From NCBI RefSeq assembly GCF_018139485.1, contig NZ_JAGSNF010000023.1, positions 1-64,000 of the forward strand: DNA of 64,000 bases, given 5' to 3'. Origin of the DNA: Phycicoccus avicenniae. Lineage in GTDB: Bacteria; Actinomycetota; Actinomycetes; Actinomycetales; Dermatophilaceae. Below are positions 1 to 64,000 of the stretch, in pieces. Numbering within the stretch: the stretch's first letter is position 1; each line of letters opens with the position of its first letter. Below the pieces are notes generated by a model. That model saw only the letters and a list, made by a program, of their open reading frames with translations, was not told the DNA's origin and ran no database searches. A program made the position numbers and the translations under genes.

Positions 1-127
1 AGACCTCGACACCGTCGCCGACGGCCTCAACAACCGCCCCCGGATGACCCTCGGCTGGCACACCCCCGCCGAAGCCCTCGCCGACGTAGCCTGAAACCCC
101 CCGTTGCACTCACCGATTGAATCCGCC
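1..127 (+). mobile_element. Right end of an IS30-family insertion sequence
   Basis: Only the last third of a percent of this window is mobile DNA: the C-terminus of an IS30-type transposase, then a 26-bp segment at 102-127. That segment contains GTTGC followed about 8 nt later by ATTGAATC, which is the spacing and wording of the right inverted repeat of IS30 as I remember it (about 18 of 26 positions agree). The left end and most of the transposase lie outside the window, so target duplication and completeness cannot be judged. The boundary at 127 is inferred from the repeat alignment. Confidence 0.7.
2..94 (+). CDS. IS30-family transposase, C-terminal fragment (5' end outside window)
   Basis: The first in-frame codons encode about 30 residues ending in a TGA at 92-94. 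The segment LNNRPRMTLGWHTPAEAL is the characteristic end of IS30-family DDE transposases (usual form LNxRPRKTLGWxTPAEAL), which follows the final catalytic Glu region. It would belong to the enzyme that cuts and joins the inverted-repeat ends. Whether the full gene is intact upstream cannot be seen. The stop lies only 7 nt before the putative right inverted repeat, as expected for this family. Confidence 0.85.
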   Translation, partial: DLDTVADGLNNRPRMTLGWHTPAEALADVA

Positions 128-153
128 GCCGATCCGTCTGCGTGTTGCCCGAT

Positions 154-271
154 CTCGACCGACCTCCCAGCTCGACCGACCTTCCGGCTCGACGGACCTT
201 CCGGCTCGACCGACCTTCCGGCTCGACGGACCTCCGGCTCGACGGACCTCCCGGCTCGACGGACCTCCCGG
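154..271. repeat. Seven-copy 17-bp tandem repeat array
   Basis: Seven head-to-tail copies of CTCGACSGACCTYCCGG start at 154, 171, 188, 205, 222, 238 and 255; the fifth copy is 16 bp. Copies differ at one to three positions. The array sits in the 229-bp gap between the IS30 end and the 3' end of the ECF transporter gene. There are no spacers, so it is not CRISPR-like, and the 17-bp period breaks any reading frame, so it is not coding. It could be a replication-slippage array or a set of binding sites. Confidence 0.9.
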
Positions 272-323
272 CTCGGCGAAGCACGGGGGCGACGACCGGG
301 TCGACCTGCCGACGACGCGTCGG

Positions 324-2558
324 TCAGCGGGCGGTGACGGCGACGACGAGCGGGATCGTCGAGGCGAGCACGAGGACGGTGTCCCGGACCCGCCATGGCG
401 CCGGCGCCCACCACGTCCGTCGCTGGGCGGTCGCGAACCCGCGGGCGTCCATCGCGACGGCGAGCTCGGCGGCGGACCGCAGCGTCCGCACGAGCAGGCC
501 CATCGTCGCGGCCCCGAGGTACGCGGCGACCGAGCGCGGGTGCCGCCAGGAGACCCCGAGGCCCCGGACCCGCCTTGCCCGGCCGATCTCGCTCCACACG
601 GCACCGAAGGTGTGCACCCGCTGCAGCGCCGCCGCGACGGCGACGACCGGGCGGTCGGGCAGCCCGAGGCGCTGGCCCAGGTGGTCGCCGAGCCGGTCGG
701 GGTCGACCCACGGGACGAGCACCGCGGACGGCAGGACGATGACGAGCACCCGGAGGGCGACGGTGGCGGCGGCGTCGACGTCCTGACCGGCGAGCAGCCA
801 CGTCGACCACGCGACGGACACCGCGGCGAGCAGGCCGGGCAGCATCCGCAGCCCGACCCGCCGCAGCCGCGCCGGCGGGCGGTCCCCGGCGCCCGGCGCC
901 GCCAGCCCGACGACGGTGAGCACCGCCTGCACGGCGAGCACGGCGAGCGAGGTCGACCAGTGCGGCGACAGCACCCCCGCGGGGACGCCGAGGAGGGCCC
1001 CGCCGAGGAGCGCGAGCGGCCCGCAGCGGGCGACGAGCGGCACCCGGGCGGGGGGCGGCTCGGTCGGCGGTGGCGGCGGCACCGTCCGGTGCACGACCTC
1101 GGCACGCGCGACGACGACGGGGTCGTGCGTCGCGGCGACGACCGCGCCGCCCGCCGCGCGGTAGGCGGCGACGAGACCGACGAGGGCCGCCCAGGTGTGG
1201 CGGTCCTGCCCGACGGTGGGCTCGTCGGCCAGCAGCACCGCGGGTCCGTGGAGGACGGCGGCGGCGACCGCGAGCCGTCGCTGCTCGCCCCCGGACAGCT
1301 CCCGGGGGTCGGCGTCCGTGAGACGGCCGAGGTCGAGCGCCTCGAGGAGCCGGCGGGCGCGGTCCTCGACGTCGGGGCCGTCGTGGCCGAGCGAGCGCGA
1401 CGTCACGAGGACCTCGTCGAGGACCCGCCCCGTGACGATCGTCGAGCTGGCCCACTGGGGGACCCACGCGAGGACCGAGGCCAGGGCCGCGGCACCGAGG
1501 TCCCCGGGCGCCACCGGGCCCTCGGGACCCGTGACCCGGACGGCCCCCTCGGGCTCGCCGTCGAGGAAGCCCGCGAGCGCGGAGAGCACCGTCGACTTCC
1601 CGGACCCGCTCGCCCCGACGAGGGCGGTGAGGGTCCCCGGGTGCGCCGCCAGCGGGTCGCCGAGGACGGCCGCCCGCCGGGTGCGCGCCGTGCCGTCGAG
1701 CAGCCGGGTCGTGCGGTCGACGGCGAACGGGTCCGCGGTGAGCGCTGCCCCGGGCACCGCACCGACCGCGAGGAGCGAGGGGTCGACCGGGGTCGGCTCC
1801 GGCGGCGGCACGCCCGGCACCCAGATGCCCATCGCGAGCAGGCGATCCCGTTCGAGCGCGAGGACCTCGCCCACCGGCCCGTCGGCGACGACGCGGCCGT
1901 CGTCCGAGAGCACGACGAGACGCTCGACGAGGTCGACCCACGGCTCGAGGACGTGCTCGACGACGACGAGGGTCCGCTCACCGTCGCGGGCGAGGCCGGC
2001 GACGGCCGAGCGCACCTCCGCGGCGCACTCCGGGTCGAGCATGGCCGTCGGCTCGTCGAGCAGGACGAGGGACGGGTCGAGCGCGAGCGTCCCGGCGAGG
2101 GCGAGCCGCTGGGTCTGCCCGCCGGACAGCGCCGAGGTCGGGGTGTCGAGGTCGAGGTGGCCGAGGCCGACGGCGGCCAGGGCCCCGGTGACGACCGGCG
2201 GCATCGCCTCGCGGGCCGTCCCGACGTTCTCGAGCCCGAAGGCGACGTCCCGGCCCACGGTCGCCGCGACGACCCCGGCGCCCGGCTCCTGGAGGACGAG
2301 GCCGACGGCTCCCGGCCGGGTGCCCGGGTCGTCGCCGTCGAGCGTCACCGCCCCGCCGAGCTCCCCCGCCTCGACCGTGCCGAGGAGCCCGGTGAGCGCA
2401 CGCAGCAGGGTGGACTTGCCGGACCCGGACGGGCCGACGAGCAGGACCCGCTCGCCGGGGCGGACCGTGAGCGAGACCTCGCGCAGCACCGGCTCGCGCC
2501 GCCCGTAGGGGCGCCAGGTGAGCCGGTCGACCTCGACCCGCCCGCGGACGGCGGACAC
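324..2558 (-). CDS. ECF transporter, fused ATPase-ATPase-transmembrane (EcfA-A'-T) subunit, YkoD/YkoC type
   Basis: This 744-aa protein would energise uptake of a thiamine precursor by an energy-coupling-factor importer. The first ABC domain (about 1-240) has Walker A GPSGSGKST at 42-50, LSGGQ near 144 and LVLLDEPT near 164. The second (about 265-490) has GASGSGKST at 315-323, LSGGEQ at 421 and VLLADEPT at 441. A proline-rich linker leads to an EcfT-like membrane domain (about 505-744) carrying the Ala-Arg-Gly coupling motif (MDARGF) near the end. Fusion of all three parts is seen in actinobacterial YkoEDC systems. The GTG start at 2558 lies 7 nt after the ykoE stop, so the two are cotranscribed under the TPP riboswitch. 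Substrate is inferred from YkoE and the riboswitch. Confidence 0.9.
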   Translation of the reverse strand: MSAVRGRVEVDRLTWRPYGRREPVLREVSLTVRPGERVLLVGPSGSGKSTLLRALTGLLGTVEAGELGGAVTLDGDDPGTRPGAVGLVLQEPGAGVVAATVGRDVAFGLENVGTAREAMPPVVTGALAAVGLGHLDLDTPTSALSGGQTQRLALAGTLALDPSLVLLDEPTAMLDPECAAEVRSAVAGLARDGERTLVVVEHVLEPWVDLVERLVVLSDDGRVVADGPVGEVLALERDRLLAMGIWVPGVPPPEPTPVDPSLLAVGAVPGAALTADPFAVDRTTRLLDGTARTRRAAVLGDPLAAHPGTLTALVGASGSGKSTVLSALAGFLDGEPEGAVRVTGPEGPVAPGDLGAAALASVLAWVPQWASSTIVTGRVLDEVLVTSRSLGHDGPDVEDRARRLLEALDLGRLTDADPRELSGGEQRRLAVAAAVLHGPAVLLADEPTVGQDRHTWAALVGLVAAYRAAGGAVVAATHDPVVVARAEVVHRTVPPPPPTEPPPARVPLVARCGPLALLGGALLGVPAGVLSPHWSTSLAVLAVQAVLTVVGLAAPGAGDRPPARLRRVGLRMLPGLLAAVSVAWSTWLLAGQDVDAAATVALRVLVIVLPSAVLVPWVDPDRLGDHLGQRLGLPDRPVVAVAAALQRVHTFGAVWSEIGRARRVRGLGVSWRHPRSVAAYLGAATMGLLVRTLRSAAELAVAMDARGFATAQRRTWWAPAPWRVRDTVLVLASTIPLVVAVTAR

Positions 2559-2565
2559 CGCCGGC

Positions 2566-3282
2566 TCAGACAGCCCGGGTCTCCCGGTGCTCCTGGCCGG
2601 CGGGGAACGCCGACAGCGCGCCCGCCCGGGCGAGCGCCCGGGTGAGCAGCCAGGCGACGACCCCGGCGAGCACGACGCCGGAGACCCCCATCGCCGCGAG
2701 GTAGACGAGCTTGTCGCGCAGGACCCACTCGGCGTACCAGCCGCCGCCGTTCGCGAGGACGGACAGGACCGGGACGTCGGCCCACGAGGCGGGGAAGCTG
2801 ACGGTCTCGAAGAGCCACTCCAGCGGCGCGGAGAGCGCCCCGGCGAGCGCGGCGGCGCCGATGCCGAAGAACCGGTAGCCGAAGATCGCGAAGGCGATCT
2901 CGGCGCCGAGGCCCTGGAGGATGCCGGAGACGAGGACGGTCGCGCCCCACTCCGTCCCGGGGACCATCGACACGAGCGCGGCGACCACCTCGCACAGCAG
3001 GGCGGCGCCCGGGCGGCGGACGACGAGCCCGCCGATGACGCCGGCGAGGAACCAGGTGCCGACGAAGAGCCCCATGAGCGGGGCGTAGCCGATCTTCAGC
3101 GCGGTGATCGGCCCGTTGTAGACGATGCCCCAGCCCCAGAAGGCGACCCCGAGGGCCGCCCCGAGGAAGGTGACGGTGAGGATGTCGACGGTGCGCCACC
3201 CCATGAGCGGGCGGGTCGCGGTGATCGACCCGCGGCGGGCGGTGACGTCGGACGTGGTGGACGGACGCGTGGGTGCAGACAT
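2566..3282 (-). CDS. ykoE: ECF transporter substrate-binding (S) component, YkoE family
   Basis: A 238-aa integral membrane protein with about six hydrophobic segments, matching YkoE S-components that bind thiamine or its hydroxymethylpyrimidine moiety. The start is the ATG at 3280-3282 (MSAPTRPS...), just inside the end of the TPP riboswitch. Longer readings would begin within the aptamer and are rejected. It is the first gene of a two-gene unit with the fused ATPase/T subunit, and the two form a complete ECF transporter. Expression should fall when thiamine pyrophosphate is plentiful. The purine-rich end of the aptamer lies about 13 nt before the ATG, so control could be translational. Substrate identity between thiamine and HMP is not resolved. 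Confidence 0.88.
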   Translation of the reverse strand: MSAPTRPSTTSDVTARRGSITATRPLMGWRTVDILTVTFLGAALGVAFWGWGIVYNGPITALKIGYAPLMGLFVGTWFLAGVIGGLVVRRPGAALLCEVVAALVSMVPGTEWGATVLVSGILQGLGAEIAFAIFGYRFFGIGAAALAGALSAPLEWLFETVSFPASWADVPVLSVLANGGGWYAEWVLRDKLVYLAAMGVSGVVLAGVVAWLLTRALARAGALSAFPAGQEHRETRAV

Positions 3283-3294
3283 GGCAGTTGCACG

Positions 3295-3383
3295 ACTCCC
3301 TATCGCCGGTGCTAACCGGATCAGGTTCAAGGGTCTGCGGCGGACCGCACTCTCAGCGCCGGGTGGCGCTCCCCTGTCGGTGG
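3295..3383 (-). ncRNA. TPP (thi-box) riboswitch
   Basis: Read on the minus strand this segment contains the diagnostic TPP-aptamer elements in order: GGGGAGC opening, CTGAGAG near 3349-3355, then CAGACCCTTGAACCTGATC and GGTTAGCACC, closing with GGGAGT at about 3295. Spacing and sequence match the THI element almost perfectly. It lies directly upstream of ykoE on the same strand. Binding of thiamine pyrophosphate would switch off the ECF transporter downstream. A -10-like TATGGT sits at 3397-3392 just before the aptamer. A long U-tract terminator is not visible, so start-site occlusion is the likelier mechanism. Confidence 0.97.
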
Positions 3384-3476
3384 ACCCCGCCACCATAACG
3401 CGCTCGGGGATACAGTGGCCAGGACGGGCCGCCGCGCCCGTCCGACCACCTCCGCGAGCCACGGAAGGACGCGCCC

Positions 3477-3755
3477 ATGGGCACCCTCGCTTGGAAACTC
3501 CTCGGCACCGGGGGACCGATCCTCGCCGGCATCCTCGCCACGAAGGCCGTCAACGCCGTATGGGCCAAGGCCGGCCAGGACGAGATCAACCCGAAGAACC
3601 CCGACGCCCCCGTCGTCAAGGCCCTCGCCTACGCGGCGATCATGGGTCTCGCGGTCGGCGCCGCCCGCACCCTCACCGAGCGCAAGGCCGCGTCGTACTA
3701 CCGCAACTCCTCGGGCCACCTGCCGAAGGAGATCAAGGTCGAGCCGATCTCGTGA
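3477..3755 (+). CDS. DUF4235 family small membrane protein
   Basis: A 92-aa protein with two hydrophobic segments (about residues 5-30 and 50-65) separated by a short polar loop, ending in a basic, positively charged tail. It matches the DUF4235 family, small actinobacterial membrane-associated proteins of unknown function. The ATG is preceded by GGAAGG at a normal distance, and a -10-like TACAGT lies at 3411. Its stop overlaps the GTG start of the next gene by 4 bp, so it is the first member of a coupled three-gene run. No role can be assigned. Confidence 0.85.
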   Translation: MGTLAWKLLGTGGPILAGILATKAVNAVWAKAGQDEINPKNPDAPVVKALAYAAIMGLAVGAARTLTERKAASYYRNSSGHLPKEIKVEPIS

Positions 3756-4255
3756 GCGAGGCCGCACCGGGCGACCCGGCCGCGGAGGCCGCCGCCCGCG
3801 CCCGGGCCGCGGTCGCGACGTCGGGGCTGGCCTACGAGATCACCGAGCACGGTCGCGTCCGCTCGCTCGCGGAGGCCGCCGCGGCCCGCGGCGTCGAGCC
3901 GGGCGGGATCGTCAAGACGCTCGTCGTCCGCCGCGCCGAGGACGACTATCTCTTCGTCCTCGTCCCCGGCGACCGCGAGATCTCCTGGCCGAAGCTGCGG
4001 GCCCACCTCGGCGTCAACCGCATCTCGATGCCAGACGCCGACACCGCCCGTGAGGTCACGGGCTACGAGCGGGGCACCATCACCCCGTTCGGCTCGCTGC
4101 GCCGGCTGCCGGTCCTCGCCGATGCCACGATCACCGGTCGCACCGTGTCCGTCGGGGCCGGGGCGCACGGGGTCGCGGCGACGGTCGGGGCCGACGCCCT
4201 CGTCGCCGTGCTCGACGCCGACGTCGCGGACGTCACCGACCCCGTCGCCGGGTGA
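3752..4255 (+). CDS. YbaK/EbsC-type aminoacyl-tRNA deacylase
   Basis: A 167-aa single-domain protein of the YbaK/ProX fold, which hydrolyses mischarged aminoacyl-tRNAs in trans. Supporting features are the conserved IVKTLVV strand near residue 51, the acidic/Lys pocket region (DREISWPKL) and the GxxxxGxxTPFG stretch (YERGTITPFG) that lines the substrate pocket. The start is GTG at 3752, overlapping the DUF4235 stop as GTGA. The alternative longer frame upstream runs through the riboswitch and DUF4235 and is not coding. The stop overlaps the next GTG in the same way. Which amino acid it edits is not predictable here. Confidence 0.9.
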   Translation: MSEAAPGDPAAEAAARARAAVATSGLAYEITEHGRVRSLAEAAAARGVEPGGIVKTLVVRRAEDDYLFVLVPGDREISWPKLRAHLGVNRISMPDADTAREVTGYERGTITPFGSLRRLPVLADATITGRTVSVGAGAHGVAATVGADALVAVLDADVADVTDPVAG

Positions 4256-4941
4256 CCGAGCGCCGCCGCGTCGACGGCGATCGGACCGTGCTGTCGGTCC
4301 TCACACTGCGCTGCGCCGCGCCGACCGGGCCCGACGTCGTCCTCGTCCACGGGACGGGATCCGACGCGACGACCTGGGACGAGGTCGCCGTGGGACTGGG
4401 GACGGACCGCACCGTCCACGCCGTCGACCTGCGTGGACACGGACGCAGCGACCGGCCCGGCACGTACTCGGTGGCCCTCATGGCCCAGGACCTCGCGCAG
4501 GTCCTGCCGCACCTCGTGGCCGGTCCCGTCGACCTCGCCGGGCACTCGCTGGGCGGGCTCGTCGCCCTGCGCCTCGCCGACGACCGCCCCGACCTCGTCC
4601 GTCGGCTCGTCCTCGAGGACGTCGGTCGGCTCCACCCGCGCCCGCCGACCGCGCCTGCGCGCCCGGACGAGGACCCCGGCTTCGACTGGCGCGTCGTCGA
4701 GCAGGTCCGCCCGGAGGTCGACGACCCCGCTGCAGACTGGCCGGACCTCCTCGCACGGCTCAGGCCCCCGGTCCTGGTCGTCGCCGGCGGTCCCGAGCGC
4801 TTCGTCGACGAGTCGCACGTCCATGAGCTCGTCGACCTCGTCCCCGACGGCCGGTCGCTGACCCTGGGGACCGGACACGAGGTGCACCTCGGCGCGCCGG
4901 CGGCGTTCGTCACGGCCGTGCGGACGTTCCTCGACGGGTGA
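4252..4941 (+). CDS. Alpha/beta-fold hydrolase
   Basis: A 229-aa serine hydrolase. It shows the oxyanion-hole segment LVHGTG, the nucleophile elbow GHSLGG (Ser near residue 99), an acid residue region before strand 7, and the catalytic His in GTGHEVHLG near the C-terminus. The cap is short, giving a compact enzyme of the kind that includes esterases and haloperoxidase-like proteins. It begins with GTG overlapping the deacylase stop by 4 bp and ends the coupled run. The substrate is unknown. Confidence 0.88.
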   Translation: MTERRRVDGDRTVLSVLTLRCAAPTGPDVVLVHGTGSDATTWDEVAVGLGTDRTVHAVDLRGHGRSDRPGTYSVALMAQDLAQVLPHLVAGPVDLAGHSLGGLVALRLADDRPDLVRRLVLEDVGRLHPRPPTAPARPDEDPGFDWRVVEQVRPEVDDPAADWPDLLARLRPPVLVVAGGPERFVDESHVHELVDLVPDGRSLTLGTGHEVHLGAPAAFVTAVRTFLDG

Positions 4942-5014
4942 GCGGCCCGGGCACCGCTTGCCGGTCCGGCAACGGGACGCGGCGTCGAGCGACGGGCGGC
5001 AGCAGACTCCTGCC

Positions 5015-5659
5015 ATGACCGACATGAGCAGCCAGGAGCTGTGGGACGAGCTGTACTCCGAGCAGGACCACGTGTGGAGCGGGGCGCCGAACCACGCGCT
5101 CACCGTCGAGGTCGCCGACCTCGCCCCGGGCCGGGCGCTCGACGTCGGCTGCGGGGAGGGCGCGGACGCGGTGTGGCTCGCCCGGCGGGGCTGGGCCGTC
5201 ACCGGCGTCGACCCCTCGACCGTCGCCCTGGGGCGCGCCCGGCGGCAGGGCGCCGACGCGCGGGTCGACGTCGACTGGCGGCACGGCGTCCTCGCCGACC
5301 TGGACCTGCCGGGCGCCGGCTTCGACCTCGTCTCGGCCTTCTACGCCGTCCTGCCGCGGGAGACCGACCCGGTGCCGCGGCTCGTCTCGCTCGTGGCTCC
5401 CGGCGGGACGCTGCTCGTCGTCCACCACGACATGGTCGGCGACGGTCACGGGCACGGCGACCACGAGCACGGCGACCCGGTGGACGAGCCGGACCCCCGC
5501 TTCGACCACGAGGCGCTCGTGATGCCGGACGAGGTGGCGGCGGCGCTCGGCGACGGGTGGACCGTGCACGGCCCGGAGCTCCGCGACCGCGTCATCGACG
5601 GCGGCCGGGGCGGGCACCACGTCCGCGACGTCGTCGTCCGCGCCGTCCGGAGGGCGTGA
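5015..5659 (+). CDS. Class I SAM-dependent methyltransferase
   Basis: A 214-aa protein with motif I DVGCGEGADAVWLA, an acidic motif II (GVDPS) and a post-I aspartate region, all typical of Rossmann-fold methyltransferases. A histidine-rich loop (HGHGDHEHGD, about residues 145-160) is unusual and could bind metal. The ATG at 5015 fits the start of family members, and CAGACT lies exactly 6 nt upstream, resembling the leaderless -10 boxes seen elsewhere in the window. It resembles the TehB/thiol methyltransferase group in size and layout, but the acceptor is not identifiable. Confidence 0.85.
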   Translation: MTDMSSQELWDELYSEQDHVWSGAPNHALTVEVADLAPGRALDVGCGEGADAVWLARRGWAVTGVDPSTVALGRARRQGADARVDVDWRHGVLADLDLPGAGFDLVSAFYAVLPRETDPVPRLVSLVAPGGTLLVVHHDMVGDGHGHGDHEHGDPVDEPDPRFDHEALVMPDEVAAALGDGWTVHGPELRDRVIDGGRGGHHVRDVVVRAVRRA

Positions 5660-5716
5660 GGGTCGACCCCGCCGGGTAGGGCCGTCACACTGGAGACCCA
5701 GCACGACGGAGGTGTG

Positions 5717-7474
5717 ATGGACCCCCGCCCCACGGACTCCTCGGGGACCGGGCCTGCGAGCAGGGAGCCCCCGGGCACCGGACCCTCGTCGACCGGGCCT
5801 CCGGGCGCCGGTCCTGAGAGCACGGGCCATCCGGGCACCGGGCCCTCGTCGACCGGGCCCCCGGACCGCGCGGACGCGAACCCGGCGGCCTCCGGGTCGG
5901 CGCGCGGCCGGCCCGCGGCGGCCGGGCCGCTCACGGCGGTCGGTGTCGTGCTCGCCGCGCTCCTGGCCGCGGCCGGTCGGGTGCCGGCGCTCGGGCAGAG
6001 CCTGCGGCCGGACGAGTCCGGCTACACCCTCGTCGCCCGCGCGTGGGACCCACGGCCGAGCGACCCCTACGGCGAGTACTGGGTCGACCGGCCCCCGCTG
6101 CTCGTCGCCGTCTTCCGCCTCTCCGACGCCCTCGGCGGCCCGTCCGCGATCCGCTGGGTGGCGCTCGCGGCATGTGTCCTCTTCGTCCTCGCGACGGCGG
6201 CCGCGGCGCTCGAGGTCGTCCGGCAGGTGCGACCGGGCGCGACGCCCGGCGTCGTCGCGGCCGTCGTCGTCCCGAGCGCCCTCGCCGCCGCGGCCCTGAC
6301 CTCGAACTCCTCGGTCGACGCGGTGCTCGCCAAGGGCGAGGTGCTCTCGCTGCCCCTGCTCACCGGCGCGGTGTGGCTGTCGCTGCGGGCCGTCCGGACG
6401 GGGTCGATCGCCCTCGTCGCGCTCGCCGGTGTCCTCGCGGGCCTGCCCCCGGGACTGAAGCAGAACCTCGTCGGCGCGGTGGTGTTCGGGATCGTCCTGC
6501 TCCTCGCCACACGCCTGCGAGGGGGCCTGGCGACCGGCGCGACGCTGCGCATGCTCGGGGCGTTCGTCGGCGGGGCCGCCCTGCACGTCGTCGCGACCCT
6601 GATCTGGGCGAGCGTCGCCGGCGTCCGGTGGGGCGCCCTCTGGTACGCCGTCGCCGGGGTCCGCTCGGACGCCCTCGACACCATCGCGTCGCAGAGCCTG
6701 TACACCGCCCTGCGCCGGGGGACGACGCTCGCGGAGGTCGGGATCACCTCCGGGCTCGTCGTCGTCCTCGCGTGGTTCGTGCTCCGCGCGGTCCGGCGCC
6801 ACCGGGTGCTCACCCCGGTCTCCGTCGCCCTCGTCGTCATGGTCCTCGTCGACGGGGTCGGGCTGCTCCTCGGCGGCAGCTACTGGGTCACCTACCTCGT
6901 CCCGCTCTACCCGGCCGCGGCCCTGGCCCTCGCCGTCCTGCTCGCCGCCGGCACCGAGGACCGGACCCGCCGCACCGACCGCGGGGTCGGGGCGGCCCTC
7001 GTCACCGTCGTCGTGGCCTCCTCCGTCGCGGCGGGCATCGGGGACCTGCGGACGTGGCCGCAGTCCCAGCGGCCGACCAGCCGGGTGCTGCTCGGCGCCT
7101 CGATCGGCGCCGCCTCGCAGCCCGGCGACACCCTGACGCTGTTCCGCGGCTCCGCCGACGTCCAGCTGGCGTCGGGGCTGCCCTCGCCCTACCCGTACCT
7201 GTGGAGCGTGCCGGGTCGGGTCCTCGACCCGACGGCGCAGGAGCTCGCGGACCTCATGCGAGGGCCGGACGCACCGACGTGGTTCGTCCTCGCCTACGAC
7301 CTGGACACGGCGGGGACCCCCGCCCCGCGGACCGTCGGCCCGGTGCTCGAGGAGCGGTACGTCGAGATCGGGACGGGCTGCGGCGGGATGCCGGTGTACC
7401 GCCTCGCGGACGAGCCGAGACCGGACCCCGTCCTGCGGTGCGGGCCCCTACGCGCGGCGGCCGAGGACGGCTGA
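5717..7474 (+). CDS. GT-C-type glycosyltransferase-like integral membrane protein with repetitive N-terminal tail
   Basis: A 585-aa protein. Residues 1-70 are a Gly/Pro/Ser/Thr-rich cytoplasmic-looking tail containing four 10-residue repeats. After this come about ten membrane segments. The first outer loop after TM1 holds RPDESGY, the Asp-Glu motif typical of ArnT/PMT-like (GT39, GT83) lipid-linked sugar transferases, followed by DRPPLLV. This suggests it moves a sugar from a polyprenyl carrier to a cell-envelope acceptor. The start is chosen at ATG 5717, with GGAGG a few nt before it; GTG 5714 is possible. The acceptor and sugar are unknown. Confidence 0.8.
   Translation: MDPRPTDSSGTGPASREPPGTGPSSTGPPGAGPESTGHPGTGPSSTGPPDRADANPAASGSARGRPAAAGPLTAVGVVLAALLAAAGRVPALGQSLRPDESGYTLVARAWDPRPSDPYGEYWVDRPPLLVAVFRLSDALGGPSAIRWVALAACVLFVLATAAAALEVVRQVRPGATPGVVAAVVVPSALAAAALTSNSSVDAVLAKGEVLSLPLLTGAVWLSLRAVRTGSIALVALAGVLAGLPPGLKQNLVGAVVFGIVLLLATRLRGGLATGATLRMLGAFVGGAALHVVATLIWASVAGVRWGALWYAVAGVRSDALDTIASQSLYTALRRGTTLAEVGITSGLVVVLAWFVLRAVRRHRVLTPVSVALVVMVLVDGVGLLLGGSYWVTYLVPLYPAAALALAVLLAAGTEDRTRRTDRGVGAALVTVVVASSVAAGIGDLRTWPQSQRPTSRVLLGASIGAASQPGDTLTLFRGSADVQLASGLPSPYPYLWSVPGRVLDPTAQELADLMRGPDAPTWFVLAYDLDTAGTPAPRTVGPVLEERYVEIGTGCGGMPVYRLADEPRPDPVLRCGPLRAAAEDG
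5744..5863 (+). repeat. In-frame 30-bp tandem repeat (four copies) encoding GxGPxSxxxP units
   Basis: Residues 10-49 of the GT-C-like protein are four 10-residue units: GTGPASREPP, GTGPSSTGPP, GAGPESTGHP and GTGPSSTGPP. Copies two and four are nearly identical at the DNA level over about 30 bp. The period is a multiple of three, so copy-number change would keep the frame and only alter tail length. Confidence 0.85.
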
Positions 7475-7484
7475 GGCAGGCACC

Positions 7485-7490
7485 TACGCT
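7485..7490 (+). promoter_or_regulatory. Leaderless-type -10 box (TACGCT)
   Basis: TACGCT ends 6 nt before the ATG of the MobA-like gene at 7497, the spacing expected when transcription starts at or next to the start codon. Confidence 0.55.
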
Positions 7491-7496
7491 CGGACG

Positions 7497-8072
7497 ATGA
7501 GCACCGGCACCGGCACCGGCACCGTCACCGTCGTCGTCCTCGCCGGCGGCCGCTCGACGCGGTTCGGCGCGGACAAGCTCGCAGCGTCCCTGGGCGGCGG
7601 CACCGTCCTGGACCACCTGCTCCAGGCCCTGCCGGCGCATTGGTCCGTCGTGGCCGTCGGGGGCCGACGGGACACCGCGCGCCCGGTGACGTGGGCGCGG
7701 GAGAGACCGGCGGGCGCGGGTCCGCTCGCCGCCGTGCTCACCGGTGCCGGAGCCGCCGGGACCGACCTCCTCGCCGTCGTCGCAGGGGACATGCCGCACG
7801 CCGCCCCTGCGCTCGTCGACCTCGTCGCGGCGCTGGACGGGGCCGCGCCGGACGTCGCCGCCGTCGTCGCCGTCGACGACGAGGGGGTGCCCAACCCGCT
7901 GCTCGCGGCCTACCGGACCCCCGCCCTCCTCGCCGCCGCCCCCGAGGACCCCGCAGGGGTGCCCGCCCGCCGCCTCCTCGGCCTGCCGCACCGCAGGGTC
8001 GCGGTCACCGGCCGGGCGGGCCGGGACGTCGACACCCCCGCCGACCTGGCCGCGCTCGACGACGACGCCTAG
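7497..8072 (+). CDS. MobA-like molybdenum cofactor nucleotidyltransferase
   Basis: A 191-aa NTP-transferase with the N-terminal LAGGRSTRFGADK signature that binds the nucleotide phosphate, and a metal-binding aspartate in AGDMPHA near residue 100. These are the hallmarks of MobA, which attaches GMP to molybdopterin to form the guanine dinucleotide cofactor. The opening GTGTGTGT repeat is encoded by a short GGCACC repeat. A TAnnnT box lies 6 nt before the ATG and no ribosome-binding site is visible. Its product would be needed by the DMSO-reductase-family enzyme at 53661-55820. A MocA-like or other nucleotidyltransferase role is possible. Confidence 0.8.
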   Translation: MSTGTGTGTVTVVVLAGGRSTRFGADKLAASLGGGTVLDHLLQALPAHWSVVAVGGRRDTARPVTWARERPAGAGPLAAVLTGAGAAGTDLLAVVAGDMPHAAPALVDLVAALDGAAPDVAAVVAVDDEGVPNPLLAAYRTPALLAAAPEDPAGVPARRLLGLPHRRVAVTGRAGRDVDTPADLAALDDDA

Positions 8073-8075
8073 CCT
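8070..8075 (+). promoter_or_regulatory. Leaderless-type -10 box (TAGCCT)
   Basis: TAGCCT overlaps the stop of the preceding gene and ends 7 nt before the ATG of the quinone oxidoreductase gene at 8083. Confidence 0.55.
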
Positions 8076-8082
8076 CGCAGGT

Positions 8083-9063
8083 ATGCAGGCCATCACGATC
8101 CCCGAGCCGGGCGGCCCCGAGGCCCTCGTGCTCTCCGACGTCGAGACCCCCCGGCCGCGCGAGGGGGAGGTGCTCGTCCGGGTCGTCGCCGCCGGGGTGA
8201 ACCGCGCCGACTCGATGCAGCGCCAGGGGTTCTACCCGCCGCCGAAGGGCGAGTCCGAGGTCCCCGGTCTCGAGGTGAGCGGCACCGTCGCGGAGCTGGG
8301 CGACGGGGTCGAGGGCTGGTCCGTCGGCGACGAGGTGTGCGCCCTCCTCGCCGGCGGCGGCTACGCCGAGCACGTCCGGGTGCCGGTGGGGCAGCTGCTG
8401 CCGGTGCCCGCCGGGGTCCCGCTCGTCGACGCCGCCGGTCTGCCCGAGGTCGCCTGCACCGTGTGGTCCAACGTCTTCCTCACCGCGAACCTGCAGCCCG
8501 GCGAGGTCTTCCTCGTCCACGGCGGGTCCTCCGGGATCGGGACGATGGCCATCCAGCTCGCGAAGGCCGTCGGCGCGACCGTGGCGACGACCGCCGGGAG
8601 CGCCGCGAAGCTCGACGCCTGCCGCGACCTCGGCGCCGACGTCCTCGTCAACTACCGCGAGGAGGACTTCGTCGAGCGCGTCAGGGGGGCCACCGACGGC
8701 CACGGCGCCGACGTCGTCCTCGACGTCGTCGGGGCGAAGTACCTCGGGCGCAACGTCGACCTGCTCGCGACGAACGGGCGCCTCGTCGTCATCGGGCTGA
8801 TGGGCGGTCGCACCGGCGAGCTCGACCTCGGCGCCCTGCTCGCCAAGCGCGGCGCCGTCGTCGCGACGTCGCTGCGATCGCGGCCCGCGGCGGAGAAGGC
8901 GGCGATCGTCGCGGCCGTCCGCGAGCACGTGTGGCCGCTCGTCGCCGACGGGGTCGTGCGGCCCGTCGTGCAGTCGCGCCACCCGCTCGCGGACGCCGCC
9001 GAGGCGCACCGCGAGATGGAGGCGAGCGGGCACGTCGGCAAGATCCTGCTCACCGTCGGCTGA
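8083..9063 (+). CDS. NAD(P)H:quinone oxidoreductase, zinc-independent MDR family (QOR/PIG3-like)
   Basis: A 326-aa medium-chain dehydrogenase/reductase. The N-terminal GroES-like domain has the AAGVNRADSMQRQGFYPPP segment typical of PIG3/TP53I3-type quinone reductases. The Rossmann domain has HGGSSGIGTMAIQLAKA for NADPH binding. The structural zinc cysteines of alcohol dehydrogenases are absent. It would reduce quinones or alpha,beta-unsaturated carbonyls with NADPH in the cytosol. The length matches the family, and it begins at the ATG 10 bp after the MobA-like stop. Confidence 0.9.
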   Translation: MQAITIPEPGGPEALVLSDVETPRPREGEVLVRVVAAGVNRADSMQRQGFYPPPKGESEVPGLEVSGTVAELGDGVEGWSVGDEVCALLAGGGYAEHVRVPVGQLLPVPAGVPLVDAAGLPEVACTVWSNVFLTANLQPGEVFLVHGGSSGIGTMAIQLAKAVGATVATTAGSAAKLDACRDLGADVLVNYREEDFVERVRGATDGHGADVVLDVVGAKYLGRNVDLLATNGRLVVIGLMGGRTGELDLGALLAKRGAVVATSLRSRPAAEKAAIVAAVREHVWPLVADGVVRPVVQSRHPLADAAEAHREMEASGHVGKILLTVG

Positions 9064-9116
9064 CGGGCACCGCCGGTCCCTACCGCCGGGCCGCCCCGCT
9101 GCGGTAGACATCCGCC

Positions 9117-9476
9117 ATGCAGGCCGTCGCCCTCGCCCTCACCGCGCTCGTGGCGCTCGTCCACGTCGGCGTCGTCGTCCTCGAGACGGCGCTGTGGGAC
9201 ACCCCGCGCGGCCGGGCGGTCTTCCGGATGTCGCGCGAGCAGGCGGCGGCGACGAAGGTGCTCGCGGCGAACCAGGGGCTGTACAACGGCTTCCTCGTCG
9301 CCGCGCTGGTCCTCGGCCTGCTCGGTCCGGAGGAGCACCGGGCCGCGTTCAGCGTCTTCGGCCTCGGCTGCGTCCTCGTCGCGGGCGTCTTCGGGGCGGC
9401 GACGGTGAGCCCGCGCATCCTCCTCGTCCAGACCGTCCCGGCGGCCCTCGCGCTCGGGGCGTGGGCGCTCAGTTGA
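9117..9476 (+). CDS. DUF1304 family membrane protein
   Basis: A 119-aa protein with four membrane segments. The N-terminal AxVHxxxxxxExxLW pattern and the NQGLYNGFLVAAL segment are those of DUF1304, whose function is unknown. TAGACA lies 6 nt before the ATG. The 3' end overlaps the convergent acyl-CoA ligase gene by 8 bp. Confidence 0.88.
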   Translation: MQAVALALTALVALVHVGVVVLETALWDTPRGRAVFRMSREQAAATKVLAANQGLYNGFLVAALVLGLLGPEEHRAAFSVFGLGCVLVAGVFGAATVSPRILLVQTVPAALALGAWALS

Positions 9477-10998
9477 CCTGTCGGTCGCGGCCCTCCCAGT
9501 AGGGCGCCCGCAGCTTGAACTTCTGCAGTTTGCCCGTGGCGGTCCGCGCGAGCTCGTCGCGGAACTCGACCGAGGTCGGCGCCTTGTAGCCGGCGGCCCG
9601 CTCCTTGCACCAGGCGATGAGGTCGGCCTCCCCGACGTCCTCCCCCTCGGCGAGGACGACGAGCGCCTTGATCGTCTCGCCCCACCGCTCGTCGGGGACA
9701 CCGATGACGGCGACCTCGGTGACCGCCGGGTGGCTGAAGAGGACGTCCTCGACCTCGATCGACGACACGTTCTCGCCGCCGGTGATGATGACGTCCTTCT
9801 TGCGGTCGCTGATCGTGAGGTAGCCGTCCTCGATCGTCCCGCCGTCGCCGGTGTGGAACCAGCCGCCGTCGAGGCAGCGGGCGGACTCCTCCGGCTGGTC
9901 CCAGTAGCCCTCGAGGACGACGTTGGAGCGCGCGAGCACCTCGTCCTCCTCCGACAGCGACAGGGTGACCCCGAGGGCCGGCACCCCGGCGCGCACGAGG
10001 CGCGCGGCGCGCTCCTCGGTGCCCAGGTCGTCCCACTCCTCGCGGGTGCGGTTGATCGTGAGCAGCGGCGAGGTCTCGGTGAGCCCGTAGATCTGGATGA
10101 ACTCCCAGCCGAGCTCGGACTCGACGCGCGCCACGGTCGTCGTCGGCGGCGGGGCCCCGGCGACGATGATGCGCACGCGGTCGCGGCCGGGGACCTCGCC
10201 CTCCCACGTGCGGGCGGCGTCGAGGACGGCGTTGACGACGGCCGGCGCGGCGCACATGTACGTCACGCCCTGGTCGCGCACCCGGCGCAGGATCTCGGCG
10301 CCGTCGACCTTGCGCAGGACGACCTGCCGGACGCCGAGGCCGGTCGCGACGAACGGCATCCCCCATCCGTTGGCGTGGAACATCGGCAGGGTGTGGAGGT
10401 AGACGTCGCGGTCGGACACCCCGGCGTGCAGGCCGAAGGTCAGGGCGTTGGTCCAGATGTTGCGGTGGGTGATCTGGACGCCCTTGGGCCGGGCGGTCGT
10501 CCCGGAGGTGTAGTTGATCGTCGCGGTCGCGTTCTCGTCGCGCTCCCAGGGGCGGGGGGTGCTGCCCTCGGGCGCGAGGACGGCGGCGTCGTCGCCGAGG
10601 ACGAACCGGTGCTCGGCGGTGACGTCGGCGAGCGCGGCGTCGACCTCGGGGTCGACGAGCAGGACGCGGGCGCCGGAGTGCTCGACGATGTAGCGCACCT
10701 CGTCGGGCTTGAGCCGGAAGTTCACCGGGACGAGGACGCGCCCGGAGCCGCAGACGCCGAAGAAGGACACGAGCATCCGGGCGGCGTTGTGCGACACGAT
10801 CGCGACCCGCTCGCCGACCCCGACCCCGAGCTCGTCGAGGCGGGCGGCCTGCCGCTCGGCGAGCGCGGCGACCTCGGCGTACGTGAGGTCGCCCCACGGG
10901 TCGGCCGGCTGGTCCGGCTCGTCGACGACCCCGACCCGGTCGGGGTAGACCGTGCGGGCACGGTCGATGAAGTCGGACACCGTCATCGGGACGAGCAT
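9469..10998 (-). CDS. AMP-forming acyl-CoA synthetase (medium/long-chain fatty acid CoA ligase-like)
   Basis: A 509-aa ANL-superfamily enzyme that would activate a carboxylic acid to acyl-AMP and then the CoA thioester. Visible motifs are P-loop YTSGTTARPKGV (A3), the FxQxYGLTETSP motif (A5, here FIQIYGLTETSP), GWFHTGDGG (A7), the hinge DRKKDVIITGGENV (A8) and the C-terminal catalytic lysine in TATGKLQK (A10). The start is ATG 10998 because GGAGAGG lies 6 nt before it; an internal ATG at 10986 is less well placed. It resembles acyl-CoA ligases of the AlkK/FadD3-like group. The acyl chain is not predictable. It is a single-gene unit read away from the repeat-rich gap 10999-11331. Confidence 0.92.
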   Translation of the reverse strand: MLVPMTVSDFIDRARTVYPDRVGVVDEPDQPADPWGDLTYAEVAALAERQAARLDELGVGVGERVAIVSHNAARMLVSFFGVCGSGRVLVPVNFRLKPDEVRYIVEHSGARVLLVDPEVDAALADVTAEHRFVLGDDAAVLAPEGSTPRPWERDENATATINYTSGTTARPKGVQITHRNIWTNALTFGLHAGVSDRDVYLHTLPMFHANGWGMPFVATGLGVRQVVLRKVDGAEILRRVRDQGVTYMCAAPAVVNAVLDAARTWEGEVPGRDRVRIIVAGAPPPTTTVARVESELGWEFIQIYGLTETSPLLTINRTREEWDDLGTEERAARLVRAGVPALGVTLSLSEEDEVLARSNVVLEGYWDQPEESARCLDGGWFHTGDGGTIEDGYLTISDRKKDVIITGGENVSSIEVEDVLFSHPAVTEVAVIGVPDERWGETIKALVVLAEGEDVGEADLIAWCKERAAGYKAPTSVEFRDELARTATGKLQKFKLRAPYWEGRDRQVN

Positions 10999-11114
10999 CG
11001 GAACACCTCTCCGTCGTGGGGTCCGGACCGGTCGTCGTCGACCGCCCGCTCCGACATCCTCACCGCTGCCGGTCCGTCGCGCCACCACCCGTCCGGACGG
11101 ACCGGCCCGCGTCC

Positions 11115-11192
11115 GATCCCGCCGACCGGGTGCAGACCTCTCCGACCCATGCCGATCCCGCCGACCGGGTGCAGACCTCTCCGACCCATGCC
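11115..11192. repeat. Two tandem 39-bp copies of an intergenic repeat (family A)
   Basis: Two identical 39-bp units lie head to tail at 11115-11153 and 11154-11192, with a degenerate third start at 11193-11203. Each contains the 16-mer CTCCGACCCATGCCGA preceded by TGCAGACCT. On the minus strand the core is a 32-bp element that matches 28 of 32 positions at 36086-36117. They lie in the 417-bp gap between two divergently read genes; the rest of this gap holds no credible ORF. Confidence 0.9.
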
Positions 11193-11229
11193 GATACCGC
11201 CGAAGGGAGGCGTCGTGGCGGCAGGGGCC

Positions 11230-11287
11230 GACGAGGTCGGCAGATCCCGGCGAGACCGACAGGTCAGGGAGAGGTCTGCACCCCGTC
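11230..11287. repeat. Split inverted copy of repeat family A
   Basis: On the plus strand GACGAGGTCGGCA at 11230-11242 and GGAGAGGTCTGCACCCCGTC at 11268-11287 correspond to the two halves of the family-A unit, separated by about 25 unrelated bases. The second half is the inverse of the 11115-11192 copies, so the gap carries copies in both orientations. Confidence 0.65.
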
Positions 11288-11331
11288 AGGCCTCGATGGA
11301 GGACACGGGACACGTTCGCCCGGGGAGATGC

Positions 11332-11392
11332 TTGACGGCGGCCGGTAATACTCGGTATACATCTCCCCGACAGACCCGACATACCGGGTATG
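11332..11392 (+). promoter_or_regulatory. PadR-gene promoter with two PadR-like operators
   Basis: TTGACG at 11332-11337 and TATACA at 11356-11361 form a sigma-70-type promoter with an 18-bp spacer. Two perfect palindromes of the PadR kind overlap or follow it: ATACTCGGTAT at 11348-11358, over the -10, and CATACCGGGTATG at 11380-11392, in the leader. They share the ATAC/GTAT half-sites and lie 32 bp apart. The regulator encoded directly downstream would bind both and repress itself and the ABC genes. Confidence 0.8.
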
Positions 11393-11415
11393 CACCCCTC
11401 GGAGAGGAGCCCACG

Positions 11416-12075
11416 ATGTCCGTCCGCCTCGGCCTCATGGCCCTCCTCGCCGAGGGCGACTCCTACGGCGCCCGCCTGCGGGCCGACTTCGAGGCACGGA
11501 CCGGCGGCACGTGGCCGCTCAACGTCGGGCAGGTCTACACGACGCTCGACCGGCTCGTCCGCGACGGGCTCGTCGAGCAGGCCGGCGAGGCCGACGACGA
11601 GGGCCGCATCCCCTACCGCCTCACCGACCCCGGCCGCGCCGAGCTCGGCGTGTGGTGGACGACACCGGTCGACCGGTCGAGCACCCCGCGCGACGAGCTC
11701 GCGATCAAGCTCGCCCTCGCGGTCACCGCGCCCGGCGTCGACGTCCGCACCGTCGTCCAGGACCAGCGCACGTCGACGCTGCGTCACCTGCGCGACCTCA
11801 CCCGCCTCAAGCGGGACGCACTCGCCCGCGCGGAGGGGTCGGGCGAGCGCACCACGGACGGGGACGGGCAGCCGGCGGAGCAGGGGCTCGCCTGGCTGCT
11901 CGTCCTCGAGAACCTCGTCTTCGCCGCCGAGGCCGAGGCGCGCTGGCTCGACCACGTCGAGTCCACGCTCGCCCGGCACGTCGCGCTCGGACGCCCCCGC
12001 CCCCCGGCCGGGCCGCCGCAGCGCACCACACCGACCGCCGACGCCGCGTCGGCCCACCTGGAGGGGAACCGATGA
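11416..12075 (+). CDS. PadR family transcriptional regulator
   Basis: A 219-aa repressor. The winged-helix domain (residues 1-85) contains LMALLAEGDSYGARLRADF and VYTTLDRLVRDGLVE, the standard PadR recognition-helix and wing sequence. The C-terminal half is a longer helical dimerisation domain, as in AphA-like PadR-s1 proteins. The ATG at 11416 follows GGAGAGGAG. The stop overlaps the ABC ATPase start by ATGA, so regulator, ATPase and permease form one operon. Two palindromic operators in the promoter predict autoregulation, relieved by whatever the transporter handles. Confidence 0.92.
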   Translation: MSVRLGLMALLAEGDSYGARLRADFEARTGGTWPLNVGQVYTTLDRLVRDGLVEQAGEADDEGRIPYRLTDPGRAELGVWWTTPVDRSSTPRDELAIKLALAVTAPGVDVRTVVQDQRTSTLRHLRDLTRLKRDALARAEGSGERTTDGDGQPAEQGLAWLLVLENLVFAAEAEARWLDHVESTLARHVALGRPRPPAGPPQRTTPTADAASAHLEGNR

Positions 12076-12803
12076 CCGACACCACCGCCCACGTCGTCCT
12101 GCGCGACGTCGTCCGCGTCCACGGCGACGGCCCGACCGCCGTCCGCGCCCTCGACGGCGTGAGCCTCGAGATCCACCCCGGCGAGCTCGTCGCCGTGATG
12201 GGCCCGAGCGGGTCCGGCAAGTCGACCCTGCTCAACGTCGCGGGCGGCCTCGACCGCCCGACGTCGGGGTCGGTGACGATCGGCGACCAGGACCTCACGA
12301 CCCTCGACGCCCGCGCCCTCGCGAAGCTGCGCCGCCGCCGGATGGGGTTCGTCTTCCAGGACTACAACCTCATCCCGAGCCTCACCGCCGCCGAGAACGT
12401 CGCGCTGCCGCTCGAGCTCGACGGCACCCGCGCCCGGCTCGCCCGCCGGGCCGCACGGCACACCCTCGACCTCATGGGGCTGATGGACCTCTCGGACCGA
12501 TACCCCGACCAGATGTCGGGCGGCCAGCAGCAGCGGGTGGCGATCGCCCGCGCCCTCGTCGGCACCCGCCGGTTCGTCCTCGCCGACGAGCCGACCGGCG
12601 CCCTCGACAGCCACACCGGCGAGGAGGTGCTCCGCGTCCTGCGCGAGCGTTGCGACGACGGGGTCGCCGGGCTCCTCGTCACGCACGAGGCCCGTCACGC
12701 CGCGTGGGCCGACCGGGTCGTCTTCCTCCGCGACGGGAAGGTCGTCGACTCGACGGGCGGCCCCGACCGCGCCGAGGACCTCCTCGCCTCCGGCACCGTG
12801 TGA
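12072..12803 (+). CDS. ABC transporter ATPase, MacB/LolD type
   Basis: A 243-aa nucleotide-binding protein with Walker A GPSGSGKST (about residues 45-53), Q-loop FVFQDYN, signature MSGGQQQRVAIARAL, Walker B FVLADEPTGALD and a switch His in LLVTHEARHA. The ADEPTGALDS wording places it with LolD/MacB-type ATPases that drive FtsX-like permeases by mechanotransmission rather than classical transport. It is coupled on both sides: ATGA overlap with padR and TGATG overlap with the permease. Likely role is lipid, peptide or antibiotic efflux or envelope stress response. Confidence 0.95.
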   Translation: MTDTTAHVVLRDVVRVHGDGPTAVRALDGVSLEIHPGELVAVMGPSGSGKSTLLNVAGGLDRPTSGSVTIGDQDLTTLDARALAKLRRRRMGFVFQDYNLIPSLTAAENVALPLELDGTRARLARRAARHTLDLMGLMDLSDRYPDQMSGGQQQRVAIARALVGTRRFVLADEPTGALDSHTGEEVLRVLRERCDDGVAGLLVTHEARHAAWADRVVFLRDGKVVDSTGGPDRAEDLLASGTV

Positions 12804-15679
12804 TGAGCACCCTCACCTCCCCGCGCCCGGACCTCGCCCCCGGACCGGGCACCGACGACGAGCCCGCGGACGCCTCCCGGTTCGCCCGGTGGCGCTCGAG
12901 CTGGGCGGTCGCGATGCGGATGGCCCGACGCGACGTGCGGCGCTACCGCGGCCGCAGCGCGCTCGTCGTCGTCATGGTCCTGCTGCCGACGCTCCTGCTG
13001 TCGGCCGTCGTCACGCTCGCCTACACCGAGGACGTCTCCGGCGTCGAGCAGATCCCCTCCCTCATGGGGTCGGGCCAGGCGGTCCTCGAGGGTCCCGAGC
13101 CGTTCCCCCTCGCCCAGGGGCCGACCCCGAGCGAGGGGCTCGCCGGGGGCGACGACGCCGCGACCCCCGTCCCGGGCTACGACGCCGAGGCGGGCGCCGA
13201 CGTCAACGCGGCCGCGGTCGCCGACCTCCTCGGCCGGCCGGTGGTCGCCGAGTCCGGCGAGAGCGTCCGTGTCACCCTCGACGGGCGTCGACGGTCGTTC
13301 TCGACCCTGGCCCTCGACGGCCGCGCCGGCCTCGGCGAGAAGCTGACCCTCACGACCGGCCGCTGGCCCGAGGCGCCGGCGTCCGACGGGCCCGTCGAGG
13401 CGCTCGTCACCCCCGAGGGCGAGCGACGAGGCCTGCCGACGAGCGGCACCTTCGTCGGGAGCTTCGAGGGCACGGAACGGACCGTCGAGGTCGTCGGCAC
13501 CGCGGACGCCGCCACCCGCTGGGACCGGCCGGGGCTCGTCACCGCGGCCCCGGTCGGGGAGCGGGCCGCAGGGGGCCGGTGGATCGTCACCGGGAGCATG
13601 CCCGTCCTGTGGGAGGACGTACGCGCCCTCAACGAGTACGGCTTCCAGGTGACCTCCGCCGCGGTGCTCGCCGACCCACCCGGCGAGGCCGAGCTCGCAC
13701 CGGAGGTGCGCGACCAGATCGTCGCGAACGGCAACCGCACGGCGATGTACGTGGGCCTCGCCGGGGCGATGCTCCTCGTGACGACGACGCTCCTCGTCGG
13801 GCCGGCGTTCGCCGTCAACGCCTCCCGGCAGCGCCGTACCCTCGCCCTCACCGCGAGCAACGGCGCCCCCACCGCGGCCCTGCGCCGGACGGTGCTGGCC
13901 CAGGCGCTGGTCCTCGGCGCGCTCTCCGCCGTCGTCGCGGTCGGGCTCGGGGTCGCGGCCGCCTACGGCATCGTGGTGTTCGCCCGGGCTCGCAGCCCGT
14001 TCTCCTTCACCGGACCGTTCGACGTGCGCCCGCTCATGCTCGGCGGGGTGCTCCTGTGCGCCGTGGCATCGACGGTCGTCGCCGCCCTCGTCCCCGCCCG
14101 TCGCCTCGGCCGGCTCGACATCGTCGGCGTCATGCGCGGACAGTCGGTCTCGCCGCGTCCGAGCCTGCTCGTCCTCGCCGTCGGCGTCGTCACCACGACG
14201 GTGGGAGGGCTGCTCACCCTCGCCGGCACGAACGCGCTGCCGCCCGCCCTGGCCTCGGTCGTCCAGCCGTGGGTCGGCTACTCGACCGAGTACCTCGTCG
14301 TCGTCGGCGCGGTCGTCCTCGTCGTCGGCTCCCTCCTCCTCGTCCCGATGGTCCTCGCGGGGGTCGGCCGGCTCGGCGGCCGGCTGCCGACGTCGCTGCG
14401 GATGGCGACCCGCGACCTCGCCCGGCACCGTGCTCGCAGCGCGCCGTCGGTCGCGGCGATCCTCGCAGCGGTCGCCGGGCTCACCTTCGGGCTCACCGGC
14501 CTCGCGAGCGACACCGAGCAGGCCGCGCGGCAGTACCTGCCCTCGACCGTCCCGGGCGAGGTGCTCGTCGACTCGTGGGGGGACGACACGCTGACGACCG
14601 AGACCGTCGCCTCCGCCGCCGGCCCCGACGTGCTCGTCACCCCGAACGAGACCTTCGCCGGGGACCCCGGACGGTTCTCCTTCGAACCGCCACAGGACTC
14701 GTACCGCGTCGCGTTCGTGAGCGTCGTCCCCGAGGGGTGCACGGTCGAGGAGACCCTCGGCTGGATCTCGGCCGGACCGGACACCGAGGGGTGCGTCGTC
14801 GCCGGCTCCGAGTCCTTCGGATCCGGCGCGGTGCCGGTGCTCCCGGCCGACGAGCTCGTGCGCCGCCTGGAGCTCTCCGGCGCGGACGCGGAGGCCGTGC
14901 GGGCCGGAGCGGTCGTCCTCGTCGGTGACCTGTCGGAGCCGGTGCGGGTCGCGCAGGGGACGTACGCCGTCGACCCGGCCGCCACGGAGCCGATCGACCC
15001 GGACGTGGAGACGACGTCCGACGAGGAGGTCCCGGCCGTCGTGCTGCCACTCACGAAGGACACCAGCGGCAGGGCGTTGCAGGCGACGATGCTCGTCCCG
15101 GCGGAGTCCTCCGTCTCGAGCGACTGGCCGCTGCGCACCGGGAGCTGGACGGTCCGCACGCCCGACGGCGACCCGGTGCCGGAGTCGACCGTGGAGACCC
15201 TGCAGGAACGGCTCGGCGACGAGGTCGGCGTCCGCCAGGAGAACGGCTTCGAGCGCAGCGACCGCGTCGTCGTCGCCATCCTGCTCGGGGTGTTCGCCCT
15301 GCTGATCCTCGTCGTGACGCTCACCTCGACCGCGCTCACCCTCGCGGAGCAGCAGACCGACCAGGCGACCCTCGCCGCCCTCGGCGCGACCCGGGGGACG
15401 AGGCGGGTCATGGCCGCGGCCCAGGCGTTCGCGCTCGCCGTCGTCGGATGCGTCCTCGGGGTGGCCATCGGCATCGTGCCGGGCATCGCCATCTCCGTGC
15501 CCCTCACGAGCGGCGGCTACGACCCCCTCGCGCCGGGCGGCGTCGGCACCGAGGGCAGCATCCTCGTCGTCCCGTGGGTCTCGCTGCTCGTCGTCGGGGT
15601 GCTCGTGCCCGTCGTCGCGGCCGCGCTCGCGGCGGCCGGCATCCGCAAGGCCCCGCAGGTCACCCGCCGGACGACCTGA
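12803..15679 (+). CDS. FtsX-like ABC transporter permease (large, two FtsX domains)
   Basis: A 958-aa permease. It has one N-terminal membrane helix after ARRDVRRYRGRSALVVV, an extracellular domain of roughly 220 residues, three to four helices around residues 315-430, further helices near 455-520 with a second ATRDLARHRARSAPSV copy, a second large extracellular domain, and three C-terminal helices. This duplicated FtsX layout is typical of actinobacterial partners of MacB-type ATPases. It starts at ATG 12803, one base overlapping the ATPase stop. No periplasmic partner protein is encoded nearby. The substrate is unknown. Confidence 0.92.
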   Translation: MSTLTSPRPDLAPGPGTDDEPADASRFARWRSSWAVAMRMARRDVRRYRGRSALVVVMVLLPTLLLSAVVTLAYTEDVSGVEQIPSLMGSGQAVLEGPEPFPLAQGPTPSEGLAGGDDAATPVPGYDAEAGADVNAAAVADLLGRPVVAESGESVRVTLDGRRRSFSTLALDGRAGLGEKLTLTTGRWPEAPASDGPVEALVTPEGERRGLPTSGTFVGSFEGTERTVEVVGTADAATRWDRPGLVTAAPVGERAAGGRWIVTGSMPVLWEDVRALNEYGFQVTSAAVLADPPGEAELAPEVRDQIVANGNRTAMYVGLAGAMLLVTTTLLVGPAFAVNASRQRRTLALTASNGAPTAALRRTVLAQALVLGALSAVVAVGLGVAAAYGIVVFARARSPFSFTGPFDVRPLMLGGVLLCAVASTVVAALVPARRLGRLDIVGVMRGQSVSPRPSLLVLAVGVVTTTVGGLLTLAGTNALPPALASVVQPWVGYSTEYLVVVGAVVLVVGSLLLVPMVLAGVGRLGGRLPTSLRMATRDLARHRARSAPSVAAILAAVAGLTFGLTGLASDTEQAARQYLPSTVPGEVLVDSWGDDTLTTETVASAAGPDVLVTPNETFAGDPGRFSFEPPQDSYRVAFVSVVPEGCTVEETLGWISAGPDTEGCVVAGSESFGSGAVPVLPADELVRRLELSGADAEAVRAGAVVLVGDLSEPVRVAQGTYAVDPAATEPIDPDVETTSDEEVPAVVLPLTKDTSGRALQATMLVPAESSVSSDWPLRTGSWTVRTPDGDPVPESTVETLQERLGDEVGVRQENGFERSDRVVVAILLGVFALLILVVTLTSTALTLAEQQTDQATLAALGATRGTRRVMAAAQAFALAVVGCVLGVAIGIVPGIAISVPLTSGGYDPLAPGGVGTEGSILVVPWVSLLVVGVLVPVVAAALAAAGIRKAPQVTRRTT

Positions 15680-15691
15680 GCGGTCCTGACG

Positions 15692-15744
15692 CACGGCGCA
15701 CCGGCGGTAGACTGGGTGCAGCACAGGGTCCCCGGTGCGCCGTG
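15692..15744. promoter_or_regulatory. 13-bp inverted repeat spanning the MFS gene promoter
   Basis: CACGGCGCACCGG at 15692-15704 is repeated exactly in inverse orientation at 15732-15744. Between them lies TAGACT at 15708-15713, a good -10, with CCTGAC at 15685-15690 as a possible -35 (17-bp spacer). A transcript from this promoter would contain only the right arm, so the repeat is more likely a DNA operator than an RNA hairpin. If the upstream ABC operon reads through, it could also act as its terminator. Confidence 0.6.
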
Positions 15745-15807
15745 TGAGGTGGGAACGGCGCACACCGGACCGCCCGTACCCCGGGCAGACCCAGGAGCGT
15801 CATCCCC

Positions 15808-17022
15808 GTGTCACCCCTCGCCGGCTACCGGCGCCTGCTCGACCTCGCCGGCCCCCTCTACGTCCTCGTCGCCTTCGTCGGCCGCCTGCCGCTCGCCATG
15901 AGCCAGATGGGCACCCTCCTCCTCGTCGCCGGCGCCACCGGCTCCTACGGCACCGGCGGGGCGGCGGCCGGGGCGATCGCCGTCGCCAACGGGATCGGGG
16001 CGCCGGTCGCCGGCGCGCTCGCCGACCGCGTCGGCCAGCGCCCCGTCGTCCTCGTCCAGAGCCTCGTGGGCGGCGCGGGACTGCTCCTCCTCGTCGCCGT
16101 CGTGCGGGCGGAGTCCGAGGCCCCGCTCGTGATCGCCGCCGCGGGCCTCGCGGGGATCGCGATGCCCCAGGTCGGCCCGCTCGCGCGGGTGCGGTGGCGG
16201 CCGCTGACCCGGGACACCGGCAGCCACCAGCGCCGCCTGCTCGAGACGGCGTTCTCCTACGAGGGCGCCGCCGACGAGGCCTCGTTCGTCCTCGGCCCGG
16301 CCCTCATCGGCGCGCTCGTCGTCCTCGTCGACCCGGCGCTTGCCGTCACCGTCGCCGCGGTCGTCCTCATGACGTTCGGCAGCGCCTTCGCCCTCCACCC
16401 GTCGGCCCGGCTCACCCACGCGCACCGGCCGACCGCGAGCGCCGTCGGGCGGGTCCTCACCCCGGTGTTCGTCGTCCTCCTCGCCGCCCAGGCCCTCATG
16501 GGGGTCGTCTTCGGGTCGGTGCAGACCGGCACCACGGTCCTCACGACGGCCGCGGGCCAGCCCGGCCTCGCAGGCATCGTGCACGCCACCCTCGGCGTCG
16601 GGTCCGTCCTCGCCGGGCTCGCCGTCGCCGGCCTGCCCGACCGGATCGGCGTCCCGAGCCGCATCCTCGCTGCGGCCACGGGCCTCGCGGTGCTGTCGGC
16701 GCCGCTGCTGCTCGTCGACTCCGTCCCCGCCCTCTTCGGCGTCGTCCTCGTCCTCGGGTTCGTCGTCGCGCCGTACATGATCAGCAACTTCGTCCTCGGA
16801 GAGCGTGCGGTGCCGCGGGCCCGGGTCGGAACGGCGATGACGCTGCTCGCGGCCGTCACCGGCGGTGGCTACGCCCTGGGGTCCGCCGTCGCAGGACGTC
16901 TCGCCGACGTGCACGCCCACCCGGGCGCGTTCGCGGTCACCGTGACCGCGGGGGTCTGCGCGGCGCTGCTCGCGCTCCTCGCCCAGCCGGTCATGCGTCG
17001 GGTCACGCCTGCGGCGGACTGA
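15808..17022 (+). CDS. MFS transporter
   Basis: A 404-aa protein with about twelve membrane helices in two halves. The motif-A region after TM2 reads GALADRVGQRPVVL (GxLADRxGxRxxxL), which identifies the major facilitator superfamily. It looks like a drug- or metabolite-exporter of the DHA1-like group, but no substrate signature is evident. The GTG start at 15808 is preceded by AGGAG about 10 nt upstream. It is monocistronic behind the promoter with the 13-bp inverted repeat. The 3' end overlaps the convergent HTH gene by 20 bp. Confidence 0.88.
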   Translation: MSPLAGYRRLLDLAGPLYVLVAFVGRLPLAMSQMGTLLLVAGATGSYGTGGAAAGAIAVANGIGAPVAGALADRVGQRPVVLVQSLVGGAGLLLLVAVVRAESEAPLVIAAAGLAGIAMPQVGPLARVRWRPLTRDTGSHQRRLLETAFSYEGAADEASFVLGPALIGALVVLVDPALAVTVAAVVLMTFGSAFALHPSARLTHAHRPTASAVGRVLTPVFVVLLAAQALMGVVFGSVQTGTTVLTTAAGQPGLAGIVHATLGVGSVLAGLAVAGLPDRIGVPSRILAAATGLAVLSAPLLLVDSVPALFGVVLVLGFVVAPYMISNFVLGERAVPRARVGTAMTLLAAVTGGGYALGSAVAGRLADVHAHPGAFAVTVTAGVCAALLALLAQPVMRRVTPAAD

Positions 17023-17233
17023 CGCTGAGGAGGTCACCGACCTGGCAGTCGAGGACGTCGCACACCGCCGTGAGGGTGCTGAACCGCACGGCCCGGGCGC
17101 GGTCGTTCTTCAGGACCGAGAGGTTGACGACGGTCACCCCGACGGCCTCGGCGAGCGCGGCGAGCGTCATCCCCCGCGCCTCGAGCAGCTCGTCGAGGTG
17201 GCAGTGCACCCGGTGCGGCTCGTCGACCGGCAT
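17003..17233 (-). CDS. Small XRE-type HTH regulator (YozG family)
   Basis: A 76-aa Cro/C1-type DNA-binding protein consisting of little more than the helix-turn-helix (MTLAALAEAVGVTVVNLSVLK) and the following helices ending DVLDCQVGDLL. This is the YozG-type regulator that is typically encoded next to a DUF2975 membrane protein, as here: its ATG at 17231-17233 overlaps the stop region of that gene. The pair probably senses a membrane or envelope signal. A candidate operator is the 14-bp palindrome at 17884-17897. Confidence 0.88.
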   Translation of the reverse strand: MPVDEPHRVHCHLDELLEARGMTLAALAEAVGVTVVNLSVLKNDRARAVRFSTLTAVCDVLDCQVGDLLSVSPPQA

Positions 17234-17844
17234 CAGACGAGCCCCTCGAGGTCCTCGCGCATCCTCGTCCCGGCGCGGAACGCCTCGGCGACCACGAGGA
17301 CGAGGAACCCGGCGACGAGGGCCTCCCAGCGGACGTCGATGACCCCGGTGAGCTCCGGCAGGTCGAGCGAGGCCACGACCTGCAGGTCCGCGACCCCGCG
17401 GAGCACGCCGAGGACGGGGACGCCCAGGGCGACGAGGACCCCGAGGACGCGCAGCCGGACGACGGTGCGGGTCCCGAAGGCCTCGCCCCCCACGATGTCC
17501 GCGGTCGTGCGCCACAGCATCCAGCAGCCGACCGCGACGAAGACCGTCACGAGGACACCCGGTGCGAGGTCGAGCAGCCACAACGACGCGCTCGGACCGG
17601 GGACGACGGCCCGGACCGTCCCCTCCGCGTCGTGGGCCACGCCGGCGACGTCCAGGCGGGGGGCGTCCACCGGGCCGACGTAGTCCACGACGATCCCGCG
17701 CCCGGTCACCCACCGCCACAGCGGCACGATCACCTGCGTCGCCGCGGTCATGACGGTGGTGACGGTCAGGATGACCGCGGCTGCCACCCGGTCCGACCGG
17801 TCCAGCTCCCACAGGCTGCGGACTGCCGCGCGTGACCGAACCAT
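17233..17844 (-). CDS. DUF2975 family membrane protein
   Basis: A 203-aa protein with four membrane helices (about residues 25-47, 95-115, 135-155, 170-188) and a polar extracellular segment between the first two, matching DUF2975 (YoaS-like). The start is set at ATG 17844 because GGAGG lies 5 nt upstream; ATG 17856 in the same frame has no ribosome-binding site. It precedes and touches the YozG-type HTH gene, a conserved arrangement. Function in the family is unknown; regulation of the partner HTH by membrane sequestration is a reasonable guess only. Confidence 0.82.
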   Translation of the reverse strand: MVRSRAAVRSLWELDRSDRVAAAVILTVTTVMTAATQVIVPLWRWVTGRGIVVDYVGPVDAPRLDVAGVAHDAEGTVRAVVPGPSASLWLLDLAPGVLVTVFVAVGCWMLWRTTADIVGGEAFGTRTVVRLRVLGVLVALGVPVLGVLRGVADLQVVASLDLPELTGVIDVRWEALVAGFLVLVVAEAFRAGTRMREDLEGLV

Positions 17845-17882
17845 GAGGTCCTCCATGTCGTTCGTCGATATGTTGTCGAGGA

Positions 17883-17911
17883 ACGATATGCATATCGACT
17901 GTCGATGTCAA
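17883..17911 (-). promoter_or_regulatory. Promoter and palindromic operator of the DUF2975/YozG pair
   Basis: On the minus strand TTGACA (17911-17906) and TATCGT (17888-17883) are separated by 17 bp, a near-consensus promoter. The perfect 14-bp palindrome CGATATGCATATCG (17884-17897) overlaps the -10, and another CGATATG half-site lies at 17866-17872. This is a plausible binding site for the HTH protein encoded in the operon. Confidence 0.75.
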
Positions 17912-17947
17912 CGGTCGGCTGTCCGGACGAGGGGGCAGGATGGGCGG

Positions 17948-18586
17948 ATGAGCGACGAGGCGAAGCGCCCGCAGGACGACACCGACGACGAGCAGGGCCG
18001 ACAGGTGCCGGCGGCAGTCTCGACCGACGACGAGAAGGTCGTCGTCGTGACGCCCGAGGGCATGGGCGTCGCACCCCGCACCGCCCCCGACGAGGGCGAC
18101 GAGACCCGTCCGACGAACCCCGCCGACCTCGTCGAGCAACCCGCGAAGGTCATGCGGATCGGCTCGATGGTCAAGCAGCTCCTCGAGGAGGTCCGCAGCG
18201 CCCCGCTCGACGAGCAGGGCCGCGCCCGCCTCGCCGACGTCCACGAGCGGTCGCTCGCCGAGCTCAAGGACGGCCTCGCCCCCGAGCTCGTCGAGGAGCT
18301 CGAGCGGATCGCCCTGCCGTTCAGCGAGGAGGCCCCGAGCGACGCGGAGCTGCGGATCGCGCAGGCCCAGCTCGTCGGCTGGCTCGAGGGGCTCTTCCAC
18401 GGCATCCAGACCGCGCTCGTCGCGCAGCAGATGGCGGCGCAGGCGCAGCTGCAGCAGATGCGCCAGCTGCCCCCGGGCACGGCCCAGGGCCACGGCGGGC
18501 CGGGGCACCAGCGGCCGGGGCACCCCGGCCAGGGCGGCCCGCTCCCGGGCACGGGTCCCGCCGAGGGCACCGGTCAGTACCTCTGA
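17948..18586 (+). CDS. bpa: Bacterial proteasome activator Bpa (PafE)
   Basis: A 212-aa protein of the DUF2587/Bpa family, an ATP-independent ring-forming activator that docks on the 20S proteasome and feeds it unfolded proteins. Residues about 65-165 hold the helical core (KVMRIGSMVKQLLEEVRSAPLD... to ...QAQLVGWLEGLFHGIQ) that builds the dodecamer. The last four residues are GQYL, the conserved C-terminal docking motif. Both tails are disordered and rich in Asp/Glu or Gly/Pro. The ATG at 17948 has CAGGAT 6 nt upstream. The 20S core genes are not in this window. The 3' end overlaps the siderophore ATPase gene by 13 bp. Confidence 0.93.
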   Translation: MSDEAKRPQDDTDDEQGRQVPAAVSTDDEKVVVVTPEGMGVAPRTAPDEGDETRPTNPADLVEQPAKVMRIGSMVKQLLEEVRSAPLDEQGRARLADVHERSLAELKDGLAPELVEELERIALPFSEEAPSDAELRIAQAQLVGWLEGLFHGIQTALVAQQMAAQAQLQQMRQLPPGTAQGHGGPGHQRPGHPGQGGPLPGTGPAEGTGQYL

Positions 18587-19380
18587 CCCACCCCCATCGG
18601 GTGCCGCCCCGCGCGCGGCAGCCAGTGCAGGGCCACCGGTGACCCGTCGACGGTGACGACGGGGATCTCGATCCCGAAGACCTCCCGCAGCACGTCGGTC
18701 CGCAGCACCTCGGCGGGCCTCCCCCGCGCGACGACCCGCCCGTCGCGCATGCCGACGACGTCGTCCGCCCAGGCCGCGGCCATGTTGACGTCGTGGAGGA
18801 CGACGACGACCGTCCGCCCGAGGTCGTCGGCGGCCGTGCGCAGCACCCGCATCACCGAGGCCGCGTGCTCCATGTCGAGGTTGTTGAGCGGCTCGTCGAG
18901 GAGGACGTACGGCGTCTCCTGCGCCAGCACCATCGCGATGAACGCGCGCTGCCGCTGGCCGCCGGACAGCTCGTCGAGGTAGCGGTCGCGCAGGTCGGCC
19001 ATCCCCACGTGCGCGAGCGAGGCGGCGACGACCTCGTGGTCGGCGGTGGTGAGCCTTCCCCCACTGTGCGGGAAGCGGCCGAACCGGACGAGGTCGACGA
19101 CGGTGAGCCGCGCGGACAGGCGGGTGTCCTGCCGCAGGACGGCGAGGACCCGCGCCACCTCCCGGTCGGGCGCCCGGGCCACGTCGACCCCGTCGACGAC
19201 GACCCGACCGTGGTCGGGCCCGAGCAGCCGGGAGACCGCCGCGAGCAGCGTCGACTTCCCCGCGCCGTTCGGTCCGACGAGCGCCGTCACCGCACCACGG
19301 GTGATGTCGAGCGCGACGTCGTCGAGGACGGGCGGGCCGGACGGGGTGTAGGCGTGGCTGACGTGGTCGACGTGGATCAC
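18574..19380 (-). CDS. Ferric-siderophore ABC transporter ATPase (FecE/FepC type)
   Basis: A 268-aa ATPase with Walker A GPNGAGKST (about residues 35-43), signature LSGGQRQRAFIAMVLAQ, Walker B YVLLDEPLNNLDM and switch VLHDVN. The DEPLNNLD and MVLAQ wording is typical of iron-chelate importers. It is the last gene of the operon SIP, binding protein, two permeases, ATPase. The GTG start at 19380 overlaps the preceding permease stop as GTGA; a longer upstream reading in this frame is antisense-like noise over the permease. Confidence 0.93.
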   Translation of the reverse strand: MIHVDHVSHAYTPSGPPVLDDVALDITRGAVTALVGPNGAGKSTLLAAVSRLLGPDHGRVVVDGVDVARAPDREVARVLAVLRQDTRLSARLTVVDLVRFGRFPHSGGRLTTADHEVVAASLAHVGMADLRDRYLDELSGGQRQRAFIAMVLAQETPYVLLDEPLNNLDMEHAASVMRVLRTAADDLGRTVVVVLHDVNMAAAWADDVVGMRDGRVVARGRPAEVLRTDVLREVFGIEIPVVTVDGSPVALHWLPRAGRHPMGVGQRY

Positions 19381-20405
19381 AGGCGTACCGATCGCAGGAG
19401 GAGGACGAGGAAGTAGACCCCGCCGACGAGGTTGACGACGACGGACAGCGGGGTGGCGAGGTCGAGGACGTGGGTGACGACGACCTGGCCGAGGACCGTC
19501 GTCGCCGCCCCGGTGACCGCCGCCGCCGGGACGAGAACGACGTGGGTGTGCGTGGGCAGGAACTGGCGGGTGAGGTTCGCGACGAGCAGGCCGAGGAAGA
19601 GCATCGGCCCCACGAGCGCCGTCGACGTCGCGACGAGGAGGGTGACGACGACGAGCACCCGGGTCACCGTGCGCCGGTAGTCGACCCCGAGGGCCACCGC
19701 GGCGTCCCGGCCGAGGTCGACGACGTCGAGCCGCCGCAGCAGCGGGACGAGCGCGGCGAGACCCGCCGCCGACGTCGCCGCGCAGACCAGGAGCAGCCGG
19801 ACGTCGACGGTCGTGAAGCTCGCGAAGAGCACCGCCTGGAGGGTGAGGTAGTCGTCGGGGCTGAGCATCCGGCTCGCGAGCGTGCTGAGCGAGGCGAAGA
19901 GCGACCCGAGGACGATCCCGACGAGGACGAGGACGAAGAGGTTGCGGCTGTGCCGGCGGAAGAGCCACCGGAAGAGCAGCACCCCGAAGACCGTCAGCAG
20001 GGCCGTGTCGAGGACGAACGACTCGACGACGCCGAACAGCTGCAGCGCCCCGGCCCCGAAGGCGAACACCGTCACGGTCTGGATGAGCACGTAGAGGGTG
20101 TCGAACCCCATGACGCCCGGGGTGAGGATGCGGCTGCCGGCGACGGTCTGGAACGCCAGGCTCGACGCCCCGACCGCCGCCCCGACGACGACGAGCGCCC
20201 CGAGCTGCCGGCTGCGCAGGTCCAGCGCGTACGCCCACGAGCCCCGCAGGTCCCACAGCAGGTGCGCCGCGCAGCCGACGAGCAGCACGAGGACGAGGAC
20301 GACCAGTGCCCGGCGGACCCTCGTTCGCCGGGCCCGCTCGGACGACGACGGGCCGACGGCGGGGCCGGGGTCGAGCGGGGTGGACGGGTCGAGGACGGTG
20401 CTCAT
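19377..20405 (-). CDS. Ferric-siderophore ABC transporter permease, FecCD family (second)
   Basis: A 342-aa permease with about nine to ten helices. Recognisable FecCD features are the segment SLAFQTVAGSRILTPGVMGFDTLYVL near residue 95 and the GxxxxFLGLLVANLTR coupling region near 265-280 that contacts the ATPase. A hydrophilic 28-residue N-terminus precedes TM1. It starts at ATG 20405, overlapping the stop of the first permease, and ends overlapping the ATPase start. It forms the heterodimeric channel with the 20402-21418 product. Confidence 0.92.
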   Translation of the reverse strand: MSTVLDPSTPLDPGPAVGPSSSERARRTRVRRALVVLVLVLLVGCAAHLLWDLRGSWAYALDLRSRQLGALVVVGAAVGASSLAFQTVAGSRILTPGVMGFDTLYVLIQTVTVFAFGAGALQLFGVVESFVLDTALLTVFGVLLFRWLFRRHSRNLFVLVLVGIVLGSLFASLSTLASRMLSPDDYLTLQAVLFASFTTVDVRLLLVCAATSAAGLAALVPLLRRLDVVDLGRDAAVALGVDYRRTVTRVLVVVTLLVATSTALVGPMLFLGLLVANLTRQFLPTHTHVVLVPAAAVTGAATTVLGQVVVTHVLDLATPLSVVVNLVGGVYFLVLLLRSVRL

Positions 20406-21418
20406 CCGTGCGCCTCCTTCCCGGACGCGGTGCGCAGGACGAGCCACAGGAAGACCCCGGCCCCGAGGACTCCGGCGACGGTGCTCACCGGGATCTCGTA
20501 GGGGAAGCGGACGACCCGCCCGACGACGTCGCACGCGAGGACGAAGCCGGCGCCGGCGAGGGCGACGACCGGCAGGGTGCGCCCGACGTGGTCGCCCAGG
20601 GCGAGCGAGACGACGTTCGGGACGATGAGCCCGAGGAAGGGGATCGCCCCGACGACGACGACGACCGTCGCGGCCATGACGGAGACGACGACGAGACCGA
20701 CGGACCGGACCGTGCGGTAGGAGACCCCGAGGTTCGTCGCGAACTCCTGGCCCATGCCGACGACGGTGAACCGGTCGGCGTAGACGTAGCCGACCGCGCC
20801 GACGGCCAGGACGAGGAAGAGCGGCTCGTACTGCCCCTCCGTCGCGGCGCTGAAGGACCCGGTCGACCAGAAGTCGAGGAGCTGGAGCAGGTCGCGCTGG
20901 TAGGCGACGAACACCGTGACGGCACCGATGACCCCGCCGTACATGATCCCGACGAGCGCGACGACGACCGGGTCGCGGTGCCGCACCCCGCGCAGCAGCC
21001 GGAGGAAACCGGCGGTCGCGACGACCGAGGTGGCGATCGCGACGACCATCTTCACCAGGAGCGAGGCAGCGGGCACGAGCAGCGTCGCCACGAGGATGCC
21101 GAGCACGGCGGCCTCGACCGTCCCCGCCGTCGTCGGGGAGACGAACGAGTTCTGGGTGATCCGCTGCATGACGAGCCCCGCGACCGACAGCGCCGCCCCG
21201 GCGAGCAGGATCGCGAGCACCCGGGGGATCCGCGAGACGCGGATGACCTCCCACTGCTCGGCGGTCGGGGACAGCAGGTCCGCGACCGGGATGCGGACGA
21301 CGCCGACCGCCATCGACAGCCATGCCGCGACGAGGAGGCCGAGGAGCCCGAGGAGCAGGTGGCGCCCGCGGACCCCCGACGTGCGGGGGTCCGCGGGCGC
21401 GGGCGCGGTGACGGTCAG
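20402..21418 (-). CDS. Ferric-siderophore ABC transporter permease, FecCD family (first); start uncertain
   Basis: A FecCD permease with the typical GAALSVAGLVMQRITQNSFVSP segment and the GAIPFLGLIVPNVV coupling helix. The first ATG in frame is at 21313 (303 aa), but that would cut off part of the first membrane helix. The frame stays open upstream through LLLGLLGLLVAAWLS to a CTG at 21418-21416, whose TG is shared with the TGA of the binding-protein gene, giving 338 aa, the usual family length. No ATG, GTG or TTG exists in between. I infer a CTG start coupled to the upstream stop; if wrong, the start is 21313. Confidence 0.85.
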   Translation of the reverse strand: MTVTAPAPADPRTSGVRGRHLLLGLLGLLVAAWLSMAVGVVRIPVADLLSPTAEQWEVIRVSRIPRVLAILLAGAALSVAGLVMQRITQNSFVSPTTAGTVEAAVLGILVATLLVPAASLLVKMVVAIATSVVATAGFLRLLRGVRHRDPVVVALVGIMYGGVIGAVTVFVAYQRDLLQLLDFWSTGSFSAATEGQYEPLFLVLAVGAVGYVYADRFTVVGMGQEFATNLGVSYRTVRSVGLVVVSVMAATVVVVVGAIPFLGLIVPNVVSLALGDHVGRTLPVVALAGAGFVLACDVVGRVVRFPYEIPVSTVAGVLGAGVFLWLVLRTASGKEAHG

Positions 21419-22428
21419 AGCGAGCCCCGCACGTCCGCCGCCATCTGCAGCCAGGAGCCCGGGGCGCTCGTCGCGAGGTACCAGGCGAAGCCGTCGATCT
21501 CGACGACCCGGTCCTCCTGCGCGGCCGTCGTCGAGTCGGCGAGGCCGCCCTCGAGGACGTCGAGGGCCGGCGTGGCGTCCTGCCCGATGGCCTTGGCGCG
21601 GTCGAGGACGAAGAGGACGTCGGGGTCGTACTCGACGAAGAACTCCTGGCTGATCTCCTCGCCGTGGCCGCCGTCGCCGTCGAGCGGCGCGTCCGTCGGG
21701 TCGTACCCGAAGTCGGCGAAGACGGTGCCGAAGCGCGACCCGGGGCCGTAGGCGCTCACGGTGCCGTCGCTCACCTGCACGACCATGGCGGTGCGCCCGG
21801 TGGCCCGGACCTCCTCGCGGACCGCCGCGACCTCGGCCTCCACGTCGTCCATGAGCGCGCTCGCCTCCGCGTCGATGCCGAAGACGGCGCCGAGCGCCTC
21901 GACCCGCTCCCGGGTCTCGGCGAGGATCTCGGCGGGGTCGGTGGCGCGGACCGACATGTCGAGGACCGCGGGGGCGAACCGCTCGAACTCGGCGACCACC
22001 TCCGGGGTGCCGCTGCGGCTGCCGACGATCACGAGGTCGGGCTCCATCGCGGCGATCGCCTCGTAGTCCGGCTCGAAGACGTCCCCGACCTTCGGGACCT
22101 CCTCGCCCTCGTACACCGCGAGGTCCTCGGGGAGCGTGCTGTTCGGCGTCGGGACGGCGTCCGCCTCGATGCCGAGGTCGGCGAGGGTGCGGATGACGCT
22201 CCAGTCGGTCGCGACGACGACCTCCGGCTCGGTGGCGACCTCGACGGTCCGGTCCTGGGAGTCGGTGACGCTCACCGTCGTCGGGGCTCCGTCACCGGAC
22301 GCGGTGTCGGCGGACGCGGCGTCACCCCCGGACGCGCTGCCGCCGCAGCCCGCGAGGGCGAGGGCGGCCGCGGCGAGGAGGCCGGCGGGGGCGGTGCGTC
22401 GTAGGACGCGGGGACGGGTGGTGGGCAT
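21415..22428 (-). CDS. Siderophore-binding lipoprotein (FepB/FhuD-type periplasmic binding protein)
   Basis: A 337-aa class III solute-binding protein. A basic N-terminus and hydrophobic stretch end in the lipobox LAGC (Cys near residue 28), followed by a Gly/Ser/Asp linker. The body has the two-lobe layout with the long connecting helix, including YEAIAAMEPDLVIVGSRSG, a strand-helix typical of iron-chelate binders. It captures ferric siderophore at the outer face of the membrane and passes it to the permeases encoded next. It is second in the IdeR-controlled operon, 64 bp after the SIP gene. Confidence 0.92.
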   Translation of the reverse strand: MPTTRPRVLRRTAPAGLLAAAALALAGCGGSASGGDAASADTASGDGAPTTVSVTDSQDRTVEVATEPEVVVATDWSVIRTLADLGIEADAVPTPNSTLPEDLAVYEGEEVPKVGDVFEPDYEAIAAMEPDLVIVGSRSGTPEVVAEFERFAPAVLDMSVRATDPAEILAETRERVEALGAVFGIDAEASALMDDVEAEVAAVREEVRATGRTAMVVQVSDGTVSAYGPGSRFGTVFADFGYDPTDAPLDGDGGHGEEISQEFFVEYDPDVLFVLDRAKAIGQDATPALDVLEGGLADSTTAAQEDRVVEIDGFAWYLATSAPGSWLQMAADVRGSL

Positions 22429-22492
22429 GGGGGAGCCTTTCGGTGGGTGGGTCCGGTCGCCGGGGCGACGCGGGGGGTCGGGTGGGGACGGG

Positions 22493-23284
22493 TCAGGACT
22501 CGAGCGGCGCGTGGTGGTCGCGGCCGGCGACGCCGTGGCGCCAGTAGCCGTGCACCTCGAGGGCGTCCGGGGCCACCCCGAGGTCCTTGGCGGCGCGACG
22601 CACGGCGAGCATCGAGCCCGCCTCGCCCGCCGCCCACACGAGGTCGTCGGGGCCGGGACGGAGGTCCGCGAGGTGCCGGGCCAGCCCGGCGCCGTCGGTC
22701 CCGGCGACCCAGGTGACCCGGGCGTCCCCGCGGGCCGGCAGCGGGACGGCGGCCGTCGCGGGGTCCTCGACCTCGACGGCGACGTCGACGAGGGCCCCGG
22801 CGGGCGCCTCCTCGAGCCACCGGGCCGCGACGGGCAGGGCGGACTCGTCGAGGAGGCAGAGGTACCGGGCCCGGTCGCCGGGCATGACGACGGACCCGCG
22901 CGGCCCGAGCACCCCGACCGGGGTCCCCGGCGCTGCGGCGGCGGCCCAGGTGCTCGCGGCCCCCTCGCCGTGCAGGACGACGTCGACGACGACGTGCCGC
23001 TCGTCCGGGACGGCCCGGACGGTGTAGTCGCGCAGGACCGGTCGCGGCGCCCCCGGCTCGGCATCGGTCCCCGGCCGGGGCAGGACGAGGTCGCCCGTCA
23101 CGGGGTGCGGCAGCGCCAGCTTGACGTGGTCGCCGACGGCGAGCGGGACGAAGGGGACCGCGGCGGCGTCGGCAGCGAGCGCGAGGGTGAGTCGGCGCAG
23201 CCGAGGGCCGAGGTCCTCGACGACGGAGACCTCGGCACGACGGACGTGCAGGTCGTGGCGGACGCGGGTGGCGGTGGCGGACAA
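22493..23284 (-). CDS. Siderophore-interacting flavoprotein reductase (SIP family)
   Basis: A 263-aa cytosolic ferric-siderophore reductase. It has a FAD-binding barrel with the RxYTVR motif (LRDYTVR near residue 78) and a C-terminal NAD(P)H-binding domain with WAAGEAGSM and the family-typical ending GYWRHG. It would release iron from the imported siderophore. The start is TTG at 23284 because GGAGG lies 4 nt upstream and homologues begin here; longer readings run through the promoter and iron box. It is the first gene of the operon. Confidence 0.9.
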   Translation of the reverse strand: MSATATRVRHDLHVRRAEVSVVEDLGPRLRRLTLALAADAAAVPFVPLAVGDHVKLALPHPVTGDLVLPRPGTDAEPGAPRPVLRDYTVRAVPDERHVVVDVVLHGEGAASTWAAAAAPGTPVGVLGPRGSVVMPGDRARYLCLLDESALPVAARWLEEAPAGALVDVAVEVEDPATAAVPLPARGDARVTWVAGTDGAGLARHLADLRPGPDDLVWAAGEAGSMLAVRRAAKDLGVAPDALEVHGYWRHGVAGRDHHAPLES

Positions 23285-23319
23285 GGGTCCTCCTCGGGTG
23301 CAGCGGTCGTGTCGGTGAC

Positions 23320-23338
23320 TGAGGTTAGCCTTACCTAA
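23320..23338 (-). promoter_or_regulatory. IdeR/DtxR-type iron box
   Basis: On the minus strand the 19-mer TTAGGTAAGGCTAACCTCA matches the DtxR/IdeR consensus TTAGGTTAGGCTAACCTAA at about 17 of 19 positions. It lies 36 bp upstream of the SIP start and between the divergent LysR gene and the siderophore operon. With iron, an IdeR-type repressor would shut off the uptake operon. The regulator is not encoded in the window. Confidence 0.9.
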
Positions 23339-23408
23339 CCACACGCTCGCACGGGGGGTCCACCGACCGAGACGGGACACCCGCCGCTCCTCGGACCGCC
23401 GTCGGCCC

Positions 23409-23414
23409 TACCGT
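23409..23414 (+). promoter_or_regulatory. Leaderless-type -10 box (TACCGT)
   Basis: TACCGT ends 6 nt before the GTG of the LysR-type regulator gene at 23421. Confidence 0.5.
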
Positions 23415-23420
23415 GAGGGC

Positions 23421-24329
23421 GTGCACCTCGACGTCGTCTCGCTCCGGCTCCTCGCCGACGTGGCCCGGCTCGGGAGCATCGGGGCGGCCGGGCGGGCCGC
23501 CGGGATGAGCCAGCAGTCGGCGTCCGAGCGGCTGCGCGCCCTCGAGCGCGACGTCGGAGCCGGCCTGCTCGCCCGCAGCCCCCGCGGCGCGCGGTTGTCC
23601 CCCACGGGCCGGCTCGTCGTCGAGTGGTCCACGGGCCTGCTCGAGGAGGTGACCGCGCTCGAGGGGGCGCTGCAGAGCCTGCGCGAGGACCGCAGCCGCG
23701 AGCTGCGGGTGTGGGCCTCGCTGACGATCGCGGAGACGGTCCTCCCCGGGTTGCTCGTGCGCGCCCGCCGCGAGCTGCCCGGCCGCCTGGCCCTGCACAC
23801 CGCCAACTCCGACGCCGTCGCCGCGGCGGTCCGGGACGGCGGGGCCGACCTCGGGTTCGTCGAGGGCCCGGTCGACCGCGGCGGCCTCTCGGCGCGCGAC
23901 GTCGGCGAGGACGAGCTCGTCGTCGTCGCCTCCCCCGAGGACCCGTGGGCCGGCCGTCGCGCGGCCCTCGGACCGGCCACCCTCGCGGGCCGCCCGCTCA
24001 CCGTCCGGGAGCGGGGCTCGGGCACCCGGCGGGTCTGGGAGCAGGCGCTGCTCGCCGCGGGCACCCCCGGCGCCCCGCCGGAGGTCGAGCTCGACACGAC
24101 GGCGGCCCTGCTCGCCTCGGTGGCCGGGGGCGGTCCTCCCGGCGTCGTGAGCCGCCGCGCCGCCGCGGCCGCCCTCCGGGTCGGGACCCTCGTCGAGGTG
24201 CGGACGACCGGGATCGACACCCGACGGACCTTCACCGCACTGTGGGTCGGCGGGGCGACCCCGCCCGCCGGGCCCGCCCACGACCTCGTCGCCCTCGTCG
24301 CCGCCGCGGGTCACAGCCGGATCCTGTGA
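23421..24329 (+). CDS. LysR family transcriptional regulator
   Basis: A 302-aa LTTR. The N-terminal winged HTH reads SLRLLADVARLGSIGAAGRA and the recognition helix MSQQSASERLRALERDVG. The C-terminal two-lobe effector domain (about 92-300) is complete. It begins with GTG at 23421, with a TAnnnT box 6 nt ahead. It is followed after 55 bp by a TDT-family transporter gene on the same strand, so that transporter is its most likely target. It is divergent from the siderophore operon and shares the 136-bp gap with it, but its effector is unknown. Confidence 0.92.
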   Translation: MHLDVVSLRLLADVARLGSIGAAGRAAGMSQQSASERLRALERDVGAGLLARSPRGARLSPTGRLVVEWSTGLLEEVTALEGALQSLREDRSRELRVWASLTIAETVLPGLLVRARRELPGRLALHTANSDAVAAAVRDGGADLGFVEGPVDRGGLSARDVGEDELVVVASPEDPWAGRRAALGPATLAGRPLTVRERGSGTRRVWEQALLAAGTPGAPPEVELDTTAALLASVAGGGPPGVVSRRAAAAALRVGTLVEVRTTGIDTRRTFTALWVGGATPPAGPAHDLVALVAAAGHSRIL

Positions 24330-24384
24330 CCCGACAGGGCCGGGCCGGCTACCGCGCGGGCGCCCGAGGCCGCACGCTCGAGGG

Positions 24385-25539
24385 GTGAGCCACCCCGTCC
24401 CGACGCTGCCCCCGGCCGGACCGCCCTGGTACCCGGCCGTCATGGGGACCGGCATCCTCGCGACGCTGCTCCAGCTGCACGCCGGGGGCCCGTGGGGGGT
24501 GCTGCACGCGGCCGCCGTCGCGGTGCTGGCGCTCGCCTGGGCGGTCCTCGCGGGGCTCACCGCCGCCTTCGCCGTCCGCGTCGCCGGCGACCCGGGCCTC
24601 CTGCGGCGGACGTGGACCGATCTCGCCGTCCTGCCGTTCTGGGGCACCGTCGCGATGGGCCTGCTCGCCGTCGGCGCCGCGACCCGGACGGTCCTGCCGG
24701 CCGCCGCGCCGGGGACGCTGCCGGCCGCCGTCGTGGTCGACGGCGTGCTGTGGACCGCCGGGACGCTCCTCGGGCTCGGCACCGCCTTCGGCTTCGGTGC
24801 CGTCCTGCTGAGGACCCGCGACCACGCGCCGACCCTCGTCCACGGCCTGCCGATCGTCCCGCCGATGGTCTCGGCCACGACGGGCGCCGGCCTCGTGGCC
24901 GACGTCGGAGCGCCGGCCGGCCGGTTCCTCCTGGTCCTCGTGACGTCGGCCTGCTTCGCCGTCTCGCTCGTCCTCGGGCTCCTCGTCTTCGCGCGGGCCT
25001 ACCACCACCACTGGCGGGTCGCTCCCGTCCCGCTCGCCGCGGCCGCCTCGACCTGGATCCCGCTCGGCATCGTCGGGCAGTCCACGGCCGCCGCCCAGGG
25101 GATCGCCGGAGCCGCGTCGGGCCTGCTCGCGTCGGACGCCGCGGCCACGGCCCGGGACGTCGCCGTCGGCTACGGGCTCGTCGTCCTCGGGCTCGGGGCC
25201 CCGCTCGTGGGCTGGGCGGTCGTCGTCACGGTGCGCGGGTTCGTCGGCCGGATGCCCTTCGGGCCCGGCTGGTGGGCGCTCACGTTCCCGGTCGGCACCC
25301 TCTCCCTCGGTGCGCACGCCCTCGGCGGGGCGACGGGCTCCCCGGTGCTGCTCGTCCTCGGCGGCGTCCTCCTCGCGGTGCTCTGCGGCACGTGGACGCT
25401 GTGCGCGACGGCGTCGCTGCGGGCCCTCGTGCGCGCGGGGACGGGCAACCGGGGTCAGAGCGCCGCCGAGAGCCCCCGCGCCGCCTGGCGCCCGGTGAAG
25501 AGGCAGCCCCCGACGAAGGTGCCCTCGAGCGCCCGGTAG
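24385..25539 (+). CDS. TDT family (TehA/SLAC1/Mae1-like) transporter
   Basis: A 384-aa membrane protein with ten predicted helices. It opens with PPWYPAVMGTGILATLL and has repeated Phe/Trp-containing helices with AYHHHW and GLGAPLVGW segments, as in the tellurite-resistance/dicarboxylate transporter family of anion channels. Expected substrates are C4-dicarboxylates, sulfite or other anions; the LysR neighbour suggests inducible expression. GTG start at 24385 with CACGCT 6 nt before. The hydrophilic C-terminal 28 residues overlap the convergent flavoprotein gene by 85 bp, so the natural end may have been extended by loss of an earlier stop. Confidence 0.87.
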   Translation: MSHPVPTLPPAGPPWYPAVMGTGILATLLQLHAGGPWGVLHAAAVAVLALAWAVLAGLTAAFAVRVAGDPGLLRRTWTDLAVLPFWGTVAMGLLAVGAATRTVLPAAAPGTLPAAVVVDGVLWTAGTLLGLGTAFGFGAVLLRTRDHAPTLVHGLPIVPPMVSATTGAGLVADVGAPAGRFLLVLVTSACFAVSLVLGLLVFARAYHHHWRVAPVPLAAAASTWIPLGIVGQSTAAAQGIAGAASGLLASDAAATARDVAVGYGLVVLGLGAPLVGWAVVVTVRGFVGRMPFGPGWWALTFPVGTLSLGAHALGGATGSPVLLVLGGVLLAVLCGTWTLCATASLRALVRAGTGNRGQSAAESPRAAWRPVKRQPPTKVPSSAR

Positions 25540-27128
25540 CCGTGCACCCCGCCGCCGCCGAACCCGGCGGCCTCCCCCGCCGCGTACAGCCCCGGGACGG
25601 GTGACCCGTCGGCGCCGACGACCCGGCCCGACAGGTCGGTGCACAGCCCGCCGAGGGACTTGCGGGACAGCACCCGCAGCCGGACCGCGACGAGCGGCCC
25701 GTGCGCCGGGTCGAGGATCCGCCCGGGCGGGAAGGCCCGCTTCGTGAGCCGGTCGCCGCGGTAGCCCCGGGCGACCCGGATCGCGGCGACCTGGGCGTCC
25801 TTGGTGAAGGGGTTGTCGACCTGGCGGTCGCGCTCGACGACCTGGCGCTCGAGGTGGGCGGGGTCGAGGGGGAAGTCGGGCTCGAGGTCGTTCATCCGGC
25901 CGACGAGCCCGCCGATCGTGTCCGCCGTCAGCCAGTCCTCCCCGTGGTCGAGGAACGCCTGGACCGGCGGCTGGACGGGGGTCACCGGCCGGCGCAGGAC
26001 GTCGCGGTACCGGCGTCCGGTGAGGTCGGGGTTCTGCTCCGAGCCGGACAGCGCGAACTCCTTGCCCGCCATCGACCGGTTGAGGACGAACCACGAGTGG
26101 TCGGCACCGGTCCGTCGGAGGTGCCCGAGCGTGCCGAGGGTGTCGAAGCCGGGGAGGAACGGGCTCGGCAGGCGGTCGCCGTGGGCGTCGAACCACAGGG
26201 CGCTCGGGCCGGGCAGGATCCGGATCGCGTGCCCCGGCCACACCGGGTCCCAGTTGCGGACACCCTCGACGTAGTGCCACATCCGGTCCCGGTTGACCAC
26301 CCGGGCCCCGGCGTCCTCGGAGATGCCGAGCATGCGGCCGTCGACGTAGGCGGGGACGCCCGTGAGCATCGTGTCCGGTGCGCTGCCGAGCCGCTCCGGC
26401 CAGGCCCGGCGGACCAGGTCGTGGTCCCCGCCGATCCCGCCGGACGCGACGAGCACGGCGGCCGCCCCGAGCTCGAACTCGGCCTCGACCTCACGGCTGC
26501 TCGCCACCCCGCGGGGCGCGGGGTCCGGCACCAGCCGCGACCCCCGCACCCCGGTCACCGCGCCACCGCTCGTCACGAGGGCGTCGACCCGGTGCCGCGG
26601 CCGGTACACGACTCGGCCGGCGGCCATGTGCTCGCGCAGCCGCCGCTCGAAGGGGTCGACGAGGCCGGTCCCCGTGCCCCACGGGATGTGGAAGCGGGGG
26701 ACGGAGTTGCCGTGCCCGCCGCTCGTGCCGTCACCGCGCTCGGCCCACCCGACGACCGGGAAGAAGGAGACCCCCCGCTCGCGCAGCCACGACCGCTTCT
26801 CCCCCGCGGCCCACTCGACGTAGGACCGCGCCCACTCCCGGCCCCAGTGGTCCTCCCCCGGCGCGCCGTCGTCCGCGGTCAGCCGGTCCCAGCCGGCGCT
26901 GCCCTGCCAGTCCTGCCACGCGAGGTCGAGCGAGTCGCGCACCCCGAGCCGGCGCTGCTCCGGGGTGTCGACGAGGAAGAGTCCGCCGAAGGACCACCAC
27001 GCCTGGCCACCGAGGTTCGCCTCGGACTCCTGGTCGAGCAGGACGACCGCCCGCCCCGCCTCGGCGAGCTCGCAGGTGGCGACGAGGCCGGCGAGCCCGG
27101 CCCCCACGACGACGACGTCGGCATCCAT
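25455..27128 (-). CDS. FAD-dependent oxidoreductase, KstD/fumarate-reductase flavoprotein-like
   Basis: A 557-aa flavoprotein. The N-terminal dinucleotide fold has GAGLAG (residues 8-13), then LLDQESEANLGGQAWWSFGG, a conserved stretch of the FAD-binding dehydrogenase (DUF/FixC-like, ketosteroid-dehydrogenase-related) family. Near the C-terminus PGLYAAGEAAGFGGGGVHG closes the FAD site. It would desaturate or reduce a carbonyl-conjugated substrate; the actual substrate is unknown. The ATG at 27128 has TATCGT 6 nt upstream, a leaderless-type arrangement. Single gene, convergent with the TDT transporter. Confidence 0.9.
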   Translation of the reverse strand: MDADVVVVGAGLAGLVATCELAEAGRAVVLLDQESEANLGGQAWWSFGGLFLVDTPEQRRLGVRDSLDLAWQDWQGSAGWDRLTADDGAPGEDHWGREWARSYVEWAAGEKRSWLRERGVSFFPVVGWAERGDGTSGGHGNSVPRFHIPWGTGTGLVDPFERRLREHMAAGRVVYRPRHRVDALVTSGGAVTGVRGSRLVPDPAPRGVASSREVEAEFELGAAAVLVASGGIGGDHDLVRRAWPERLGSAPDTMLTGVPAYVDGRMLGISEDAGARVVNRDRMWHYVEGVRNWDPVWPGHAIRILPGPSALWFDAHGDRLPSPFLPGFDTLGTLGHLRRTGADHSWFVLNRSMAGKEFALSGSEQNPDLTGRRYRDVLRRPVTPVQPPVQAFLDHGEDWLTADTIGGLVGRMNDLEPDFPLDPAHLERQVVERDRQVDNPFTKDAQVAAIRVARGYRGDRLTKRAFPPGRILDPAHGPLVAVRLRVLSRKSLGGLCTDLSGRVVGADGSPVPGLYAAGEAAGFGGGGVHGYRALEGTFVGGCLFTGRQAARGLSAAL

Positions 27129-27134
27129 GGCGCC

Positions 27135-27140
27135 ACGATA
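27135..27140 (-). promoter_or_regulatory. Leaderless-type -10 box (TATCGT)
   Basis: On the minus strand TATCGT ends 6 nt before the ATG of the FAD-dependent oxidoreductase gene at 27128. Confidence 0.55.
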
Positions 27141-27303
27141 GGCACTGCGGCACCGCCCCCGGGAGGGCCGGCGCCGCCGAGTCTTTGGATCACGTAAGGA
27201 TCGCCCGCCCCACGGGGCCCGGCCCTGGCGCCGCGCCGCGCCGCGTCGCCATGCTGCACGGGATCGCCGCAGCGACGCGGCGACGGATCGAAGGAGATCG
27301 GCG

Positions 27304-28587
27304 ATGGCCACGAGCGCGAGCGAGACGACGTCCGACGGGACGGACGCGAGCGAACCGAGGTTCCGGCTCGTCGGACCGGGGCTCATCGTCGCCGCCACGG
27401 GCGTCGGCGCCGCCGACCTCGTCGCGACGATGGTCGCCGGCAGCCGTTACGGCTACGCCCTGCTGTGGGCCGTCGTCCTCGGCTGCGTCATGAAGGTCGT
27501 CCTCGTCGAGGGCGCCGGGCGGTACTCGCTCGCGACCGGGCGCACGATCTTCGAGGGCTGGCAGTCCCTCGGTCGGTGGACCACCTGGTACTTCGGTCCG
27601 TACATCGTGGTCTGGGGGTTCGTCTACGGCGCGGCCGCGATGGCCGGCACCGGGCTCGCCCTCTACAGCCTCTTCCCCGTCATGGGGGTGACGGCCTGGG
27701 GCGTGCTGTCCGCCGTCCTCGGTCTCGCCGTCGTGTGGACCGGCCGCTACGTGCCCTTCGAGCGGGTGCTCAGCGGGCTCGTGCTCCTCATGTTCGTCAC
27801 GATGGTCCTCGCCGCCGCCCTCACCGCGCCCAACCTCGGCGAGATCGTCACCGGCATCGTCCCGCTCCTTCCCGAGGGCTCGACGATCTACGTGCTGAGC
27901 CTCGCCGGCGGCGTCGGCGGCACGATCACCCTCGCGGCCTACGGGTACTGGGTCCGGGAGAAGGGGTGGCGCAGCCCGGCCGCGATGAGGGTCATGCGCC
28001 TCGACAACGCCACCGCGTACGTCGTCACCGGGCTCTTCGTCATCGCCACCCTCGTCGTCGGCGCGGAGCTGCTGTACTCCGCCGGCATCGCCGTCGAGAG
28101 CGGCGACGAGGGCCTCGTCCAGATCGGCGACGTCCTCGCCGAGCGCTACGGGCAGGCCGCCGGCACCGTCTTCGTCGTCGGCTTCTGGGCCGCCGCGATG
28201 AGCTCGCTCGTCGGCGTGTGGAACGGCGTGAGCCTGATGTTCGCCGACTTCGCCGGCGGGGTCCGCGGCCTCGCCCCCGACCACGCCGACCGCCTCGCCG
28301 GGGGTCGTTACTACAAGGCGTACATCCTGTGGCTGACCTTCCCGCCGGTCGTCCTCATGCTCCTCGGCCGGCCGGTCTACCTCATCCTCGCGTACGGCGT
28401 CCTCGGAGCCCTCTTCATGCCGTTCCTCGCCGTGACGCTGCTGTGGATCCTCAACAGCGACCGCGTCCCGCAGCGGTGGCGCAACAAGCCGGTGACCAAC
28501 GTCCTGCTCGGGCTCTGCGCGGTCGCCTTCCTCGTCCTCGGCGCCAACGAGTTCGTCGGTGCCGTCCAGCGCGCCTTCGGCGGCTGA
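27304..28587 (+). CDS. NRAMP-superfamily transporter lacking the canonical metal motifs
   Basis: A 427-aa membrane protein with about eleven helices that aligns with NRAMP carriers from GPGLIVAATG through SRYGYALLW. In helix 1 the metal-ligand motif DPGN is replaced by a GVGAAD sequence, and helix 6 has TLAAYGYW in place of the MPH signature. It therefore belongs to a divergent clade and need not transport Mn or Fe; Mg or a non-metal substrate is possible. GGAG precedes the ATG. A strong terminator hairpin follows at 28598-28634. Confidence 0.88.
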   Translation: MATSASETTSDGTDASEPRFRLVGPGLIVAATGVGAADLVATMVAGSRYGYALLWAVVLGCVMKVVLVEGAGRYSLATGRTIFEGWQSLGRWTTWYFGPYIVVWGFVYGAAAMAGTGLALYSLFPVMGVTAWGVLSAVLGLAVVWTGRYVPFERVLSGLVLLMFVTMVLAAALTAPNLGEIVTGIVPLLPEGSTIYVLSLAGGVGGTITLAAYGYWVREKGWRSPAAMRVMRLDNATAYVVTGLFVIATLVVGAELLYSAGIAVESGDEGLVQIGDVLAERYGQAAGTVFVVGFWAAAMSSLVGVWNGVSLMFADFAGGVRGLAPDHADRLAGGRYYKAYILWLTFPPVVLMLLGRPVYLILAYGVLGALFMPFLAVTLLWILNSDRVPQRWRNKPVTNVLLGLCAVAFLVLGANEFVGAVQRAFGG

Positions 28588-28597
28588 CCCGGACCGG

Positions 28598-28634
28598 GAG
28601 CGGTCGCGCCGTGTGGGCCCCGGCGCGGCCGCTC
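28598..28634 (+). terminator. GC-rich terminator hairpin
   Basis: Arms at 28598-28610 (GAGCGGTCGCGCC) and 28622-28634 pair at 12 of 13 positions around an 11-nt loop, starting 11 nt after the NRAMP-like stop. There is no U-tract, which is normal for high-GC actinobacteria. The hairpin ends 1 nt before the -10 box of the response regulator gene. Confidence 0.75.
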
Positions 28635-28635
28635 C

Positions 28636-28641
28636 TATCCT
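28636..28641 (+). promoter_or_regulatory. Leaderless-type -10 box (TATCCT)
   Basis: TATCCT ends 6 nt before the ATG of the response regulator gene at 28648, directly after the terminator hairpin. Confidence 0.6.
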
Positions 28642-28647
28642 GACCCC

Positions 28648-29316
28648 ATGCGGATCATCGTCGTGGAGGACGACGACGGGGTGGCCGAGGCCCTCGTCGA
28701 CACCCTCACCGACGCCGGCTGGGACTGCCGCCGCTGCGCCCGCGGGGACGACGGGCTGCGCGCGGTCCGCGACGCCGACCTCGTCCTCCTCGACCTCGGC
28801 CTGCCCGACATGGACGGTCTGGACTTCCTGCGCACCCTGCGCCGGGCGAGCGAGGTCCCGGTCCTCGTCCTCACCGCGCGCGACGGTGACGGCGCCCACG
28901 TGCTCGGCCTGCGCGCCGGGGCCGACGACTACCTCGTCAAGCCGGTCCGCGCCCCCGTCCTCGTCGCCCGGGTCCAGGCCCTCGCACGGCGGGCCCGGGT
29001 CGCGGCGCCGACGCCGGGCGCGGCTCCCGGCGTCCTCACCTGGGGCGGACTGCGCCTCGACGTCGCCGCCCGCACCGCCGTGCGCGACGGCACCCCGGTC
29101 GACCTCACGGCCACCGAGCTCGAGGTGCTCCTCTGCGTGGCCGAACGTCCGGGGGAAGCGGTCAGCCGCGAGACGGTCCACCTGCGGGTCTGGGGCGGAC
29201 CGGACCCGGGGCGGTCGCGGTCGCTCGACTTCATCGTCGCCTCGCTGCGCCACAAGCTCGGGCCCGACCTGCCGCTGACGACGGTGCGCGGGTTCGGCTA
29301 CCGCCTGGAGACCTGA
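28648..29316 (+). CDS. OmpR/PhoB-family response regulator
   Basis: A 222-aa regulator. The receiver domain has the acidic cluster EDDD (7-10), phosphoacceptor Asp49 in LVLLDLGLPD, Thr/Ser in VLTAR and Lys in YLVKP. The C-terminal winged helix begins near 125 with the usual LDVAARTAVRDG strand and ends TTVRGFGYRLE. It resembles TctD, the regulator of tricarboxylate uptake. Its stop overlaps the ATG of the histidine kinase (TGATG), and a TAXI-type binding-protein gene follows, making a three-gene sensory unit. Confidence 0.95.
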   Translation: MRIIVVEDDDGVAEALVDTLTDAGWDCRRCARGDDGLRAVRDADLVLLDLGLPDMDGLDFLRTLRRASEVPVLVLTARDGDGAHVLGLRAGADDYLVKPVRAPVLVARVQALARRARVAAPTPGAAPGVLTWGGLRLDVAARTAVRDGTPVDLTATELEVLLCVAERPGEAVSRETVHLRVWGGPDPGRSRSLDFIVASLRHKLGPDLPLTTVRGFGYRLET

Positions 29317-30725
29317 TGGAGCGCCGGGTCCGGCTCGTCGTCGCCGCGCTCCTCGTCCTCGCCGTCGGCAGCCTCGCCCTCCCCCTCGCCCTGGCCCTCG
29401 CCGACCGACGCACCGGCGACCTCGCCCTGGAGCGTCAGCGCCAGCTCACCGCCCTCGCCGAGGTCGCGGCCGGCCCGGCCGCCGCGCCCTCCGCCGCGCG
29501 CTACCACGCGGTGCACGGCGAGCCGGTCCTCGTCGTCGACGGACAGGGACGTCCCACCGGGACCGCCGGCCCCATCGGGACCGACGACCCCGCCGTCGCC
29601 GACGCCGTCCGCCTCGCGCTCGTCGACGACGCCTCCCGGCCGTTGCCGCGGGTGCTGCCCTGGACGAGCGAGGACCCCGTCGCCGCTGCGACGGCCACGG
29701 CGGACGGCGAGGTCGTGGGCGCCGCCGTGACCCGGGTCGACACCTCGTCCGCCGCGCGGTGGGTCGGGCTCGCCTGGGCGGTCATCCTCGCCGGGGCCGC
29801 CGGGCTCGGCGTCCTCGCGCTGCTCCTCACCCGGTGGGTCGCCCGCTGGGCGATGCGCCCGGTCCACGCGCTCGAGGACTCCGCCCGGGCGATGGCGCAC
29901 GGCGACCGCGGGGGCGGGGTGCTCGCGGAGGGTCCGGCCGAGCTGCGCGAGCTCGTCACCGAGTTCAACCGGATGGCCGACGCCGTGCAGCGCTCGCTCG
30001 ACGACCAGCGTCGCCTCGTCGCGGACGCCTCGCACCAGCTGCGTAACCCGCTCGCGGCCCTCCGGCTGCGGGCCGACGCGCTCGGGGGGTCCGTCGCCCC
30101 CTCCGGCGCCCGGACGCACGCCGCGCTCACCCGCGAGCTCGAGCGGCTGGAGAGCCTCCTCGACCGGCTGCTCGCCCTCGCCCGGGCACAGGAGGCGGCG
30201 GCCGCCCGACGCGCGGGCGGGCCCGGCAGGGGCGAGCCCGCCGGTCTCGGGGAGGTCGTCGCCGACCGCATCGAGGCGTGGGAGCCGCTCGGCGCCGCCG
30301 AGGGTGTCGGGCTCGTCGCCGGGCCGGTCGAGGACGTCGCGGTCGAGGCCCCCGGGGACGTCGCCCAGGTGCTCGACGTCCTCCTCGACAACGCCGTCCG
30401 GCACACCGGGACGGGCACGACGGTGACGGTGAGCGGCGGCGACGTCGGGGGGCACGTCGTCCTCACCGTCCGCGACGACGGGCCGGGGGTCCCCGACGGC
30501 GCGTGGGACCGGTTCTGGAGCGGGCCGCGCCGGCCCGGCGCGGTCGGCGGCAGCGGGCTCGGCCTCGCCATCGCCGACGAGGTGCTCCGCGCGCGGGGCG
30601 GCTCGGTCGTGCTGCGGCCAGGTCCGCACGGCGGCACCGAGGCGGTCGCCGACCTCGGCCCGCTCGACCCCCGGCCCGCCCACGGAACGGCCCACGGCAC
30701 GGCCTCCCGCGAGGTCGGCCGGTGA
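29316..30725 (+). CDS. Sensor histidine kinase (TctE-like)
   Basis: A 469-aa kinase. TM1 is at about 7-27, an extracellular domain of about 120 residues follows, TM2 at about 148-170, then HAMP (170-225). The HisKA box DASHQLRNPLAALR carries the phosphorylated His near residue 240. The ATPase domain shows the N box LLDNAVRHT, G1 DDGPGVP and G2 GGSGLGLAI. It would phosphorylate the preceding regulator. The GTGA overlap with the following lipoprotein gene suggests that a loaded TAXI protein is its periplasmic ligand. Confidence 0.95.
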   Translation: MERRVRLVVAALLVLAVGSLALPLALALADRRTGDLALERQRQLTALAEVAAGPAAAPSAARYHAVHGEPVLVVDGQGRPTGTAGPIGTDDPAVADAVRLALVDDASRPLPRVLPWTSEDPVAAATATADGEVVGAAVTRVDTSSAARWVGLAWAVILAGAAGLGVLALLLTRWVARWAMRPVHALEDSARAMAHGDRGGGVLAEGPAELRELVTEFNRMADAVQRSLDDQRRLVADASHQLRNPLAALRLRADALGGSVAPSGARTHAALTRELERLESLLDRLLALARAQEAAAARRAGGPGRGEPAGLGEVVADRIEAWEPLGAAEGVGLVAGPVEDVAVEAPGDVAQVLDVLLDNAVRHTGTGTTVTVSGGDVGGHVVLTVRDDGPGVPDGAWDRFWSGPRRPGAVGGSGLGLAIADEVLRARGGSVVLRPGPHGGTEAVADLGPLDPRPAHGTAHGTASREVGR

Positions 30726-31693
30726 GCGGGCGGGCCACGCCCGGCGCCGGCCGACGCGACGTCCTCCGCGGCCTCGCGGGCGCCGCGGGGGTCGGCACGC
30801 TGGCCGCGCTCACCGGCTGCGCGGACGACCGTCCCCGCCGGCTCGTCGTCGCGGCGGGCGACGAGCGGGGCATCTACATCGCCTTCGCCCGCCTGCTCGC
30901 CGACCGGGTGACGGCGAGCACCGGGATCGCCGTCGAGGTCGCGCGCACCGAGGGCAGCGTCGACAACGTCGAGCGGCTGCGGGCGGGGCGGGCCGACCTC
31001 GGGCTCGCCCTCGCGGACACCCTCGGCGACCCGCCACCGGACGGCGTCACGGCCGTCGCGCGCGTCTACGAGAACTACCTCCAGCTCGTCGTGCGGGCCG
31101 ACGGGCCGGTGCGCCGGCTCGAGGACCTGCGCGGCCGGACCGTCTCGCTCGGGGCCGCGGGGTCCGGCGCGGCCGTCACCGGGGCCTCCCTGCTGCGGTC
31201 CGCCGACCTGCCCGTCGGCGACGGCGCGGAGCGGGTGCGGGTGACGTACGCAGGGCTCGCGACGGCGCTGGACCAGCTGCGCCGCCGGGACGTCGACGCC
31301 GTGCTGTGGTCCGGCGGCATCCCGACCCCGGCCGTCTCGGCCGCCGACGAGGCGACCCCGCTGCGGATGCTCGACCTCGCCGACCACGTCGAGCGGCTCG
31401 CCACCTCGTCCGGCTTCCCCTACGCCCCGCGACGGGTCCCGCCCGTCGGGTACGCCCCCGCCCAGGGGGACGCGGCCCGCACCGTCGGGGTGCCGAACCT
31501 GCTGCTGGCGCGGGCCGGTCTCGCCGACGACCTCGTCGCACCCGTCGTCGACGTCCTCGCCCGGCGGGCCGCCGTGCTCCTGCCCGACTACGTCCGCGGC
31601 CTGCAGTACCTCACGCCCGCGACGATGATCCAGACCTCACCCGTGCCGCTGCACCCCGGGGCGGTCGACGCGTACCGAGCGCTCCACGGCTGA
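30722..31693 (+). CDS. TAXI-family solute-binding lipoprotein
   Basis: A 323-aa secreted binding protein. The N-terminus has a twin-arginine-like RRDVLRG, a hydrophobic stretch and the lipobox LTGC (Cys near 31), so a Tat-exported lipoprotein is likely. The body contains the TAXI hallmarks: a GIYIAFARLLA first helix, VEVARTEGSVDNVERLRAGRADLG and VSLGAAGSGA. TAXI proteins normally serve TRAP permeases, but none is encoded here. Cotranscription with a two-component system, by GTGA overlap with the kinase, suggests a sensing role. The 3' end overlaps the convergent HAD gene by 57 bp. Confidence 0.9.
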   Translation: MSGRATPGAGRRDVLRGLAGAAGVGTLAALTGCADDRPRRLVVAAGDERGIYIAFARLLADRVTASTGIAVEVARTEGSVDNVERLRAGRADLGLALADTLGDPPPDGVTAVARVYENYLQLVVRADGPVRRLEDLRGRTVSLGAAGSGAAVTGASLLRSADLPVGDGAERVRVTYAGLATALDQLRRRDVDAVLWSGGIPTPAVSAADEATPLRMLDLADHVERLATSSGFPYAPRRVPPVGYAPAQGDAARTVGVPNLLLARAGLADDLVAPVVDVLARRAAVLLPDYVRGLQYLTPATMIQTSPVPLHPGAVDAYRALHG

Positions 31694-32365
31694 GGTCCGC
31701 CACCGCAGGGCCGTGAGGTCGGGCAGGACGAGGTCCGCCTCGGCCCCGACCTCCTCCGCCGTCATCGTCGAGGTGAGCCCGACGAGCCCACGGCAGCGGG
31801 CCGCCCGTGCGGCCTGCAGCCCGGCGACCGCGTCCTCGACGACGAGGCACTCCCCGGGGTCCACCCCGAGCCGCCGCGCACCGAGCAGCCACGGGTCCGG
31901 GTGCGGCTTGCCCCGCGTCACGTCGGACGCCGTGACGACGACGGTCGGCCGCGGGAGGTCGGTGGCGGTGAGGCGGGCCTCGGCGAGGTCGTCCGTCGAG
32001 GACGTGACGATGGCCGTCGGCACCCCGGCCGCGCTCAGCCCGGCGAGCAGGTCGAGGGCGCCCGGCAGGACGACGATGTCGTCGACGTCGGTCCGCTCGA
32101 TCTCACGGATCCGCGCGAACGCCTCGTCCAGCCGGTCCTCCGGCAGCAGCCGCGCGACGATGCCGCGGGCCGTCACCCCGTGGAAGCCGATGAGGCGCGC
32201 CGGGTCGACGTCGTACTCCTCGCACCCGCGTCCCCACGAGCGCTCGACCGCCGCGATCGAGTCGATCAGGGTGCCGTCCATGTCGAGCAGGACCCCTGCG
32301 AACGGGCGCGCGAACGGGTCCTCCCACGGGTCTGAGGGGGGTGACGCGGCGGGCTCGGGTGGCAT
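31637..32365 (-). CDS. HAD-superfamily sugar/polyol phosphatase
   Basis: A 242-aa HAD hydrolase. Motif I is LLDMDGTLIDS (nucleophile Asp), motif II VTSST, motif III GKPHPDPWLLGARRLG and motif IV VVEDAVAGLQAARAA. The layout with an alpha-helical cap after motif I matches beta-phosphoglucomutase/phosphatase-like enzymes such as glycerol- or sugar-phosphate phosphatases. The ATG at 32365 is preferred over GTG 32374 because TAGGGT lies 7 nt before it. Substrate not predictable. It is divergent from the metallophosphoesterase gene, with only 38 bp between start codons. Confidence 0.9.
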   Translation of the reverse strand: MPPEPAASPPSDPWEDPFARPFAGVLLDMDGTLIDSIAAVERSWGRGCEEYDVDPARLIGFHGVTARGIVARLLPEDRLDEAFARIREIERTDVDDIVVLPGALDLLAGLSAAGVPTAIVTSSTDDLAEARLTATDLPRPTVVVTASDVTRGKPHPDPWLLGARRLGVDPGECLVVEDAVAGLQAARAARCRGLVGLTSTMTAEEVGAEADLVLPDLTALRWRTSAVERSVRVDRPGVQRHG

Positions 32366-32372
32366 GCGGTCC

Positions 32373-32378
32373 ACCCTA
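32373..32378 (-). promoter_or_regulatory. Leaderless-type -10 box (TAGGGT)
   Basis: On the minus strand TAGGGT ends 7 nt before the HAD phosphatase ATG at 32365. It lies 13 bp from the oppositely oriented box at 32391. Confidence 0.55.
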
Positions 32379-32390
32379 GGGAGGGCCGCC

Positions 32391-32396
32391 TATCGT
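32391..32396 (+). promoter_or_regulatory. Leaderless-type -10 box (TATCGT)
   Basis: TATCGT ends 7 nt before the ATG of the metallophosphoesterase gene at 32404. With the box at 32373-32378 it makes a very compact divergent promoter pair. Confidence 0.55.
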
Positions 32397-32403
32397 GGAC
32401 GAC

Positions 32404-34509
32404 ATGGCTCGTCCCCCGGGTGCCCTGAGGACCGCGGTCGTCAGCGCGACCGTCGCGGCCGTGTCGCTCGTCGGCGGGTGGACGTGGGCGCAGAAGCTCG
32501 TCGGGACCGGGTTCGACCCCCGGGTGGAGTCGATCAGCGCGCTCGCGAGCCTGTCGACCCCGCACCGCTGGGTCATGACCTCGGCGCTCGTCGTCACCGG
32601 CCTCGCCCATTGCGTCACGGCGTGGGCGCTCGGCTCCGCCCGGTGGACCGGCCGGGCCGTCCTCGCCGCCGGCGGGGTCGCGACCGTCCTCGTCGCCCTC
32701 CTGCCGCTGCCCTCGCGCGGGGGGTCCTCGACCGCCCACCACGTCGTCGCGGCCGCCTCCTTCCTCCTCCTCGCGCTGTGGCCGGCGCTCGCGGCCCGCT
32801 CCGGTCCCGGACGCCTGCTGCGACCGGTCCCGGCCCGCGTCGGCGCCGGGGTCCTCACCCTCGCCGTCGCCTCCCTGCTCCTGCCCCTCGGTGGCTTCGG
32901 GCTGCACGAACGCGTCGTCGCCGCCCTCGTCGTCGTCTGGCCGCTGCTCACCGCGGTCTCGGTGTGGTGGGCGGCGGGGCACCGCATCGGGTCCGCGCGG
33001 GTGACGCACGTGCTCGCCGGGGTGCTCCTCGCCGCCGCGTGCGTCGTCGCGGGCGTCGCGGCGACGACCGTCTCCCCCGTCATGGCCGAGACCCGCAACT
33101 ACCAGGCGGCGGTCACCCTCGACGGCGACCCGCGCCGTGCCGGGCAGATCGTCGCCGAGACGACCTTCGGGAACGTCGAGCTGTCCTTCACCGGGATCGC
33201 GCCGGGCGTGCGGGCGGTGCCCCAGGTCAAGGCGAGCATCTCCGACGTGCTCTCCCGCCCCCAGGCCGGGCTGTCCGCGCTGCGGCCCGGGCCGGCGGAG
33301 CTCGACGAGGCGATCCGGGACGCCGCCGCCAAGGTGCTCGGCCGGTTCGCCCTCGGGGGGGTCGTCGTCCTCGGGCTCGTCCTCGGGGCGTGGACGCTCG
33401 CCCGCCGACGCCGCCCGCCCCGGTGGCTCGTCACGGCCTCGGCCGGTGCCTGGCTCGCGGCGACGATCGGCACCTCGGCCGCCCTCTACACGACGTACCA
33501 GCCGGGGCGGCAGGGCACGTTCACGGCGACCGAGGTGCTCGGCACGCTCCAGCAGAACCAGGGGCTGCTCGACGACGTCGAGACCCGGGCCACCCAGGTC
33601 GCGCCGTACCTGCGCAACGTCCTCGCGCTCTCGACGGCGCTCCAGCAGCGGTACGCGGGCGACTCCCTCGAGCCCGACCCCGCCCTCAGGGTGCTCTTCG
33701 TGAGCGACATCCACGGGGCGAACCAGTACCCGCTCATGCGGACCGTCGTCGAGGACCAGAGCATCGACCTCGTCGTCGACAGCGGGGACCTCGTGAACTT
33801 CGGCACCGTCCAGGAGGCGCAGGCCTCCGACCTCTTCGCGGGCATCGAGTCCCTCGGCGTGCCGTACGTCTTCGTCAAGGGCAACCACGACGCGACGTCC
33901 TCGACCGACACGGCCCTGCTCGACCGGATGGCGGAGGTCCCGAACGTCCTCCTGCTCCAGGACGGCGAGGGCGACTACCAGCAGCTCGACGTCGGCGGCC
34001 TGACGATCGCCGGGTTCAACGACCCGCGCTGGTTCGGGGACCCGGGCACGGGGTCCAGGGTCGCGCAGGAGCCCGCGCGGGAGGCCTTCCAGCAGGCGTT
34101 CGCCGACCGGCCGGTCCCCGACGTCGTCGTGAGCCACGAGCCCTGGGCGCTCGAGGGCGTCGACGGGGGCGTGCTGCTCAACGGCCACATGCACACCTCG
34201 GACATCGAGGACAACCGGATCCAGGTCGGCACCTTCACCGGCGGCGGCCCGGTCGCGCACTTCCTCGCGAGCGAGGACGGGGAGGAGCTCGTCGGGCAGC
34301 CGTCGGCGTTCGACGTGCTGACCTTCGGCACGGACTGCCGGCTGTCCTCGCTCACGCAGTACACGCTCCAGGACGTCATCGAGGGGCGCCCGACGTACGA
34401 CGACGTGTCGATCCGCAACGGCGACCGCATCGACACCCGCCCGGACGCCCCGGAGCGGCAGTGCGAGCCGGGGTCCGAGCCGGCCGTCGAGACCGTCCCC
34501 GCTCCGTAA
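32404..34509 (+). CDS. DUF998 membrane domain fused to a calcineurin-like metallophosphoesterase
   Basis: A 701-aa protein. Residues 1-200 resemble DUF998, with six to seven helices beginning after a hydrophobic N-terminus and including the FDPRVESISALAS segment. A linker region of about 90 residues and two more helices (about 315-365) follow. From about 430 comes a complete metallophosphoesterase: DIHG, SGDLVN, GNHD, SHEPW and GHMH metal-ligand motifs in order. It is a membrane-anchored phosphoesterase whose catalytic domain probably faces outward. The ATG at 32404 follows a leaderless-type box; GTG 32395 is possible. The substrate is unknown. Confidence 0.85.
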   Translation: MARPPGALRTAVVSATVAAVSLVGGWTWAQKLVGTGFDPRVESISALASLSTPHRWVMTSALVVTGLAHCVTAWALGSARWTGRAVLAAGGVATVLVALLPLPSRGGSSTAHHVVAAASFLLLALWPALAARSGPGRLLRPVPARVGAGVLTLAVASLLLPLGGFGLHERVVAALVVVWPLLTAVSVWWAAGHRIGSARVTHVLAGVLLAAACVVAGVAATTVSPVMAETRNYQAAVTLDGDPRRAGQIVAETTFGNVELSFTGIAPGVRAVPQVKASISDVLSRPQAGLSALRPGPAELDEAIRDAAAKVLGRFALGGVVVLGLVLGAWTLARRRRPPRWLVTASAGAWLAATIGTSAALYTTYQPGRQGTFTATEVLGTLQQNQGLLDDVETRATQVAPYLRNVLALSTALQQRYAGDSLEPDPALRVLFVSDIHGANQYPLMRTVVEDQSIDLVVDSGDLVNFGTVQEAQASDLFAGIESLGVPYVFVKGNHDATSSTDTALLDRMAEVPNVLLLQDGEGDYQQLDVGGLTIAGFNDPRWFGDPGTGSRVAQEPAREAFQQAFADRPVPDVVVSHEPWALEGVDGGVLLNGHMHTSDIEDNRIQVGTFTGGGPVAHFLASEDGEELVGQPSAFDVLTFGTDCRLSSLTQYTLQDVIEGRPTYDDVSIRNGDRIDTRPDAPERQCEPGSEPAVETVPAP

Positions 34510-34510
34510 A

Positions 34511-34538
34511 CCGTTCACAGGGCGGACCTCGTGAACGG
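34511..34538. repeat. 8-bp inverted repeat between phosphoesterase and protease genes
   Basis: CCGTTCAC at 34511-34518 and GTGAACGG at 34531-34538 form perfect 8-bp arms around 12 nt, 2 nt after the phosphoesterase stop. It could terminate that gene or act as an operator for the protease gene, whose ATG is 173 bp downstream. The rest of the 202-bp gap holds no clear promoter. Confidence 0.55.
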
Positions 34539-34711
34539 GTAAGGAGTTCCACCCGGACGGCAAGGACCTCGTCAGTTTTCCGTCAGAACGGTCGGTTCGG
34601 ATTGCGCCGACGGCCCGCTCCTGAGGGGGTGGGGCGCGGATCGCACCCCGCGGTCCACCGCCGGCCCCACCCACCCGGGTCCGACGGGAGCACACGACAG
34701 GAGAACCGCTC

Positions 34712-35872
34712 ATGAAGCACCGGATCCTGGCCGTCGGCATCGCCACCAGCGCCGTCGTCGCCGCCGCCTCCGCCTCCGCCTGGGCCGCCCCCACCGCGGT
34801 GTCCCCGCTGGAGGACCCCGCCAAGGTCGTCGCCACGTTCGTCGCCGAGCGCGACGGCATCAGCATGGCCGCCGCCGAGAAGAAGCTCGCCGCGAAGGAC
34901 AAGGGCCAGAAGGCCTACGACGCGCTGCAGAAGGCCGGCGTGGCCGAGGACGGCGCGTACTTCGAGGGCACCGAGCTCGTCGTCCTCGTCGACACCCCCG
35001 CCGCCGCCCGGGCCGCCGAGGCCCGCGGCCTCGTCGCGAAGCAGGGTCTGGGGCAGAAGGACCTCGACGCCGTCGCCGAGCGGGCCGTCGAGGCCGCCGG
35101 CGGGACCGAGGCGCTCGTGTCGGTCGCCCCCGACCTCGCCGGCCAGCGCGTCGTCGCCACCGTGACCGACGCCGCGAGCCAGGACCTGCGCGCCGCCCTC
35201 GAGGGCGTCGACGGTGTCGAGGTCGAGACCGGCGAGTCGCTGTCGACCCAGGTCAACGTCTACCCGGGCCGGATCATGGACCTCGTCCCCGGCACGAACT
35301 GCTCGCTCGGCTTCCCGGGCTTCCGCGGGAGCGACAACGTCCTGCTCACCGCCGGCCACTGCGTCGAGGGCAACCCCGACGTCTACGACGCGAGCTTCAC
35401 CCACATCGGGCGTGGCGTCGCCTCGCGCTTCCGCACCGGCTCGCCGAGCGTCGACATGGGCCTCATGGACATCGACTCCGAGGACACCGGCCAGCCGCTC
35501 GTCGACACCCGTGGCGGGCTCAGCGGCTACGTCCCGGTCAACGGCATCAGCAAGAACGCGGTCGGCTCGGACATCTGCAAGGCCGGCAACACGACGGGCT
35601 GGACCTGCGGCCAGATCCAGGGCTACAACGTCACCGTCAACTACGGCGGCACCGTGACCTCGGGCCTCGCCCGGGCGTCGGTCTGCACCGAGGGCGGTGA
35701 CTCCGGTGGCGCGTACATCGGGTCGAACAACCTCGCCCAGGGCATGACCTCCGGTGGGCCGGTCGGCGTCGACTGCGGCTTCAACCAGGGCTACTCGGCT
35801 GGGAGCTACAGCTTCTACCAGCCGGTCGTCGACGCCGCGAACTACTACGGCGTCACGGTCAGCACCTACTGA
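34712..35872 (+). CDS. Secreted S1-family serine protease with pro-domain (alpha-lytic/streptogrisin-like)
   Basis: A 386-aa secreted endopeptidase. A Sec signal peptide ends near ASAWA-AP (about 26). A charged helical pro-region runs to about 185, as in enzymes that need a folding chaperone segment. The catalytic domain has His216 in TAGHC, Asp248 in SVDMG and Ser331 in GGDSGG. Two Cys pairs (Cys197/Cys217 and Cys289/Cys299, with Cys325/Cys355) match the disulfide pattern of this group. The ATG at 34712 follows AGGAG. It would degrade extracellular protein. Two terminator hairpins follow at once. Confidence 0.95.
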   Translation: MKHRILAVGIATSAVVAAASASAWAAPTAVSPLEDPAKVVATFVAERDGISMAAAEKKLAAKDKGQKAYDALQKAGVAEDGAYFEGTELVVLVDTPAAARAAEARGLVAKQGLGQKDLDAVAERAVEAAGGTEALVSVAPDLAGQRVVATVTDAASQDLRAALEGVDGVEVETGESLSTQVNVYPGRIMDLVPGTNCSLGFPGFRGSDNVLLTAGHCVEGNPDVYDASFTHIGRGVASRFRTGSPSVDMGLMDIDSEDTGQPLVDTRGGLSGYVPVNGISKNAVGSDICKAGNTTGWTCGQIQGYNVTVNYGGTVTSGLARASVCTEGGDSGGAYIGSNNLAQGMTSGGPVGVDCGFNQGYSAGSYSFYQPVVDAANYYGVTVSTY

Positions 35873-35879
35873 CCGCACG

Positions 35880-35914
35880 GCCCGGTCGGCGACGCGTCCC
35901 GCCGCCGACCGGGC
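35880..35914 (+). terminator. 12-bp-stem terminator of the protease gene
   Basis: GCCCGGTCGGCG at 35880-35891 pairs perfectly with 35903-35914 around an 11-nt loop, 8 nt after the protease stop. There is no U-tract. Confidence 0.85.
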
Positions 35915-35944
35915 GACCGGCGTCACCTGCCGGTGCTCGGACCC

Positions 35945-35977
35945 GACGGCCCGTCCTTCCTCCGGGGGCGGGCCGTC
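35945..35977 (+). terminator. Second hairpin terminator
   Basis: GACGGCCCG at 35945-35953 pairs perfectly with CGGGCCGTC at 35969-35977 around a 15-nt loop. It lies 30 nt after the first hairpin and probably backs it up. Confidence 0.7.
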
Positions 35978-36040
35978 GCCCGTGTCCGGGGTCGTCGCGC
36001 GTCCCGGCGCCGTCTGTCCGGGCTCGCTGCGTCGGTGCCG

Positions 36041-36156
36041 CCGAGACATGCCGATCTCGCCGGATCCGGGCGTCAGGACACCGATGGTCGGCGAGGTCGG
36101 CATGTCTCGGAGAGGTCCTCCCCGTCGCGACGAGCTCGGCATGGGTCGGAGCGGTG
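36041..36156. repeat. Intergenic repeat family A: 21-bp inverted pair plus a third copy
   Basis: This lies in the 437-bp gap 35873-36309, which holds no credible gene. Copies at 36041-36061 and 36090-36110 are inverted and match at 20 of 21 positions, with 28 nt between. The second extends to 36086-36117 and matches the 11.1-kb copies at 28 of 32 positions. A third, partial copy at 36131-36156 contains the inverse of CTCCGACCCATGCCGA, the exact 16-mer found twice near 11.15 kb. The first pair could fold as a long stem-loop. Beyond 36156 up to 36309 I see only GC-rich sequence without pattern. Confidence 0.88.
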
Positions 36157-36309
36157 TCCGGGTGCTCGGTCGGTGCGCGCTCGCCCGGTCGGTGCGCCAT
36201 GGCCCACCGAGCGAGCGAGGTGACCGGGGGCCGGCGACGTCGCACCGACCCAGCGAGGTCGATGGGAGACGTGGGGCGGACGGGGCGTGCGGGACGACGC
36301 CGGCGGGCG

Positions 36310-37209
36310 TCAGGCGCTCGTGATCTCCGCGTGGTGCAGGACGGCGGGCTTGGCCGCGGCGCCACAGCTGAGCGGTGCATCGGTCTGCTCCTCGGGCCGC
36401 ACGTCGACGACGACCCGTTCCGGCACCGGTCCGCCGCCGAGGATCTCGACCCGGGTGACGCCGCTCTCCGCGTCGGTCTCGACCCGGCCGGGCACCGCCT
36501 CGTCGAGCCCCGCGGGCCCGTACTCGGCGAGCACCCTCGCCTGCGCCGCCTGCACCGCCGGCTCCCAGCGGGTCACCCCGCGCAGGTGCCTCCCGTCGAC
36601 CCGGCCGTCGAGGTGGGCCTCGACGAGGGCGGGCACGCCCGCCGTGTCGAGGTAGCCGTAGCAGGCCCCCTCGGGCAGGACGAGCATCGTCCCGGCGAAC
36701 CGGTGCCCGCCGAGGTGGGTGCACTCCCACACCTCGTCCGGCCAGCGCCGGTCCAGGGCGGCGACGATGGGACGCCCGCGGACGGCGCAGCACGCGTCCC
36801 GGGTCCCCTGGGTGCACACGAGGAACATCGGGTCGGCGTCCTCGTCGCACGAGCTGAGCTCGACCCCGAGCGAGCGCGCCGCCGCGAGGAGGTCGTCGGC
36901 GGTCCGCCACGTCCCCCGCGTCCGACAGCCGCGGACGGTGTCGACGGCGAACCACTGCGGGGCCCCCGGGTCGAGCGCCCGACGGCCCTGGCGACGCACG
37001 AGCAGCGCGCGCCCGCCGAACGAGGCGCAGATCGCCTCGATCTCCTGACCGACCCGGCCCGCGAGCGGCGGGGTCTCGAGGGGCTGCTTGGCCCACGGCC
37101 CCTGGTGCTCGATGAGCAGCCACCGCGAGGCTACCGGTGCGGTGCCCCCGAGCGGCTCGCCGCGATGACGGGCCGCCGCGGAGCAACGGGACAGGTCGGT
37201 GAGAGCCAC
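36310..37209 (-). CDS. Sucrase/ferredoxin-like (Aim32-type) protein
   Basis: A 299-aa protein of the sucrase/ferredoxin-like family, which has a thioredoxin-fold domain that can bind a [2Fe-2S] cluster. The key region is CTQGTRDACCAVRG (about 165-180), followed by the conserved CTHLGGHRFAGT about 25 residues later, giving the Cys/His ligand set. An N-terminal DLSRCSAAARHRGEPLGGTA segment is also family-typical. The GTG start at 37209 lies 7 nt after a TAGCAT box. Its role is unknown; homologues have been linked to redox or iron-sulfur functions. Confidence 0.85.
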   Translation of the reverse strand: MALTDLSRCSAAARHRGEPLGGTAPVASRWLLIEHQGPWAKQPLETPPLAGRVGQEIEAICASFGGRALLVRRQGRRALDPGAPQWFAVDTVRGCRTRGTWRTADDLLAAARSLGVELSSCDEDADPMFLVCTQGTRDACCAVRGRPIVAALDRRWPDEVWECTHLGGHRFAGTMLVLPEGACYGYLDTAGVPALVEAHLDGRVDGRHLRGVTRWEPAVQAAQARVLAEYGPAGLDEAVPGRVETDAESGVTRVEILGGGPVPERVVVDVRPEEQTDAPLSCGAAAKPAVLHHAEITSA

Positions 37210-37216
37210 GGCCGCG

Positions 37217-37222
37217 ATGCTA
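37217..37222 (-). promoter_or_regulatory. Leaderless-type -10 box (TAGCAT)
   Basis: On the minus strand TAGCAT ends 7 nt before the GTG of the sucrase/ferredoxin-like gene at 37209. Confidence 0.5.
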
Positions 37223-37259
37223 CGCGCGCCCGGTCCCGCCGACCCGTCCCGCCCCCGCG

Positions 37260-38537
37260 TCAGGCGCGTCCGTGTGCAGCCCGGCTGCGGCGGCTCAGGC
37301 TGTCGATGACGACGGCGAGCAGCAGGACGGCCCCCGTGACGATGTACCGGATGTCCGCGGACACCGACAGCAGGGCGAGGCCGTTGCTGATCGAGTAGAT
37401 GACGAGGATGCCGAGCAGCGCCGAGTACGCCGACCCCCGGCCGCCGAAGAGCGACGTCCCGCCGATGACGGCCGCCGCGATGGCGTTGAGGTTGGTGTCC
37501 GCGCCCCCGCTGCTCTGGTTCGCCGACGCGAGCCGCGCCGCGCCGAGGATCCCGCCGAGCGCCGCGAACGTCGAGCAGAGGACGAACACGCTGAGGAAGG
37601 TCCTCTTGACGTCGATCCCGGCGCGGCGGGCGGCCTCGACGTTGCCGCCGATGGCCAGGACCGAGCGGCCCCACGTCGTGCGCCGGATCGCGAGGTCCAT
37701 GACGACGACGAGCGCGAGGAACAGGACGACCATCGTCGACAGCCCGCGGTCGTCGTTGAGGACGGCCACGACCACGACGAGGAGCACGCCCATGACCGCG
37801 GCCCGCACGGCGACCATCGTCACCGGCGTCGCGGACAGCCCGGCCGCCACCCGTCGCCGGTCGGTCCGCAGCCGCGAGGCGAGGTACACGACCGGGACGG
37901 CGACGGCGAGGACGTACGACAGCCACGCCGGCAGGTACATCTGCGAGGCGAACTGGACGATGGCGGACTCGAACGGCAGGTTGACCGTGCCGTCCGTCCC
38001 GAGCACCCGCAGCTGCAGGCCGAGGATGGCGAGCAGCCCGGCGAGGGTGATGACGAAGCTCGGCACCCCGAACCTGTTGAACAACAGGCCGTAGACGAGC
38101 CCGACGACCGCACCGGCCGCGAGGGCGAGGAGGACGGCCACCGCGATCGGCGCCCCCTGGTTGACGAAGAGGACGACGAGCACCGCCCCGGACAGCCCGT
38201 ACATCGAGCCGATCGACAGGTCGATCTGGCCGAGGAGCAGCACGAGGACGACACCGAGGGCGAGGACGCCGGTCGGCACCATCTGGAGGCTGAGGTTGAC
38301 GAGGTTGCGGCTGCTGATGAAGGCCGGGTTGAGGGCGTAGAAGACGCCCCAGATGATGACGAGACCGACGACGACCGGCAGCGAGCCGAGGTCACCGGAC
38401 TTGACCCGCTCCCACGTGGCGCCCGCCCATCCGCGCAGGCCCTGCGCCGCGATGAGCCGCTCGTCCTGGAGGTCGGCGGGGACGACCGGGCCGGCCGGGA
38501 CGGCGGTCGGGTCGGTGGGGGTCTGCGACGTGCTCAC
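37260..38537 (-). CDS. Pentose (xylose-type) ABC transporter permease, XylH/RbsC family
   Basis: A 425-aa permease with about ten to twelve helices. The segments LVLLLGQIDLSIGSMYGLSG, GVPSFVITLAGLLAILGLQL and AIAAAVIGGTSLFGGRGS identify the ribose/xylose-type BPD_transp_2 family. A 60-residue hydrophilic N-terminus precedes TM1, and the protein is longer than RbsC, as in XylH-like permeases. It is third in the operon binding protein, ATPase, permease. The GTG at 38537 overlaps the ATPase stop as GTGA. Xylose as substrate is inferred from the nearby xylulokinase. Confidence 0.9.
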   Translation of the reverse strand: MSTSQTPTDPTAVPAGPVVPADLQDERLIAAQGLRGWAGATWERVKSGDLGSLPVVVGLVIIWGVFYALNPAFISSRNLVNLSLQMVPTGVLALGVVLVLLLGQIDLSIGSMYGLSGAVLVVLFVNQGAPIAVAVLLALAAGAVVGLVYGLLFNRFGVPSFVITLAGLLAILGLQLRVLGTDGTVNLPFESAIVQFASQMYLPAWLSYVLAVAVPVVYLASRLRTDRRRVAAGLSATPVTMVAVRAAVMGVLLVVVVAVLNDDRGLSTMVVLFLALVVVMDLAIRRTTWGRSVLAIGGNVEAARRAGIDVKRTFLSVFVLCSTFAALGGILGAARLASANQSSGGADTNLNAIAAAVIGGTSLFGGRGSAYSALLGILVIYSISNGLALLSVSADIRYIVTGAVLLLAVVIDSLSRRSRAAHGRA

Positions 38538-39331
38538 GACTGCTCCTCCTGCGGGGCCCGCCGGGCGGCGCGCGCGGTGACGGCGTTGGTCGTCGCGCCG
38601 GTGATGGCGGCGATGATCTCGGTGCTGCTCGTGTCGGCGACCCGGAAGACGCCGTTGTTGCGGCCGAGCCGCAGCACCGCGACCCGGTCGGCGACGGCCA
38701 TGACGTCGGACATGTTGTGGCTGATGAGGATGACCCCGAGGCCCTTGTCGCGCAGCCGCTCGACGAGGTTGAGCACCTCCGCCGTCTGGGCGACGCCGAG
38801 GGCGGCGGTCGGCTCGTCGAGCATGACGACCTTCGGGTCGCCGAGCAGCGAGCGGGCGATGGCGACGGTCTGCCGCTGCCCGCCGGACAGGCTGGCGACG
38901 GGGATCCGCACGCTCGGGATCTTCGCGCTCAGCTCGCGGAGCAGGCGCCAGGACTCCTGCTCCATCGTCACCTCGTCGAGGGCCCCGCCGTGCTTGCGCT
39001 CGTTGCCGAGGAAGAGGTTGCCGACGACGTCGAGGTTGTCGCACAGCGCGAGGTCCTGGAAGACGGTCGCGATGCCCAGCGCCTGCGCCTCCGAGGGCGA
39101 GGTGATGGACACCGGGCTGCCGTCGAAGACGACGTTCCCGCCGTCCGGGGCGTACACCCCGGCGATGGTCTTCACGAGGGTGGACTTGCCGGCGCCGTTG
39201 TCGCCGACGAGCGCCACCACCTCCCCGGCGGCCACCTCGAAGTCGATGTCCTTGAGGGCCTGGACGGCGCCGAAGCGCTTGGACACACCGGTCATCGACA
39301 GGACGGGCGCCAGGGTGGTGGTGGTGCTCAC
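38534..39331 (-). CDS. Sugar ABC transporter ATPase (XylG-like, single domain)
   Basis: A 265-aa ATPase with Walker A GDNGAGKST (about 45-53), Q-loop TVFQDLALCDNL, signature LSGGQRQTVAIARSL and Walker B VVMLDEPTAALG, with the switch His in LISHNM. The sequence is that of a sugar-type (RbsA/XylG) ATPase, but it has only one nucleotide-binding domain instead of two, so it would work as a homodimer. GTG start at 39331, preceded by GAAGGAG at a slightly long distance of 10 nt. It lies 31 bp after the binding-protein gene. Confidence 0.92.
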   Translation of the reverse strand: MSTTTTLAPVLSMTGVSKRFGAVQALKDIDFEVAAGEVVALVGDNGAGKSTLVKTIAGVYAPDGGNVVFDGSPVSITSPSEAQALGIATVFQDLALCDNLDVVGNLFLGNERKHGGALDEVTMEQESWRLLRELSAKIPSVRIPVASLSGGQRQTVAIARSLLGDPKVVMLDEPTAALGVAQTAEVLNLVERLRDKGLGVILISHNMSDVMAVADRVAVLRLGRNNGVFRVADTSSTEIIAAITGATTNAVTARAARRAPQEEQS

Positions 39332-39362
39332 GGTCGGCTCACTCCTTCGTGAGGGGTCGGGC

Positions 39363-40451
39363 TCAGGAGATGCCGAGCTCGGTGCAGGCGTCGGCGTACT
39401 CCGCGGTGCAGATCTCGTCGGCGGTGTAGAAGCCGTCGGCGATGATCGTGTCGGCGACGTTGTCGCGGGTGACGACGATCGGCTCGAGCAGCGTCGCGGG
39501 GACGCCCTCCTTGTCGGCGGAGGACTCGGGGGTCTCGCCGTTCGCGAGGGCGAGGGCGGCCTTCGCGGCGTCCTCGGCCTCGGGCTTGATCGCCTTGTAG
39601 ATCGTCAGCGCCTGGTCGCCCGCGATGACCCGCTGGATGGCCGCGACCTCGGCGTCCTGGCCGGTGACCGGCGGGAGCGGGTCGACGCCGCCACCCTTGA
39701 GGGCCGCGATCGCGCCGCCCGCGGTGCCGTCGTTCGCCGCGTAGACGCCGACCAGACCGCTGCGGACCGAGCCGACCTGGCCCTCCATCCACGCCTGCGC
39801 CTTGTCCGGGCTCCAGTCGGGGGTGTCGTACTCGGCGGCGATCGTGTAGCCGCTCGTGTCGAAGACGCTGTGCGCGCCGGCCTTGAAGTCGGCGGCGTTG
39901 GCGTCGGTCGGGGAGCCGTTGATCATGACGATGTCGCCGCTGTCGTCACCCGCGGCCTGCATGGCCTCGACGAGGCCCTGGCCCTGCAGCTCGCCGACCT
40001 TGCGGTTGTCGAACGAGACGTAGTAGTCCGAGCCGGCGACGAACCGGTCGTACGCGACGACGGGGATGCCCTGCGACTTCGCGTTCTGGACGATGGAGAC
40101 GGCCGACTCGCCGTCGACGGCGTCGAGGACGAGGACGTCGACACCCTGTGTCACGGCGGCCTCGGCCTGCTGCTGCTGCTTGGCGGCGTCCTGCTCGGCG
40201 TTGCTGTAGACGACCTCGCAGTCGGGGCACTCCGCCGCGACGGCCTCCTCGAAGAGCGGCTTGTCGAAGGCCTCGTAGCGGGCGGTCTTGTTCTCCGGGA
40301 GGAGCAGGGCGATCTTCTTCGCGTCGCCGGAGCCGGAGTCCGACCCCGCGTCGCTGCCGCCGGAGGAGTCGCTGCCGCAGGCGGCGAGGCCCGAGACGGT
40401 GATCCCGAGGGCCAGGGCCGCGCCGGCGAGCCGGGTGAACCGAGTGGTCAT
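39363..40451 (-). CDS. Sugar-binding lipoprotein (XylF-like)
   Basis: A 362-aa periplasmic-type binding protein. The signal sequence ends in the lipobox LAAC (Cys near 25), then a Ser/Gly/Asp linker. The body starts KKIALLLPENKTARYEAFD and has the XylF-like VYSNAEQDAAKQQQQAEAAV and GVDVLVLDAVDG segments of sugar-binding proteins of the ribose/xylose family. The ATG at 40451 is chosen over upstream ATGs because GGAGAG sits 5 nt before it. First gene of the uptake operon; a 26-bp palindrome lies about 65-90 bp upstream. Confidence 0.92.
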   Translation of the reverse strand: MTTRFTRLAGAALALGITVSGLAACGSDSSGGSDAGSDSGSGDAKKIALLLPENKTARYEAFDKPLFEEAVAAECPDCEVVYSNAEQDAAKQQQQAEAAVTQGVDVLVLDAVDGESAVSIVQNAKSQGIPVVAYDRFVAGSDYYVSFDNRKVGELQGQGLVEAMQAAGDDSGDIVMINGSPTDANAADFKAGAHSVFDTSGYTIAAEYDTPDWSPDKAQAWMEGQVGSVRSGLVGVYAANDGTAGGAIAALKGGGVDPLPPVTGQDAEVAAIQRVIAGDQALTIYKAIKPEAEDAAKAALALANGETPESSADKEGVPATLLEPIVVTRDNVADTIIADGFYTADEICTAEYADACTELGIS

Positions 40452-40515
40452 GTGTCTCTCCTGTGCCATGACGTCCGCAGCCCCAGTGGTGCGGTCCGTC
40501 GTGGATTCAACCGCC

Positions 40516-40541
40516 TTCACACCTTGACGTCAAGAGGTGAA
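40516..40541. promoter_or_regulatory. Operator-like 26-bp palindrome upstream of the sugar ABC operon
   Basis: The 26-bp segment is an imperfect palindrome, half-site TTCACNNCTTGACG, with the perfect 12-bp centre CTTGACGTCAAG at 40522-40533. It lies between the 3' end of the ROK repressor gene and the start of the binding-protein gene. It is the best candidate binding site for that repressor, controlling sugar uptake. Its AT content is higher than in the flanking genes. Confidence 0.75.
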
Positions 40542-40566
40542 TTCAAGATGTGACGTCGACCCCCGG

Positions 40567-41757
40567 TCACCCCGTCGACAGCGCCGCCCGGTCGGCCTCG
40601 TCCCGCAGCTGCTCCGCGAGCACGAGACCCCCACGGACGTCCGCCTCGTCGGGCGGCAGCTCACCGACCCGGATCTCGACCGACGCGGCCGCGCTGGGGA
40701 TGGCGCACCGCTCGACGGACTCGCGCACGGGTCCGAGCAGGAGGTCACCGAGCCGGGCCACCTGGCCGCCGATCGCGATGACCTCGGGGTTGAGCATCGT
40801 CACGACGCCCGCGAGCGCCACCCCGAGGTGCCGACCACTGTCCTGGAGCACCCGCCGGCAGCCGGGGTCCCCGTCGAGCGCACGGGTGATGACGTCCCGC
40901 AGGGTGAGGCCGCCGTGCGTCGGACGCAACGCCGCGAGCACCGGCGAGGCGCCGACGAAGGTGTCGAGGCAGCCCCGGTTGCCGCACCGGCAGACCGGGC
41001 CGTTCTCGTCGATCGTCACGTGCCCGATCTCGCCGGCGGTCCCCGCGCTGCCCCGGAACAGCTCGCCGCCGATGATCAGCCCCGCGCCCGCCCCGTACGA
41101 CACCTTGACGAACATGCCCGTCGAAACTCCTTGCAGCGCACCGTGCTTGAACTCGCCGAGCGCCGCCAGGTTGGCCGTGTTGTCGAGCGCCACCGGCACC
41201 CGGACCGCGTCCGACATCGCGGCGGCGACGTCCGTCCCGCGCCAGCCGGGCAGGATGCCGTCGCTGCCGACGTGACCGGACACGGTGTCGATCGGGGCCG
41301 GCAGCCCGACGACGAGCGCGCGCAGCCCGGACATCTCCTGACCGGCGCCCTCGACGAGCTCGTGGACCAGCCGGGCGGCCCGGTCCGTGCCCTCGTCGGC
41401 GTGGTGGTCGGCGGGCAGCGGCATCCGCTTCTGGGCCACGACCTCGTCCGACGCGGCGGCGACCGCCACCCGCACGTCGCGGTCCCCGAACACCGCGGTC
41501 GCGAGCAGGCCGCGGGCCGTCGCGACCGAGACCTGGGTGGCGCGGCGGCCGTTGCGGATGCTCGGGCGCAGGAGCACCGCACCCGCCCCGTCCAGCTCCT
41601 TGACGAGGTTGGACACCGTCGCCGCGGACAGCCCGGTCGCCGTCGCGATCTCGACCTGGGTCATCGCGCCGTGCTCGCGGACGGCGTCGAGGACCCGCAG
41701 ACGGTTCATCTCCCGAAGCGACGTCTGCGAGCCCGGCGCGGTCCCGGTTGGGTTCAC
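40567..41757 (-). CDS. ROK family transcriptional repressor (XylR/NagC-like)
   Basis: A 396-aa ROK protein. The N-terminal winged HTH (about 15-75) reads MTQVEIATATGLSAATVSNLVKEL. The sugar-kinase-like domain has VSYGAGAGLIIGG and the zinc-binding set GHVTIDENGPVCRCGNRGCLDTFVG. Such proteins release DNA when a sugar or its derivative binds. It lies just upstream of the XylFGH-type operon on the same strand, so it is that operon's likely regulator. The GTG at 41757 is chosen because TATGTT lies 6 nt before it; an upstream ATG at 41778 would put the box inside the gene. Confidence 0.92.
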   Translation of the reverse strand: MNPTGTAPGSQTSLREMNRLRVLDAVREHGAMTQVEIATATGLSAATVSNLVKELDGAGAVLLRPSIRNGRRATQVSVATARGLLATAVFGDRDVRVAVAAASDEVVAQKRMPLPADHHADEGTDRAARLVHELVEGAGQEMSGLRALVVGLPAPIDTVSGHVGSDGILPGWRGTDVAAAMSDAVRVPVALDNTANLAALGEFKHGALQGVSTGMFVKVSYGAGAGLIIGGELFRGSAGTAGEIGHVTIDENGPVCRCGNRGCLDTFVGASPVLAALRPTHGGLTLRDVITRALDGDPGCRRVLQDSGRHLGVALAGVVTMLNPEVIAIGGQVARLGDLLLGPVRESVERCAIPSAAASVEIRVGELPPDEADVRGGLVLAEQLRDEADRAALSTG

Positions 41758-41763
41758 GCGCCA

Positions 41764-41769
41764 AACATA
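41764..41769 (-). promoter_or_regulatory. Leaderless-type -10 box (TATGTT)
   Basis: On the minus strand TATGTT ends 6 nt before the GTG of the ROK repressor gene at 41757. Confidence 0.6.
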
Positions 41770-41886
41770 AGACCTCACCGCCGCCGACGGAAGGAGGTCT
41801 CCACGATCCGCTCAGCGCTCGACGCGCGCGTCGGCGCCGGTCGCCCTACGGTGTCCGGACCGCCCACCACTCCAGGAGAATGACCC

Positions 41887-42945
41887 ATGGCCCGACGACG
41901 TGCCCTGGCCGCCGCCGCGACCGTTTCCGCTGCGGCACTTGCCGTCCCGATCGCCCCCGCCCAGGCCGCCGCGCCCTCGTACGTCGCCCTCGGCGACAGC
42001 TACTCCTCGGGCACAGGCACCCGCGACTACCTCGACGACGGCACGGACTGCCTGCGCTCCCCCGCCGCCTACCCCTCGCTCGTCGCCGCCGCCCGGGGGT
42101 ACGACCTGAACCTGCGCGCGTGCTCCGGGGCGGTCGTCGCCGACGTGCGCGCCGCCCAGCTGCCCGCCCTGTCCTCGTCGACGGCCTACGTCACGGTCTC
42201 CGTCGGCGGCAACGACGCGGGCTTCGCCGACGTCCTCACCGAGTGCGCGCAGCCCGGCTGGATGAGCGACTGCTACGGCGCGATCGACGACGCCCGCGCC
42301 TTCATCGACACGACGCTCCCGGCCCGCCTCGACGCCCTGTACGCCGACATCCGCGCCCGCGCCCCGCAGGCACGGGTCACCGTCGTCGGCTACCCGCGGA
42401 TCTTCAACGGTGAGGACTGAAACGCCCTCACGTGGTTCTCCCCGACGGAGGAGAGCCGGCTCAACGCGACGGCCGACCGGCTCAACGCGCTCACCGCGCA
42501 GCGCGCCGCCGCACGGGGCTTCTCCTTCGCCGACCCGACCTCCCGCTTCGTCGGGCACGCCGTGTGCGACGACCCGGAGTGGATCAACGGCCTGTCGTAC
42601 CCGATCGTCGAGTCCTACCACCCGAACTCGGCCGGCCACGCCTCCGGCTACACCCCCGCGGTGAGCCCGCTGCTCACCGGCGCCACCGTGACGGCGGGGC
42701 CGGCCCTGGAGCGCCGAGCGGTCAGGACGGCCCCCGCGCAGGCGGCGACGCAGCGGCAGTACGCCGCCCTCGACGCGGCGATCGAGCCGAAGCCCGTCGA
42801 GCCCGTCGACCTCCACGGCGCCGAGGCCCGCAGGGCCGCAGCCCGCGCCGGGGTCGACGTCGACGACCCGGCGAGCGTCGCCGCGGCCGACCGGCGGGCC
42901 GACGCCCGGCAGCTCGCGGCGCGGGGCGAGCGTCCCGTCGGCTGA
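41887..42945 (+). pseudogene. Secreted SGNH/GDSL esterase interrupted by an in-frame TGA at codon 178
   Basis: The reading encodes a 352-codon secreted esterase of the SEST-like SGNH family: signal peptide ending near AQA, block I GDSYSSG (Ser38), block III GGND and block V YHPNSAGH with the catalytic His. After VVGYPRIFNGED, codon 178 is TGA (42418-42420), then the same frame continues NALTWFSPTEESRLNA to a TAA-free end at 42945. In family members I recall, a Cys follows GED/GTD here, so a single C-to-A change (TGC to TGA) explains it. The 177-aa product would lack the catalytic His. AGGAG precedes the ATG. It may be a recent pseudogene; readthrough cannot be excluded. Confidence 0.8.
42434..42457 (+). 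other. Hairpin 13 nt after the in-frame TGA
   Basis: GGTTCTCC at 42434-42441 pairs with GGAGAGCC at 42450-42457 (eight pairs, one G-U) around an 8-nt loop. The loop begins 22 nt after the TGA, within the distance range known for bacterial SECIS elements. GC-rich coding DNA forms such hairpins easily, and no selenocysteine genes are in the window, so this is recorded without assigning a function. Confidence 0.35.
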
Positions 42946-42950
42946 TCCCC

Positions 42951-42978
42951 GGCCCGGGGCGCGGTCCCGCCCCGGGCC
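42951..42978. terminator. Bidirectional terminator between convergent genes
   Basis: GGCCCGGGGCG at 42951-42961 pairs perfectly with 42968-42978 around a 6-nt loop. It lies between the ends of the SGNH esterase reading and the SorC-type regulator gene. Confidence 0.8.
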
Positions 42979-42989
42979 TCGCCCCGGGC

Positions 42990-43952
42990 TCAGTCGGGGG
43001 CCCGGCGCAGCAGCTCGGTCGCGAGGGTGCGGTCGACGACGAGCGAGTCGACCCACCCGCCGACGAGGAACGCGCGGACGGCGCCCGCCTTCGCCTTGCC
43101 CGTCGCGAGCGCGATCGTCTGCGGGACGGCGCGCAGCTGCTCGGCCCCGACCGTGACGAGCCGCCCGCCGAGCTCGGTCCCCACCGGCTCGCCCGCGGCG
43201 TCGACGAACACCCCGAGCGCCTCCCCGACGGCCCCGGCGGCCTTGACCTCGGCCCGGACGGCCGGCGGGACGGCGTCATGGATCGTCGAGTGACCCGGCA
43301 CCCAGGCCCCGACCGACAGCACGGCGACAGACACCCGGGCCACCTCGGCGGCGGCCCGTGCGACGGCGGGCTGGCGACGCATCGCCGCGGCGCTCTCGGC
43401 GTCGTCGAGGATGAGCGGCGCGTAGTAGACGTGCGCCTCCTGGCCGGTGAGCGCGGCGGCGGCCCGGACGATGTCGACGGGGCTGTGCTCGCCGGGGATG
43501 ACCATCGCGCCGCTCAGCTGGACGACGGACACCGGCGGCAGGCCGGGCAGCGCCGCGATCATCGCGCTCACCGTCCGGGCCCACGGCAGGCCGAGGACGT
43601 CGCCCGGCCGGACGACGTCGAGCAGGACGTCCGCCCCGGCCCGGCCGACGTGCGAGCGCAGCAGGGCCGGGTCGTCGGGACAGTCGACGACGACGCAGCG
43701 CCCGAGCCCGTACGCGGTGCGCAGCTCGGCCGACAGGGCACTGTCGACGCCGGTGCTGTCGACGATCTCGATGCGGACGATGCCGGAGGTACGGGCGGCC
43801 TCGAGGAGCCGGGCGACCTTGAAGCGGCTCACCCCCATCGCGGCGGCGATGTCGACCTTGCTCTCGCCGGCGAGGTAGTGGCGGCGGGCGGCCTCGGCGG
43901 CCAGCACCGCGTCCGCCGCGGGCAGCGGCTCGGCGCGCGTCGCCTCGGTCAC
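42990..43952 (-). CDS. SorC/DeoR-type sugar-binding transcriptional regulator
   Basis: A 320-aa regulator with an N-terminal HTH (about 22-65: RRHYLAGESKVDIAAAMGVS then RFKVARLLEAA) and a C-terminal sugar-phosphate-binding domain of the SorC family, including GLPWARTVSAMIAALPGLP and the closing GGWVDSLVVDRTLA. It would respond to a phosphorylated sugar. The GTG at 43952 faces the xylulokinase start across a 190-bp gap that holds hairpins at 43981-44001 and 44006-44023. Control of xylB is therefore likely. Confidence 0.9.
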   Translation of the reverse strand: MTEATRAEPLPAADAVLAAEAARRHYLAGESKVDIAAAMGVSRFKVARLLEAARTSGIVRIEIVDSTGVDSALSAELRTAYGLGRCVVVDCPDDPALLRSHVGRAGADVLLDVVRPGDVLGLPWARTVSAMIAALPGLPPVSVVQLSGAMVIPGEHSPVDIVRAAAALTGQEAHVYYAPLILDDAESAAAMRRQPAVARAAAEVARVSVAVLSVGAWVPGHSTIHDAVPPAVRAEVKAAGAVGEALGVFVDAAGEPVGTELGGRLVTVGAEQLRAVPQTIALATGKAKAGAVRAFLVGGWVDSLVVDRTLATELLRRAPD

Positions 43953-44142
43953 AGGACGCGTCCTCTCGGTCGGTGCGGGGGCGGGACGGCTCCGCTCCCG
44001 CGTGAGGGTCCTGGGCCGGACCCAGCGGCCGTGGCCGGCCGACGGGTCCCCCCAGTATCCACCGGCGCCCCGGCCCCGGGCAACGACCCGTCCGGCCTGA
44101 CAGGATGGCGACAGCACCGTCGCACCGACCCGGAGGGGACCC

Positions 44143-45564
44143 ATGACCGACCGCACGCTCGTCGCCGGCGTCGACACCTCGACGCAGTCCTGCAAGGTGG
44201 TGGTGTGCGACGCGGAGACCGGTGAGGTCGTGCGCCTCGGCCGTGGGACGCACCCGGACGCCACCGAGGTCGACCCGGCCCACTGGTGGCGCGCCTTCGA
44301 GGAGGCGACGTCCGGCGGGCTGCTCGACGGGGTGTCGGCACTGTCCGTCGGTGGCCAGCAGCACGGCATGGTCCTGCTCGACGAGGACGACGAGGTCGTC
44401 CGTCCCGCCCTGCTGTGGAACGACACCCGGTCCGCGGACGCCGCCCGCGAGATCGTCGACGAGCTCGGCGGGCCGCAGGCGTGGGCCGACGCCGTCGGCA
44501 TCGTCCCGCTCGCGGCGATCACGGCGGCCAAGCTGCGCTGGGTCCGCGACCACGAGCCCGCCTCGCTCGAGCGGGCCGTCCGCTGCGTCCTGCCCCACGA
44601 CTGGCTGACCGGCAGGATCCTCGCCGCCGGCGGGGGCTTCACCGAGTGGACGACCGACGCGGGCGACGCGTCCGGCACCGGCTACTTCGACGCCGGCACC
44701 CGCGAGTACCGGACCGACCTCCTCGAGCGCGCCGCCGGCACCTCGCTCGCCGTCCCCCGGGTCGCCGGCCCGACCGAGGTCGTCGGTCGCACGTCCGGCG
44801 GGCTGGCCCTGGCCCCGGGCACCGGCGACAACATGGGCGCCGCCCTCGGGCTCGGGCTGCGGCCGGGCGACGGCGTCGTCTCGCTCGGCACGAGCGGGAC
44901 GGCGTACGCCCGCCACGACCGCCCGAGCGCCGACGCCCGCGGCTTCGTCCAGTCCTTCGCCGACGCCGAGGCCGGCTTCCTGCCGCTCGTGTGCACGCTC
45001 AACGCCGCCCGCGTCCTCACCTCCGGTGCGTCGATGCTCGGGGTCGACCTCGCCGGCCTCGACGCCCTCGCGCTCGCCGGCCCACCCGGCGCGGGGGGCC
45101 TGACGCTCCTGCCGTTCCTCGACGGGGAGCGGACCCCGAACCTGCCGACGGCGACGGGCACCGTGCACGGGCTGACCCGCGAGAACGCGGCCCCGGAGCA
45201 CCTGGCCCGTGCGGTCGTCGAGGGCATGCTCCTCGGGATGGCGGCCGCCGTGCAGGCCGTCCGCGACACCGGCGCCCCCGTCGAGCGCGTCCTGCTCATC
45301 GGCGGGGCGGCGCAGTCGCGGGCCGTGCGGACGATCGCCCCCGACATCCTCGGGGCGCCCGTCGCGGTCCCCGCGCCCGGGGAGTACGTCGCGGTGGGCG
45401 CCGCGCGCCAGGCCGCGTGGGCGCTGTCCGGAGAGGACGCGGCGCCCGCCTGGGACGTCCCGGTCGACGCCACGGCCGAGCCGACCGACGCGGCCTCCGG
45501 CGCCGAGGCCCGCGAGCGCTACGCCGACGTCCTGGCCCGGGTGCACCCGGGCCTCGCGTCCTGA
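44143..45564 (+). CDS. xylB: Xylulokinase (FGGY family)
   Basis: A 473-aa carbohydrate kinase that would phosphorylate D-xylulose to xylulose 5-phosphate. The N-terminal phosphate-binding loop is GVDTSTQSCKVVV. The xylulokinase-specific segment SVGGQQHGMVLLD contains the active-site MQ/GQQHGM wording, then ALLWNDTRS. The second domain has VSLGTSGTAY and the FGGY signature region near LLIGGAAQSRAVRTIAPDIL. The ATG follows GGAGGGG. It is divergent from the SorC-type regulator and 4-7 kb from the sugar importer. Xylose isomerase is not encoded in the window. Confidence 0.93.
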   Translation: MTDRTLVAGVDTSTQSCKVVVCDAETGEVVRLGRGTHPDATEVDPAHWWRAFEEATSGGLLDGVSALSVGGQQHGMVLLDEDDEVVRPALLWNDTRSADAAREIVDELGGPQAWADAVGIVPLAAITAAKLRWVRDHEPASLERAVRCVLPHDWLTGRILAAGGGFTEWTTDAGDASGTGYFDAGTREYRTDLLERAAGTSLAVPRVAGPTEVVGRTSGGLALAPGTGDNMGAALGLGLRPGDGVVSLGTSGTAYARHDRPSADARGFVQSFADAEAGFLPLVCTLNAARVLTSGASMLGVDLAGLDALALAGPPGAGGLTLLPFLDGERTPNLPTATGTVHGLTRENAAPEHLARAVVEGMLLGMAAAVQAVRDTGAPVERVLLIGGAAQSRAVRTIAPDILGAPVAVPAPGEYVAVGAARQAAWALSGEDAAPAWDVPVDATAEPTDAASGAEARERYADVLARVHPGLAS

Positions 45565-45584
45565 TCCCGCTCGCTACCGCGCGG

Positions 45585-45590
45585 TAGGTT
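45585..45590 (+). promoter_or_regulatory. Leaderless-type -10 box (TAGGTT)
   Basis: TAGGTT ends 6 nt before the GTG at 45597. Confidence 0.55.
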
Positions 45591-45596
45591 GACCCG

Positions 45597-46871
45597 GTGA
45601 CTGCGGAGCGCGAGTTCGACATCGTCCTGTTCGGCGCGACGGGGTTCGTCGGCCGGCTCACGGCGCGCCACCTCGCCGAGCACGCCCCCTCGGGGACCCG
45701 GATCGCCCTCGCGGGGCGCTCCTCCGAGCGGCTCGAGGCGTTGCGCACCGACCTCGGCTGGGCCTCCGCCGACTGGCCGCTGCTCGTCGTCGACGCCGCC
45801 GACGAGGCCGCCGTCGCCGACCTCGCCGCCCGCTCGAGGGTCGTCGTGACGACGGTCGGTCCTTACGCCCGGCACGGGATGCCGCTCGTGCGCGCCTGCG
45901 CCGAGGCCGGGACGCACTACTGCGACCTCACCGGCGAGGTGCTCTTCGTCCACCGCAGCATCGCCGCGGCGCACGCCGAGGCGCAGCGCACCGGGGCGCG
46001 CATCGTCCACGCGTGCGGGTTCGACTCGGTCCCGTCCGACCTCGGGGTCTTGCTCTGCGCGCAGGCCGCCCGCGAGGACGGCGCGCGGCTCGGACGTACC
46101 TCGCTCGCCGTCCGCCGGATGAAGGGCGGCTTCAGCGGCGGGACGATCGACTCGGCCCGCACCCAGGCCATCGAGATGCGTTCGGACCCGGCGCTGCGCA
46201 AGGTCGCGGGCGACCCGTGGGCTCTCGCCGAGGGCGGGCGGCCCGCCCGCGCCTCGGGACCCTCCTCCGCCGGTGCGCGGCGCCCTGGCCCCGCGGGCGC
46301 CCTCGCCCGGCTCGCGAAGGCCTCACCGGTCCGCCGCGAGAAGGGCACCGACCACTTCACCGGCCCGTTCGTCATGGCCGCCTTCAACACCCGGGTGGTC
46401 GCCCGGTCGGCCTCGCTGCTCGGGTACGGGGACGGCTTCCGGTACGCGGAGTACAGCGACTACGGTCCCGGCGCCCGCGGTGCGGTGACGGCGAGCGCGG
46501 TGTCCGCCGGGCTGCTGGCGGCCCTCGCGGGGATGGCGTTCCGCCCGACCCGCTCCGTCCTCGACCGGATGCTCCCCGCCCCGGGTGAGGGACCGAGCGA
46601 AGAGGCGATGGCCTCGGGACGGTTCCGGATGGAGGTCACCGCCGAGGCGAGCGACGGACGGCGCTACCGGTCCACCGTCGCGGCGCCGTACGACCCCGGC
46701 TACTCGGGCACCGCGGTGATGCTCGGCCAGAGCGCCCTCGCCCTCGTCGCGGGCGAGGGGCTGCCCGACGCCGCCGGCGTGCTCACCCCGGCGACAGCGC
46801 TCGGGGCACCGCTCGTCGAGCGGCTGCGCGCCCACGACTTCACGCTCGAGGTCGAGCGGCTCGAGGGCTGA
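45597..46871 (+). CDS. Saccharopine dehydrogenase-like / trans-acting enoyl reductase family protein
   Basis: A 424-aa protein. It opens with a nucleotide-binding fold DIVLFGATGFVGRLTARHLA, then VVTTVGPYARHGMPLVRACAEAGTHY and CDLTGE, the signature of the family that includes mycobacterial enoyl reductases acting in trans on polyketide lipids and human SCCPDH. The middle has GFDSVPSDLGV. True lysine-pathway saccharopine dehydrogenases are rarely of this form, so a lipid or unknown substrate is more likely. Starts with GTG, 33 bp after xylB. Confidence 0.88.
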   Translation: MTAEREFDIVLFGATGFVGRLTARHLAEHAPSGTRIALAGRSSERLEALRTDLGWASADWPLLVVDAADEAAVADLAARSRVVVTTVGPYARHGMPLVRACAEAGTHYCDLTGEVLFVHRSIAAAHAEAQRTGARIVHACGFDSVPSDLGVLLCAQAAREDGARLGRTSLAVRRMKGGFSGGTIDSARTQAIEMRSDPALRKVAGDPWALAEGGRPARASGPSSAGARRPGPAGALARLAKASPVRREKGTDHFTGPFVMAAFNTRVVARSASLLGYGDGFRYAEYSDYGPGARGAVTASAVSAGLLAALAGMAFRPTRSVLDRMLPAPGEGPSEEAMASGRFRMEVTAEASDGRRYRSTVAAPYDPGYSGTAVMLGQSALALVAGEGLPDAAGVLTPATALGAPLVERLRAHDFTLEVERLEG

Positions 46872-46901
46872 CGCCGGCGCGCGTCACACCCCCCCGGGCC
46901 C

Positions 46902-46919
46902 GGTCGGGGCTTCCCGACC
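46902..46919. terminator. Short hairpin terminator
   Basis: GGTCGGG at 46902-46908 and CCCGACC at 46913-46919 pair around GCTT, extended by three more pairs past a bulge. It lies 31 nt after the saccharopine-like stop. Confidence 0.65.
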
Positions 46920-46930
46920 CGGGGCATTGG

Positions 46931-46947
46931 TACTACGCTTGGTAGTA
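46931..46947. promoter_or_regulatory. Operator-like inverted repeat TACTAC-n5-GTAGTA
   Basis: TACTAC at 46931-46936 and GTAGTA at 46942-46947 form a 6-bp inverted repeat with 5-nt spacer, in the 5' region of the PNPOx-fold gene and much richer in AT than its surroundings. The wording resembles BlaI/CopY-type operators. Which protein binds is unknown. Confidence 0.55.
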
Positions 46948-46974
46948 GTAGATCCCCGGACCCGGGAGCACGTC

Positions 46975-47388
46975 ATGACCACGACACCCGTCACCGACCT
47001 GTCGAGCACCGACGCCCGCGAGATGCTCGAGCGCCACGAGCTCGGCCGGCTCGCCTTCCACCTCGGCGACGAGGTGCACATCACCCCGGTGAACTACGCG
47101 GTCGACCGGTACGGTCGGGTCGTGCTGCGGACCGCGGAGGGCAGCAAGCTGCTCGGGATGACGATGGACGCCGACGTCGCCTTCGAGATCGACGAGGTCG
47201 ACGGCTTCCGCGCCCGCAGCGTCGTCATCCGTGGCCGGGCGCACGTCCTGCGGGGCGCCGAGGCCGAGGAGGCCGACCTTCTGCCCCGTCGCCCGTGGCT
47301 CGAGGGGATGCGCGAGGTCGTCGTCGCCATCACCGTGGACGAGATGACCGGGCGCTCGTTCACCCTGCGGCCCCCGACGTCGGTCTGA
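46975..47388 (+). CDS. Pyridoxamine 5'-phosphate oxidase-fold (PNPOx-like) flavin/F420-binding protein
   Basis: A 137-aa single-domain split-barrel protein. The pattern EMLERHELGRLAFHLGDEVHITPVNYAV and the middle TAEGSKLLGM match the PNPOx-like family of actinobacteria, whose members bind FMN, F420 or haem. The ATG at 46975 follows GGGAGCACGTC; the upstream GTG/ATG options lie in the operator-like region. Its reaction is unknown. Some relatives belong to hypoxia or stress regulons, but no DosR-type box is visible here. Confidence 0.87.
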   Translation: MTTTPVTDLSSTDAREMLERHELGRLAFHLGDEVHITPVNYAVDRYGRVVLRTAEGSKLLGMTMDADVAFEIDEVDGFRARSVVIRGRAHVLRGAEAEEADLLPRRPWLEGMREVVVAITVDEMTGRSFTLRPPTSV

Positions 47389-47400
47389 CCCGACGCCCCG

Positions 47401-48360
47401 TCAACGGACGGCGGTGAGCGGGTCCCGCCCGTCGAGCACCGCGACGACGTTGTCGGCGGCGAGGTCGGCCATCGCCGTCCGGGTCTCGAGCGTCGCCGAG
47501 CCGACGTGCGGCAGGAGGACGACGTCGTCGCGCTCCAGCAGGCCCGGGTGGACGGCGGGCTCGTCCTCGAAGACGTCGAGCCCCGCCCCGGCGAGCCGTC
47601 CCGCCTCGAGCGCCGCGACGAGGGCGGTCTCGTCGACGACCGGACCGCGAGCGGTGTTGACGAGGTAGGCGGTCGGACGCATCCGGGCGAGGGCGTCGGC
47701 GTCCAGGAGGTGGCGCGTCGCCGCGGTGAGCGGGGTGTGGACCGACAGGACGTCGGACCGGGCGAGCAGGTCCTCGAAGCCGACGACCTCCGCGGCGAGC
47801 TCCGCGACGGCGTCCGGGTCCGGCTCGGACCGCCCGTGGAGCAGGACGTCCATCCCGAACGCCCGGGCCCGGCGGGCGGTCGCGAGCCCGATGGCCCCCG
47901 GCCCGAGGACCCCGAAGGTCCGGCCCTGCACGGAGCTGCCGAGCAGCTGGAACATCCCCCAGCCCCACGGCTGCCCGGACCGGACCACCCGCTCGGCCTC
48001 GGCGAGCCGTCGGGTCACCATGAGGGTGAGCGAGATGGCGATGTCGGCGGTCGCGTCGGTGAGCACCCCGGGGGTGTTCGTCAGGGTGACCCCCCGCTGG
48101 CGGCAGGCGTCGAGGTCGACGTTGTCGTAGCCGACGGCGACGTTCGCGACGACCCGCAGCCCCGGTCCGGCCGCGTCGAGCAGGGCGGCGTCGACCCGCT
48201 GGCCGAGCGTCGCGACGACCGCGTCCGCGCCCTCGACGAGCCCGGGCAGCTCGGCGTCGGGCGGGGCGGAGTCCTCGTCCCGGTAGCGGACCTCGTGATG
48301 CCGTCCGAGCCGCTCGACGGCGGTCCCGGGCAGCCGGCTGAGCACGGCGACGGTTCCCAT
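47401..48360 (-). CDS. D-isomer-specific 2-hydroxyacid dehydrogenase (glyoxylate reductase-like)
   Basis: A 319-aa NAD(P)-dependent dehydrogenase. The nucleotide-binding motif reads VLGPGAIGLATARRARAFGM; the catalytic Arg lies in VNTARGPVVDE, the Glu in DVFEDEP and the His in LLPHVGSAT. It would interconvert a 2-keto acid such as glyoxylate or hydroxypyruvate and its D-hydroxy acid. The ATG at 48360 is chosen over the longer frame to 48384 because GATACT lies 6 nt before it. It converges with the PNPOx-like gene, 12 bp apart. Confidence 0.92.
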   Translation of the reverse strand: MGTVAVLSRLPGTAVERLGRHHEVRYRDEDSAPPDAELPGLVEGADAVVATLGQRVDAALLDAAGPGLRVVANVAVGYDNVDLDACRQRGVTLTNTPGVLTDATADIAISLTLMVTRRLAEAERVVRSGQPWGWGMFQLLGSSVQGRTFGVLGPGAIGLATARRARAFGMDVLLHGRSEPDPDAVAELAAEVVGFEDLLARSDVLSVHTPLTAATRHLLDADALARMRPTAYLVNTARGPVVDETALVAALEAGRLAGAGLDVFEDEPAVHPGLLERDDVVLLPHVGSATLETRTAMADLAADNVVAVLDGRDPLTAVR

Positions 48361-48366
48361 CGCCCC

Positions 48367-48372
48367 AGTATC
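48367..48372 (-). promoter_or_regulatory. Leaderless-type -10 box (GATACT)
   Basis: On the minus strand GATACT ends 6 nt before the dehydrogenase ATG at 48360; it deviates from TAnnnT only at the first base. Confidence 0.45.
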
Positions 48373-48403
48373 GCCACCGCCCACGACCGGCCGGACGGCA
48401 CCG

Positions 48404-48409
48404 TAGGCT
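48404..48409 (+). promoter_or_regulatory. Leaderless-type -10 box (TAGGCT)
   Basis: TAGGCT ends 7 nt before the ATG at 48417. Confidence 0.55.
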
Positions 48410-48416
48410 CGCCCGC

Positions 48417-49454
48417 ATGACGGACGCCGACCGACGCCGCCCCCGGCTGCCGCGTCGGCGCCGGAGCGAGGACCCGCTCGCCGCGACCGAGCGCTGGTTC
48501 CTCGCGAACGGGCTGTCCTACTTCGTCCCGGGTGAGCGGGAGAAGGCCGCTGCGGCGCTGCGCCCGCGCCGCGCGCTGCCGCTCGTCGGGCTCGCCGTCG
48601 TCGTCATCGCCGCCCTCGGCGGGCTGCTCGGCCGGGTGTCGCAGCAGGTGAGCACCGCCCCCGCGGCGTGGCTCTCGCTCGCCGTCGTCGCGGGCGTGCT
48701 CTACGTCGCGACGGCGCTGCGGGCCCGGCCGATCCTCACCTTCGCGGCGACCCGCACCGTGACGAGCGTCCGGCTCCTGGCCTCGACGCTGACCCGGGCC
48801 CTGCCGCTGCTCCTCGTGTTCGTCGCGTTCCTCTTCATCAACGCCGAGGCGTGGGAGATGACGGCGAGCCTGTCCTTCGCCACGCACTGGGTCGTCGCGC
48901 TGCTGCTCGTCGGCTCCGGGGTCGTCTTCCTCCTCGTCCGGCTGCCCGAGGAGGTCGACGCCCTCGATGACGCCGTCGACGACGAGTTCCTGCGCCGCAC
49001 GTGCGCCGGGACACCCATGGAGGAGGAGTGCGCGCGGCTCCTCGCGGACGAGGACGCCGACCCCGCGTCGTACGCGATGGTCACCGGGTTCGAGCGCTGG
49101 AACCTCATCCTCGCGCTGCTCGTCATCCAGCTCGTCCAGGTCGTCGTCCTCGTGTTCGGCGTCTTCCTCTTCCTCCTGCTCTTCGGGTCGATCATCATGC
49201 AGGAGCAGACCCAGCTGAACTGGACCGGCCTCGAGGCCGTTCAGGGCATCCCGAACGTCCCGAGCGTGTCGGTGCAGCTCGTCAAGGTCTCGTTCTTCCT
49301 GTCGGCCTTCTCCGGCCTGTACTTCACCGTCAGCGCCGTCACCGACGACACCTACCGGCACCAGTTCTTCTCGCTCGTCACCCGAGAGCTGGAGCGCGCG
49401 GTCGGCGTCCGCGCGGTCTACCTCGCGCTGCGGGCCGAGCGTTCCCGGGACTGA
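48417..49454 (+). CDS. Integral membrane protein of unknown function
   Basis: A 345-aa protein I do not recognise. The N-terminal 50 residues are basic. Membrane helices lie at about 54-72, 82-100, 118-140 and 150-172. An acidic loop (EEVDALDDAVDDEFLRR, about 178-195) with two Cys residues follows, then helices at about 225-265 and a shorter one near 290-310. It ends in a basic tail. A leaderless-type box precedes it. It is divergent from the dehydrogenase gene and stands alone. Confidence 0.8.
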   Translation: MTDADRRRPRLPRRRRSEDPLAATERWFLANGLSYFVPGEREKAAAALRPRRALPLVGLAVVVIAALGGLLGRVSQQVSTAPAAWLSLAVVAGVLYVATALRARPILTFAATRTVTSVRLLASTLTRALPLLLVFVAFLFINAEAWEMTASLSFATHWVVALLLVGSGVVFLLVRLPEEVDALDDAVDDEFLRRTCAGTPMEEECARLLADEDADPASYAMVTGFERWNLILALLVIQLVQVVVLVFGVFLFLLLFGSIIMQEQTQLNWTGLEAVQGIPNVPSVSVQLVKVSFFLSAFSGLYFTVSAVTDDTYRHQFFSLVTRELERAVGVRAVYLALRAERSRD

Positions 49455-49499
49455 CCCGCGACGGCCCCGGGCCGCCACCGCGGACGGAGGCGTCGGGCG

Positions 49500-50267
49500 T
49501 CAGGCGTGACCGCCGGTCATCCGGCGCAGCAGCGGCAGCGGCGCCGCCCGCATCGCCGCCCCGACCGGCACCCAGGGCCACGCCGGGACGCGCGCGGACG
49601 GCTTCTCCGCCTCCATGGCCTCGACCATCGCCCGCACGCCGGGGACGGTGTCGACCATGAACGGGGTGCCGCGCACGTGCTCGTTCATCTCCGAGCGGAT
49701 GTAGCCGGGGTGGATCGTCGAGACCCGGATGTCGAGGTCGGGGCGTCCGACGAGCTCGTGCCGCAGCCCTTCGCCGAGCGTCGCGACGAACGCCTTCGTC
49801 GCGGCGTACGTCGTCACGGCGCCCGGCAGCCCGCGCAGCGCCGCGACGGACGAGACGAGGACGAGGTGGCCGTGGTGCTGGGCGCGGAAGACCTCCATCG
49901 CCGCCTCGGTCTGGGCCAGGGCGCCGAGGACGTTGACCTCGGCGGTCTCGCGGTTGGCCTCGGGGCGCCCGGTCCCGAGCGGCGCACCCTTGCCGAGCCC
50001 GGCGTTGACGACGACCCGCTCGAGGGTGCCGAAGTCGGTGCGGAACGCCTGGACCGTCTCCCGGACGGCACCCGCGTCCGTGACGTCGAGCGCGCGCACC
50101 TCGACCCGGCGGCCGGTGCGCTCGACGATCTCCTCGCGCAGGGCCTCGAGCCGGTCGGTGCGCCGGGCGGCGAGGCCGAGGTCCCAGCCGCGGGCCGCGA
50201 GCTGGCGGGCCGTCTCGGCGCCGAGGCCGGAGCTGGCGCCGGTGATGATCGTCGTGCGGTGGGTCAC
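49500..50267 (-). CDS. Short-chain dehydrogenase/reductase (second of pair)
   Basis: A 255-aa classical SDR. It has the cofactor motif TGASSGLG (about 9-16), the NAG motif (VVNAGLG), catalytic Ser in LVLVSSVA and the YxxxK motif YAATK. The C-terminal region GRPDLDIRVSTIHPGYIRSEM is family-typical. GTG start at 50267 overlapping the stop of the preceding SDR as GTGA, so the two are translated together. The last 60 residues contain a hydrophobic stretch and may touch the membrane. Substrate unknown. Confidence 0.92.
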   Translation of the reverse strand: MTHRTTIITGASSGLGAETARQLAARGWDLGLAARRTDRLEALREEIVERTGRRVEVRALDVTDAGAVRETVQAFRTDFGTLERVVVNAGLGKGAPLGTGRPEANRETAEVNVLGALAQTEAAMEVFRAQHHGHLVLVSSVAALRGLPGAVTTYAATKAFVATLGEGLRHELVGRPDLDIRVSTIHPGYIRSEMNEHVRGTPFMVDTVPGVRAMVEAMEAEKPSARVPAWPWVPVGAAMRAAPLPLLRRMTGGHA

Positions 50268-51091
50268 GGCAGGTACTCCTCCGGGTCGTGGCCAACGCGA
50301 CGGGCCAGCCGCGCCGCCTGGCCGTGCATGAGCCGGTCGTAGAGCGGCCGCGCGAACCGCTTGCCGAAGTACGCCTGGCGTCCGACACGGTCGGTGAGGA
50401 TGACCGGCTTCCGCTTCTCGATGCCGTCGAGGACGACAGCGGCCACGTCCTCGGCGCTCGCGGACGCGGTCGTGATGAGCTTCGTCCCCGCCTCCTGCAT
50501 GGCCGTGTCCTTGCCCGCGAACGAGGAGTGCAGGTTCGTGCGGAAGAAGGCCGGGCAGACGACGCTCACGTCGATCCCCCAGGGGCGCAGCTCGAAGCCG
50601 AGGGTCTCGGACAGCGCGACCACCCCGGCCTTCGTCGCGTTGTAGCTCGACATCGCCGGCGCGTGGACGAGTCCCGCGAGGGAGGCGACGTTGACGATGT
50701 GCCCGCTGCGCTGCTCCTTCAGGAGCGGGGTCATCGTGTGGCAGCCGCGGGCCACACCGAGCAGGTTGACCTCGACGATGCGCTCCCAGTCGGCCATCGC
50801 CTCGACGTCGATCCGGCCGCCCGCGGCGATGCCGGCGTTGTTGACGAGGAGGTCCAGCCCGCCCCACGCCTCCCGGACCCAGGCGAGCGCGGCGTCCCAG
50901 TCCTGCTGGCGGCGCACGTCGAGCGTGAGGTAGTCGGCGCCCGCGGGCAGGTCGGCGGGGCGCTCCTCGGCGAGGTCGCACGCGAGGACACGGGCGCCCC
51001 GCTCGAGCATGCCGGCGACGAGGGCACGGCCGAGGCCGGACGCCCCACCGGTGACGAGGGCCCGGCGCGGGCCCGGAGGTGCTGAGGTCAT
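50264..51091 (-). CDS. Short-chain dehydrogenase/reductase (first of pair)
   Basis: A 275-aa SDR with TGGASGLG (about 15-22), LVNNAGIA, catalytic Ser in NVASLAG and YNATK. The C-terminal third (ITTASASAEDVAAVVLDGIEKRKPVILTD) resembles long-tailed SDRs annotated in lipid or steroid metabolism. The ATG at 51091 has TAGGGT 6 nt upstream. First gene of a two-gene unit. Its substrate is not predictable; two coupled SDRs may act on successive steps or as a heterodimer. Confidence 0.92.
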   Translation of the reverse strand: MTSAPPGPRRALVTGGASGLGRALVAGMLERGARVLACDLAEERPADLPAGADYLTLDVRRQQDWDAALAWVREAWGGLDLLVNNAGIAAGGRIDVEAMADWERIVEVNLLGVARGCHTMTPLLKEQRSGHIVNVASLAGLVHAPAMSSYNATKAGVVALSETLGFELRPWGIDVSVVCPAFFRTNLHSSFAGKDTAMQEAGTKLITTASASAEDVAAVVLDGIEKRKPVILTDRVGRQAYFGKRFARPLYDRLMHGQAARLARRVGHDPEEYLP

Positions 51092-51097
51092 CCCTCG

Positions 51098-51103
51098 ACC
51101 CTA
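51098..51103 (-). promoter_or_regulatory. Leaderless-type -10 box (TAGGGT)
   Basis: On the minus strand TAGGGT ends 6 nt before the ATG of the SDR pair at 51091. Confidence 0.6.
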
Positions 51104-51153
51104 GACCGCGCCACCGCCGGTGAGGCCCGGCTGTCGGCGGGCCCCGGAGCAGG

Positions 51154-51217
51154 GGTGGTCACGGAACGCTCCACCCGTGGAGCGAACCCTCCACATGTGG
51201 AGGGTTCGGCGACCACC
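51154..51217. repeat. Nested palindrome unit with two inner hairpins
   Basis: Outer arms at 51154-51167 and 51204-51217 pair at 12 of 14 positions. Inside are two hairpins: CGCTCCAC-CC-GTGGAGCG at 51167-51184 (perfect 8-bp arms) and a perfect 22-bp palindrome at 51185-51206 with half-site AACCCTCCACA. The whole 64-bp unit could form a three-way junction as RNA or a cruciform as DNA. It lies in the 272-bp gap between divergent genes. Confidence 0.85.
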
Positions 51218-51267
51218 CGGTGCCGGGCGCGCGGCCCGTCGGGGTCGGGAGACAAGGGGGTGTGCCG

Positions 51268-51304
51268 GGATGCTCCGGATCCGGAGGGGACGCTCCGGAC
51301 CCGG
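51268..51304. repeat. 17-bp direct repeat pair containing a 14-bp palindrome
   Basis: GGATGCTCCGGATCCGG at 51268-51284 is repeated at 51288-51304 with two substitutions. The first copy and its flank contain the perfect palindrome CTCCGGATCCGGAG (51273-51286). It sits about 50 bp after the nested unit and 60 bp before the next gene. Confidence 0.8.
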
Positions 51305-51351
51305 CGGGTTCCGCGACGACCCCCCACTCCGGGTGTGGATACCGGCCGGGG

Positions 51352-51357
51352 TATCCT
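51352..51357 (+). promoter_or_regulatory. Leaderless-type -10 box (TATCCT)
   Basis: TATCCT ends 6 nt before the ATG at 51364. Confidence 0.6.
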
Positions 51358-51363
51358 CGGCCG

Positions 51364-51864
51364 ATGCTCGACGTCCTTCGTGCGTGGTCCCCCCGCCGCT
51401 GGTGGGCGGCGCTTGGTGCCGCCGCCGTCACCGTCCTCGTCGTGGCCGTCCCGACGGCGATGCTGCCGACTCCGGTGTTCGGCCGGGAGATCCCGACGAC
51501 CTGGTGGGCCTGGCCGGTCCTCGCCGTCACTGCGGCGCTGTCGGGCCTGCTGTTCGCCACGTACGTCCGCGAGCCGGGCGCGGCCGCCGCCGAGCCCACC
51601 GTCGACCGGCGGGGGTTCGCGGGCGGCCTGCTCGCCTTCTTCGCCGTGGGGTGCCCCGTGTGCAACAAGGTCGTCCTCCTCGCCCTCGGGTATGCCGGAG
51701 CCCTCCAGTGGTTCGCCCCGGTCCAGCCGGTCCTCGCCGTCGCCGGAGTGGCGCTCCTCGCGTGGGCCCTGCGCGCACGGCTGCGCGGCGAGGTGTCGTG
51801 CGCCGTCCCGGAGCCACCGCCCACCACCACCACCACGACCAGGAGCGCGGCCGGGCGCGTGTGA
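51364..51864 (+). CDS. Small membrane protein with CPxC motif, possible thiol-redox partner
   Basis: A 166-aa protein with about four helices: about 15-35, 45-65, 85-110 and 118-135. The third contains FFAVGCPVCNKVVLLALG, with a CPVC motif at the membrane boundary like those in thiol-disulfide proteins. A further Cys lies near the C-terminus (VSCAVPE), before a Thr-rich tail. I do not recognise a named family with certainty; similar proteins with GCPxCNK exist in actinobacteria. It is 29 bp upstream of a disulfide flavoprotein gene on the same strand. A role in exchanging electrons or metal across the membrane is possible but unproven. Confidence 0.75.
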   Translation: MLDVLRAWSPRRWWAALGAAAVTVLVVAVPTAMLPTPVFGREIPTTWWAWPVLAVTAALSGLLFATYVREPGAAAAEPTVDRRGFAGGLLAFFAVGCPVCNKVVLLALGYAGALQWFAPVQPVLAVAGVALLAWALRARLRGEVSCAVPEPPPTTTTTTRSAAGRV

Positions 51865-51893
51865 CCCGCTGCGCCGGAGGGTAGGACGTGGTC

Positions 51894-53240
51894 ATGTCCA
51901 CACCCGACGAACTCACCCGTCACGACGTCGACGTCGTCGTCCTCGGCGCGGGCTCCGCCGCCGCGGCCCTCGTCGGCGCCCTGGCCGGCGAGCCGCGCGT
52001 CGTCGTCATGGAGGACGCGCTCGTCGGGGGCGAGTGCCCCTACGACGCCTGCGTCCCGAGCAAGGGTCTGCTCCACGACGGGGCCCTCGGCCGGTCGTGG
52101 GAGACCGCCCAGACCCGCCGCCGCGGCCTCGTCCACCATCGCGACGACGGCCCGCACGTGGACGACCTCGTCAGGCCCGGCGTCGAGCTCGTCCGGGAGC
52201 GGGGGTGGCTCGTCGACGCCCACACCGTGCGGTCCGCGCACCACGAGGTCCGCGCGGAGCACGTCGTCCTCGCCACCGGGGCCGCCGCCTCGCTGCCGCC
52301 GCTCGACGGGCTCGACGACGTCCGCGACCGGGTGTGGACGAGCGCCGACGCCCTCCGCGCGTCGTCCGTCCCCGCGCGACTGGCGATCCTCGGCGGGGGT
52401 GTCATCGGCTGCGAGCTGAGCCGCATCTTCTCGCTCTTCGGCAGCGACGTCGTCGTGTACGAGCCCGAGGACCATCTCTTCGGAACCCTCGCACCCGAGG
52501 TCTCGGAGGCGGTCGAGGCCGCGGTCCGCGCCGCCGGGACCGAGCTGCTCACCGGAGTCGCGCCCACTGCACTGCGACGGCACGGCGACCGGGTGGTCGT
52601 CGTCGACGACGCCGGCGGCGAGCGCCACGTCGACCGGGTGCTCGTCGCCACCGGCCGCACCCCACGGACGACGGGCATCGGGATCGAGTCGCTGGGGCTC
52701 GACCCCGAGGAGCCGCTGCCGCTCGACGACACCGGCCGGGTCCGGGTCGAGGGCTCGGTCTGGGCGGTCGGCGACGTGTCGGGCCGGCAGCAGTACACCC
52801 ACGCGGCGAACCACCACGGCCGGGTCGTCGCGGACCACCTCACCGGCAGCGGCCGGCGCCGGCTGTCCGACGTCGTCGACGCGGCCTGCATGTTCCTCGA
52901 CCCGCCGATGATGACCGTCGGCCCCTCGATCGCGGACACCGCCGGGGACGACGACGTCGTGTGGTCGGTGACGACCGAGGACGGCGTCGTGCGGGCGAAC
53001 ACCGACGAGCGCCGGGCCGCCCTCGCCGTCGCTGCCGACCGGCGCACCGGGACCGTCCTCGCCGCGCACGGCATCGGTGCCGGGTTCGACGAGCTCGTGC
53101 ACGCCGTCGTCGTCGCCGTCGACGGGCGGGTGCCGATCGACCGGATGCTCGAGTCGATGGTCCCGTTCCCGACGATGGGCGCGATGTGGCGGACGGCGCT
53201 CGAGGACCTCGCCGAGCGGACGGGGCCTGGCGGGCGGTGA
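51894..53240 (+). CDS. Pyridine nucleotide-disulfide oxidoreductase (MerA/LPD-like)
   Basis: A 448-aa flavoprotein disulfide reductase. FAD motif GAGSAAAALVGAL near 18, redox-active cysteines in GGECPYDACVPSK (C-x4-C, near 48-53), NAD(P)-binding GGGVIGCELSRIFS near 165 and the second FAD motif VWAVGDVSG near 290. The dimerisation domain ends with His/Glu-type PFPTMGAMW where lipoamide dehydrogenases have HPTxxE, so the usual catalytic His is missing. It lacks the HMA domain and C-terminal CysCys of mercuric reductase. The neighbour with CPVC is a possible substrate. ATG at 51894; GTG 51888 is possible. Confidence 0.88.
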   Translation: MSTPDELTRHDVDVVVLGAGSAAAALVGALAGEPRVVVMEDALVGGECPYDACVPSKGLLHDGALGRSWETAQTRRRGLVHHRDDGPHVDDLVRPGVELVRERGWLVDAHTVRSAHHEVRAEHVVLATGAAASLPPLDGLDDVRDRVWTSADALRASSVPARLAILGGGVIGCELSRIFSLFGSDVVVYEPEDHLFGTLAPEVSEAVEAAVRAAGTELLTGVAPTALRRHGDRVVVVDDAGGERHVDRVLVATGRTPRTTGIGIESLGLDPEEPLPLDDTGRVRVEGSVWAVGDVSGRQQYTHAANHHGRVVADHLTGSGRRRLSDVVDAACMFLDPPMMTVGPSIADTAGDDDVVWSVTTEDGVVRANTDERRAALAVAADRRTGTVLAAHGIGAGFDELVHAVVVAVDGRVPIDRMLESMVPFPTMGAMWRTALEDLAERTGPGGR

Positions 53241-53274
53241 GCCCCGAAGACCGGACGAGGCCCGGCGACGCTCG

Positions 53275-53664
53275 TCAGCCGGCGGCGGGGTCCTCTCCGG
53301 CCGCGTAGGCCGCGAGGATCTCGGCGACCCGGTCGTCGACCGCCGCGTCGGCGGGGAGGGTCTCGGCGTGAACCCGCCGGCTCGTGAACCGGCCGACCCG
53401 GTAGGCCCGCACCTTCCACGGTCGACGGTCGGCGCTCGCCTCGAGCAGCCCTCCGCCGAGCCCGTGGACGAGCATCCCGACGGCGACCCCGACCGACACC
53501 GGGGACGCCGGCGTGAGCATCCCGACGTCCTCGCGCACGTCGGCGCCCCGGGTCCGCAGCGACACCCCGCGGCGCGCGGCGAGCACCTCGACGAGGCGGT
53601 TGTCGGCGTCCCGCCCGACGGCGCGGCGGCGGAGGGGGTCGGTCCGGTGGTCGGCGCTGGTCAT
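53275..53664 (-). CDS. Small conserved-looking protein of unknown function after the molybdoenzyme
   Basis: A 129-aa soluble protein that I do not recognise. The first 40 residues are basic. The middle (VGMLTPASPVSVGVAVGMLVHGLGGGLLEA) is mildly hydrophobic, and the last 25 residues are an acidic helix. Its ATG overlaps the stop of the molybdopterin oxidoreductase gene as ATGA, so it is third in that operon. A TATCGT box also lies 6 nt before its ATG, inside the molybdoenzyme gene, so separate expression is possible. A chaperone or partner role is only a guess from position. Confidence 0.7.
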   Translation of the reverse strand: MTSADHRTDPLRRRAVGRDADNRLVEVLAARRGVSLRTRGADVREDVGMLTPASPVSVGVAVGMLVHGLGGGLLEASADRRPWKVRAYRVGRFTSRRVHAETLPADAAVDDRVAEILAAYAAGEDPAAG

Positions 53665-55820
53665 ACCGGCACGATAGTGACCGGGACCCCGTTGAGGACG
53701 GCGTTGCCGGAGACGGCCTCGACGACCGACGGGTCGGTGACGTCGTTGACGGAGGCCCCGGGCAGGCCGGTGGCCGTCCGCAGCCGGACCCCGTCGCGGT
53801 CGTGCCCGTAGCCGTGCGGCAGCGACACGACGCCGCGCATCACGTCCTCCGTCGCGTGCACGTCGACCTCGACCTCCCCGGACGCCGAGGACAGCAGCAC
53901 CCGCCCGCCGTCGCGCACCCCGCGGACCGCGAGGTCGTCGGGGTGGGCGTGCAGCGCGTGCCGCGGCCGGCCGGAGGTGAGGACCGGGGCGTTGTGCAGC
54001 CAGGAGTTGTTGTCCCGCTGGTGGCGCCGGCCGACGAGGAGCAGCGCGTCCGGGTCCTTCGGCGCCTCGAGCGTCGCGAGCACCCGCGGCAGGTCGTCGA
54101 GGACGACGGGGGCGGCGAGGTCGACGCGGCGGTCGGCGGTCGCGAGCCGCTCCGGAAGCCGGGGCCGCAGGGGACCGAGCTCGAGGCCGCCCGGCCCGGC
54201 GGCGTGCAGCGTCCGGACCGACAGCCCGGCACCCCCGGTGCGCAGCAGCGCGTCGAGCTGGCGGGTCGGCGAGGTGCGCAGGCGGGCCTGCGCCTCGAGC
54301 ACCCGGCGCGAGAGCCGGCCCCGCCGGGTCGTCCCGCGGGCCCGGAGGTAGGCGAGGCCGAGGTCGCGGGCGATCTCCCAGTCGTGCCGCCCGCCGGGGT
54401 CCTTCGGGAGCAGCGCCGGGGTGAACCGGGCGGTGTCGCGGACGGCGAGCAGGTGGAAGACGAGGTCGTAGTGGTCGCGCTCGAGCGGGCCGGTCGGCGG
54501 CAGGACGACGTCGGCGTGCCGGGTCGTCTCGTTCAGGTAGAAGTCCACGGCGACGTACGCCTCGAGCCCGCGGACGGCGGCGTCGAGCCGCTGCCCGCCG
54601 GGCGTCGACGCGACGGGGTTGCCGGCGATCGTCAGCAGCGCCCGGACCTGCCCCGGCCCGGGCGTCGTCATCTCCTCCGCGAGGGCCGCGACCGGCAGCT
54701 CGCCGCCGAACCCCGGTAGCCCGCGGACCCGGGTCCGCCGCCGGGAGAACCCGCCCGGCCCGAGGAGCCCGCGCCCCACGAGGTCGACGGCCGGGGTCGT
54801 GAACATGACGCCGCCGGGACGGTCGAGGTTGCCGGTGAGGGCGTTGAGCAGGTGGACGGCCCACTGGCAGACGACACCGAAGCCCTGGGTCGAGACGCCC
54901 ATCCGGCCGTGCACCGCCGCCGACGGGGCGTCGAGGAGGTCGTTCGCGAGCGCACGCACGGCGTCGGCGGTCATCCCGCTCGCGCGCTCGGCGACCTCGG
55001 GGGTGAACGGCTCGACCGCCGCACGGACGGCGTCGACCCCGTCGACGTACGCCGCCGGCGTGGCGTGTCCGGACGCGAGCACCTCGCGGACGAGGGCGAG
55101 GAGGACGGCGGCGTCGGACCCGGGCCGGACGGCGTGATGGGTGTCGGCGACGTCGGCGGTCTCGGACCGGCGGGGGTCGAGGACGACGAGCCGGCCGCCC
55201 CGGGCCGCCAGCTCGCGGCGGCGCTGCGGGAAGTCGGGGACGGTCCACAGCGAGCCGTTCGAGGCCATCGGGTTGTGCCCGACGAGGACGAGGAGGTCGG
55301 TGCGGTCGACGTCCGGCACCGGCAGGAGGAACTGGTGGCCGTAGAGGGCGTGCGCGACGACGTGGTGCGGCAGCTGGTCGACGGACGTCGCCGAGTACCG
55401 GTTGCGGGTGCGCAGCAGCTTCACGAGGGTCGGATGGTGGGTGAGCGCCCCGAGGCTGTGGACGTTCGGGTTGCCGAGGTAGACCGCGAGCGCGTCGTCG
55501 CCGTGCCGCTCCTGGACGCCGACCAGGAGGGACGCCGCCGCGTCGACCGCCTCCTGCCACGTCGTCTCGTGCAGCTCGCCGTCGCTGCCGCGCACGAGCG
55601 GGCGCCGCAGCCGGTCGGGGTCGTCCTGCACCTGGGGCAGCGCGAAGGCCTTGGGGCAGATGTGGCCCCGGGAGAGCGGGTCGCCCTCGTGGCCGCGGAT
55701 GCGGTCGACGGAGCCGTCCGCCCCGAGGGTCACCTCGAGCCCGCACATCGCCTCGCACAGGGTGCACGAGGTGTACCGGGTGCTCGCGCCGCCCTCGGGC
55801 CGCGTGCCGGCATCGCTCAT
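53661..55820 (-). CDS. Molybdopterin oxidoreductase (DMSO reductase / BisC superfamily) with N-terminal [4Fe-4S]
   Basis: A 719-aa enzyme. The N-terminal cluster motif is CTLCEAMCGLEV then GHICPKA (C-x2-C-x3-C-x~27-C). The bis-MGD binding core has LVGHNPMASNGSL, DPRRSETAD and PGSDAAVLLAL, and the C-terminal MopB domain has NNSWLHNAPVL and HPDDLAVRGV. No obvious Cys or Sec ligand to molybdenum is seen in the usual loop; a Ser (RYSATSVDQLP) may serve. No Tat signal is present, so it is cytosolic. It is overlapped on both sides by ATGA, with crotonase before and the 129-aa protein after. Substrate unknown. Confidence 0.9.
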   Translation of the reverse strand: MSDAGTRPEGGASTRYTSCTLCEAMCGLEVTLGADGSVDRIRGHEGDPLSRGHICPKAFALPQVQDDPDRLRRPLVRGSDGELHETTWQEAVDAAASLLVGVQERHGDDALAVYLGNPNVHSLGALTHHPTLVKLLRTRNRYSATSVDQLPHHVVAHALYGHQFLLPVPDVDRTDLLVLVGHNPMASNGSLWTVPDFPQRRRELAARGGRLVVLDPRRSETADVADTHHAVRPGSDAAVLLALVREVLASGHATPAAYVDGVDAVRAAVEPFTPEVAERASGMTADAVRALANDLLDAPSAAVHGRMGVSTQGFGVVCQWAVHLLNALTGNLDRPGGVMFTTPAVDLVGRGLLGPGGFSRRRTRVRGLPGFGGELPVAALAEEMTTPGPGQVRALLTIAGNPVASTPGGQRLDAAVRGLEAYVAVDFYLNETTRHADVVLPPTGPLERDHYDLVFHLLAVRDTARFTPALLPKDPGGRHDWEIARDLGLAYLRARGTTRRGRLSRRVLEAQARLRTSPTRQLDALLRTGGAGLSVRTLHAAGPGGLELGPLRPRLPERLATADRRVDLAAPVVLDDLPRVLATLEAPKDPDALLLVGRRHQRDNNSWLHNAPVLTSGRPRHALHAHPDDLAVRGVRDGGRVLLSSASGEVEVDVHATEDVMRGVVSLPHGYGHDRDGVRLRTATGLPGASVNDVTDPSVVEAVSGNAVLNGVPVTIVPV
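53671..53676 (-). promoter_or_regulatory. Possible internal leaderless-type -10 box (TATCGT)
   Basis: On the minus strand TATCGT ends 6 nt before the ATG of the 129-aa protein, within the last codons of the molybdoenzyme gene. Coincidence is possible because these bases are coding. Confidence 0.35.
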
Positions 55821-56614
55821 CGGCCCCTCGGTCCGTAGTCGGCGGTCTCCCGGCGCAGGGCGGCCTGGCGGGCCCGGGCGGTGTTGGCCCGGCGCAGCAG
55901 CACGGCCTGCTCGAACCGCTCCCGGGCGAAGGTGCGGCGCGGGCCGGAGGTCCACGTCCGCTCGAGCACCCGCTTCGTCGCGGCGACCGCGTCGGGGGAC
56001 CGGGTCGCGACCTCGGCGAGGAAGGCGTCGGCGGCGGCGAGCGGGTCGGCGTGCACCTCGCTCGCGAGCCCGAGCTCGACCGCGCGCGACCCGTCCACGA
56101 CCTCACCGGTCATCGTGAGCCGCTTGGCGACGTCGAGCCGCACCTGCTGGGACAGCGCCTGGATCCCGCTCATGTCGGGGACGAGCCCCCAGCGCGCCTC
56201 GAGGACGGACCAGCGGGCGTCCGGCGTCGTGAACCGCAGGTCGGCCGCGAGCGCGATCTGCAGGCCGCCGCCGTAGCAGTGGCCGTGGACCGCCGCGACG
56301 ACCGGCACGGGCAGCCGGCGCCACGCCCAGCACGCCTCCTGGAACAGGTTCGTCCCCCGCCAGGGACGCGGCACGAACGCGCGGGCGACCCGGGGCGGCT
56401 CACGCAGGACGGTCGCGAAGTCGAGACCCGCGCAGAAGGAGTCGCCGGCCCCGGAGAGGACGACCCCGCGCAGCGTCCGGTCGGTCCGCAGGCCGTGGGC
56501 GGTGTCCCGCAGCGCCTCGAGCGTGTCGAGCGTCAGGGCATTGAGCTTGTCCGGTCGCTCGAGCCGGACCCGGGCCACCCCGCCGTCGACCTCGCACGTC
56601 ACCGGACCCGTCAT
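55817..56614 (-). CDS. Enoyl-CoA hydratase/isomerase (crotonase) family protein
   Basis: A 265-aa crotonase-fold protein. RPDKLNALT (about 20-28), GAGDSFCAGLD for the first oxyanion strand and AAVHGHCYGGGLQIALAADLRF for the second are standard. One catalytic Glu position is occupied in SVLEARWGLVPD. It would hydrate or isomerise an enoyl-CoA. TAGGCT lies 6 nt before the ATG at 56614. The stop overlaps the molybdoenzyme start as ATGA, an unusual partnership that suggests a shared catabolic step. Confidence 0.92.
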   Translation of the reverse strand: MTGPVTCEVDGGVARVRLERPDKLNALTLDTLEALRDTAHGLRTDRTLRGVVLSGAGDSFCAGLDFATVLREPPRVARAFVPRPWRGTNLFQEACWAWRRLPVPVVAAVHGHCYGGGLQIALAADLRFTTPDARWSVLEARWGLVPDMSGIQALSQQVRLDVAKRLTMTGEVVDGSRAVELGLASEVHADPLAAADAFLAEVATRSPDAVAATKRVLERTWTSGPRRTFARERFEQAVLLRRANTARARQAALRRETADYGPRGR

Positions 56615-56620
56615 GGGGCC

Positions 56621-56626
56621 AGCCTA
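56621..56626 (-). promoter_or_regulatory. Leaderless-type -10 box (TAGGCT)
   Basis: On the minus strand TAGGCT ends 6 nt before the crotonase ATG at 56614, at the head of the three-gene operon. Confidence 0.6.
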
Positions 56627-56688
56627 CGAGTTGTCGCAGGCCACCCCCGGCGGGCTAGCGTTCCGGGGGACGTCCACGAGAGGAACCG

Positions 56689-57357
56689 ATGTCCGACTCC
56701 ACCGAGCAGCCCTACCGGATCGTGCTGCGGCCCATCGCCAACCCGCTCCCCATCGGCATGCTCGCCCTGCTCGTGTCGACGTCCAGCGTCGCCGCCCTCC
56801 AGCTGGGCCTCGTCCCCACCGACCAGAGCCAGGTCGTCGGCCGCGCCGTCGTCGCCCTCGCCCTGGCCCTCCAGCTGCCCGGCGCCTACCTCGGGTTCCA
56901 GGCCCGTGACCCTGCCGCCGGCACCGGCATGGCCGTCCTCGGGTCGACGTGGCTCGTCGTCGGACTCACCCTCGCCTTCGGCACCCCCGGAGAGCCCGCG
57001 CCGGGGCTCGGGATGCTCCTGCTCGCCGCCGCGGCGGCCCTCATCGTGCCGATCGCGGCGTCGATCGCGAAGCCGGTCACCGTCCTCGTGCTCGGGACGA
57101 GCCTCGTTCGGTTCGCCGTGACCGGCGTCGCCCAGCTCACCGGGTCCGCGGGGTGGGAGACCGCGGCCGGTGTCCTCGGGCTCGCCCTCGGGGCCGTCGC
57201 GCTCTACGCCGCGATGGCCTTCGAGCTCGAGGACGTCCACCAGCGCAGCGTCCTGCCGCTCGGCCGGACCGGCCCCGCGCACCACGCGATGGAGGGCGGG
57301 ATGCGCGAGCAGCTGAGCGGCATCGAGAACGAGGCCGGGGTCCGCCAGCAGCTGTGA
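56689..57357 (+). CDS. GPR1/FUN34/YaaH-like (acetate transporter family) membrane protein
   Basis: A 222-aa protein with six helices. The opening RPIANPLPIGMLAL matches the NPxPLGL-type signature of the acetate/succinate channel family (SatP). TM helices cover about 20-190, and a polar tail of about 30 residues follows. Other family motifs are weak, so the substrate is uncertain. The ATG at 56689 follows GAGAGGA. It converges with an MFS gene across a strong hairpin. Confidence 0.75.
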   Translation: MSDSTEQPYRIVLRPIANPLPIGMLALLVSTSSVAALQLGLVPTDQSQVVGRAVVALALALQLPGAYLGFQARDPAAGTGMAVLGSTWLVVGLTLAFGTPGEPAPGLGMLLLAAAAALIVPIAASIAKPVTVLVLGTSLVRFAVTGVAQLTGSAGWETAAGVLGLALGAVALYAAMAFELEDVHQRSVLPLGRTGPAHHAMEGGMREQLSGIENEAGVRQQL

Positions 57358-57358
57358 G

Positions 57359-57420
57359 CCACCGCTGGGGCCGCCCGACGGGTCGGGCTTCCGATCGCCC
57401 GTCCGGGCCGGCCCCGGTGG
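57359..57420. terminator. Long bidirectional terminator hairpin
   Basis: Arms at about 57359-57382 and 57398-57420 pair almost throughout (CCACCG with CGGTGG at the base, GGGGCCG with CGGCCCC and CCCGACGGG with CCCGTCCGGG above). It fills the gap between the stops of two convergent membrane protein genes. Confidence 0.8.
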
Positions 57421-57434
57421 GGCGACCCCCGGCC

Positions 57435-58655
57435 TCAGACGGCCGCGGGCACCTCGGGCGCCGGCTCGACGGGCGCCTGCGCCCGGGCCCGGACGTCCCG
57501 GCGGTGCAGGTGCACCGACAGCCAGAGCACTCCGAGGCCGAGGGCGGCGAAGCCGACCCCGACGACCGCCGGGGCGCGGTAGCCGTAGCCCGCGGCGATG
57601 ACGAGGCCGCCGACCCACGCGCCGAGGGCGTTGGCGAGGTTGAGCGCGGCGTGGTTGCCGGCCGCGGCGAGGGTCTGCGCCTTCCCCGCCACCTGCATGA
57701 GCCGCAGTTGGAGGTTGATGACGAGCACCGAGGCGAGGACCGACGCCGCGACGAGGACGACGGCCACGCCCACGGCGCTGCCGGCGACGAGGGCGAAGAG
57801 GCCGAGCGAGACGCCGAGCCCGACCATCCCGATGACGACCGAGCGCAGCACCGACCAGTCGCCCATCCGCCCGGCGACCATGTTGCCGACGAGGCCGGCC
57901 ACGCCGAAGACGAGGAGGTACAGCGGGACCGCGCCCTCGGACAGCCCGGTGACCTCGGTGATCGTCGGCGCGATGTAGGAGTACATGGCGAACATGCCAC
58001 CGAAGCCGATGGCGGCGACGCCGAGGGTCAGCATGACCTGGACGTTGCCGAGCGCGGCGAGCTCGGAGCGGACCGTCCGGCTGCGGTCGGCGGTGAGGCG
58101 CGGGATGCTCGCGGCGACGAGGCCGACGGTGACGACACCGACGAGGGCGACGAGCCAGTACGCGGCGCGCCACCCGGCCTGCTGTCCGAGCCACGTCGCG
58201 CCCGGGACGCCGAGGATGTTCGCGATCGGGATGCCGAGCATCACGGTGCCGACGGCGCGGCCGGAGCGACCGGCCGGGACGAGGTCGACGGCGACGAGCG
58301 CGGCGAGCCCGAAGAACGCCCCGTGCGGGAGGCCGGCGAGGACGCGGGCCGCGAAGAGGGTCTCGTAGGTCGGGGCGAGCGCGCTGAGCACGTTGCCGAC
58401 GGCGAAGGCGGCCATGAGCCCGATGAGCAGGCCCTTGCGCGGCAGCCGGGCGCCGAGGGCGGCGATGAGCGGGGCACCGACGACGACACCGAGCGCGTAC
58501 GCGGAGATCGTGTGGCCGGCCTCGGGGATGCTCACGCCGACGCCCTCGGCGATCTGCGGCAGGAGGCCCATCGTCACGAACTCGGTCGTACCGATACCGA
58601 CCCCTCCGAGGATGAGGGCGGTGAAGGCGAACCAGGGGTGGCGGGGTCGGGGCAC
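57435..58655 (-). CDS. MFS transporter, DHA1 family (AraJ/SotB-like)
   Basis: A 406-aa exporter with twelve helices. The TM1 segment GGVGIGTTEFVTMGLLPQIA is the hallmark of AraJ/SotB/chloramphenicol-resistance-type proteins, and GARLPRKGLLIGLM is motif A after TM2. It would export sugars or small toxic compounds. The GTG start at 58655 is chosen because GGAGA lies 5 nt before it; the longer open frame upstream is non-homologous. The 245-bp gap upstream contains a 17-bp direct repeat but no clear promoter. Confidence 0.88.
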   Translation of the reverse strand: MPRPRHPWFAFTALILGGVGIGTTEFVTMGLLPQIAEGVGVSIPEAGHTISAYALGVVVGAPLIAALGARLPRKGLLIGLMAAFAVGNVLSALAPTYETLFAARVLAGLPHGAFFGLAALVAVDLVPAGRSGRAVGTVMLGIPIANILGVPGATWLGQQAGWRAAYWLVALVGVVTVGLVAASIPRLTADRSRTVRSELAALGNVQVMLTLGVAAIGFGGMFAMYSYIAPTITEVTGLSEGAVPLYLLVFGVAGLVGNMVAGRMGDWSVLRSVVIGMVGLGVSLGLFALVAGSAVGVAVVLVAASVLASVLVINLQLRLMQVAGKAQTLAAAGNHAALNLANALGAWVGGLVIAAGYGYRAPAVVGVGFAALGLGVLWLSVHLHRRDVRARAQAPVEPAPEVPAAV

Positions 58656-58760
58656 GATGTCTCCAAGGAGCACGAGGGGGCGGATGTTCCCGGCACCGTC
58701 GCCGACCTTCCCATCGTCCCAGGCTGCGGGGATCCCTCCAACTCGCCGGAGCCGCCGTCC

Positions 58761-58796
58761 CACGGCCCGGCCGCCGTTGCACGGTCCGGCCGCCGT
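58761..58796. repeat. 17-bp direct repeat in the gap before the DUF2231 gene
   Basis: CACGGCCCGGCCGCCGT at 58761-58777 and 58780-58796, one mismatch, 2 nt apart, within the 245-bp gap between divergent genes. No other structure is evident in this gap. Confidence 0.7.
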
Positions 58797-58900
58797 CTCA
58801 CAGGATCCTGACAGGCGGGGGACAGCCCGCGCCCCGTCCCGCTCGGCACGGTCGGGGCACAGGTGGCGGCGACCCGTCGCCCCGGTCCTCAGGAGGTCCC

Positions 58901-59365
58901 GTGTTCGACACCGTCCTCGGTCTGCCGCTGCACCCGCTCGTCGTCCACGCCGTCGTCGTCCTCGCGCCGCTCACCGCCCTGCTCACGGTCATGGCCGTCG
59001 CGTCGACGCGGCTGCGGGAGCGGATCGGGGTCGCCCTCCCGGTGCTCGCGACGGTGACGTGGGTCGCCGCGTTCGTCGCCGAACAGTCCGGCGAGGCCCT
59101 CGAGGAGGCCGTCGGCGAGAGCGCCCTCGTCCGCGAGCACGCGGAGCTCGGCGAGCGGCTGCCGCTCGCGCTCCTCGTCGTCACCGTCCTCACGTGGGCG
59201 ATGTGGGTCCTGCACCGGCGGGCGTCCCGCGCCGGGGACCGCCCGGGCAGGGCCGCGCGGATCGTCGACGTCCTCGCCGTGCTCGCCGTCGTCGTCCTCA
59301 CGGTGCTCGTCGTCCTCGTCGGGCACTCCGGCGCCGAGGCCGTCTGGAGCGGCACCGGCGCCTGA
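58901..59365 (+). CDS. DUF2231 family membrane protein
   Basis: A 154-aa protein with four helices. The opening GLPLHPLVVHAVVVLAPL is the DUF2231 signature. The GTG at 58901 is preceded by AGGAGG. Members are often predicted membrane proteins with haem- or redox-linked histidines; two conserved His residues (His11, His16) are present here. The function is unknown. The gene precedes nadE by 31 bp but nadE has its own box. Confidence 0.87.
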   Translation: MFDTVLGLPLHPLVVHAVVVLAPLTALLTVMAVASTRLRERIGVALPVLATVTWVAAFVAEQSGEALEEAVGESALVREHAELGERLPLALLVVTVLTWAMWVLHRRASRAGDRPGRAARIVDVLAVLAVVVLTVLVVLVGHSGAEAVWSGTGA

Positions 59366-59384
59366 CGACGGCCACTGCGGGCCA

Positions 59385-59390
59385 TAGGCT
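59385..59390 (+). promoter_or_regulatory. Leaderless-type -10 box (TAGGCT)
   Basis: TAGGCT ends 6 nt before the ATG of the NAD synthetase gene at 59397. Confidence 0.6.
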
Positions 59391-59396
59391 TCCGGT

Positions 59397-61474
<2,078 letters not shown>

Positions 61475-61478
<4 letters not shown>

Positions 61479-63037
61479 GCGCCGGCTCCGACCCCGGCGC
61501 CCCCCGGACCGGCGGCTCCCCCACGCCCGACGCCCCGGACGCGACGGCCGACGGAACCGGGATCGGCGACGTCGCCGCGTCCGTCCTCGTCTTCGGCTCC
61601 TCGTGCGCCGTCCTCGTCGTCGAGATCGTCGCGCTGCGGTTGCTCGCCCCGTACTTCGGGCTGACCCTCGAGACCTCGACCCTCGTCATCGGGCTCGCGC
61701 TCGCCGCGATCGCCGCCGGTGCCTGGCTCGGCGGCCGGTGGGCCGACGGGCACGACGCCCGCGGGCTGCTCGGCCGGCTGCTGTACATCTCCGGTGCGGT
61801 CGTCGCCGCGACACCGTTCCTCGTGCGGGGCGCCGGGTCGGTCCCGGACAGCGGGCTGCTGCTGCCGGTGACGACGGCGTGCATCGTCGTCCCCGGCGCG
61901 CTGCTGTCGGCGATGACGCCGATGGTGACGAAGCTGCGCCTGGCGACCCTCGAGCAGACCGGGTCGGTCGTCGGGCGGCTGTCCGGCATCGGCACGGCGG
62001 GCGCGATCACCGGCACCGTCGTCACCGGGTTCGTCCTCATCTCGACGGTCCCGGTGACCTGGATCATGGTCGGCCTCGGGGTGCTCCTCGCGGCCGGCGG
62101 TGTCGCCACCGAGGTGCACAGCCGGCGCGCAGTCGCCGCCGCGACCGCCGCGGGCGTCCTCCTCGTCGGGGCGGGCGGGGCGCTGCTCCTGCCGTCCGGG
62201 TGCGACTACGAGACGACGTACCACTGCGCCGTCGTGCAGGCCGACCCCGACCGCGAGGGCGGGCTGTCGCTCGTCCTGGACAACCTGCGGCACTCCTACG
62301 TCGACGTGGGCGACCCGGAGTACCTCGAGTTCTCCTACGTCAAGGCGCTCGCCGCCGCGACCGAGGCGTCCTACCCCGCGGGCGAGGCGATCGACGCCCA
62401 CCACCTCGGCGGCGGCGGGCTCACCCTGCCGCGCTGGCTCGCGACGACCCGGCCCGGCACGACGAGCACCGTCTCCGAGATCGACCCGGGCGTCGTCGAG
62501 GTCGACGAGGAGCGCCTCGGCCTCGAGACCGGCCCCGACCTCGAGGTGCGCGTCGAGGACGCCCGGACCGGGCTCGACGCCATCGACGACGACTCCCGCG
62601 ACCTCGTCGTCGGCGACGCGTTCGGCGGGGTGAGCGTCCCGTGGCACCTCACGACGGTCGAGGTCCTCGGCGAGGTGCGCCGCGTCCTCGGCGACGACGG
62701 GCTGTACGCCGCGAACCTCATCGACTACCCGCCGCTCGGGTTCGCCCGCGCCGAGGTCGAGACGCTCGGCGCCGTGTTCGACCACGTCGCCCTCGCCGCG
62801 ACACCCGCGTCGGTGCGGAACGAGTCCGGTGGCAACCTCGTCGCGCTCGCGTCCGACGCCCCCATCGACACGGCCGCGTGGCAGGAGGCGCTCGACGCAC
62901 GCGACGTCGGCTGGCAGGTCATCGAGGGGGCCGAGCTCGACGCCTGGGTCGGCGACTCCCCCGTCCTCACCGACGACTACGCGCCGGTCGACCAGCTGCT
63001 GACGCCCTACCCCTCGGCGAGGGCCGTCAGCGGCTGA
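61475..63037 (+). CDS. Membrane-fused spermidine synthase-like protein
   Basis: A 520-aa protein. Residues 30-230 form about seven helices (beginning SSCAVLVVEIVALRLLAPYFGLTLE), and 240-500 form a methyltransferase/spermidine-synthase-like domain with HHLGGGGLTLPR, the acidic SEIDPGV and the VVGDAFGG region that holds the reaction-centre Asp. This is the polytopic group of spermidine synthase homologues, many of which are not proven polyamine enzymes. GTG at 61475 overlaps the nadE stop. Its 3' end overlaps an SSAT-like acetyltransferase gene by 31 bp. Confidence 0.88.
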
Positions 63038-63525
63038 CCGTCGAGCCGGTACGTCGTCCACTCCGACTGCGGGACGGCGCCGATCGACTCGTAGAAGGCG
63101 ATGCTCGGGGTGTTCCAGTTCAGGACCCACCACTCGAGGCGGCGGTAGTCCCGCTCCCGGCAGACCTGCGCGAGGGCGGCGAGCAGGCCCTTGCCGAGCC
63201 CTCCGCCGCGGTGCTGCGGGTCGACCCACAGGTCCTCGAGCCAGATGCCGTTGCGGCCGGTCCACGTCGAGTACGTGAGGAACCAGACGGCCATCCCGAC
63301 GACCTCGCCGTCGACCTCCGCGAGGTGCGCGAACGTCGTCGGCGCACCCTCGTCCGGGAAGAGCGCGGCGCGGACGTGGTCCTCGGTCGACTCGACGGCG
63401 TCGGGCTCGCGCTCGTACTCGGCGAGGTCGTGGACCATCCGCTGGATCGCGGGGACGTCGTCGGGGCCGGCGGGGCGGATCGTCCAGGAACGGCCGGCCG
63501 GGGTCGTGCCATCGGTGCTCGTCAT
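63007..63525 (-). CDS. GNAT acetyltransferase, spermidine/thialysine N-acetyltransferase (SSAT)-like
   Basis: A 172-aa GNAT. VHDLAEYEREPDAVESTEDHV and FLTYSTWTGRNGIWLEDLWV are the SSAT-family segments, and QHRGGGLGKGLLAAL binds acetyl-CoA. WWVLNWNTPSIAFYESIGA completes the fold. It would acetylate a polyamine or a related amine. TAGGGT lies 6 nt before the ATG at 63525. It converges on and overlaps the spermidine-synthase-like gene, a suggestive pairing. Confidence 0.9.
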   Translation of the reverse strand: MTSTDGTTPAGRSWTIRPAGPDDVPAIQRMVHDLAEYEREPDAVESTEDHVRAALFPDEGAPTTFAHLAEVDGEVVGMAVWFLTYSTWTGRNGIWLEDLWVDPQHRGGGLGKGLLAALAQVCRERDYRRLEWWVLNWNTPSIAFYESIGAVPQSEWTTYRLDGQPLTALAEG

Positions 63526-63531
63526 GGCGCC

Positions 63532-63537
63532 ACCCTA
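63532..63537 (-). promoter_or_regulatory. Leaderless-type -10 box (TAGGGT)
   Basis: On the minus strand TAGGGT ends 6 nt before the acetyltransferase ATG at 63525; it overlaps the stop codon region of the upstream gene. Confidence 0.6.
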
Positions 63538-64000
63538 GGAGCGAGCGCGGCGCCAGGGCGGGGGCTGTCCGTGGAGGAACCACTCCATCCGCCTCGTGAT
63601 CCACGGCAGTGCCGCGTACGTCATGACCGGCGTCATGACGAGGATCGTCGCGAGCACCCGCAGGACGAGCGGCACCCGGTCGAGGCCGACGAGCGGGATG
63701 CCCGCGTTGACGACCACGCTCAGCGGGAAGAAGACGAGGAAGATCGTCACGGCCTGCTTCCACCGCGGCGGGGCGGCCGGGGCGGGGCGCAGGTCCTCGA
63801 CGTCGACGGAGGTGGGGGCGTCGAACCAGCCCTCGATGCCCGTGCGCCGCTCGACCCGGGACTCGACGACGCCGAGCCCGACGGCGGCGTCGCGCCACCA
63901 GGCCCGCTCGTCCGAGGACTCCCACCGGTCGAGGGCGTCCGCGTCGGCGAAGCGGTAGAGCATCTGCCACGTGCCGTCACCGGGGTCGGGACGGACCCAG
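63535..64000 (-). CDS. Antibiotic biosynthesis monooxygenase-domain membrane protein (5' end outside window)
   Basis: The frame is open from the window edge (codons from 63999) to the stop at 63535, about 155 residues. The N-terminal part ends in a ferredoxin-like ABM domain (WQMLYRFADADALDRWESSDERAWW). This is followed by two helices (VTIFLVFFPLSVVVNAGIPL and the VLATILVMTPVMTYAALP segment) and an Arg-rich tail, the standard form of membrane ABM-superfamily proteins of unknown function. An internal ATG at 63963 is not the start, because the ABM domain extends upstream of it. Confidence 0.85.
   Translation of the reverse strand, partial: WVRPDPGDGTWQMLYRFADADALDRWESSDERAWWRDAAVGLGVVESRVERRTGIEGWFDAPTSVDVEDLRPAPAAPPRWKQAVTIFLVFFPLSVVVNAGIPLVGLDRVPLVLRVLATILVMTPVMTYAALPWITRRMEWFLHGQPPPWRRARS

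Follow-up and report, generated by a model that had tools for sequence, protein, structure and literature searches.

A secreted SGNH lipase/esterase gene with an in-frame TGA at a conserved cysteine codon is probably a young nonsense pseudogene

Introduction

Does a TGA that stands in the place of a conserved cysteine of a secreted esterase, with a hairpin shortly downstream, direct the insertion of selenocysteine, does it allow some readthrough, or does it simply break the gene? The locus lies in a window of 64,000 nucleotides (the whole stretch of Phycicoccus avicenniae DNA that was analysed; GC content 75.4%). Here we compare the codon across relatives, search the genome for the selenocysteine (Sec) machinery and examine the hairpin in orthologues that carry no TGA.

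Results and Discussion

The esterase gene and its in-frame stop

Reading of the open reading frames gave exactly one internal stop in the plus-strand frame 41887-42945, a TGA at codon 178 (42418-42420), and the base directly 3′ of it is A. Otherwise the frame is open from the ATG at 41887, which has a plausible ribosome-binding site (AGGAGA) upstream, to a terminal TGA at 42943-42945, just as the preliminary description had it when it reported a single TGA with an intact frame on either side. The features of the locus are:

41887..42945, + strand: secreted SGNH (GDSL_2) lipase/esterase gene with one in-frame stop, 352 codons plus terminal TGA (frame, Pfam, orthologues, PDB alignment)
41887..42417, + strand: translatable part, 177 residues with Ser38, Gly81 and Asn109 and without the catalytic His (residue roles from the 5mal alignment and the available part of PMC10779480)
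42418..42420, + strand: premature TGA at the conserved Cys codon 178 (frame, orthologue codons)
42421..42945, + strand: rest of the frame, core still conserved, the catalytic His of SYHP being residue 245; probably untranslated (Pfam, alignment)
42434..42457, + strand: 8-bp hairpin within the conserved stretch coding for WFSPxEESR, on present evidence no SECIS element (stem in 6/8 TGC orthologues)

The N-terminus of the 177-residue part resembles a signal peptide, judged by eye. The read-through frame belongs to the Pfam family Lipase_GDSL_2 (PF13472), matching profile positions 1-177 with 85 bits against a cut-off of 32.9; the piece before the TGA alone scores 59.4 bits (profile 1-110) and the piece after it 24.2 bits (profile 116-177), the latter under the family cut-off. 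Two solved structures, PDB 5mal and PDB 4hyq, were matched over residues 30-260 and 28-259 of the query with 197 and 202 bits, and 4hyq is a phospholipase A1, from S. albidoflavus; both are SGNH/GDSL hydrolases. According to the available part of PMC10779480, 5mal is the extracellular lipase SrL of S. rimosus, and by alignment with it Ser38, Gly81, Asn109 and His245 of the esterase (blocks I, II, III and V; invariant across nine orthologues) correspond to Ser10, Gly54, Asn82 and His216. The read-through frame therefore holds the full set of catalytic residues and the translated fragment does not, His245 lying behind the stop. The earlier placement of the catalytic Ser before and the His after the TGA is correct by this alignment. 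The same part of that paper reports that His216Ala abolished the activity of SrL, and the 177-residue product should thus be dead.

Codon 178 in relatives

Among 12 genomes of the genus, the window's own (G000) counted, nine including G000 contain a close esterase orthologue, and none was found in G002, G006 and G007. The eight other orthologues are 67-74% identical, lack any internal stop and have TGC at codon 178, which confirms the earlier expectation of a Cys at this point. In the wider family, 103 of 186 genomes gave a match at E <= 1e-60, and the 62 rows of at least 478 bits were counted as close orthologues. Stops are listed for two of these 62: the window has its TGA, and G070 has a TAG close to the natural end (residue 340 of 344). 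For 31 of the 62 (30 fetched loci and G070) codon 178 was read directly, and the other 31 are known only to be stop-free. The family search flagged 11 rows with a stop; those read were the window, G070, G013 (stop at 324 of 325), the G000 paralogue and four genus paralogues, and the distant G088, G101 and G026 were left out.

For the reading of the codon, 113 loci (115 aligned rows) were assembled from the best 80 of 535 named relatives, 29 family loci and four extra stretches; among them are the locus of the window itself, its paralogue and seven genus orthologues entered a second time. Cys occupies the codon-178 column in 98 of the 115 rows, and in another 15 the column lacks Cys and a Cys lies at most a few residues away; 14 of these 15 rows come from records titled Streptomyces and mostly read 'GSC' (named genomes being the best 80 of 535). 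The remaining two rows are the window itself and one fragment that ends short of the column. Thus, within the 113 loci and the best 80 of the 535 named relatives, TGA at codon 178 is confined to the window, and the recurrence that would mark a selenoprotein was not seen. The check on relatives that had been proposed earlier accordingly returned no TGA, with TGC in 8/8 genus orthologues and TGC or another placement of the Cys elsewhere.

Two forms of recurrent stop were considered and rejected. Nine more distant rows of the genus search carried the entry '1 TGA', and in all nine this is a terminal stop, placed where the domain of the homologue ends. Programmed readthrough across the clade was likewise dismissed, as the stop occurs in no relative read (best 80 of 535 named genomes).

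The same genome also contains an SGNH paralogue (G000:C15:32909-33730; L002, L211) that is 44% identical, has a TGC-encoded Cys at the matching position and is intact, with no stop before its end; from its sequence, it is possible that it could serve as a functional backup for the esterase. As a separate observation, a metagenome-assembled genome of the Dermatophilaceae has its esterase homologue (L130, 1501-2519) split over two frames, and this gene may be broken or misassembled too.

Conservation behind the stop

At columns that are invariant in the other eight orthologues the window has one change in residues 179-265 and two in residues 30-177, and mean dN is 0.142 in the former stretch versus 0.169 in the latter. 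GC3 is 0.944 before the stop and 0.977 after it. The window's branch is long, 0.27 before the stop and 0.37 after, and in both parts only G010 (L011) has a longer one. The C-terminal tail has six unique changes in the window versus 0-5 in the other orthologues, a slight and weak excess. The core behind the stop is therefore undecayed, which implies that the stop is young, that the base is wrong or that a full-length product is still made.

A synteny survey for in-frame stops (frameshifts lay outside its scope) used two relatives with 28 rows each and covered 39,539 of the 64,000 bases. Within this part no gene body other than that of the esterase is interrupted by a stop; three further stop-bearing places fall in 5′ extensions, before likely start codons.

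Selenocysteine machinery and other means of decoding UGA

SelA, SelB, SelC and SelD are needed for Sec, and FdhA is the main selenoprotein, as stated in the available part of PMC1794560. The G000 assembly is a draft of 26 contigs, 3.54 Mb and 99.94% complete. In the family search of the 12 genus genomes SelA had no match in G000. The best SelB match there reached 198.8 bits (positions 1-262), under the cut-off of 242.25; all 12 genomes have a match of similar score and length, and judging from sequence it is presumably EF-Tu-like. SelD peaked at 42.3 bits (cut-off 125) and tRNA-Sec at 43.7 bits (cut-off 47), this last match being tRNA-Ser(tga). The set of selA, selB, selD and tRNA-Sec that a selenoprotein calls for was therefore not found in G000, and the earlier remark that no sel genes were seen now extends to the whole genome. 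Formate dehydrogenase alpha, the most frequent selenoprotein family of bacteria, also had no match in G000 at E <= 1e-80; 10 of the 12 genus genomes have one.

The genus itself is split in its use of Sec. Five of the 12 genomes (G002, G004, G005, G007 and G009) have clustered matches to selA, selB-like genes, selD and tRNA-Sec, and seven are without SelA or SelD over cut-off. SelA and SelD both exceed their cut-offs in these five, with a stray weak SelA match in G011. SelB does so in three (G005, G007 and G004), and in G009 (213.5 bits) and G002 (211.5 bits) it falls under 242.25 yet lies directly beside SelA. In these five the tRNA-Sec matches reach 62-72 bits. Counted by the cut-off of 47 alone, 11 of the 12 genomes have a match, six of them at only 49.6-51.1 bits and without SelA over cut-off. 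ARAGORN called tRNA-Sec(tca) in the sel clusters of G004, G005 and G007, the three that it was given (L097, G004:C8:112000-131900; L099, G005; L098, G007). Sel cluster and esterase occur together in G004, G005 and G009, and in all three the esterase codon is TGC. The G004 cluster includes a frame with an internal TGA (QARI-TGA-HSSTV), on the minus strand at about position 14085 of L097, which we take to be a formate dehydrogenase of the Sec type. In G007 the SelA match (L083, L085; G007:C1:3487685-3488931) is broken into two pieces that overlap and lie in different frames, an indication that selA of this genome is frameshifted or contains a sequence error.

An empty site of the sel cluster was sought in 58.5 kb of G000:C10. 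What matched there was the sequence next to the Gly-Cys-Val tRNA cluster in G004, together with one weak match (38%) from G005, and no clean empty site emerged. The absence of sel genes from G000 hence rests on the family searches.

A reassigned TGA or a suppressor tRNA was rejected as far as can be seen. All 41 tRNA genes listed for G000 have ordinary anticodons, with CCA for Trp and no UCA among them, in a listing that may miss a few given that only two Ser tRNAs appear, and TGA is the terminal stop in 4/4 neighbouring genes checked.

The hairpin behind the TGA

The hairpin at 42434-42457 has an 8-bp stem (GGTTCTCC/GGAGAGCC) that encodes part of the conserved WFSPxEESR motif, and its loop starts 22 nt after the TGA. 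The 24-nt core has a folding energy of -14.0 kcal/mol in the window, and in the eight TGC orthologues the same core gives -12.1, -14.0, -6.1, -9.7, -12.1, -9.7, -9.3 and -5.4 kcal/mol. Equally stable 24-mers make up 83 of 9140 sampled in the window, and at this distance an equally stable core follows 2 of the 339 codons of the esterase gene, codon 178 itself counted; the stability of the core is locally notable. For the 48 nt behind the TGA, 2325 of 5814 sampled 48-mers are equally stable. A stem of at least 7 bp is kept behind TGC in 6/8 orthologues, and it is thus not specific to the UGA-bearing gene, as a SECIS element would be. Since the stem accompanies the conserved coding sequence under either codon, that sequence accounts for it best, and it would owe nothing to the TGA. 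Of the earlier account of this hairpin, its existence and position stand, and its link to the TGA finds no support.

Weighing the explanations

We consider it likely that the locus is a young pseudogene, formed by a recent single-base nonsense mutation in a secreted Ser-His SGNH lipase/esterase. A one-base change would have turned the conserved Cys codon 178 into TGA, and translation would end there with a 177-residue fragment that lacks the remaining fold and the catalytic His and is presumably inactive. The base would be real in the organism and the loss of the gene tolerated, since the gene looks dispensable (no close orthologue in 3/12 genus genomes) and an intact 44%-identical paralogue is present. 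A stop inside the domain of a gene that is intact in relatives is what a nonsense pseudogene displays, and the TGC of relatives together with the failure to find sel genes supports the nonsense mutation that had been the first choice from the start. Two observations count against it, namely the undecayed core behind the stop and a hairpin core that is among the most stable of the gene (2/339 codons). The main rival is an error of consensus or base calling, in which case the organism has a Cys codon and an intact gene. Equal conservation of the core after and before the stop, the single isolated substitution, the lack of any other gene body with a stop in the compared part of the window and the 26-contig draft all favour such an error; polished assemblies seldom hold substitution errors, and we regard it as unlikely.

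Leaky termination is more improbable again. Here tRNA-Trp would occasionally decode UGA-A, so that a little full-length enzyme is made that has Trp instead of Cys178. The A that follows the TGA is in its favour, UGA-A being prone to tRNA-Trp misreading in E. coli (PMC5289835, available part), as is the undecayed core. Against it, Trp cannot form the expected disulfide, all six Cys of SrL being in disulfides in the available part of PMC10779480, the stop is in none of the relatives read (best 80 of 535 named genomes), and such background misreading may occur at any UGA and bears no sign of a programmed event. Traces of full-length protein from this source are possible and would be background, with no support here for a function. 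A UGA-A throttle on a secreted hydrolase, under which termination prevails and the occasional ribosome goes on to produce a Trp178 enzyme still under selection, so that the core stays undecayed, deserves very little credence. Least probable by far, to the point of being negligible, is a role of the hairpin as a SECIS element that brings selenocysteine to UGA178. The conserved Cys position, the loop start 22 nt after the TGA and the locally notable core are consistent with it, but SelA is unmatched and SelB, SelD and tRNA-Sec are under cut-off in a genome 99.94% complete, the sel-bearing relatives G004, G005 and G009 use TGC in the esterase, the stem also lies behind TGC in 6/8 orthologues, and the Cys is, by analogy with SrL, probably a structural disulfide Cys and not redox-active. 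For this assembly selenocysteine is refuted, barring sel genes in an assembly gap. The preliminary description had kept it as an alternative, and this lapses with no TGA in the relatives read (best 80 of 535 named genomes), no sel genes and a hairpin common to TGC orthologues.

The preferred reading is of an ordinary kind, a gene broken by a recent nonsense mutation. Its main value is as a negative case: a TGA in place of a conserved Cys, followed by a hairpin at a suitable distance, mimics a selenoprotein, and that reading is removed by the comparison of codons, the search of the whole genome for sel genes and the occurrence of the hairpin behind TGC in orthologues. In a high-GC gene that encodes a conserved protein motif, a hairpin gives poor grounds for proposing a SECIS element.

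Comparison with known systems

Recent nonsense pseudogenes are a general kind in bacterial genomes, and the esterase resembles them in its single stop, its otherwise intact frame and its apparent dispensability alongside a paralogue. With bacterial selenoproteins, such as Sec-containing formate dehydrogenase, it shares a TGA at a Cys-type position and a hairpin downstream; unlike them, it sits in a genome where no Sec machinery was found, has no TGA in the relatives read (best 80 of 535 named genomes) and involves a Cys that is probably structural. Like SrL (5mal) and phospholipase A1 (4hyq), the read-through frame contains the catalytic Ser, Gly, Asn and His, and a Cys aligns with codon 178 in 5mal and lies close by in 4hyq. 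In contrast to both, the window's gene has a stop at this Cys codon and, like its genus orthologues, is longer at the C-terminus by a tail of some 90 residues.
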